Shown: positions 1 through 45,147 of the stretch, in pieces
Numbering within the stretch: position 1 is the stretch's first letter
How the letters are laid out: each line of letters starts with the position of its first letter
Assembly (NCBI GenBank): GCA_000310025.1
Contig: FN649738.1
Location: 748,544 to 793,690, forward strand
From: Ectocarpus siliculosus
Taxonomy: Eukaryota; Sar; Phaeophyceae; Ectocarpales; Ectocarpaceae
Length of the DNA: 45,147 nucleotides
Direction: 5' to 3'
Position numbers and translations under genes: made by a program
Notes under the pieces: model-generated
Told to the model about the DNA's origin: nothing
Database searches by the model: none
The model's input: the letters and a program-made list of their open reading frames with translations, nothing else

Positions 1-680
1 GCCCCCCCCCCCCCCCCCCGCCCCCTCGGCCTTGTTTGCCATCGGGGTTTGGGTTTTCGTCGCTTGGCAACGACGTTGTAAAACAATCCAATTCACTTCG
101 TGAACTCGGCAACCAGGTTACCGGGTTTTTTACCTCGATTTGTTTTTTGGCGGTAACCATTATGGTGGTCGAGTAGATCATGTTGTGCTGGGTGGAGAAC
201 CCTCACTCCGCGCAAGGGGGATGATCGCACCACGTTGTGTTAAAATGGTCAAGCGTCCTCGAGGCAGTTACACAGTGCTTACAACTGTCTCTGGAAGTGA
301 AAGCACCAGAAAATAAATTAAGTCATACGTAGCTGTCATCCGTAAGCAAGGAAGTAAGCCCAAGATGCCGAACACCCTTAGCAGGATGCAGCTCACCCTT
401 CATGCGACTCGCCAAATACCTCACGGCGCTTCGCGCTTGGTGATGTGAGAGCCTGGTCCGGTGAGAACCCGGCGTGTTCCGTCCCGGCTTTGTAGGGATG
501 CGAGGTCAATGGTCTAAGGATTACGGCATGCACGATTATGAGTACACCCCCCCCCCCCTACAAGCGCGTTGCTGGTGTTGTGTCCTGTGGATACGCTTGA
601 AGCTGAAAAAACATTACGAGTCGACGGATTTGAACAAGCGTTCCGAACGAAGGGTCACAAGAGCGATCTATTCCTATGAA
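1..680. other. No gene recognised; left-edge non-coding DNA
   Basis: The window opens with a run of about 18 C residues, interrupted once, which is low-complexity and may mark a contig or assembly edge. The rest holds no open frame with a recognisable domain. A second run of C occurs near 547-558. No tRNA, rRNA or repeat family was recognised. Confidence 0.5.
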
Positions 681-682
681 CC

Positions 683-856
683 ATGCCCCCCCTCAAGACA
701 CTTTCAAGTCACCTCGAGGAGGTACGTATGGCAAGGATCGCACGAAAAGTTGCGATCCCCGACGCCTCCCTCCTCGACTACACGGAACACGCAAACAGCA
801 CAGCTATTTACACGTCCACCAAGGATTTTGACCGCCTTCGCGAGAGAATAGTTTAA
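683..856 (+). CDS. Short unassigned open frame, 57 codons
   Basis: An ATG in a fair context (A at -3) opens 57 codons ending in TAA. The translation is mixed and charged, with a basic stretch MARIARKVAIPD and a C-terminal DFDRLRERIV. I do not recognise it. A good donor-like site (GAG then GTACGT) lies inside it near 718, so it could be part of a spliced exon. It lies just downstream of the minus-strand EF-hand gene and would be antisense to any 3' exon of that gene, so both cannot easily be right here. Chance is a real alternative for a frame this short. Confidence 0.2.
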   Translation: MPPLKTLSSHLEEVRMARIARKVAIPDASLLDYTEHANSTAIYTSTKDFDRLRERIV

Positions 857-970
857 CATTTCAAATATGAAATAGAGAGGGGGGTTTCGCATCCCTAACT
901 CTATCCCCCAACCCCACCTACTAAAACTAATCTCAATATCCTCGCGAACGCTACTGAAGTATTTCCAGAC

Positions 971-3190
971 CTCTCTGATCTCGTTCTCGGCCAGGACACC
1001 GTCCGAGTTCTCGTCCAGCGAGTTGAAGAACGTTGCGGTCTCCGACTGACGCGGCTTCCTGCCAACGTTCGACAAACACAACGGCGGCAGCGGCAGCGGC
1101 AGCAGCAGCAGCAGCGGAGGCGACAACGCGGCACAACGGTAAACATGGCATGATTGGACTACAGTACCCGAGAAACGTCAGCCTGTAGAACGCCGCCGAT
1201 CAACGGCATAGCATGCAGTTCCGGCACCCTGCTGCAACACAAAAGATGAAAGGTGATCGTCGCCGTTCATGAAGGGCATGGGGGCCAGGTGGTCCACACT
1301 ACATGAGCCGTTCGAAAAAATCGGGTAATCTGCCCAATACCGGTAAATCTTGCTGCAGGTGTGGGTGGTAAGGGCCATGCACGTCACTTGCTAGACACGC
1401 AGCTCTTGACAGCTCTGGGTTCTGTCACTGTATGAGTCAAAACCCATGCGTTTCGGACAGCCTACGAACACGAATCTAGAGCAAAACACGCCTCCCTTTG
1501 TGTACCAGGTATTGGAGACAAAAGGTATCAGGCATTCGACGGTGACACATAAATGTGACCGTCGGCTCTCGCGCGTCCACGAGCATGGGACAGAAACACC
1601 CCACCTGTGTCATGTACTAGAAATGTGGAGACCGTCTGCTGTCGACGGGTGCTGTAGGCCCTTTGGCCGGCCGCGAGAAGCATCGTCAGTCGGCAACTAC
1701 GGGACAGCTGTTGTCATGCGCAAGCTCATATTTACCCCACCATGTTTGCAAAGATCCCAAAATCTGGCGACTATTAATACCATGGGTGGCGATCATTGAA
1801 AATCCATGCTCCTTTGACGCACAAGCCACACGCACGTGAAGCAATCCTCTACGCAGACAATTGTATATACCTGACCCCGGATTGCCATCCTCTGGCCCTG
1901 GCGTCCCCGCCTCCCTCTCCGCCAGCGCTCCTATCGAAACCCCAGGAACCTCTGCTGGAAGCGTCGTCGGCCTCGCCCCCGTCTGACGCCGCTGTCGCTA
2001 CCGGCTGCTTTCGTCCTGAAGGCTTCGGCCACCGTGCTGTTCCATGGGATTATTCAGGGTAGCACACGCGAGTAACGGGACGCGGGGGTGGGCGGTAATT
2101 TGGAAAGAGCAAAGCACGCCAAAGCCCGGCGGGAGGGTGTTAGAAAGGGGGGCGGTCGTGATCTGGTCTGTGCACGCCACGTGGCCGTGGTTGCCGCCTA
2201 TAGTTTCCAGAGCTTGTCCTTTGCTGCGAATGTGGAATCATGGGATGAGATCACACTGGATTTCGTGGAATGTAGTGTTGCAGGTCGAGATGAATCCCCT
2301 GCTGCTACGGTGTAGCCGATTTTGATTCGAGTCACCTTTGCACCTTGACTACTGGTACATACCGGGTGTCCGGTGTCCCTGTAGGTTACCATACACAAAC
2401 GATACAATAATGCGAGTACATAGCGCGCCTGTGGGCGGGAAGACATGCAAAAAACTGGAGAAGACCCCAAAACAAAAAACAAGCAGCGTTTCCCATCACG
2501 TGTTCCGAGTAACGAACTATCTGCTCACAGCGAGTCACACGGCGGTCTGCTGCAACAAGTCCTCTCGTCAACCGGCGCCTCCACCAGCATCGCACCAGCT
2601 ACAAACTGCTGAGGCAGGATTGAATCTTCGGAATCTTAATCTTTTTATGCGTATCTGCGTGTACTGCTAGTAGCACGACGAACCTATGAGTACGTTAGCG
2701 ACGAAAGTGTTGAGGTGTCAAGCAGACAGACGCGAAGAAGAAGGGTTGACCCTTGCCCCCGGCAAGCGACCGTCCATTGTGTCGCCCGCAGCGTGCCCGC
2801 GAAGTGCAACCCAGGCCTTCCCTCTAGTTGCGCAATGCGGACAAGTTTCAATCGATTTGAAACGCACTTGATGCCAACTAGAGTCAATATACTCCGCCTC
2901 TTGTGCTGCCGTTGCACTCTATACCTCCCCCTTTCGGAACACCGCCTATCCTCACCCGCCACGCGTGCAGCAACATCGAGCTCACGGCGCCCGTCTCCAC
3001 CTCCCTGTTGACTTGAAGCGTCGAGACCTGAAGCGTCGAGTGCTGCTGCTGCCGCTGTGTGCACCCCGTGCGAATCGCGAGCAGCCTTGGCACGAGGGGC
3101 GCTCTCTACCGCTGTCTCCAACGAGAGAACGCGGCTTCCGGACAGTCCCGTCAGCGCTAACAGCAGAAGGAAATAGCGGGATGGTCTCAT
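971..3190 (-). CDS. Secreted or ER-targeted EF-hand protein (3' end unresolved)
   Basis: Three exons join in phase on the minus strand: 3190-2956, 2036-1871 and 1058-971 (or on to 918). Exon 1 starts at ATG 3190 and encodes a classic signal peptide: MRPSRYFLLLLALTGLSG, then a small-residue region before LSLETAV. Exon 2 encodes a low-complexity Gly/Ala/Ser/Asp-rich stretch, probably disordered. Exon 3 carries one EF-hand loop, DENSDGVLAENE, with acidic or polar ligands at loop positions 1, 3, 5 and 12. Junction phases agree (1 to 2; 2 to 1). The exon 3 acceptor follows a pyrimidine-rich (GCT)n-like tract. Exon 3 could end at either of two donors, and no following exon or stop was found, so the second EF-hand usual for a paired domain is missing from the model. 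The likely role is calcium binding in the secretory pathway or outside the cell; the exact function is unknown. Confidence 0.62.
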
Positions 3191-3424
3191 GGCATGGTGA
3201 TAGGGAGCCCTCGCTCTCCCTGTCTGTCAGTGCGGGTAGTGTTGGGCTAGGTGCCGTGAGGTGTAGTGTTGCCGCACCATCATCAGAAGAGGCTCCGTGG
3301 CTACGGAAGTATTTGAGGCCCCCCCGACCGTGTCCTGTTCATGTTGCCCCGCACGACCGCGCCCACAGACCAGGTAAGTACAGCAGACACGACACGAGCG
3401 TAGAGAGGGAGCGAGAGGGTGGCG
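3191..3424. promoter_or_regulatory. Shared 234-base divergent promoter region
   Basis: The start codons of the minus-strand EF-hand gene (3190) and the plus-strand cyclophilin-SYF2 gene (3425) are only 234 bases apart and point away from each other, so both 5' UTRs and core promoters must lie here. I see no convincing TATA box. A full-consensus 5' splice site (CAG then GTAAGT) sits at about 3371-3379, roughly 50 bases before the cyclophilin ATG, which might mean a 5'-UTR intron or alternative first exon. Confidence 0.45.
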
Positions 3425-6400
3425 ATGGCTTCTTCTTCAGCAAATCAGGGGGAGGGAGGGCCCCAGATATTCATGGACATCAGAATCGGCGATCGAAAGG
3501 GTGAGAAAGCGGTTTACTTTTCGACCTTTTCACCCGCGGAATCTTGGTATCAATCCCCGCTCTGCTGCTTTATGCAACAGCGTACAGCAATCGTGCTGTG
3601 CTGTACAGCCTTCCATATTGTGCGAAGGGTTGGTTGGCCTATCCCCCGTACTCGTTGCTTCATCCACGCTCTTATTGCGACCCTGATTTCAAAAGAAGCT
3701 GCTCCAACAAGGCGGGGCACACCTACATATCTAGTAGCCCGGAAATCCTGTTCCCTACTCCCACGGCAGCTGCCCATACCCACAGTACAACAGCAGTACC
3801 CGCACACACCCATGGAACCTGACACACCAACAACTCCCACACTTGCCCCGGTAGACCTGCCATGGTCAGAATCAGCCAATGCATGCAGGTGCCGGTAACG
3901 AGGTACCCAACTTTTAATTTGGGGACACGACGTTGCTTTGACGTAAGGTATTGGCAACCAGGAGCTTAACTCTTGTACATACGCAGTCCCTCCGCTGCGC
4001 GCTCCATCACCTGGCCACTGGGGTGTCGATGTGCCGATACCCAAGCTCGACTGGGTTTCGGCTATTATCCCCTTTGCCGTGCCTGTAGCATCACCTGACT
4101 GCGACCTGTCTCTAGCCTGTAGCCCGGTGTGCTCGTTTGTCAGCCTCCCTTCCCTCCCCCCAATTTTGTGCGAGTGCCAAGTGCCGACGCTGCTTCAGTC
4201 GAACCTGGGGTTCGGTCGGCTCCTTTCTGTCGAGCTACGCCTCTCCCATACTCTTCAAGCAATAGACACGAGTTGACGTTGCCACCAGCTAACCCCAGAC
4301 AAACTACAGCTGGAGTATGACTGCATTCAATGTCTGCCGAGGTTGTAAGTTGGTCAACAGAGCACCGCGGTATTTGGTACCTACTGCGGTAGAGATTAGA
4401 TTTGATGTTGCACAGAGGAAGTGCTGATGGCGTCGATGGTTTTCATATGGGTGACAGTAGTCTCGAGGCGCCTGGGGACATACCCTGCCTGTCGACGATG
4501 CCGCTCGTTTACACGACGCCCCTCGTCACCCCTTCCTGCGTTATTTGGTGGCTGCTGCAGTTGGTCGAATGGTCTTCGAGCTGTACGCCAGCGTGGTGCC
4601 GCGAACCAGCGAGAACTTCCGCGCGCTGTGCACGGGGGAGCGGGGCGTCAGCAAGAAGACCAACCAACGGCTGCACTTCAAGGTTAGACGGAGCACGCGG
4701 GCGGAGTGAACTGAGCCCTCCCGTGCTGTCAACACACCTGATGTGGTCCGTTTTCTGATGACACGGCGGCAAACAAGCATTCAATGGATCGCCTGCGCGA
4801 GGAATTTGTTGTGTCTCTATGAAGTGGAGAGGTTTCATATCCCCAACCCTGCATAACCCAAACTCAACTCCGTACCCCCTACTATAACCGAGCTTACTAT
4901 TCTGGCAAAGGCGACTGCATTCAGCATGTGGTTCTATCTAACCACCCTCCTCTTTCCTCTCCAGGATAAGAACAACTCTGGTTTCGCGAGATAGCAACAC
5001 CCACATGTGCGCCCCATTCCAGCTGCGCCAACAACACAGCTACTACCGTGAACTCATTCGTCGTTGGTTCTGACGTTTCTTATCTCCGAAGGACTCGATC
5101 TTCCACCGCATCATCCCGGGTTTCATGGCCCAAGGAGGCGATTTCACGAGGGGGGACGGGACCGGGGGAGAATCAATCTACGGGGACAAGTTTGCCGACG
5201 AGAATTTCGTCCGGTGAGCCTGCAGCCCAACCAAACACGTGGCACGTTACGTACTTCTACAATCTTGGATGATGTGGCGCTGTAGGCGACCGGTAGCGTG
5301 CTTTGTTGACGCTGGCTTTGATGGATGGGGCGACTGCCGGTGTTAACAACAGCACTCGGTTGTTTGTGCGCGTGGTTGAGGCTGCACTGATCGGTACACG
5401 TGTGTAGGTGCGATGCAGGGATGGTCATGTGGGGCAATGGGTAAGTACAAGCAGAAAGCCTCGAGGGAGGGAGGGGGGGTGGGAGGGGCAGAGAGGTTGC
5501 CTCATCGGTAGTCAGCGAATACCCTCTTTCTTGTAGAGCGGAATGCGTTTCCACACGCCTACGATACACCTCGCCGCGTAGGAGGTGGGGGGGAGTGTAC
5601 AGTACCTCCGCCGAGTTCCTCCTTTTTTTTTTGTTTGGATGCACGTGCGTGCTGGCCGCAATTATCACAGCTCGCACGAGGGGCGAGGGCTGCTTTCGAT
5701 GGCCAACGCGGGGCCGCACACGAACGGGTCGCAGTTCTTCATCACCTTCGGCACAGCGCCACATCTCGATGGCCGGCACACCGTCTTCGGCAAGATAGTA
5801 GAGGGGATGGAGGTGAGTCGCGAACGCCACGTGAGGTCCCCTGACCTGAGAAACGTCAGGATCGCGTTGACAGGGTATATGTTGGCCTGTGGTGCACCGA
5901 CGGGACTGCGTGGTGGCCTGGGAGAGGCCGAGAGGGATCAATTTGCCTGCGATCTGGGAGCGAAACGACAACGTGACATGCTGTTGTGGAGTTACCCCGC
6001 GCTCCGGCTTGAATGGTGATGCTTTCACGTGCTCTACAACCCCACATCACACGACGGCAGTTTTTTATGTCTTGATGCTCCGTACGTGTCGGCACTACTT
6101 TCGTGTGTGTTTTCGTGAGTAGCGTCGACCGCGCTAACCGGCTGACCAATGAACAGACGCCAGTGCCAACGGGTTATGTGCGTGTGTGTGTGTGTGTGTG
6201 TGTGTTTTACAGCTATCCGTGCCTTTGGGGGGGTAAAGACGTCAGCACACCCTAACACCCCGTAGTCGTCTTCCTCGAACGATGAAAGAGACAGCAGTCG
6301 TAGCGTTTTGGCGTTACGGGTGTGCCGGGCATGCGTTGCCGCGTGACTAACTTTCTCGGTCGTCGCCCCTTGTTAACCGCCGCCGGGTTGTGTTTTTTTT

Positions 6401-7576
6401 CCTCGTGCATGACTCATATAGGTGCTGGACATTATGGAGAAGGTGTCCACAGGCGGGAACGACCGACCACGGCTGGCGGTCACGATCGATGACTGTGGAC
6501 AGGTGTGTTTCGTGATTTGTGACCATACCATACCATACCATGGTGCATCGTTACATGGCATGGTATCGTGTCGCGGCGGTTCCTCCTGTGGGAGCACGAT
6601 TTCGCAATGGTAGCTCGTAGTATGGTGTTGGTGCCATTGTTGGTGTTGTCGGTGGTGGCGATGGTGGTAGTGTTGGGACCATTGTTGTAGTTGTTGTTGT
6701 TGGTGGTGGTGGTAGTGTTCGTGTCACTCTGTTGTTGTTGGTGTTGTTCTGCAAGCCGGGGCCTCTTTCCCTCTTGCGTAGCTGGTTCTTCAGCCAATCA
6801 GAGGCTAAGACGCCAGATGAATCACCCCGACCGATCCTTGTCCCTTTACTAATGGATACAGAAACTACGAAGAAACGAGATATAAAAGGGCCACATAATC
6901 TTGCGATTGGGAGGGACAAGCGATGATAGTCTATGCTAAACCCAACGTAGTACCTGGGTCACCAGAATTTTCTCGGCAAGTTCCCCGGGCCGGTGCCGTC
7001 AGCTCCTCTCCCTGCCTTATGGCACCGTTGCATGCATGCATTTCGTGACGGCTTAGAGAAGGTCCCACGCGCTACATTTTTTTTTTTCGGTAGACGCGGC
7101 GTTGCCGGGTGTTGTGTTTCTTGCTTCCCGAGGGAGACTGGGCGTATCGCAGGGCAGGCAATGGTGGGCGAGCGAAAACAACGCTTTTTGTATGGATGGT
7201 CTTTTTTGTGTTCGTTGTGATATTTTATCAACGACGTTTTGCTGCGTAGAAACTTATTGTAATAATCCTACGTCTTCGGTCGTCCTTGGCAAAGCCCGGT
7301 CTTGTTTTTCGCGGGAGACTGGTTTTTTTACCCTCCCCCTCCCGATCAACGTTGGAGCGATTACATTTCAGTAGCTAAGGATGCGCCGGATTGTTGGAGA
7401 TGGGCGCACGTGTTGAACACTCTTGTCCCGTTCGTGACGCGATGCTTAGGTGGGAGAGGTGGTGGAAGATGACGAACAGGCGGGAGGGGTTTCCGGGCAA
7501 GTGGGACAGGCAGGGGCAGCGGGGGGGGAGGCTGACGCACGGCGGAGTACAGAAGAGGACGAATCGGTTGCCCAGA

Positions 7577-7607
<31 letters not shown>

Positions 7608-10600
7608 GGTGTTGGAGGAGCCAGACGAGGCGACACTGGGGAAGATGAGCAGTGTGGAGCAGCGCTTGTTCAAGATCCGTCTCAAGATGAACAAGGTGGG
7701 CGGTTACCCTGCATAGTTGTGGCCTTGGGCGGTTCCAAAATTTTGTGTCTCTTGTGCTGCTTGAAAATAAAGTCCTCTGCGGTGGTTTGCTAGGAGGGGT
7801 GTTCGGGGGATGGAAAACCAAAGCAGTTTGGGAGACCAAGCGTCATCTCAACACCAACAGATCGCCGTCGCCTGCTTTGAAGGAAGCATCTTGGCGTTTG
7901 GACCAGTCCTCTTTTTGTCCGTCTCAATGCAGGCCAGGCGAACACACAAGTCTCGGCCAGACTACGTATAACCAGTAAAGGCCAAAACCGCCTTGTGGTA
8001 TCACGTGCCAAGGTTCGGCATGAATCGAAGAATTGAACCAAGACAAGCTTTCGACGCTGCGGTATTGTCTTTGTTGTGCTTTTCACCATGCCCGTTCCGG
8101 TCTTTCCTCTTTACGGTCACAGGAACACTATTTATATTACCATCAACGGGGAACAACACAACACAGAGATCATGTGCATACGGAGACCCAGAAAAATCAG
8201 CACAAACGCTGCAATAGAGGGAAAACAGATTATATTCAGAGTAGTTATCGCTTGTGGGCTGCGTATTGACGAAGCTGGCTTAGGTGTTGCTGTCTAGCGT
8301 CATGTTGCTTGGAAATTGCGCCACGCCGTCGTCCATGATAAACATAAGCATCAAGAATGTTTGTAATGCGCCGCAGGGGAGACGGGCGAATAAGAAGGCG
8401 GTGAAGGACGAGTACAATCGGCTCAGCGACCCGGGATACGCGGCCAAGATGCGCACGAAGGAAAAAGAAGAGGTGCGGTGGCCAAGGCGGGGTGCTTAGC
8501 TCGATCGATACCTGTCTCGTTTTTGTAGACGCGTCTTTTTGCTGAGTTTTTCTTTTTTTTTCTCGGTCGTTTCGTCAAGAGGTGAGTTGCGGCGTGTTTG
8601 TGTCTTGGTTAGGGGGTGATTGCGTTAAGTCGTGTTGTTTGAGGTGTGGTGCGGGGTGTTTTTCTTCACGCCATCCTGGTAAGGAGGCTTCGGTTGGTTG
8701 TATTCTTCGCATTAATATCGGTAGCGGTCTACGCAAGAAAAGCGAAAGAGATGTCGAAGGCGGTCGAATAGTTGTTATCCCGCTAGAGACCGGCGTGCTT
8801 TCAGCGGGCAGTCGGTTAGCTGTGCAAGGAAAACTGACACGTGCAGGCTTCGCCCCGACGTTGCCCTTCTCTTTCTCATAACACCCCGCAGGCGAAGAAG
8901 AGATGGGAAGCGGAGATGAAAGAGAGGGGTTTGTCGAAAGATGAGGCGTTTATGATGGAGACTGCACAGTCGGCGGATATCACCGCGCAGCAGAACAACA
9001 AGAAAGAGAAACACAAGGCCGCCTTCGGTGAGTCTTCCTGCTGAGGATTTTTGGTTCTTTCCCGCTCTTTCTATTCACCCGCAAGTTATGCTTTAATATG
9101 CGCTCCGTTTATTACCCCGCAACGAGTTCTCTTTTGCGGCCCTGCTTATTCCCCCGCCAGAATTAGACGTTTTCCTCTATTCCCCCGCAAGGAATTCGTT
9201 CTTGTCCGCCCCGTCAATCCCCCCGGTGGAAGAAATCTCCCTCAATTTGTCGGCGTCGGATTTTCTTGGAAGTATCAGGCATAGGGTTTTGTGGTGTGTT
9301 TTGGTTCACGAGCTTTGCGTACTATTTTTTGGTTTGGCTCATGCTTTATTTCGCGTTGCCACCACGGACCTCCGTTTCCCGCTGGAAATTTCGTGTGGTA
9401 TTGGACGGCAGGGTGGAATGTGTTCAACCAAGACGCGCTCTTCAAGGGCTACAAGAAGCGGCTGGATAAATTGCCCAAGGCCAAGGCTGGCTCAGAATCG
9501 GCTCGCATGGTGTGTGAACAGACGTTGCGTAGATTCGTCGATGGAGCATGCGTTCCATTTGCACCGCGGAGTTTTCGTCATCATATACGACGGACCGTTG
9601 TATTGCGTGTCTTGCGATCTCGCATGTCGGTGCCTCGAAAGTAGGCACACCTTCCGAGTACTGCTGCACCGGCGATGTGGCTGGTCGATAGCTTCGTTGT
9701 TCCTCCGAAGCGATGCGGGTGTTTTTCTATGTGTATTCTGCGGGGTCCCTCGACTTTGAGCTGGGAGGTATGTTTCCCATGTGTGTTCTGAGGGATGCCT
9801 CCATTTTGAGCTGGGAGGTACTGTTAAACGACTACCGCACCCGCTGCGTAGTCGGGGCCTCGACAGCAGTCGTTGTCGTGATGTTGCTGCTGAAGTTGGA
9901 AGGCTCTGCCGAAATCAAGCATCGTCTTCGAAAAAGCGTAGGCTTGTTTTCTCTCCTCTCCTTTCGAGCCATGTGACACGATTCCGTTTACGCATACCGC
10001 TGTTGGGATGCACTTTTAGGAAAGTATTCAAGGGCCGTGTGGTCAAAGGGCCGTGTGCTTACGGCCCCCGTATAGCAGTGGCCCCGCATGAGTGGTCCGC
10101 AGCACACACACACACCCTTTCCCGCCATGGCAGAAAGTGCCTCGTGAAAGTCCGCAGAATTTTCAACAGTGCCTCCCCTCCCCCCCCCGCCTCCGGGTGA
10201 TGACGCTGTGCAGGAGGACACGGCCGAGTATGGCACGAGGGATGACGCAGATTCTAAGGGGATGCAACGCGTGGTGGACGAGCTTGTGGAGAAGGTACGG
10301 TATGGCTACTAACAGACGACTTTGAATTTTTGTGTTTCGTTCCGAATTATGCGCCACGGGTCTCTGCGGAGCAAATTTGCTCGGTGTTCTCATGTCCGTA
10401 ACCGGGGCTTTGCGTTTGTGTTGCGACGATGTCTCTCGTATGGTATGATTTCCAGCTTGCGGCGCGCGCGTGCGCTCGTGCATGTTTATGTTGGCGCAAG
10501 GCGTTTTTCGAAACAATGCTGGGAGAGGCTGGTGTGGACGTCCATATTCATGTTTGCGAGTATCAAGAATTCCCCAGTGTTCTTCTCCCTGCCATTACCA

Positions 10601-11008
10601 TTTCTTGCGAGAAGATCAAATCAACTGCAGTACTAATGTCGAACCAGCCTATTCGGACTTTCCGTTGATCGGCCTCGTTGCCGGAGGATCATGGCACAGG
10701 CAAGCGCTGGCGTATGCTGCACCTCTCACACGAAAACACATCATTGATGACTGATTTTATTTTCCCATATTTTTGTCTCGCCTTGTTTTTTTCGTTTTTT
10801 CCGGTTTTTCCGGGTTTTTTTTTCGGCTGGCGCAACGAAACAGGGGAAACGGAAAGAGGCGTTCAGCCGACGCAGGTCAGAGCACAGCGCGACGGACATC
10901 GACTACATCAACGACAGGAACAAGCACTTCAACAAGAAGATCAAGCGCGCCTACGACAAGTACACGGTGGAGATCCGCCAGAACCTCGAGAGAGGCACCG
11001 CGCTGTGA
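3425..11008 (+). CDS. Cyclophilin peptidyl-prolyl isomerase fused to splicing factor SYF2
   Basis: Eleven exons join in phase: 3425-3500, 4561-4682, 5092-5213, 5671-5812, 6422-6502, 7450-7695, 8377-8472, 8892-9027, 9412-9509, 10214-10294 and 10844-11008, giving 1365 nt or 454 residues plus TGA. Residues 1-181 form a full cyclophilin domain: [36 protein letters not shown] (catalytic Arg and the MxQGGDF core), [19 protein letters not shown] and [11 protein letters not shown]. The usual active-site Trp is His (APHLDGRH). Residues 182-245 are an acidic linker with a run of ten Glu. From about residue 250 the chain matches SYF2: [35 protein letters not shown], then [16 protein letters not shown] and QNLERGTAL at the end. 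Cyclophilins isomerise X-Pro bonds; SYF2 belongs to the NTC-associated part of the spliceosome. A nuclear splicing role is inferred. No internal stop or second start context suggests two genes. Confidence 0.93.
6182..6205. repeat. (GT)n microsatellite in an intron
   Basis: About twelve uninterrupted GT units lie in the fourth intron of the cyclophilin-SYF2 gene, well away from the exon borders. It is a simple repeat and a likely length polymorphism. Confidence 0.9.
6606..6728. repeat. TTG/GTG-rich degenerate trinucleotide tract
   Basis: A pyrimidine-poor run of GTT, GTG and GGT triplets with interruptions fills this part of the fifth intron of the cyclophilin-SYF2 gene. A short CCATA repeat precedes it at about 6523-6541. 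The reverse strand reads as long Asn/Thr-rich open frames, which are artefacts of the repeat. Confidence 0.7.
9731..9820. repeat. Two-copy imperfect tandem repeat, period about 50
   Basis: Two 40-base units at 9731-9770 and 9781-9820 share the ending TTTGAGCTGGGAGGTA and a GTGT.TTCTG start, with scattered differences between. They lie in the ninth intron of the cyclophilin-SYF2 gene and have no coding sense. Confidence 0.75.
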
Positions 11009-12932
11009 AACGGTCAACGGTTTCATCATGTTTCTTGCACGCGATTTCCAGCGCACGTTTGGGTTTCCCATGTAGGCAGGCGTCGTCTCACTGGGTTCTC
11101 GAGGCCTCGAGAAGATCACGCGAGAGGTTTTGTCGCTGGCGGGGGACATCAGGAAGAAGGCCACGTAATAACTCAGGGTTTCCAATCGGCCGTGCCTTGT
11201 CGGTGTGGGAATGTCGGCAGAGTAAGTATGGAGCGGAGGCGGGCGGTTATACGGCAGCGGCGAGGCAATACCCATCACCGCATTAAAAGGTCATCCCAAG
11301 TAACACGTGGTTTGCGATATGGGAGGCATTGCGTCCGGCATGTTGTGTGGACGGACGGTGTATCTCTGTGCGTTCAGCACGGCGGAGGGTCGACGCTTGA
11401 GCCCCGAGAAAGCAACCAACCAGCTGTTCTTGTAACGTGGTAAAAAAAAACAAAAAAAAAAAACAGCTGTTCTTGAAACGTGGTGACGGGGCCTTTCATG
11501 TTGGCTGTCGGGAATTGCATATGCTGCCGTAGAGTATTAAGGTTGGGAACACCAACGACCAAACGTAAAGGACGCGGAGTCCCACGAGAAGACTGGAGGC
11601 ATTCGTGTACCCCAAGAACTTTCCAAGAACTCTCCATTAACGTTCCAAGAGCTCTCCAACTAAGAGGCGAAACAGACAGGAACACCCACCCCGGTCAGAT
11701 TGAAAATTGTTGGGGGGGCGGCGAGGACACAGCTAACACGTCAAGCCGCGCCATGTGCCCGTTGCTTAAAAGGTGATGGTGTGCAGAGAGGGGACAACCG
11801 GCCGTCATTGTATCTGGGTTTCAGCTGTTGTTGCCCTTCTGTCGAACGACGCTTGGCGGTGACTTTGTACATACAGCGCTAGGAAATAAAAATCCCGAGG
11901 CACAGGAAAGGGCTTCAGTCGCAGCAGCATGCACCACATTCAAGGGGCCTGCTGTCTTTAGAAAACCACCTTGGGTGGTGGAGCACTCACAGAGACCTCC
12001 GTTTCCCAAGCAAACGATCAGCTGTGCGGCAAGTCTCGATGGTGCCCGCTATCCTTTGTCCCGGCACTTCCACCCCGGGCACAACACCCAATCTCCGAAA
12101 GTAATGGGCTTGCGATGCTTCCAGAAAATATATGCCGAAAGGTGCAAATACAGACTGAACAACGTCCAGCAAAAAGAGAACACAAAAAAATACAAAAGAA
12201 ACACATTTCCTCTGTGACATGATGTCCTCCAAAATCCAACAAAAATCCCGCACAAGAAATGGTGAAAAAAATCCCCTAGACACTGCTCAAGACGGCAGCA
12301 GAAACCTACCCTTGCTTCCCAAAAGTTCAAGCCCCCAAGGCGGCATGTCATCTATCATGATCTTGAACTAGTGACAGAAGAATCTCGACCACGTGCTAAG
12401 CAAAAATGCCACGCTTAATTCGTGTTTCGCGTGTGAAAACAAAACGTACCGAGGAGTGGTCAACTTGACGGTAGTCCTGGAAAAGCGCAAAGGTCTTCCC
12501 GAAAACCAAAACAACTAAAACAAATCTCTGGAATATTCTTCCCGAGAAACACGTCAACCAAAAAAACACGCAAGAAAAATTACAGGTTTGCACAGCGCAT
12601 CACTTGTGCACGTCCATGTCGTCACTGGTTAAGCTGCCAGGAGATGTCCTCCGGCTTTGTACACCTTCACTCTCGGGCAACGGACTACTACCTACCCCCA
12701 TGAATTAAGAGCTAGGTGCCTCCGTAGGAGAAAGTATCGCGCTCCTCGCTGTCACCGCGGAGCTCCGTCGAACCGATTCCGAACCGTTGGCCCTATCACA
12801 CACGTTCCCTTGCACACAGCAGGGGATTAAAGGGTTTGACTGCATCTCCTAATGTACAGGAGTGGTTGGTTGACTACGTAGTTCAACGCCAGATCATGTA
12901 CTCGCAAACTGTACAGGGCGGGCCAACGCAAA
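11009..12932. other. Convergent intergenic spacer without a gene
   Basis: This spacer lies between the 3' ends of the plus-strand cyclophilin-SYF2 gene and the minus-strand FNxP gene. It should contain both 3' UTRs. It holds an A-rich insertion between direct repeats (11421-11484), a 22-base imperfect direct repeat near 11610-11660 and A-rich stretches around 12170-12270. No open frame shows a domain. Confidence 0.55.
11421..11484. repeat. A-rich tract flanked by 21-base direct repeats
   Basis: The sequence CAGCTGTTCTTGTAACGTGG at 11421 recurs with one change at 11464 (A for T). Between the copies is only a tract of A with a single T and C. The layout resembles a target-site duplication around a poly(A) tail, as left by an extremely truncated retroposon, though slippage or a simple duplication is possible. 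Confidence 0.7.
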
Positions 12933-13043
12933 CGACAAACCGTGACACCCGTTCATCACGACAAACCGTGACACCCGTTCATCACGACAAACCGTGACAC
13001 CCGTTCATCACGACAAACCGTGACACCCGTTCATCACGACAAA
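12933..13043. repeat. 26-base tandem repeat, four exact copies
   Basis: The unit CGACAAACCGTGACACCCGT plus TTCATCA-type tail (26 bases in all) repeats four times without error at 12933, 12959, 12985 and 13011, followed by a 7-base partial copy. It lies about 70 bases past the stop codon of the minus-strand FNxP gene, so it is probably transcribed in that gene's 3' UTR or sits just beyond it. Confidence 0.92.
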
Positions 13044-13111
13044 GGCCTTCCCAATCAGTCACACTCCAGCTCTCCTACACCATCCATCTATCGGCGAGAA
13101 ACTGGACCAGG

Positions 13112-15767
13112 TTAACTGCTGTCCTCTCCGCCGCCTTCTACACGTCTGTAGGTGTCCACGAACTCTACCCTATCCAGGCCCGGAGGAAACACAACCCCGG
13201 CCTCCATGTTACGGTCGAAGTCGCTCCCCAGCTTCAACGTCGTCAGCGATTCGGGCCAAACTACGTTGCAGATGGGGTTGTTGAATTCCTCGCCGAACAC
13301 TAGACAGCGCACGCTGTGGGGCCACGACACTTGCTCGATCTCCTGGTTGAAACACTTCCCGAAGCGGCAATCCAGCAGGCCGTCGGGAAGCCTTATCCCG
13401 GCCAGCGGCTTGTTGAAGCTATCCCCAAACGTCAGCTTCTTGAGCGATGCGGGCCAGACCGCAGCGGCTACCGGCTGATCAAACTGCACGCCGAAGTAAA
13501 TCTCCTCCAGCCCCGGCGGAAAATCGACGCCCTCCACGGCACGGTTGAACTCCTCGCCGAACACCAGCCTCGTAAGTCCACTCGGCAAAACGACATCAAG
13601 GAACGGACGGTTGAAGGCGAACCCTAGCTCAAGCGTCTCCAAATCTTCAGGAAAGCCGGCAACGGCGATGCTTTGGTCGAAGCAAGCCCCGAACTTGACC
13701 TTTCTCAGGGCCGGAGGCCATTCAACTCCCTCAACGTTTTGGTTGAACCCGCGACCGAACGATATCTGCGCGCGCGTGAGCATGTGTGTGACGGACGGCA
13801 ACGAAGAAGGCAAGATTCACGAGCACAACAGCGATGGGGAGGATGAGGTTAAGGGACTACCACACACACAATGGTACCTTCACGAGTGCGGTTCAGGTTT
13901 GGGTACCGCGGGGAGTGATGACGGTCAGGATGCAGTTTGCGTCGCTCAAAACCATTTGCTGTACAGGCCCGGACACGGACACGAACGCCCGATCGGCACC
14001 TCCCCCCTTGCGCGCGTTCCAGACTTTTTCGTGAGGTGCCCCCCCGCCCCGCCATGAGTTGAAAAATCTTGGGATCACCCTACCCCCCCACCCCCCCCCA
14101 CCCCGCACCTCCCTGCGTTCTTCTCTCGCAGCCGCCGCATTTTTGGGCTACGGTCAAATCTGTAGCCGCAGGTACACCACATAGTAATTGCTCTTGAGCC
14201 CTATGGTGGTGACTATCGACAACCGTAGCGGGCGGCCTCTCACCTCTTCCATCCCCCGAGGCCACTCCACGTCTTCGACAGGCAAGTTGTAGCAGTCCCC
14301 TAGGGACAGATGCTTGAGCGTGGCCGGCCACTTCTTTGCGGCGGTTCGGATGGACCGGTTGAAGAAAAACCCGAAAGTCAGACGAGCCAGCCGCTGCGGC
14401 CATTGGATGCCTTCAAGAGGCTGGTTGAAGTCCCTCCCCAGGGCAAGGGTCGTGAGAGTGTCCGGGAAGCGTACTCCGGCCAGGGGGCGGTCAAACCAGC
14501 TCCCGAACGTGAGGACCTGCGTGCGTAGGTTGCCCCCCAAGGCAGCACAATCATTGCAGGGAGGCTGTAGTTGGGAAAGTCGCTTTGCGCCCCCTCCCTT
14601 GTCGGTGGTCTGTTTCGAGCACACTGCCCAAACGTTCAAGCTAAGAAGGTGGTACACTACAGTACTGCTGCGGGATTCTCCTGGCTGTCCAGTTTCGCCC
14701 CCGAAGTGTACAAAACATCGCGTGTGTACTAAAGTAGGTCCTTCCTTTCGGCCCTTGCGGAATCACTAGGCTCTACGCCATCGGTAATTTCTCCAATACC
14801 ACGGGACGGCAGTGTCCCTACGGAATGATGCATACGGCTTTGCCTCCTACCCCACCCCACTCATTCCTCCTTTTCGTACCTCTAGCTCCGGAGGCCACTG
14901 TACGCCTAGAACCGGCTGATTGAAGTTACAGCCGAAGGTGAGCTTCTTGAGCGACTGCGGCCACGTTACGTCGTCGATCGTCCTGTTAAACCTATCGGAT
15001 AAAAACATAATGGCGCCACCACGTATTGTAGCAGCCGGGGTCAGTTTCACACACCGGCTTCTGCTGTGGCAAGAAACACAGCACTTTGCGTCTTTCGTGT
15101 GTATACGTATGCCGCAATTGATGGAGTCAGCGCACCCCCGTGCGGTCGTTTTCTTAACATTTTCGCCATTTAATACTTGCATCGAACCCCTGTGCGATGA
15201 CTCCGGACCGTGCGGACCCCGAACGGGGTTCTATTCTTCCATCTACTGCTGTACAAGGATATCTACATGTACTTTGCCCAACCACCAAATACGCAACTCC
15301 CACCATCCCAATTGCACGCACCTCCGCCAAAATACTATCGAACTCAGGGTCGGGGGCCAGGGCACCCCTTTCAGGTCTCCGCAAAACTCCGTCCCAAGCA
15401 CAAGCCCGACCAACTCGACCGGCAGCGCCCAGCCAGGCTTGAGGTCGAACTCCGACCGATCGTACAGCACGCGGACAACGCGGGGCAAGATAATGCTGCG
15501 GCTAACTCTGCCGTGGCCGCCACCCGCGAACTTGTCTTGGTACACCCTCCTCGGAGTCTTGCGAGCTATCCTCAGCCGGAAGTTCGCGACCTCGCGGCAG
15601 CTTCGGAGCGTCTCCACAGATGCCACCTGCAAGGATATCGTCCGCGCGACCCATCCGGAAGCGATGACTACCCGTAGAGCTCCCAGTGTTGTCGCCGCGG
15701 TTCCTCCTGCAGTATCGGCAGCAGTACTATCCTGCCCATCTTCAACACGTGGTACACCAGAAGCCAT
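13112..15767 (-). CDS. FNxP-type leucine-rich-repeat solenoid protein
   Basis: Four minus-strand exons join in phase: 15767-15322, 14991-14880, 14516-14244 and 13765-13112, giving 494 residues and TAA. ATG 15767 is the first in an open frame. Residues 1 to about 100 are unassigned and start with a Gly/Ala/Thr-rich stretch. From about residue 105 to the end run some 17 units of 22-23 residues with the pattern FN(Q/R)P(L/V)..V.WP..L..L.FG; clear examples are FNQPVLGVQWPPELEVLTFG and FNRAVEGVDFPPGLEEIYFG. This is the FNIP/FNxP class of leucine-rich repeat, expected to form a curved protein-binding solenoid. There is no signal peptide, membrane segment or catalytic domain, so it is probably a cytosolic or nuclear binding protein of unknown partner. 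Introns 2 and 3 both fall at the same place in the repeat. Confidence 0.87.
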
Positions 15768-15887
15768 GTTCGAACTACCAGCCTCTGTCAAGGTAGATGA
15801 GATGCTCGACGCAACACAAGTCTGAAGCGAACTGCAGTGACCGTGGGTGGGTGTGCGGAGGACATAATACTCTCCTGAGAACCTGCG

Positions 15888-15975
15888 CAAATATTTGTCT
15901 GGAGGCAAATACTGCCCTGGACAAATACACGCAACTATTATTTGTATTTGTTAGTTGTATTTGTACACGGTGTGT
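15888..15975 (-). promoter_or_regulatory. AT-rich cluster of ATTTGT(A) motifs upstream of FNxP gene
   Basis: In about 90 bases the hexamer ATTTGT or its complement ACAAAT occurs at least six times (for example TTATTTGTATTTGTTAG and TTGTATTTGTAC). It starts some 120 bases upstream of the FNxP start codon in an otherwise GC-balanced region. A promoter or nucleosome-poor element is a guess from position and composition only. Confidence 0.35.
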
Positions 15976-16410
15976 AAAATGTCAAACACGTGCAGCGGCC
16001 CCGTGAATAGAGTGGGCTGTGGGCTGCTTCCTCCGGTTTTCGAGCCCCCGAAAACAAGTTGAGTCAAGTTCTAGCAAGTCGCAACAAACCAACTCTAATC
16101 CCCTGCACAACCGCAAAAACGCCCGCACACCTCGTCTACCCCTACAAGATAATGAAGATTGCCGGCGGATTGTTGGTCCTGGGTCTACTGAAGACCATCA
16201 CGGCGTGGCAATCGGGCAGGTTTGCCCATTGGGTTTTTGTTTCGCACTGCATCCGCATACGTTTTTAATCAAAATATCAAAATCTACAACTGTTGTGCAA
16301 CACGACGACGCTGAATCCATGTACTGCATATGCCCGCCCTCTTGCAACACTTGTACGCAGCCAAGACACGCGCAGAGAGAGACGCACACACACAGAAGAC
16401 GGGGGGGTAG

Positions 16411-16412
<2 letters not shown>

Positions 16413-16454
<42 letters not shown>
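16413..16454. repeat. (GA)n microsatellite
   Basis: An uninterrupted run of 21 GA units in the spacer between the FNxP and VOC genes. It is a simple repeat. Confidence 0.95.
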
Positions 16455-16457
<3 letters not shown>

Positions 16458-17964
16458 GCGCTACCGTAGCTCGTTGTGTTTATGTGTGTACGGTGTGGCA
16501 TCGATACAGCAGTAGCAATGCATGAAACCCCATTCCTAACAAGCTAACAAGCGCATCATTTGTGTGCGACGGATCCTCGCCTTGCTGACATTATTTCCGG
16601 ACATGAAATGTAGATTATCAAACCGTGCCGCAATATTAGGGGTATTAGGAGTGGGACACTAACTGATCACTGGAGGGGTTGATCCCTCAACCTGCTGGAG
16701 CAGCTGTTGTGGATATTTGGGGTGTAGTGGGCATAGACTACATTGCACACGGTCGTAGGAAACAGTCTCAGGGACAGGTGGGGGAGGAGAGAAGGAAAAA
16801 CTGCACATACATGAACGGGCAGGGAGACGGGTGCATGGGACTGCTGTGAACAAGACGTTGCCAACTCAGGGTACACCCGGCGTGGCGATGGCACGCCCCT
16901 CTCTGTGCTGGCAAGCTGGCCTATTGTAGCATCTCTCTCCTCGCGACGGGGTGAAAACACTTCAATACCCCGCGCTTACCCCGCTACACGCATGCACACC
17001 AGGAGTTGCGTTCCGCAGAACGGTGCGGTGGGAACATTGCTTCCCCAGTTCCACACAGAACCGAGCTTGTGGGTGGTGTTTCGCTCTTTATAAAGGAGAT
17101 GGGAGTATATACGTATACAATGTTGCGTAGGAAACAAACCTAAACCTCACACAGGCATGTTTTTTCAAACAGAAAAGCAGCAGCTCTATGTGGTTGTATT
17201 CAATCCGAGGAACGCAACCCCTGCCACCTGTTATCACCCCGTAAGACGCAAGTCCTAACTTCCATGTGGATGCTCCGCACCATCCCAAGATATTGCCCAT
17301 GCCGCTCGGGCGAATCCACTACTGTTCGGGGGGGTTGTACGTCTGCAGATGATGTGCATATAAACCTGTCTTCGATGGAGAAGTATGGGGATAACATTCA
17401 GGCAACGACAGGGAAAAAAAGGTCAATAACATGAAGCAGGGTGGGTCCCCGTGCCGTAGCAGGAGGCCCTATCTACTTTCCTAGGTTCACGTCGCGTTTT
17501 GACGCTCCTCTCTTTTCCGAGCTCCCAGCCATGCGATCCTCTCTATTTCTAGGACAGAAAAAGGTTCTCTCACTACAGGCGCCTAGAGGCGAAAAATGTC
17601 AATAAATATCGCACATGAATTGGTTTTTGGTCAGCGAAGGCTGGCCTGAAGTATAGGTGCCCTGGCCTGGGAGGCGGGCGGAGCCACCTTGTATATTCTA
17701 ACAACAGCTGCAGTTTTTTGTTGTATTCCGTGTGCATGCGTCATCTGCATCTGCCACCTACAGTAGTGCCGGAAATGGGGTGTCTCCCAAGCGTGTGCGC
17801 GAAAACAAATCGGGACACATCCCCCCCCCGAGAGGGAGAACATTACGAATTTGTTCCTCGAATCACCGAAAAAATGTGACCAGTTCGGTGAGCATTGGCG
17901 GCTTTCGGACTTTCGTAACCAAGATAACATGCCCATTCCCTCTTTTCCCACCACCGCCTCGCAG

Positions 17965-20301
17965 CCTGAGACCTTTCCACCACGCGTTCCCTGTCCACGA
18001 TCTACCTCTGGCGAAGAAGTTTTACGGCGAGGTGAGTTGATAGCAGGAGGGTCATCGTCCCCACCCTTAATTCCGCTTCCGCCTTGCCAGACGACACAAA
18101 AACAAATAATGACACAACGAATTCATCATGTGGCTCACTTTCTCAATGCAACTTGCTAGGAGATATTGATGACATCAAAGAAGGATTCCGCACCATGTGT
18201 TCAGAGTTTTTTTTTATGTCGGATTTCTCCACAACTAGGAGGGTGCGAACACCAACCGATACCTGTCAGGAATGCCTTCGGTGAGATGTTTCCAAAACTA
18301 CCCTTTTCGGCAGTGGTACCCCCCTGGTTGTGGAGAAATACGCTACAACAAAACACTGACACGGGGGTGTCGTCTCTCCGATAATTACGGTAGTGCTGAA
18401 GAAACGTTCGTTTCTCAAGCCTCTGTTTCAGTTCAAGTCTAGTGCCCAGCTGCATGGGTGCCGGGTGACGTACATGTGTTCAGAGTTTGACGTAGGAGGA
18501 GGTGCCCACAGGAGGCACGCCATGTGGACAGAAAAAGTGAGGGACCCCTCCCCACGGTGTCCCATGCTTCTCGCCCTGGCGTTTTTTTCACACACAAATC
18601 CGGCAGGTACTCGGGCTGTCCGAAGGCCGTTCTTCCCTGAAGTGGCAGGACTATTCCCTGGACGGGCACCAAATCGTTTGCCATTTGGTTTCGAAGGACT
18701 ACCGCTGCCAAGACTACGTCAACCCCGTGGGTGAGACCTCCCGTACCGAGTTTCAGAGTCAGCACTCGGTATACCTATCATTGTGTTTACACTCCACGCA
18801 TGCATGGCGAGTGTCCGTCCGTGATGGGGGTGTTGGAGTGCGTCGGTGGTGATGAAGATGTCCGTCAGAAGGAGTCAAGTGAGGGTTGATGGCCTGCTCC
18901 CCACAGGCATCAATGCTGCTACTTCGAGAAGCCACGCCCCCCCCCTAAATCATGACGACATCGGTTGTACCTCTAACCGCTTCGACCCATTAGGTGTATG
19001 TACATGTCTCGTCAACGACAGTGCACTTCGGCTGTGCAACTGTTTTTAGCGGTTGGACCGTAGGCCCGTCGAATGCTTCTCAACATCGCCGAGGGGGGGG
19101 CGAGCTCCAGACCAAGCCGTCGGCGTGTGATACACGAACTCTCGCCACAACCGGTGTAGTTTGACTAGTCCGTTTTGAGGGCTCTCCTGCTAAGACATGG
19201 CCACCACAGACCACGTGAAGCTACCTTAGGTCTATGGTGTGTTTTCCTTCGACCAGTGCACATTGCAAGTCCGTTCCACTCCATTGTGCATCGTATGCAC
19301 GAGGCCAACATTCCCTCGCTCGTGCTTTTCTTTGGGAACAGATGGTGACAGGGTTCCAGTACCGCACACCGGGCTCGCCATGACCGTGGAACAGTTCCAT
19401 CAATTCGCCGGCAGACTCCGCAAACATGGCGTCGAATTTGTCGTCGAGCCTCATCTCCGGTTCAAGGTATGCATACGACTCGCACAAGTACCGTAGGTGA
19501 CACAAGATACCACACCCCCTGGACGACTTTTGAAAGCTCGAGTACTACACGACGACGAAGATGCGTAAAGGCAGCGAGACGTTGTCGGAAAGCTCTCGAC
19601 GAGACGGTTCCCACACCACGACTTGCGTAACGCAATTCTTGCGTGCTGTGGAGAAACCGAGCTTTGAAAATTGGTCCAGGGGGTGTGGTATCTTGTGTCA
19701 CGTACGGCACGCCCACGCGTTGATACACTCCCACATCATCGAACCCTGCCCACGGTGTAGGGGTGCCTCTGTGTTTGTGACTTCGCAAGTATTTAGTACA
19801 TGGCCAACCGAACCCAACATTCGGCGTGCAGATACTGTTTCGCAGTGCGTGCATCGTGGTCTGGCTCACAAGGTGACTCTGCTTCTGTTTACGCGCAATA
19901 ATGTCGAGGTCCTGTTTTGTAGTACAACTGGAACTTTTTCAACGCCCCCCCCCCCGCCCTCCGCCACGCACACGTATGTACTTAAGTTACTATAGGCCAA
20001 GCTAAGCGACAGGTAGGACGTCCGTGTCCTCTCCTCGGAGTATATGTGTAGAAGTGTCTCCATGTAGGGTGATGATGCTTGTAGTCTGTCGGCGTAATCG
20101 TGCGCCTTTTTCTTCTTGATCTCGCAGGACCAACCCGGCGAGCAGTGGACAATGTTCTTCAAAGACCCGTCCGGCAACAACCTAGAGTTCAAGGCCATGA
20201 CGAACCCGGACAACCTGTTCGCAAGATACAACGTTGACGAGTTCGATTATGGGGCCGGAGGCGACAGTGATGACGTCGACGCGGGGCAGAAGGAGCTGTA
20301 G
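17965..20301 (+). CDS. VOC-superfamily (glyoxalase/bleomycin-resistance/dioxygenase) protein, first exon missing
   Basis: Four exons join in phase: 17965-18031, 18607-18730, 19342-19466 and 20128-20301 (TAG). Together they give about 163 residues, the usual single-chain VOC size, so only a very short 5' exon carrying the ATG is missing (it must end with two bases of a codon). Sequence signs are [19 protein letters not shown] (first beta strand, with metal-ligand His), [43 protein letters not shown] (second His) and [20 protein letters not shown] (Glu ligand). The three ligands form the H..H..E metal site of the fold. The family spans extradiol dioxygenases, glyoxalase I and resistance proteins; the substrate cannot be told here. 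The C terminus has an acidic tail ([10 protein letters not shown]). No targeting signal is visible, but the N terminus is incomplete. The third intron carries a short inverted-repeat element. Confidence 0.88.
19491..19707. mobile_element. Short inverted-repeat (MITE-like) element, copy 1
   Basis: Two arms of about 50 bases, 19491-19540 and 19658-19707, are near-perfect reverse complements. The core is GATACCACACCCCCTGGAC in the left arm and its complement in the right. The total is about 217 bases with no coding capacity. It lies in the third intron of the VOC gene and is related in arms and interior to copy 2 in the kinase gene. Non-autonomous DNA transposon is the simplest reading. A clear target-site duplication was not established. 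Confidence 0.72.
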
Positions 20302-22170
20302 GCAGAGTGTCTCCTGTCAATATAGAGGCTCATCGTCAATGGGGCACAACAAACTACGATGGTCTCTACACCGGCGATACAGGATGGAGTTGGTGGCATG
20401 TGGCGACGGACGGGGAAAAGCGTCGAACTTGATGACAAGGAAATACGACAGCAGTAGCCAATCGTGGTGCCCATGCCAACAAACGCAAGGGCGTTTGTTT
20501 TCTCAGGCCAAAACCGATCCTCTTGCTTGCCGGCACTCCCGAGAAGCGGAGTGACATGTACATTATACTGTAGGAGAGAAGCCTCTTGTGGAAAGCTAAC
20601 GAAGCTTGCCTCTGTATATAGTAGCCCTGGAGTGTTTGTTGAGGTGGCTTGAATGCGATCGTAGGCACCGGCGAACATAGACCGGTTTGAGTGATTTGGG
20701 TTGGGGGGCAACGATGTTGGACGTATGTAGTCCTGCTTTGTTCGCGTGTAGATATTGTAGTGTAACAGCAGCGTCTGTTCTTGTGTTGTGTGTCCAAGCG
20801 TGTAATCAGCAATTATGCAGTCTGAAATTCGTCAAGCACACGGCGAACTCGGATGGAAAAACCGCTCTCTGTTATTATGGTGTAGTTTTACTGCACAATG
20901 AGGGAACGGACCGGCTGAATCCTTTTCGCGAATAAAGTCAAGGCAAGCAAGCACCACAGGTTAACAAAGACAAAGTCCTGTCTGGACAGCACTGGTGGTG
21001 ACATGCGCACGGGAAACACCAAGGCTTGCAGGAATAATAATGCTCAAACTCGATGTATTTTTTTGTGCTGCTTGTGGTTCGAATCGCTGAACTGCTGTAC
21101 AAGTGCGAATGTGTGGCGTATAGCGTACCCCACGGACATCTAGAATTATGAGTGGGTTTTAACCCCCTTTCCGTATTTGTTGGCCTAGCATTCTGTGGCG
21201 GGACAATGCTGAAATGCCCCACAAGGTAAGAATTTACATTGTGAAGCTTGTCACCAGCGGAGTTTTGCATTGTTGGACTGTATGTTAGTTAGTGTAGACG
21301 AAGTATTTGCAGTTTTTCGCTTAATGCAAAGGGGAAGACATGTCTACCAGCACATGTCGGTTGTTCGCATTCTGTGCTAAACAAACTTGCAGCAGTGTGC
21401 TAAACAACCTCACAGCAGCTGCGGTACAGTGATACAGCAGTATGTATGCCATGGTCTGCTACATACTTACATGCCATACTATTGTACTGCTGTACAGCCG
21501 TATCCAACCACAGCAATATATATATCTTCGTTGTTCGCGAGCGCACATTCTCTGGAAATAATCAAGAAGACAAAACCGCAGGTTTCATCAACCGAGTCCC
21601 GTGCACTGCTGTATCGCACTACTGCTGTGGTGTAGGGAGGGCAGAGGGCAAGAGCATGTGGGTGGGTGGGACCGGGGACACTCAAGAAGGTATCCCGCAT
21701 ATCCAACACGCGGCAAATATGAAAAACCATTTTTTTTTTTTTCCTCCAAGTTGTCAATTTTGTCCCTCCTTTGGCCCGCGCTTGATCCGCACACATGTGT
21801 GGAGGGAGAGCTTACCGGCTGCTCCGCTCCATTCTAACGAGCAGCATGGCGCACATGGGGTGAGTTCACCGATCTGTGCTGACTGCTGACTGCCGTCACC
21901 ATCATGCCACAGCAATGGCATCCTGAGCCGCGTGTAGTCTACACCGCAACACGCACGTCAGGGTCTAGACTAATGGTTTGTTACAGCAGTCTGTACCTGG
22001 TTTATGGATTTACGCATATTCTGCCACCCAGCAGGGCATGAAGGCACACCGCTGTGTCTGGCTCAGCTCTCGCACCCAGCCCGCCTGCCTTGCTGACGGC
22101 ACCCCTCTCGTTCCTGCTCTCTCTTGTGTCCTCGTTTCACGCTTTGTTGTTGTGTTTGGAAAAAAAAAAG
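20302..22170. other. Spacer after VOC gene, no supported gene
   Basis: This holds the VOC 3' UTR and about 1.5 kb of unassigned DNA. Several copies of a TACAGCAGTA/TACTGCTGTA motif occur (21432, 21484, 21606, 21622). A tiny possible first exon, MAHMG at 21846 followed by a GTGAGT donor, could belong to the candidate exons further right. No domain was recognised. Confidence 0.45.
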
Positions 22171-22179
22171 GCACGGGCC

Positions 22180-22334
22180 GCAACCTCGACAGCAGCACGG
22201 GCTTCTGCCAGCTCAACCAGAGGTAGTCCCGCCGGAGCCGGTGCTTGCGGACTGTACCCTCACAAGGATGATGATCGCCGCCAACAGCCCGGACGGGACG
22301 CCTGAGCCGCACGACGTTGTTGTGGCCGACGAGA
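22180..22334 (+). CDS. Candidate coding exon, unrecognised
   Basis: A protein-like open stretch reads PVLADCTLTRMMIAANSPDG and then PEPHDVVVADER before a weak donor (AG then GTTTGT). It is preceded by A-rich and pyrimidine-rich DNA that could hold an acceptor. Composition is more coding-like than the flanks (acidic, few low-complexity residues). I do not recognise the protein. Its end phase does not fit the next candidate exon, so the two are not proven to be one gene. It could also be an upstream exon of the kinase, but I found no phase-consistent path. Confidence 0.3.
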
Positions 22335-22550
22335 GGTTTGTGTTTTTTTCGTCGTTCACGTGCACTTGATTGATGTGGCAGACGGAGACCATATTAGACG
22401 GTGCGACCCGCGCATTACGTAATTGCCGACTCTATTGCTCTCCTCTCAACACAGCAGAGGTTTGTGCGTCGCCGTAAGGATAGGTTGTTTCTCTTACGTC
22501 CTGCATCGTGCTCCTTGTGCTTCGTTGGATTGGTACAGCAGCAGCAGACG

Positions 22551-22627
22551 AGGGTCGTGATGCCCGAATCATTGCCGACAACGCAGCAAGTGCTACAATA
22601 TGTAGCTCGCGGGCTATCCTTCTAAAG
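22551..22627 (+). CDS. Candidate coding exon, unrecognised
   Basis: After a (CAG)n acceptor the frame reads DEGRDARIIADNAASATICS then SRAILLK, ending at AAG followed by GTAACA. It looks like a helical protein segment. No family is recognised. Phase (enters at 1, leaves at 0) fits neither the candidate exon to the left nor the kinase exon to the right without another exon between. Confidence 0.3.
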
Positions 22628-24443
22628 GTAACAATTCTTTTGCATTACCTTTCGACTCTGCCGATTGGCTGGTGTACAGAATCAATTAATAACGCGGCGG
22701 CCAAATGATTCCCGCGCGCGAGAGTGCTGCTGGACAGTTTTGTGGGCTGTGGTTGGTTGTTGTAGTCGTCGTTGTTGTTGTCGTCTTCACGTCTTCACAT
22801 TAGTAACCGTTCTGGTCTTGTGGTGGGTGGCGGAATACTTGCCGCTGGATAGTCTATGCATCTACTGCATCTCCGACGACCAAACACGAACACATGGCAT
22901 CTTGTACATGGTGCAGCAGTCCAGCAGTGCCTACAGAAGAGTACACTCGCCGTGTGTGGATGTAGCAAATGCCAGGGGCCCACGAGGGTCACACCGACAC
23001 AAGGAACGACGAGGAAGGACTGCAGTAGTGAACCCATTGCTACGAAAGCGGCCATCCACATTACACACAAAGCTTTCGGGGTGTACATCGCATGCATAGT
23101 ATAGTTCACCTTGCACTTTACTCTTTGCCCCCTACTGCTATATGTGGGGAAAACACCGAGTTTCGAACTGTTTACTTTCTGCAAAAAAAACTCGGAGATG
23201 GTATGCATATAGAACTGCACATGGCAGTTTCCGTTGTATTTTCTACTCTCTTCGTAAGAGTACAGCGGACCTAATGCTTGTACAGCGTTGTCTTTCTGTG
23301 TTTGAAGTATTTATTTTCCTAGTGTTGCGTATGAACCATGTCGAGCGGATGAGCCGCCCGTTCAGGGCGACCACGGCGGACAAACTTTTGGTGAAAAAGA
23401 AAGCTGATCAGCCATTTGGAGGCTTGGGGTGTCGGATGTACATAGGTGAAAAAGGATGAGTTGGGTGTTTCTCTCTCCCAAAGGGGTGTAGGCGCATACG
23501 TAGCACTTCGTGTTGTAGCCGGCCGACACCTCTTAAGCGTACTGCTGTACATTTCACACACGCGCGCACAACGCCCTGCTGACTTGAACATATATTCGCC
23601 TCCATCACTGGGGTACAGCAGTACTTCGTAAACCTCAATCTTACTCTTTACATGATTTTCCCCGCTCACCGCTGCCGGTGGAGGAACGGCCGTTTCCGCC
23701 ACGCCGACAGCAGTGTGATCCTCCTCTATAGAACTACAAACCGGCGCTATCTACATGAGAATATTGGATTTAGTGTGGGGAGTCGCGAGTCGGGTTATGT
23801 TTAAAGTGCGAGATATTTGAAGTACGAGGAAACGGGGAGGAGGGGCACCGACCGGCTCAGAAAAAGGTCTGAAACTGAAGCACTGCTGACCATGATGCTT
23901 ATACAGTGTATGACATGTTTCTCCTTTCCTTGCCAAAGTATGCGTTCGCACTTGTTGTACGCATGCAACTGAGTCTGAACTGCTGGCCATGATGCAAGTC
24001 GTAAAATATAAAAGTCGTTGCATGCATAGCATATGTACATGGAGAATACGCCGTAGCGCTTGCTTGCCCGCCGTTCGAAACGCCTTCCATTTCTCTCCTT
24101 CTACTATTTTTGTCCCTACGCCCAGAAAAACCCGCAACTCTGCTGCAACTATGTAACACCATATGCCAACAGCTGCGCTCTGCCCCCTCCGCCAGGGATG
24201 TCGCATTCGCACTTTTGATAATACGACGAAAACTGCCATATTCATCATTACTATCCCCGCCTTCTGTTTATTGTGAAGAAAAACAACAAAACAAAACAAA
24301 CTTCTGTCTGCCTCCCTGTCTCCCCCCCTTTTGGCGCACCCTTCTCTTTGATTCCATCTTGGAAAAACTGCTGTGGGTGGGCTCCGCACGCCGAACACCT
24401 TCACAACACTCTTGGATACGCATGTTATCCTACCGCTCCACGG
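22628..24443. other. Spacer before kinase gene
   Basis: About 1.8 kb without a supported exon. It contains exact copies of GTACTGCTGTAC (23539) and its complement GTACAGCAGTAC (23613). A long open frame on the minus strand (23751-24749) crosses its right part; it is discussed as a finding and not called as a gene. Confidence 0.45.
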
Positions 24444-27400
24444 ATGTACATCACGCAACATGGTGGCCCTTTCTTGGCGTGTCTCATCTATGGGTGCTCC
24501 AGCGGGCTGACGTTCATGTTCGTCCGGAGCTTGAAGGATGCCATTTACGGACAAGTGTGGGACGCGATAGAGGTGTGTATGCATGTGTACGACGTATGTG
24601 TTGTTGTTTAATTTCACAACACGGTTTGGGGTCCCATCCGGTACCGGGTGTCCCGTTATGTCGTCGGCGGTTTGCACCGAGTTTGAAGGAAGCATTTTAC
24701 ATTTTACGAACTGGTTGTGGATGCGTTTTGAGGTGTGTACAATATGCATATCCAGATGGGCGATGTTGCGTTGTTGTATGCTTTCACGGTTGGTTTCATC
24801 CGGGAGCAGACGTCCCGGCTTGTCATCCGGAGGTCTGCGTATAGTTGCGTTTTCTGGGCATGATTAGTGCCGTTCTTGAAATGTGTGTTCAATGAATTCG
24901 TCCCGTCTACCCTGGGCGACAGTCCTTTTTCGTTTCGGCATGTGTTGCGCGCACCAGCCGGAGGTCAAGACAGGAGGAAGTTTAACACTGGATTTATTTT
25001 TGTTTTCTCCGCGTTTCCTCATGTGCGGTGCTTCTCTTCGATCTACTACTGTTTACGCCGTAAGGGTCCTCGGTCCTCAGCAATCTCTTTCTGGCATTCC
25101 TTTGTGTGTACTCCCGACCCATTTCGAAAGTGTGGATTTGTTTCACTCCGAAGAGCTTCGAACCCACAACCTAGAGCCAGAAGGTTGTACGAGGATGTCG
25201 ACTATGATACCACAGATACAGGTGGCACATTGTATGTATCACACCCCCTTGGCCCAGTTTTCAGAGCTCGATTGCTCCACGAACGAGGATTTATGTATCA
25301 AACGATAGTTTTTCGGAAAAATCCTGACGACACGGTTCCGCCGCCGTCGTGTTCGGCTCCGCCGCTCTTTCTGCTGTGGAAAGTCGGTCCAGGGGGTGTG
25401 ATATCTCACGTCATGTCTCCTATTAATACTGTGAACCACCCAGCCACGGGGTGTGTGACTAGTGTCTAAACGCAGTGCCACTCAGCAAACACGTGCGACA
25501 TCCACATACACTACGGGCTCGGAGAGCGCGAAACCACGTTGCTTCACGGAAGACTACCGGTTTGAAGAAGGAATCCCCCAGGCGGGATGGCGGTGCTGAA
25601 GTTGAACTTACCCGCGTGAGAGTTTCGTGTAGCAACATCCGGGTGGATTGCTGTGTTGTTCAGTTTACCTCGTGACACCTGCTGGAATCCGGAATACCGT
25701 TTGTAGCTGCTGGTGCTGCTGCTGTATTCCAGTATCGACGGGCTCGACCTATTCATGTATGAAAACGGTGGGTATGCATGGCTGTCACGAAACACTGCTG
25801 CTGTTTATTTACATTCCACTCCGTCCCGCCTTCCTCTGGAAGGTGAGGCTGCACAGCGGGGGCGGCGTAGACTTTTATACACCGGTTCTCGACGAGAGAG
25901 GCGTGCCGCGCCGGTTTGCCGTGAAAAGGATGCCCAAGGAAACTATTGCCAGATTGCTGCCGACCATGCAGGAGGTGAGATGGGTCTCGTTTGGTGAGCA
26001 GGGAGGCGTTTTATTTTTATTTTTTTGCCTGAAATGTTTTTTGCCTATCGCGGTGGGTCGGTCCGCTCGCGTGATTGACTTGGCTGTGGCCCGCGGGTAT
26101 ACTACCGGAGCGCGGGCTTTTGTGTTTTGCCCGGCCCGCGAAACTCAATCGCAGTCGAGAGTCTGTGCACGGTTTGGTTCGGTGCTTGTCATATGCTTGG
26201 GCTCGGGTTCTTTTGCGGATTGTTCACCGACCCCAAATATTATATGGTTTTGGATACAATGTCTCTTCCCCCCAAACCCAAAATTCGTGGGTAGTATATA
26301 TTCTACTTGGGATATGTTTGCTCCGGAGTACCATCTATTATCACAAGAAAGTAAGCAGCCACGTTCACCCACTGCTTTTGTTTTTCATAATTTTGTCGAG
26401 AATTCGAGGCTCTGATTGCGTTTTGGTGTGGTCGCTCATGGGGTAAACGTGAAGTACATGTATCACGTTGGTCGGAGAATGAGAGGACTATGTGCAACGG
26501 TTTCTCTGAATTTCAGATGGCGATGTTGCAAGATTCACGTCCGGCGACGAGCGTTAGGCACAGATTGAGTTTGTTTTTGGTCGTCCAAAGCCGCGATTGT
26601 TTTGGGGTCTCTTGCTTGTTGTTATCTCCTTCGCACCCCGTGATTTTGGTCGGAACCAGCTACGGGCACGCTTACAAGTAAGCACACCCCGCCCCCTCTC
26701 GTATTACTCGTAATTATTTTGTTTGTTTTTCATACTGAAGCTAAACAAACCCATCTTTTTGCATTGCGTTTTCCCCCAACAATAACACTCTTCCAACATT
26801 TCGTTACGGTATCTGATGAGCACGCCTGAAAAAACTCTACGTTGTTCCCACCCTGTGTTCTGTTCTGCTCGGGATGCCGTTTTTCGAGGATAGAACCCGA
26901 TGAGAGAAGCGGCCTTTTTGACCTTGGTGCAAGATCCAGGACACCCTAACGTGGTCGGCCTGGCGGCGGCTCTACAAGACGGTAGGTTCCTGTTGGCTCT
27001 CGCTCGTGGTTCGCTTGTTTTTTATTTTCTTCTTAATATGAACAACGAATCCATATCGATCTATAGAAGAGTGTAAGATAGCTTAGTTTTTTTGCATGTG
27101 TGTGCGGGGGGGTACATGTACCTCGCCCGTACTTGACCACATTCAACACGCACGCAATTCCGCCTTGTCTCCCAACACCCCTGGCTTTTTTTTTGCTATA
27201 GGAAGTTTCCACACTTTTTTTTTAGACCTACTCTCACCCCCCCCATGTCAATTTGGTAGTTCCAACAGCGTTTTGTCACCCCCCCTATGTTATTTTGGTG
27301 TGGTAGAGGGAGTTTCAACATCGTTTTCTTACCACTCTCGCCCACCCCCCCGTTTTTTTCCGAACCAACACAGATACGACCGTGTACTTGGTGACGCCTT

Positions 27401-30400
27401 TCGTTGGTGGAGTGGGGAGCGGAGAGATGTTCGACTGGGTCGCGGATAACTACCAGAACCCGGCACCGGAGGCAACTATCATGCCGCTTTTGTACCAAAT
27501 CGTCGATGGCACGAGGGTGAGGAGTGCCGAAGAGATCGATTCTCTCCCTCGAGTCGCGTTTTTCTTGATGCTGCTTGGCCACTCTGTATGGGTATTTGCG
27601 TCCCCCAAAACTGAAAATTAAAAAATCCCGAAACAAACCACGAAAAAGAAACACGCAACGCCATCATGTGATCATTTCTTGATGTTCACGTTTGGATACG
27701 AATTGCCCAATTTTTTTTCAAGCTGAGTTGTATGCGGACAGCTTGTGTGTGACTTCGTAGTCATGCCGCAGTGGGGGGGGGGGGGGGTCGTCCAACGGCG
27801 CCGCCCGATGTGGCGGGAGTGCGGTCTTGCGGGCCCCCTCCAGTGTACCTTGTGGTGTCGCACGCATGATGTTCTGCGCTCTATGGGCTCGTGGTTCGAT
27901 ACTACTGCGTTGGAGGCTTTGCCCTCCGGAATCTGCTGCCCGACGCACTAATAATGCCACAGTTGTCCCGTGACTGGGACTTCGGCAAAACACGTCATGG
28001 AAAAAATACGGTTCGCTTTTGCTCGTGTAGTGCCGCCAGCACCTCACACAACGGCCTTGCTTCGGACAGGTAGAGCTGACGTATCCCGCCGCGCCGCGGA
28101 TGAAACCGTCACCATATTTTTGTTGATTCAAACCATCGTCTTGAGACGCAAAATACGAGCACGTCTTGCCAACGCCAAGCTGCGTATGTACAAAATATAT
28201 ACCATATGCACATTCCTCCCGAGTTTTGTGTCCCCACCCGCGGGTATACAAAACATTATTGAGAATACTCCTCGTTCGATGTTCGGCTTGTGAAACGCGT
28301 GCATGCATGTACGCCTGGGGGTGGCAAACCCTTTTCCCGACGACAAAAAAAAACAGTACGTGCACTCGAAGGGGATCTGCCACGCGGACATGTCGCTCGA
28401 GAACACCTTGGTCAACTCGGCGCACACCGAGGCTTTCATGATCGACTTCGGCATGGCCCTCCAGATGCCGACCGACGAGGCTGGACAACGGTGAGAGAGA
28501 GGGCGGTGGGCTGCTACAGGACGCCCCCCCCCCCCNNNNNGGTCGTCCCCCCCCCCCCCCCCCCCCGCAATTTCAGAAAAAAAAAAGAGTCGTTACAAAT
28601 ATACTGTAGAGGCTCATTCTTTTTTTCACGATTAGGACCATAAGCTTGAGAAGCACGGCCCAGCGGTGGGTCCTACACTAAACTGTTACCACTATCGGCA
28701 CCCATATGTTCAAACTCTTACCGATACTGGTGCTCATATGTCGACAACGATGGAAGCGTAAAAGAAATTGTTGTGATTTTATCTCGAAGTGGTCTTCTTT
28801 GACTGTATGTATTGTATACATTGTCTAAGAAATTGAGCCCCGCCTTGAATTTGACGTTTCTTGGACGTCTCTTATTGGTTGGCCCGATCTGTACTCTCAT
28901 GCGAATTTTCTATGATGAATAAATTAAGTGTGGGTATTCATGCGTACACCTTTTGTTTTGTTTTGTTTTGTTCGGAGTATTCCGTTCACGACCTGGCCAG
29001 TTTTTTTTCTTTTTTCCCAAGGTTGCTGCACCACAACCGTTCTCTCTGTGCCTGTGCATCTGTGCATGAGTGTTTTCCATTTTCCATGGACTGCTGTGTT
29101 ACAAAAACGATCACCGGAGGAATGCCCGACCGACCAATGCGTGTGTGTAAGGAGCCTTCCCATCGTTGGTGCGCCCAAACATTCGATAGGTTCATGTCCG
29201 TGCCGGATCGCCGAAGGGCCAAGAGATCCTACTGCCCGCCCGAGACCTACAAAGGCCGACAGGTGAGAAACTTGTCTTGCTGCCCTTCTCCCCCCACCCC
29301 CTCGCCCATGGAACAACGGCGAGAATATGGTTGCTGTACTGGGGCATAGGGTGGGGGTTGAAGAGGCGGGGGGAGTAACATCGATGGGATAGGTAGGATA
29401 CGGTAAGCGCGTTTGGGCCACCTTTGGCAAAGTAGGAAGGCCATCGGTGATCGGTCCTGTGGGAACAATGCTCCGTCCTCTCCCGAGGACGCGTGGTCAA
29501 TGGCCTAACAGCTGAGGCATGCGACGCACGAGTACCCCTCCGATCCCTCTTCCGCGTTGGCTCCTTCGCTTTAGAAAACAGACCCCAACAAGTGAAGTGT
29601 GCGGCAACCCGTTCTTCATTTGTTGGGGGGCGGGCGCAGGCAAATTCGAGGAAGGCGGGGTCTGTTTTATTTTGCCTTCCGGTAACTCTGCCTGCCAGAT
29701 TAGTTTTTTCGTCCCTCTGGATCCTACCGTTGATTCCTATCGACGCTGCTGTTCGTTTGCTGCCTTTTCCACCCCGTGCCGCCCCCTCCGCCATCACGGC
29801 ACTACGGTAAAAACCGTTATCTACCTTGCGATCCACGAACGAACATGACCAGCCCTACGACGGGGTCAAGGTGGATATGTTCTCCGTCGGCTGCATGGGG
29901 TTCATGTTGTTCACGGGCATCCCTCCCTTCGACTACGCCTCGCGACTGGACAGAAAGTTTCGGAAAGTGGTGTTTCAGGGGGACCTGCAGGGCTACCTTG
30001 CAGATTATGAGATGCCCCTCCTACCAGACCCGGTAAGAGGTAGCAAAAACTTTGCAAACAACCATGGGTAATATTATGTGGATGTGCGAAATCGTAACAC
30101 TAGCCATAGGTTACTTCTCTATTTACTGTACTGGATAACAGGGGGTGCCAATTATGTACTGAAAAATGCATGGCTGTACGATGTGTATCTCCCCGAAAAC
30201 GGAAAAAATAGTTGAATGAAAGAAGAAATAAATGAAGTGTATGGACACGTCCACACGAGCATGTTTAAGTGTTTTGTTTTTTTCGTTTTCCGTGTCAAAC
30301 GCCACCCATATCGAAGAAGATAATAATATTCTGCTGTGGGCAAGAAGACTTGCTTGGAAAATCGATTGATGGTGGCGGCTGTAACCTGTCGTGATGATTG

Positions 30401-30751
30401 AAACTGTCGGTTCCCCGGAACAGTCCCTGTCCGTGCTAAGCTGCTTGCAGGGTGTACAAGTTCCTGGGGGAAGGAGCGCCATTCTGCACGTGTAGCACCG
30501 CACCGCACATGGCCATCGCTTTCGTGCTTTGGATACTCCCTCTGCCAAAACGAGTTCATTCTACTACCGGCCTACTTACTTGCTTGTTGTGACGCGGTCG
30601 CTCCCGCCAGGTGTTTCAATTACTGCGGAGGATGATGTCCTACCAGCCGGAGAACAGGCCGTTGCCCGTGGAGGTCCTGGAGGACCCCTGGTTCGCTCCC
30701 TTGGGGTACGCACAGCAACCCCAGGCGGCGGCACCAGCCATGAACGCATGA
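24444..30751 (+). CDS. Serine/threonine protein kinase, divergent catalytic loop
   Basis: Eight exons join in phase: 24444 or 24503-24572, 25843-25974, 26894-26981, 27374-27516, 28357-28490, 29190-29262, 29853-30032 and 30611-30751 (TGA), giving about 319-339 residues, essentially one bare kinase domain. Order of motifs: SLKDAIYGQVWDAIE (strand 1, loop, strand 2), RRFAVKRM (Lys of strand 3), NPMREAAFLTL (helix C Glu), HPNVVGLAAAL, YVHSKGICHADMSLENTLV (catalytic loop), MIDFGMAL (DFG), SYCPPETYKG (APE region), VDMFSVGCMGFMLFTGIPPF (helix F) and QPENRPLPVEVLEDPWF. Lys, Asp of the catalytic loop, Asn and DFG are all kept, so activity is likely. The HRD motif is HAD and the glycine loop has a single Gly. 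It ends in a Gln/Ala/Pro tail. The start is uncertain: the ATG at 24444 is in frame, but an upstream exon spliced to 24503 is also possible. Substrate unknown. Confidence 0.88.
24679..24740 (+). pseudogene. Decayed copy of the kinase glycine-loop exon
   Basis: This stretch of the first kinase intron repeats the end of the exon just before it: TTTGAAGGAAGCATTTTAC against CTTGAAGGATGCCATTTAC, and both copies end in GAG or TGAG followed by GTGTGTA. The copy would read SLKEAFYI where the exon reads SLKDAIYG, then diverges. A local exon duplication that has decayed is the simplest account. Confidence 0.55.
25228..25415. mobile_element. Short inverted-repeat (MITE-like) element, copy 2
   Basis: Left arm about 25228-25270 and right arm about 25376-25415 are imperfect reverse complements sharing the core TATCACACCCCCT. 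Arms and interior resemble copy 1 in the VOC gene: both interiors carry a CGGAAA....GACGA.ACGGTTCC stretch. It lies in the intron between the first two kinase exons. It is more decayed than copy 1. Confidence 0.65.
28536..28540. other. Assembly gap (NNNNN) between poly-C runs
   Basis: Five N are flanked by long C runs on both sides inside the fifth kinase intron. The gap probably hides an unreadable poly-C tract of unknown length. It does not touch an exon. Confidence 0.98.
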
Positions 30752-33700
30752 CAATCAGTCGCGGCAAGGCTTTGGAGGAGGTGGTTCGGAGGCCGGGACG
30801 GCGGGGGCAGGGGGCCGTAGGCCGCCACCGCCGCGACAAAAAATTCGGTGCAGGCCAACGAATCGGGTTTTGGCGGCGTGTGAAGTGTGATTGGAATGCC
30901 AAGCCGTCGCCCATCATGTGTAGAGAGTTGGGCGCGGTGTTGCTCATTGTTCGGAATGACCGACTTGCGCTGAATTGGCGTGCCTGCTGAGCGCGTGTTT
31001 GTGGGTGTTGAGGCACCGCTGGCTGGCTGTGGGTCCGCCCTTGCACGATCGATCCTAGCCCCAGGCGTGCATGCCTTCAGTGGCGGCAGGGCGGTTCTGT
31101 GTTTTTCGTTTGACTATTGTTAACATTACATCATATTGTTGTCGACTGTTTGCCGAGAAAGAAAGAAAACGCGCGGCGTGGCGACGACGCGACGGGCGTA
31201 AGAGGACACCCGCCTGACCCTTTCCTATAGCTGAGTGGCGATCAAAGTCGAGGCCCACCCGATGGGCCTTTCATCCCATGTAAGGACACAAGGCACCGCT
31301 TGGCGCGCGTAGTAGAGAATATTCCGGGTATCCGTTTGCGCGAGCCATGGACTCTTGAGAGTAAAGGAGTCCCTAGGGTAACCTACGCAAAGGGGGTCCC
31401 GGATTTCGGGCGCCCAGAACGGGGCGGTTCGCTCCGGGTTTTCCAGATCACGCTTGCGTTTTTTTTTTCCTTTATTTATTTTTTTATTTTTTTTCGTTGC
31501 TGTAGTTGCGATGTCCACGAGGGTGGATGTCCAGTTCTCGAGCTCCTTGTCCAGGAGAAAGCTCCTGTTGTGCTCCTCAGGCACCACCTGGTGTTTGTGT
31601 ACCGTGCGTGCGGGGTTGCAGGCTGACACCGATGTACCTCGTGTGCGCATGTGCGGCAAAATTCGAGGTGCAGTGCGTAGGCAAAAGCCCCACTTGATGA
31701 ACGCCGGTTAGAACGCGGTGAGTCAGTTTAATTCTGATCTTGGTGGCGGTGGTGTTCGATTCAGTGATGGGCTTTCAGCATGTGGGGGCTCCTCTCTAAG
31801 TGGCGTGTGGTGGGCGCATGTGGGATACGGGTCACGTAGCCCACTCACGGCTATCAACAGGGGCCCTGTGCAAGTCGTCGTCGTTTTTCTTTTCTGGGGG
31901 GACGCTGGATGGTAGTGTAAATCGGAGAGGGGGGAGGGGCGGTTCTCCGAGGTGATTCTTGGCGCCTGGAAGGCTCGACACGATGCTTGCGTGCTTGTAG
32001 TCGGCGTATGGGTGCGGCAAACAATAGGCAGGGCCACGGGTTTGCGCGTGATCCATACGAGTCGATCGGTTGGTTGTCATACCGCTCTGTCCTTGCTGTG
32101 TATGAGGGAAAGGGTTTGAAAGAGCAGGAATTGCGCGTGCAATGTGTAGCTTCCTGTTTTCACGGCTGTATTATAGAAGGCAAAGCCTCGCTAGCGTGCA
32201 AGCTGGCTGGTGGGCAGTGGCGCGGGTTACAGTCGTTTCATCCTACGTGGTGGATATGTGGGTTGGCGATTTATGTTCTGAAGGCCTTCCCTCTTCCGTT
32301 CCGTCTTCATGGTATGATTTTTTTGTGTTCTGTAAACTTTTCGTCTAAATTATGAAATGTATTGATTTTTTCGTTTGGCGGGTCGGTGAGTTTTTCCGCA
32401 CCAGAACTCGGTCGGGCAAAGCTAGATTAAACGCGACTGGCTGGTGTGGAAATTGCTGCTTTATAGCAGCAGCACCGCCTCATGCAGCTGTGCGATTCGT
32501 TGTAGACCGATTGGATTGCGTTCCTCTGTGGCTGTTGACCAACCTCGAGTGTCGATGTAATCTCGTTGCTGTGCACGCATGAATCTTGACCAAGCTACAG
32601 TACAAAGGTTTTTTATTACCCTCTTTTGTGTTTCGGGTACTGTACGTGAAGTTGCTCTGTGGGGGGAGGAGGTTCGCCTCCGTCATTCTCAGTTAGGTTT
32701 CGCCATAGTCGGCTGAGGTATTGGGGGCCTTGGGGAAGGAGGTTAGCCTCCCATGTCCACGGTTAAGGTTTCGTCATCAGTCGGCTTAGTACTGGAGATT
32801 CTTTACGTTTTTAAAGCTGGTATGCATATGCAAATGGCGGTGTAGGGTGACGTAGGGTGCCGTTTGTCGATGTGAGTGGGGCATGAGACGTACCCGCTGT
32901 AAGTACGACGCACTTGAGAAACCCTTATATTTGTCCGAGACTTGTTTCTTATGTTCTCTATGGGGTACGGCTATATATATCTAGTAGGTGTTCGTGTTGG
33001 CTTCTTATCGGAGCACCTGTTCTTTTGGCCAAGTTCTTGACTGATATTTTTATCTTTTGTCGAGCCTGAAGTCCTTAACTCCCAGTAATGCATGGATCGG
33101 GTGCTTCGCTATCTTTGAATGCATTATTGAGTCTCAAGCCTGTGTATCCCCCAAAATATATGTAAGTTGCTTTCACGTCGGGAGAAGATCAGGGAATCGC
33201 GAGAGGCACCGTCCATCAGTACACAGCAGCAGTAGTGAATGGCTTCGTAGCAACACGCGCAGAGTCTCACGCGGTGTTTTTATTGTTTTTGTATTCGACG
33301 AAAGAATTTGATTGAACCCCAACTCGGCTGGAACTTTGCGAAATTTGTCTTGACTGAAGAGCAGGATCAAGACGTACTGCTAGCTGCTAGGACGTTTCCC
33401 TCCGTACATGACACTGCTGTGTACATGTGAAAAGCTTCCCCACGGGGTACTTTGATTCCCTGGCGGATGAAAAAGGCGTCCACACATCCCCTCCACGTGA
33501 TATTATCACAGTATCTCGAATGGCTAGTGTTTTCTTTGTTTGTAAGAAACCTGATACCGATTAAACCGGTCACAGGGTCTGCGGGTGGGTAACACGAAAT
33601 TTCCGGGTTATTTTCTTTCCTACGGGCCCCCCTCGTATGCGGGACCCCCTTTCTCAAGGCCCACAAGTGTGGCCGCCAACACGCCCAGGCCTCATTTTTC

Positions 33701-35706
33701 AACGAATCACTACTTTTTGTTTTGGTCATCTGCAGAGCTGTAAGAAGACACCTAAACTGTACGACTTTCTCGCATTACAACATTGCAACGTGGGAGAACA
33801 GAAGAGATAGACCACAGCAGCAGCAGTGACCCGCAAAAGGTACACACCCATGTACGGCATTACAGCACAGTAAAGCATGCCTCGAGGTTGGCTTCAAACA
33901 ATAAATAAGATCGCAAAAATGTTGTTTAACACCCCGGGGATGGGACGTTTTTACCCCGGTTGGTCGTTATTATCACCGGTGGGTACATCAAGTTGGGAGC
34001 GACACGCTGCACGTTGTTAGTAAATTAGATCGACTTCATAAGTCGCGAGGGAAGGGATTTCTCGCGATACAAATATATCAGGCAGGAACCGCAGGAGGGG
34101 GTCCAACCCCCCCCTCCTATGGGACCCCGGTTGGGTCGTCTAGCTAGTAGAAGTGGAGGATGGGGGCCAGAGGGGCAGACAACAGAGTCCAATGATGGGA
34201 GAAAAAAAAAAAAATCAAATGCTGATTTTCGGGTAAACCGGTCGGCTACACGGTCGAGCCCGGGTGTACTTACATCACTGAATATTTCCTGAGTACAAAA
34301 TAACTGACCTCGAATGAATGTCGAGGCGGCGTTGAATAGCTAACACCAGGCCTCTTCAACGAGTCTTGCGATAAGAACCCATCAGATCTTCAGCGTGTAG
34401 TCCGTGGTGATGAGGTAAGACGGTTTGATAGACTCAACAAAGAAAGATGATACGGCTGTGTCATTCGGTCTTCTGGATAGTCTTTCCCTCAAGGGTTGTC
34501 TGTGTAGAGCGACTACTGTACTTCTGTCATGTCTTAGAATACGATGCATACACCAATGCACAAAAATAAACAATTTCCTGTTTCCCACACTGCACCAAAC
34601 TGACACGTTTTGTATCAGTTGGCCCCCGTCATGTGCGTATCATGGTCCCTGAATCTGACAGTAGGTGTGTAAGAACGGCGTGTGCCGCACACAGCAGTAT
34701 TACTCAGGCTGTCGAGGTGCGAGCGGCGGCACAAAAAGACGTTTCTCGCGAGACATATGTGCACGGGGCTGCCTTCCGCGTGTATTTTCTCCCTTTCCGC
34801 ATCTATTTATCCGAGCAGCGGGCACGGCATTTCAACTACCCGACCTTTGTGTATGTGAGTGTTTGATTCGGACGTATGTCTGTTGCTCATCTAAATCTTG
34901 GTTAGTCGCCTATGGGTCTTGATTGTTATGAACAGAGAGAGGCGCTGCTGACTCGGCCAGCATTATCTTTTCATGATGTTTCTTAAAGGGGCTTTGATAA
35001 TGAACTACATGACTTCCCGCGAGCATCGTTGCACAGCTGCTGCGCGCATGATGAATAGTCTAGGTGAGACAAGGAGATAAGATCGATGTGGTGCCCCTCC
35101 AGGGGATGAGCAATTGCACACACTCCACTGCTGTATCAAGAAATGTTGTGAGGCTCACATTGGCGTTTGAGGCACGAGATCTCCCCCCAACGGCCACCGT
35201 CCCCCTGTTTCCTTTGTGCTCCGCGCCCGCCTCCATCCGGCCGTTCAGAGCCTCCTCCTAAGCGTACGCTGGCATCTCTTTGATGGCAGTTCCGGGGCAT
35301 CGCGGAACATGGAACGTGCTGCAGAACGGGCCATTTCGATAGAGAACGTTCTTCGTGCTCGATTTTGCTGCGAAGTCGGAATGCCGCCTGTGAAAACAGG
35401 CCTGCCTGTGACAAACAAGATTTCGTGTGACATCAACAAAATTGTTGCTCTACAGCAAGAGGGAACAATCCATTCCGTACGTAGGCAAGCGAACCCGGGG
35501 TCGGGAGCCATTGAGCGTGAGCTGTTGAGCACAACAAGCACACGAGCAAACGAGGAGCACACGCGACAGGTGACGTCGGCCGGCGGCGTAACTCGTCGAT
35601 CACGATCGTTGCGCCGCATTGAACACCCGAAACGACATGAAAACACGAAAACACGCCTTCCGGGACCTGGCGCAATCCAGTAGTTTGTTGGCTTCAATTA
35701 CGTGGG
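30752..35706. other. Long spacer between kinase and PP2C genes
   Basis: Nearly 5 kb with no gene I can support. It contains an A-rich (minus-strand) tract at 31461-31500 next to a protein-like minus-strand stretch, a duplicated hairpin unit at 32663-32791, and a G/C hairpin (GGAGGGGGTCC facing CCCCCCCTCC) near 34093-34116. Parts may be decayed transposon or LTR sequence, but I could not define ends. Confidence 0.45.
32663..32791. repeat. Two-copy repeat, each starting with a small hairpin
   Basis: Two units about 70 bases apart (32663-32720 and 32732-32791) share GGAGGTT(C/A)GCCTCC, then GGTT(A)AGGTTTCG and AGTCGGCT.AGTA. The first motif is a perfect five-base-pair stem with a four-base loop (TTCG or TTAG) in each copy. 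Confidence 0.7.
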
Positions 35707-38700
35707 ATGGGTAACGCGCTGGAGGCCCCTGTGACCGAAAAGGACACCGTTCGCTTCGAGCGCGACGCCCGCGCTCTCAAGGTACACCTATTTTGTGGAT
35801 CCTTGGATCTGGACAGTGCACATAAAGTTGATATCCATAAAATACACTTGGGGAGACAACAGCAGGATATCCATAACTACACCTGGGGAGACAACAGCAG
35901 TCCCCAAAGTCTGCGACAAATGTTCTGCGTCAGCCCCACGGCCATATCCGAGTGCCTTGTCCAGACAGGGGTAGACTTCTTTCGCAGTTCGTCTACAGCG
36001 GTACACAATCTTGAAGTCGCTCCTTTGCTGCGGGTGCGTGAATGTGTGCATGAAAGAAAACACACGACAAGCACAACAACATGTAACCCCTTTTTTGGCA
36101 CAATCTACCCGCACAATCCAGGAAGCCTACAATTTATGTAGAATATGTTGATTCACCGGCCACCAGATTCTCCAGTCTTTGGACGAGGAAGATAGTTCAT
36201 GAAAACAAGGTCAACGGAATAATTTGTGGCGCAAACGTTCAGGCACAGCAAGGACTAGGCGATCGCAAGGACAAAGATACCATCTGGATCATTCCAGGCG
36301 ATGAATGCAGCGATGGCATTGCGGCGGCGGCGTGCTCAATGCAGGGGTGGAGGTGCGCATGATCAGTTTGGGTTGCAATAGGAAAACATGAGAACAGGTG
36401 GAAGGGGATATTCAGCGTTCTCGCGGCATACAAATACCCTTGACTTTCCCGGGATACCAAAAAATCTGTGTGGTGAGGGCATGGAAGCTATTGTCTACTC
36501 TCGCTAGATACGCAGGAGCTGCAATTATATGGCTAAGCACCACCATCACCTTGCTTTTATTGGCGCGCTCGACACGGTTTGTTCCGCAGGTGCTCCATGG
36601 AGGACAGGCTGTGCGCCAGGATGGACTTGGAGGTTCGTATTCACTTGATTGCACCGTACAAGTACTTTCCCGGCCGCAACGCGTATTCTTCTATGGATAG
36701 ACCTTTCGTTATGTTATTTGCACAACATTGACGCCACACGCAGTGGTGGGAACAAGATTCGTCCGGATGCAGAGGGCGTGCATGTACATGGTGTCTGAGC
36801 GCTTAGGTGTGGATACTGTTGCTGTGGTGCTAGTCTACCGTGCGATGACGTGAGAACGGTTCTTTTTCGAGAGCAATCCTAAAGCTCCCCAGACTAACCC
36901 CCATAGCAAGGTCGATCAACTAGAAGTACGTCTGGTACCAGGGTAGAATGTAGAACGGCTCCTCCTTCGATTGTAGAACGTGTTCTGCTTCTCGACAACT
37001 GCGTGCTTCTCAGTTAACCAAAGGGTGACTCGCACTACAGTACGTGGGTCGACTGTAAGTGGTTTTTATTCACCTGCTACAAATAATTGAATATGGATCG
37101 ATGTCGAAGACAACAACCCCCTAACATCCACCACCTCTCACACGAAACGCAGGGGTGTCCTCTCGGAGTTCGACACATATTCTGTCTTTTCGACGGACAC
37201 GGGGGCGATTCCGTGGCCGAATATTGCAGAACGTACCTCGCCGATCGAATCGTACAACGCATTCGAGAGGCCCAAGCCCTCGCAACGACATCGGCAACAA
37301 CGACAGAAGCAGCAACAATAGCGCAATCGGCGCAAGCACGAGTACCCGCCAACGGCGCAGGGAAAGAGGGCATCAATGAGCACCCTGGTGGCGGGGGCGG
37401 CGGCAGAACCTTCGGTGATGGGGAAAGGGGCAGTGACGGGGGCACAGCCACGGCCGCGCCGTATATGGCGGCGGGTTGTGTCCGAGACGCGTGCCGTGAG
37501 GTGGACGCAGAGGTGACTGTATATATAATGCGACGGCGTCGAGATGTCTGTGCACTCCTGCCGGCGCAATAGCAAGGGGGGGTAATCATCATGGCGTTTT
37601 TTTTTTCTGGGCCTCACCGACATGGTGCTCAACTTCTAGTTAACCGTGAACGACTTCAGGCGACATACGGCACGTGCACGGGCCTTATCTCGGTGGCCCA
37701 CGACGTGAGGATTTAACCTCCTCGGATCATTACACTCCGAACCGAATATTACTGTACCTGGATAGACCCCGCTGGTTTCCCCACGGAGGCAAGAAGCAGC
37801 GAAGTGGTGTCAGTGCCTTGGGTACGTCGAGGAGTTAGAGCTCCCATGCCTTGCAACGATCGAGTTCGCCACGCTGCCGGGATCTTCCGCGAAGATCACC
37901 GTACAGAACGACAGATTGGTCGGGAAAATGTCCGATCGCACTATCATAACGGTGGCTCGCTCGTGCAACTGGGTGGGGGCGACCGGAAGACGATGTCAAA
38001 ATAGAGTGGCGTCGTTGATACGGCGGGTGCTCTCTTCCACGCCCGAGAGCATGAACCATATTAACAATTCACGATACCCTTTGATTTTTTCAGGTCAAAG
38101 GTACTTTCTTTACTCCGGCTGGGAGATACGTGGCTCCAAGGGTGGATGATCCCCTCGATCCTTCGCCTAAACAACAGCCGACAAGAACGTCCTCTTCAAG
38201 CGGTGGCTTCGGCGAAGGTGCTGATCAAGCGCGACCCATGTCCATGTGAGCGAGAAATCTATATTGTCTCTTCGTCACTCGTCGGTTTGCGTCCGATTGC
38301 GACCGTCCAGGTAGAATGGTGCTTTTTCTTCCTCATTTGAAGGACTTCGTTTGTGGCTTTGCTTGCCGCCTTCAAACTCTTGGGACGTTACTTTGTTTCT
38401 GTCTTGCTTTCGGGTGAGCTCTTGGCCACGGGAACCTGTTTGTTTGCCTTGACGAGTTTGGAAGACGACAGTAGACAGGGGCCAGAAGGATTTTCCACCC
38501 CAGACAGTCGTAACCACGCAACCAAAAAATGCTCACTAGCCAACGGGGGAGAAAGGTTGGAGTGGGGTGTTCGTGCGCTCGAGCTCGATTCCATTCTGTA
38601 TAGTCGCTGCGGCACCTCCCGCAGACATGTGCCAGAACCCGGAGCCCAACCCCAATCAAACCCCTGCCCGCACCACAACCCTGTGCCGACGCTGCTGCCA

Positions 38701-41700
38701 GGGAAGAGAGGCGGCTTGAGAAGGCCAAACGAAAGCCATCAACGCAAGCGAACAAATCACCGGCGCGAGACGGCGACGCGGGGGCGAGGAAAGAAAACGG
38801 CGGCGAGACCAACGCTGGCTTTGCCGGCGGGTGGGGCGACGGTAGCGGTAACGCCACGGACGATGCGGACGGGGGGCCTACGAGGTTTTCTACTTGCGGG
38901 ACGACGACCTCGTTGATCGTCGTCGTGTCCGACGCCTTCATCATCTGCTGCAACACCGGCGACTCAAGGTACACACGCGTGTTTTTCGGCAACAGTTGTC
39001 ATACTTGATGATAGCTCCCTGTCGTGCCTATGGGTGAAATCAGGGCCTAGACCGAGGCTTCGATGATGTTGGTTGGCCCAAACCCGTTTTGGAACCGCCC
39101 GTGTGACAAAGACCTCCGAGGGTTTAAGGAAAAATATTCGGTCGTGGTTACCGACCAGGTCATTATACATTAGTTGTTTTTCCCGTGAGCGCCTGCGCCC
39201 GTAGTCTACCTGTGTAGTACAACCTGATGGTTGCAGACGGTGCAGCTCGTACATCTCGGCGTAAACTCTGCGTCGCCAACTCCGCATGTTGACCTTCGAA
39301 AGTGTTCACACGTTTGTCATGTTCTACTGTCACCGCGTGCGGGCTTTTTTTTTTACCTCCCGATACCAACAATCGTGATATCTGGACTCTCCAAGGTGAA
39401 GGGCGGGCGGGTCGTGCGGCCCCATAGAGTACCTCAAGGTCACCATGCCGTATCCAACAGCATCCGCTTTAAGAACATGTTTCAGAGAAGTGGACAGCAG
39501 CCCTAGTAACGCTAGCGTTGCTAAGACTATCTTCGGCAGCGAGTGTTGCCAGCGCTTCCCGGCTCCAAGGAATCGACTACAACAACTTTTTTGACGATGC
39601 ATTCATGGTGAAAACGGCGTTTCGCAACAGGGCGGTTTTGGCCTCCGAGGGAGCATCGAGGCAGCTCTCCGTTGACCATAAGCCAGACAACAGGGCCGAG
39701 CGACAAAGGTGACGCCATGGCCCCCTCAATACTGAAATGATCTCTTTGTATGAGGCCGCATTAGTAAGGCCCCGGGGGGAATTATGTTTTCGAAGGTGGA
39801 GGAGAAGACCACAGACGATACTTCCGGAACCTTGTACCACCAACATACTGAACATACGGCATTTCTCAGACCACGTCAATGCACGAATCAAAATGAAGCC
39901 GGTTTACAGTGGTAGTGGCCCCTGGGAAAGGCCGAACAATCAACGCCATTCGCGTTGGTCAAAGGCCGGTGACATCCCGTGACACAGACGGAATACCGAA
40001 CTCTCGTATTCTCTGAATAGCGCCGGGTGCCCGGAATAAGGCCGGCCGAGTCCTTTGGCAAGATGCGGCCTTACATTGGGACTGGTACAGTGTATCAGCA
40101 ACACTGGCTGATCCGAAGAGCCTGTCTCTTGTGATGGTCGTCTCGATAAGGAGTCCTCCAACGATAAGTAACTGTAGAGGCATATCTCACGGCAACGTGC
40201 TCCCCCTCTCATTAGTCCTGCCAACTTCACCGACACCATAGAGGGCACCGTCCTCCGCCGTTTGGAGTGCCGAACAACCTGGTTGTGCAACCTATGACGC
40301 GATTTCACCAGTCCAATGGAGGGCACCACAAGGCATCACTAAGTCAACCTGCAGAAAGCGCCACCCCCTTGCCGAAATCAAGTTGTAACTATGATGCCCC
40401 CGCCCCTCCCTCCCCCTCCAATATGGGGCAGGAAAACGAAAGATTACATGCAAATATGCTATCCCACCATTCATGAGAAGGAGGAGCCCTCCCCCTTTCT
40501 ACCGAGAGCATATTATCAAACTTGGCCCATCTTTACCGCCTTTGATGCGGGTCTGCTGCTTCTACCGCACCCCATGCTGCCACATGGCAACTTAGGATCG
40601 AGGCTGCGGGGGGGAAAGTGGAACACAACCGCGTTGAGGGGAAGCTGGCCGTGTCTAGGTGAGGAAAGGCGGATGGTGAGGAGAGTCTGGGGATTGAGAA
40701 CCCCCCGGGCCTACAAGGCAGACGTCCGGCGCTAAGATATTTTCTTGCATTCGAAACAATAGATGAGGAACCACTCCTTATGTAGAGTCGTTCATTTGCG
40801 ACAATTATGTGCTGCTCCAGGAAGAGAGGAATATACAGAGAATAAGGGGCCCACTCGATTGCTTGCGTGCCACTGACCGAACGACCTAAACGCAGGTGCA
40901 TCGGCGACCATCCTTTCAAGTCGGACCCGAACCTTCCATTGGAGAGACAGATGGTGGTGTGCGACCCAGAGGTTACGGTGATAAAGCGTAGCGATGAAGG
41001 TGATGATGGGAAATTGTGTGTGTTTCATGGAGGGTGTGCCCTTTCTGTTCCGATCCAAAGGTTGCAATCAATAAAAGTGTGTACAAGTGAACGTGGTGAT
41101 TGGTGTGTATGCTCCCACCGAGGGTATGCATTTTCTCGTCCGATCAGAGCCAAGCGAAGCTTCAGCATTCATTGACTAGTCTGTGTACATGTAGTTGGTG
41201 GGGTGAAGCTGGTTACCCACGTTTCCCATTCGTGGTTGTCGTCGGTCTTTATGTTCGTCGTCTCACCGGACTGACTGGCCCACTTGCAGACGAGTTCGTT
41301 GTCATGGCATGCGACGGGGTGTGGGACGTGATGGGCAACGACGAAGCGTGCTTTTTCTTGCGAAAGTCTATACAGGAAGGGAACAGGGACCTCGGGAGAA
41401 TCCTCGAAGACATGGAGGTACGTGGGTGGAAAAAATCGTTCCTCAAGCCTGGCCCAAACGACCGTCCATACCACGGATCCGTAGGCCAGGATTTGGTTCG
41501 AACGCGTATGCTAGAGTGCTTTAGGCAGAGGCATATTGTTGCACCGGAAGAGCGGTGTTCGATGCCGAGTTCCCGGGAAAAAGAGCGCAACGTGATGACG
41601 TTGTCTATAAGAACAACTGCAAATACCCACCGCTAATACAGATGGAACTATGTAGTCCTGTGGCCACCGTACGAATTTCAGAAATCAACAATAAAGGTCC

Positions 41701-41895
41701 TGAAGGCTGTTCGTGCTATTGATTCCATGGTAACGTCTGCGCGTGTGGTGATGGCGTGACAAACAATGGTGTTCTTTTTCCTCCTTTTCGTCTACCTGCC
41801 TGCAGGATGTGTGTCTCGCAAAGCAGAGCATGGATAACATGTCGGTCCTTGTCATCGCCTTCAAGGCAGCGTGGGAAGAAGGTGTGTCGCGTTAA
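35707..41895 (+). CDS. PP2C-family (PPM) protein phosphatase
   Basis: Exons: 35707-35781, 36243 (or 36249)-36352, 36590-36632, 37153-37512, one uncertain exon from 38094, 38625-38968, 39631-39708, 40596-40658, 40896-40999, 41290-41417 and 41806-41895 (TAA). All junctions except around the 38094 exon were checked for phase. It removes phosphate from Ser/Thr in a Mg/Mn-dependent way. Motifs in order: MGNALEAPVTEKDT (N-myristoylation-type start, usual for this family), CSMQGWRCSMEDR, HIFCLFDGHGGDSVAEYC, CGTTTSLIVVVSDAFIICC, NTGDSRAVLASEGASRQLS, DHKPDNRAE, IEAAGGKVEHNRVEGKLAVS, VMACDGVWDVM and QSMDNMSVLVIAF. All metal-binding Asp are present, so it should be active. Two long low-complexity insertions (Ala/Thr/Gly in exon 4; Lys/Arg/Gly/Asn/Asp in the 38625 exon) stretch the part between DGHGG and CGTTT to over 200 residues. 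Myristoylation suggests membrane association. Confidence 0.92.
35830..35900. repeat. 35-base tandem duplication in first PP2C intron
   Basis: Two adjacent units (35830-35865 and 35866-35900) share GATATCCATAA, TACAC and TGGGGAGACAACAGCAG with three small differences. It lies about 50 bases into the intron. Confidence 0.85.
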
Positions 41896-42015
41896 CTTCT
41901 ACTTCCACAACCAACCAACCTAGGTGGAGTCATTCCGGCTGCAGTTTTCCTTTCGATCGACCGGATGTCTTCCCTCACCCCATGAAGAATAAACGTGTTC
42001 CAACTGGAATACAGA

Positions 42016-42070
42016 AACAACAACAACAACAACAACAACAACAGCAGCAACAACAGCAACAACAGCAACA
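42016..42070. repeat. (CAA/CAG)n microsatellite after the PP2C stop
   Basis: A run of about 18 CAA and CAG triplets begins 120 bases after the PP2C stop codon, probably in the 3' UTR. The poly-Gln and poly-Val/Leu frames it creates are artefacts. Confidence 0.93.
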
Positions 42071-42095
42071 TGCAGCTTTTGTTTGGATGCGACGG

Positions 42096-42587
42096 TAGTT
42101 CTCTCAACTTTGTACGGCCAAGTTTCCACGAATTGTTTCACCGCTGAAAAGCGGCTGTAGATCGAGTCGAAGCCGCCCAGCCTTAGAATTTAAACCTCTG
42201 AAGTAAGTGCTGGATGAGCCTGCTACATACGCCTACACGTGCCAGGGGTTTCAGGCAGTATTCGCAAATTTTCGCCCAATCATCATCCCGGCTGGTGGAT
42301 AATGGAGAATACGATGCCGATGCCCTCTGCATAGTACGTGCTTCACAGAGTCTCTTCCTCTTCGTGCAGTTTTCCGGTCATACATGTGTTGGCGTATCAC
42401 GGTGAAATATGCCAGCGCACGAGTGGATGTAATTTTGAGGCGGGTTGATTCATGCTGCTGACTTTCATATGGGTTTTCGAACTTGGGAGCGATAGGTTTC
42501 TGAATCCCTCCCGACGAACTATTGTAAATCACGGAAATAATTGGTTCAGGCCTTCACCTGCATAAGTCTGCACGGTACATCCTGCAG
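42096..42587. other. Spacer between PP2C and SAM-domain genes
   Basis: This should contain the 5' part of the SAM-domain gene. I could not find its start: an ATG at 42303 opens only a ten-codon frame that ends at a donor-like GTACGT in a phase that does not fit the first SAM exon. Confidence 0.4.
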
Positions 42588-44123
42588 TGGGGGTGCGAAG
42601 AAGTCTCTCGGTGGCTGGCTACCAATAACTTCGGTCAGTACCAGGTGAGCTGAAATCGCAAGAATAAGATTATCGTTGCTGCTGCTGTCGCAAACAGTGA
42701 AAAACGGTATGGGAAGCAACACTTCGGAAAATTCCGGTCCTTGTTCTCATCCGGAAAATTCCAGTCCTTGTTCTATACTGATTTTTTTTCTCGCCGCCTG
42801 GAGCATGTTTGCCCCTGAATGGGATTGACCTGGCCGGTTTCTCGAGTCAACACGTCCTTTCTTCTTTGGCTCTTATCGTCTTGGATTTCGTAGATGCAAG
42901 CCTGGACAATCTTCTACCATAGGGGTCGTTCCCGTGGCACCTGCCGTTGCTGCCTGCCCCCTGAAAATAAATCTGGGGTTGGTGGTTGACACGATGGTGA
43001 CCTCGCCGCATAAGTAGAGGCGGGTGGAGGAGCCGTCCAGGGTGTCAGAAGCCCTCCGCGTCTTCCCGTGGAGATTGGGGGTTGTATCTGAGGACCAGGA
43101 TGTTGATGACATAAACCTTGATTCCAGCACACAAAGACAAAAAGAGCACGACGTTCACACAAACACTGAGACAAAGGGTAAACACATCTGCGTCCTCTCT
43201 TTCCCCGCACTTGGACCCCCACCAGCACCCCCTACGCGTATTTCCCAGATCAAAACTCGCATCCAAGTACGCCAAACACAGGGCAGGGTCCTTGAGCCAG
43301 CTTACTGTTGCAAGATACGAAAAGCATGTTTTGTAATTGTTGTGTGCAATCGCTCGACAATTCAAGCATTAAGTTCACATATCTCCAGGCCGGGTGGGCC
43401 TGTTTGGCGGAAACACCCAACGATATGCCTTCCCCGGCTGCTTCCTTTTTCTCGTTTTACGTGCCGTACACCCATACTTAGAAGTGTTATATTGTGCCTC
43501 TGGCGCAGTCTGCAGGGTAGATAGCAACGAGCTGGACCTTGGTTGGTGTCGCCCGAATGTTTCAATCAGTGCCAGAATTCACCCTATTATTGTAGAAGAA
43601 GCAATACCCGCGCAAGGAAGAGTGTGAATGAATTTCTTACGGGTAGAACGGGTTGTTGACAAATAGAAACCGGTGGGGGTGGGTTGTCCGAAGAACGTGG
43701 CTAACTTATGATAGATATGCTCACAAAGGCCTACGAATATTTCTCGCATGATGCAACGACGGATGGTCTCCCGTATTTCGCTTCTTGGGACCGTCGTGGA
43801 GTGGTTCCTTGACAGCTGCCTTGGTGTCTCAAAGAAGACTGGACGCTGCCGACCCCGCCGAAGCATAAGTCTAGGTGCACATCAAATGCATGGATCGCGG
43901 GTGCGAAGAACTAGCGTCCTTTCATGTGTTCCTGTAATAAACTTGTGCAGTTTGTTGAGGTGAGGGGCTGTTATGGACGGTTGGTTCGAGCACCCCAGGA
44001 ACGCTCCGTTTATTGCATTGTTTCTGCAAATGACAGGATGATTTCGACAAACACTACATCGATGGTGTCCAGCTGCTGAGCCTCACTGAGGCAGACCTCC
44101 ACCATAAACTTCGCCTCAAGAAG
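42588..44123 (+). CDS. SAM (sterile alpha motif) domain gene, two exons, partial
   Basis: Exon 42588-42644 (it may begin upstream at about 42550) reads WGCEEVSRWLATNNFGQYQ and ends at a GTGAGC donor. Exon 44037-44123 reads DDFDKHYIDGVQLLSLTEAD then LHHKLRLKK and ends at GTCAGT. Joined in phase 0 they give most of a SAM domain: the W..E.V..WL helix 1, FGQY, the F..H.IDG turn, LL.LTE.DL, and the start of the basic last helix. SAM domains form protein-protein contacts or polymers and sometimes bind RNA. The rest of the gene must lie in further exons, probably beyond the right edge; the 5' end is not identified. The intron of 1.4 kb carries a 26-base direct repeat near 42725-42775. Confidence 0.65.
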
Positions 44124-44149
44124 GTCAGTCCGCGCTACGAACTTATCGA

Positions 44150-45147
44150 GTCACAATGAAATGAAATGAATGGAATGGAATAGAATTAATACAAGCCGAT
44201 GCTGCAGTGGCGAAGGGTGCCAGCACAAAACCGAATAATAAAGCCATGCAATCGCACTGGACTATGAGTCGAATTCATTAGTGAATCATGCTCAAAGAAA
44301 TATGAGTGAAAACATTGTAGTGTAGTGTGACCACACCGACCAGAGTATTGTGAGCATGACGGTCGCCTTGCTGAGAGAACACCGAAACGCTGTGGTAAAT
44401 GCCGGTAGTGAAATCGTTTCCAGATGTAAATTAGTGAATATCGAAACAGTAGAGGATCATGTTCAAAGTGAAAATGTAGGGTTGTTAGTGAAAGATAGAG
44501 TGACCACTGCGAGGAGGGCGGGGTGGGAGTTGTGAAATAGTTGTTGTGCAGTCACCGAAACATCATGACAGGGCTTGTAGTGAAAGCACTTTGAGAGCAT
44601 CATGATCGGTCTATGAACGCCGTCGAATTATCGCATGTAACGCAATGTTACTCTTCAGAAGAAAATGCCGTGTCGATTGTTCGTCTTGGGAACTGTGGGG
44701 AGGTGACCCGTGGTAGGGGGTCTTCGGAATGAAATGTTTTAAATCACAACGAGTATGGAAGTGAGATCATGTCAAATTGTATGCGAAGTGAAATAAAAGC
44801 TGAAAACATTGGGGCGAATCGTCTTGGAAATCATATTCCGTGGGTGCACATGTAATTGTCATGAGGCCGATGGGGAGTGAAAAAAATATGGATACTGGAG
44901 ATACGAAAAACATCGACGGAGAGTACGAATCATGGTTGCAGCGGAAAGTTGGAAGAACGTTGTTGTCTAATAATTTTGCCAATGTGGCGAAGGGGTCGGA
45001 GGACAGCCGACCGGAGTTGGTAGGAGCATCTCGATGCAAGTAGTCGCCACACGCCAAAGAAATGTTGGAGTGATTTTGTGCTGAAATCATAGCTAAAAGA
45101 ATGAGGTATTTTTTCTGATCCGTAGCTGGAGTGAATGTGAAGTGAAA
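44150..45147. repeat. Region rich in a degenerate AGTGAAA motif
   Basis: Over about 1 kb the heptamer AGTGAAA or one-base variants (GTGAAAT, AGTGAAT, ATGAAAT, AGTGACC) recurs more than fifteen times at irregular spacing of roughly 10-60 bases, all on the plus strand. No coding exon is visible. It may be a decayed tandem repeat in an intron of the SAM-domain gene. Confidence 0.55.

Follow-up and report, generated by a model that had tools for sequence, protein, structure and literature searches.

A cyclophilin-SYF2 fusion gene predicted in the brown alga Ectocarpus siliculosus

We found that a gene in a 45,147-nt stretch of the Ectocarpus siliculosus genome (assembly GCA_000310025.1, FN649738.1, positions 748,544-793,690 of the forward strand; the whole stretch is referred to as the window) joins a cyclophilin domain and an SYF2 domain in one predicted polypeptide. 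This protein belongs to the Cyp-SYF2 family, which is already known, and what is new is its occurrence in a brown alga. As the sole SYF2 found here, it is very probably an NTC-related component of the catalytic spliceosome in which a flexible, acidic linker of some 65 residues attaches an N-terminal cyclophilin that may act as an isomerase or a proline-binder.

Gene structure and domain organization

The fusion gene, at positions 3425-11008 of the plus strand, was rebuilt from the sequence and has 11 exons, as follows:

3425..3500, plus strand, exon 1: start codon; N-terminus of the cyclophilin domain
4561..4682, plus strand, exon 2: cyclophilin
5092..5213, plus strand, exon 3: cyclophilin, with the equivalents of CypA Arg55, Phe60, Met61 and Gln63
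5671..5812, plus strand, exon 4: cyclophilin, with the equivalents of CypA Ala101, Phe113, Leu122 and His126; His replaces Trp121
6422..6502, plus strand, exon 5: C-terminal end of the cyclophilin domain (..DDCGQ)
7450..7695, plus strand, exon 6: Gly/Ala-rich and then Glu-rich linker; start of the SYF2-homologous region
8377..8472, plus strand, exon 7: SYF2-homologous region
8892..9027, plus strand, exon 8: SYF2
9412..9509, plus strand, exon 9: SYF2
10214..10294, plus strand, exon 10: SYF2
10844..11008, plus strand, exon 11: conserved SYF2 C-terminus; stop codon

All 10 introns have GT..AG borders and consistent phases, and the joined frame of 454 aa runs from the ATG at 3425 to a single stop codon ending at 11008, with no internal stops. 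A Pfam search of this protein (E values up to 0.001) identified Pro_isomerase (PF00160) at residues 16-180 (profile positions 1-158 of 159, E value 1e-47) and SYF2 (PF08231) at residues 316-449 (profile positions 13-154 of 154, E value 2.1e-22), whereas residues 181-315 had no match and no third family was detected anywhere in the protein at that threshold. The original prediction, made from the letters of the window, of 11 exons with GT..AG borders, matching phases, one ATG and one stop, linking a cyclophilin domain to SYF2 through a Glu-rich linker, was thus reproduced, with both Pfam domains lying in one spliced frame. The predicted protein has the layout of the Cyp-SYF2 proteins, namely an N-terminal cyclophilin, SYF2 near the C-terminus and a middle region with no recognised domain; the search of the whole protein found no RRM, so that the arrangement characteristic of PPIE, an RRM N-terminal to the cyclophilin, is absent.

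Two introns contain short repeats: a 45-base GT-rich unit is present in two diverged copies at 6625-6719 (intron 5), and a 50-base unit, also in two diverged copies, at 9729-9825 (intron 9). Elsewhere in the window, the minus strand at 13115-13813 has an open frame of 233 residues that contains seven FNIP repeats (PF05725, E value 4.1e-46), and FNIP-like repeats are also visible in the minus-strand frames at 14154-14657 and 14847-15182.

Alignment showed that the fused cyclophilin retains the CypA residues at eight of the nine positions that we take to form the active site, the exception being Trp121, replaced by His. A change of Trp121 to His reduces cyclosporin binding more than catalysis. 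Against PDB sequences, the domain scored 215.7 bits with cyclophilin 40, 198.6 with NKTR, 195.7 with PPIA (common constructs) and 188.9 with PPIE, chains of PPIA and PPIE being among its matches, and PPIH and PPIG likewise outscored PPIE. Its identity is 56.5% to PPIE and 43.1% to PPIL1, and it has an inserted loop that is absent from PPIE. With this degree of identity, the additional loop and the higher scores of other cyclophilins, similarity gives no support for the fused cyclophilin having been derived from PPIE. The cyclophilin of the Cyp-SYF2 subfamily has been assigned to the ABH subtype (cd01926) (PMC2713222).

Relatives of the fusion and the question of one gene or two

Searched as a whole against the PDB, the protein was most similar to chain M of entry 8xi2, a Chlamydomonas reinhardtii sequence annotated as 'PPIase cyclophilin-type domain-containing protein', which matched the cyclophilin half at 194.5 bits and the SYF2 half at 99.0 bits, in the same order. 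Like the E. siliculosus protein, 8xi2_M has an N-terminal cyclophilin, a long middle and a C-terminal SYF2 ending in NLERGTAL, but it is 563 aa long rather than 454, its middle region differs in sequence, and it keeps Trp121 where the algal protein described here has His. The SYF2 half alone scored 99.7 bits with 8xi2_M and 65.3 bits with human SYF2. The code 8XI2 appears in a paper on the Chlamydomonas C* spliceosome (PMC11833078), which places Syf2 among the NTR proteins (29 proteins in this C*), and since 8xi2_M is the sole 8xi2 chain among the six PDB sequences matched by the SYF2 half, we infer that chain M is the Syf2 of that paper. The terms "PPIase" and "cyclophilin" have 0 occurrences in the text of that paper, and its section on model building does not say whether the chain M cyclophilin is visible in the map.

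This homologue bears on whether the two halves belong to one gene. Two genes lying head to tail might have been joined artificially across intron 5, which is 947 bases long, and a short SYF2 could begin at Met247, which lies in exon 6. We consider such an artefact very improbable, because the acidic linker is in frame and shares exon 6 (7450-7695) with the beginning of the SYF2-homologous stretch, and because the last three bases of the exon 6 acceptor are a TAG in the reading frame of the linker, meaning that the linker frame cannot be entered from upstream without splicing. The predicted splicing of exon 5 onto exon 6 is based on the open frame, the splice borders and the occurrence of both halves in the same order in 8xi2_M; the last of these, a homologous single polypeptide, comes from outside the gene and is the strongest argument for one gene. 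Expression as one protein is thus the probable outcome, and a short SYF2 made from Met247 by way of a second promoter is possible.

The architecture itself, which the original prediction had implied to be novel, was published as early as 2009 (PMC2713222; also PMC3143110). A subfamily of apicomplexan cyclophilins was described in which the cyclophilin stands right at the N-terminus and SYF2 lies close to the C-terminus, and the same architecture was noted in Tetrahymena, Paramecium and Ostreococcus (PMC2713222). The members listed are TgCyp66.2, PfCyp80.9, PyCyp74, BbCyp57.3 and CmCyp48.8, of which PfCyp80.9 was called aberrant and CmCyp48.8 was said to have an incomplete SYF2 domain, and no Cyp-SYF2 was reported from C. 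hominis (PMC2713222). Compared by description, these proteins share with that of E. siliculosus the N-terminal cyclophilin and the SYF2 near the C-terminus, their middle being poorly conserved; their predicted masses range from 48.8 to 80.9 kDa, and TgCyp66.2 has six exons as against the 11 found here (PMC2713222). The Tetrahymena fusion is CSY1 (EAR98967), and by description CSY1 and its Paramecium orthologue represent the same fusion as that in E. siliculosus (PMC3143110). Members in P. falciparum and P. vivax are also mentioned elsewhere (PMC11357558). According to the abstract of a P. falciparum study in which eight were expressed, isomerase activity was seen only in PfCYP19A and PfCYP19B among the purified proteins, and the abstract does not state whether the eight included the SYF2 type. 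The titles and abstract openings found describe no stramenopile Cyp-SYF2 fusion, most subscription papers lying outside that search; a study of 21 oomycetes names no SYF2 partner of cyclophilin in the parts covered, 23 further partner domains being unlisted there.

The origin of the fusion was compared using Chlamydomonas and human sequences, and the two halves gave different indications. The SYF2 half favours 8xi2_M, but the cyclophilin identities do not: in simple identity, the fused cyclophilin of Chlamydomonas shares 63.0% with human PPIE and 59.5% with the E. siliculosus fused cyclophilin. Searches with the SYF2 half of viral and of genome contig collections gave 7 and 54 pattern matches, respectively, with no confirmed relatives; these collections are not of eukaryote genomes and are uninformative on distribution.

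SYF2, PPIL1 and PPIE in the genome

The fusion gene is the only SYF2 that we found in the genome (189,456,909 bases, 492 contigs), although assembly gaps could hide another. The PF08231 profile had one match, inside the fusion gene, and all six matches of the SYF2 half (E values up to 10) were exons of this gene, so that a check proposed with the original prediction, for a separate SYF2 gene, revealed none in the 189-Mb assembly. Cyclophilins, by comparison, are numerous, with 40 exon-level matches. The EsV-1-7 motif (PF19114) is hugely expanded across many contigs (C30, C45 and C191 are examples), with 880 first-look candidates and matches in all 150 of those scored. The EsV-1-7 family is expanded in brown algae.

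One conceivable reason for a cyclophilin on SYF2 is that it replaces PPIL1, a protein in contact with SYF2 in the human spliceosome, SYF2 being listed among the PPIL1 interactors in human structures (PMC6315705). We regard this as hardly credible, since a PPIL1-like exon with 67% identity is present on contig C24 and the proteins listed for the Chlamydomonas C* include both PPIL1 and Syf2 (PMC11833078); in addition, the fused domain is 43.1% identical to PPIL1.

A more specific form of explanation is that the fused cyclophilin stands in for that of PPIE, PPIE having kept just its RRM half while the isomerase is supplied on SYF2. Human PPIE, an RRM joined to a cyclophilin (PMC6315705), had 51 matches in the genome, and its RRM half matched two exons on contig C4 at 54-56% identity. 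These exons belong to a predicted PPIE-like gene of four exons (C4:1095168-1097921, exon choice by hand) encoding 135 aa, in which an RRM and a PPIE-like VWSADDW motif (VWSADDWYK) are followed by a stop codon. The top PDB matches of the predicted protein are PPIE RRMs (1.6e-37 and 9.9e-37), aligned through the VWSADDW motif, and in Pfam it matched RRM models only. No cyclophilin match was found anywhere on C4 in genome searches with the cyclophilin profile, the fused domain and PPIE. Reports from other lineages point the same way, PPIE-like cyclophilins being described as missing from all apicomplexan genomes studied (PMC2713222) and PPIE being listed among the factors present in human but not in Chlamydomonas C* (PMC11833078).

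Several observations weigh against this replacement, which we consider possible but rather unlikely. RRM exons on C8 (36% identity) and C15 (35%) outscored either C4 exon alone, so that identity and the motif are the grounds for assigning the C4 gene to PPIE; third among the PDB matches of the C4 protein is a chain of a poly(A)-binding protein (1.6e-35, a whole-sequence value), and SF3B4 matched the C4 protein at 3.7e-28. The fused domain, with 56.5% identity to PPIE and an extra loop, scores higher against cyclophilin 40, NKTR, PPIA, PPIH and PPIG. A chain in another structure, 9l5r_Ci (153 residues, 'putative cyclophilin protein'), matches the PPIE RRM and is too short for both domains, but it shares its entry with a 326-residue SYF2, 9l5r_B, which is not among the best 60 of the 84 PDB matches of the whole fusion protein, where a chain with two halves would be expected; a PPIE without its cyclophilin therefore need not accompany the fusion. 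Moreover, a PPIE that is unmodelled in one structure is not thereby absent from the organism. Some plant RRM cyclophilins have been tabulated beside human CYP33 (PPIE) (PMC7641896).

The 40 cyclophilin matches and 130 RRM matches in the genome were also compared by eye for position, and no RRM match was located within 17 kb upstream of any cyclophilin match, bearing in mind that RRMs split by introns can escape a profile search (only one of the two C4 RRM exons is among the 130). Two cyclophilin/RRM pairs are less than 20 kb apart. On C36 (324925-330351, minus strand), cyclophilin exons have a weak RRM match (E value 0.012) about 3.2 kb downstream, which is the order of PPIL4. On C13 (734196-734279, plus strand), a weak, short RRM match (E value 0.05, 28 positions) precedes the fusion gene by about 17.7 kb, which places it outside the window.

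Proposed role in the spliceosome

In human, SYF2 and PPIE are two proteins, each homologous to one half of the E. siliculosus fusion. In yeast, Syf2 has a stabilising effect on U2/U6 helix II, and in the human C complex SYF2 is bound to helix II in its rearranged form (PMC8682746). By analogy, the SYF2 half of the fusion protein would bind close to U2/U6 helix II, where SYF2 is placed in other organisms, and the linker of about 65 residues would let the cyclophilin reach the surrounding surface, where it may act as an active isomerase or as a binder of proline peptides on neighbouring spliceosome proteins. Presence of the protein in the spliceosome is suggested by the homologous 8xi2 chain. 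A parallel with separate proteins is known in rice, in which OsSYF2 is bound by OsCYP20-2 (PMC7483694). The interpretation offered with the original prediction, that a covalent link tethers a proline isomerase to the catalytic spliceosome, therefore holds as to the fusion and is plausible as to the tether, which gains strength from the homologue in a solved spliceosome entry; it fails in its implied novelty.

Finding the fusion in E. siliculosus adds a brown alga to the alveolates and green algae already known to have it, a distribution that fits either an old fusion or repeated fusion. It is conceivable, though we think it improbable, that in several lineages of eukaryotes the function of the PPIE-type isomerase has been relocated within the spliceosome, with PPIE lost or kept as its RRM half only and a different cyclophilin placed covalently on SYF2. 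If this were true, one catalytic need would be served by two different tethers, and comparing these would allow the role of isomerases in the spliceosome to be tested. The RRM-only form of PPIE predicted elsewhere in this genome offers a concrete and testable idea of why SYF2 may carry a cyclophilin.
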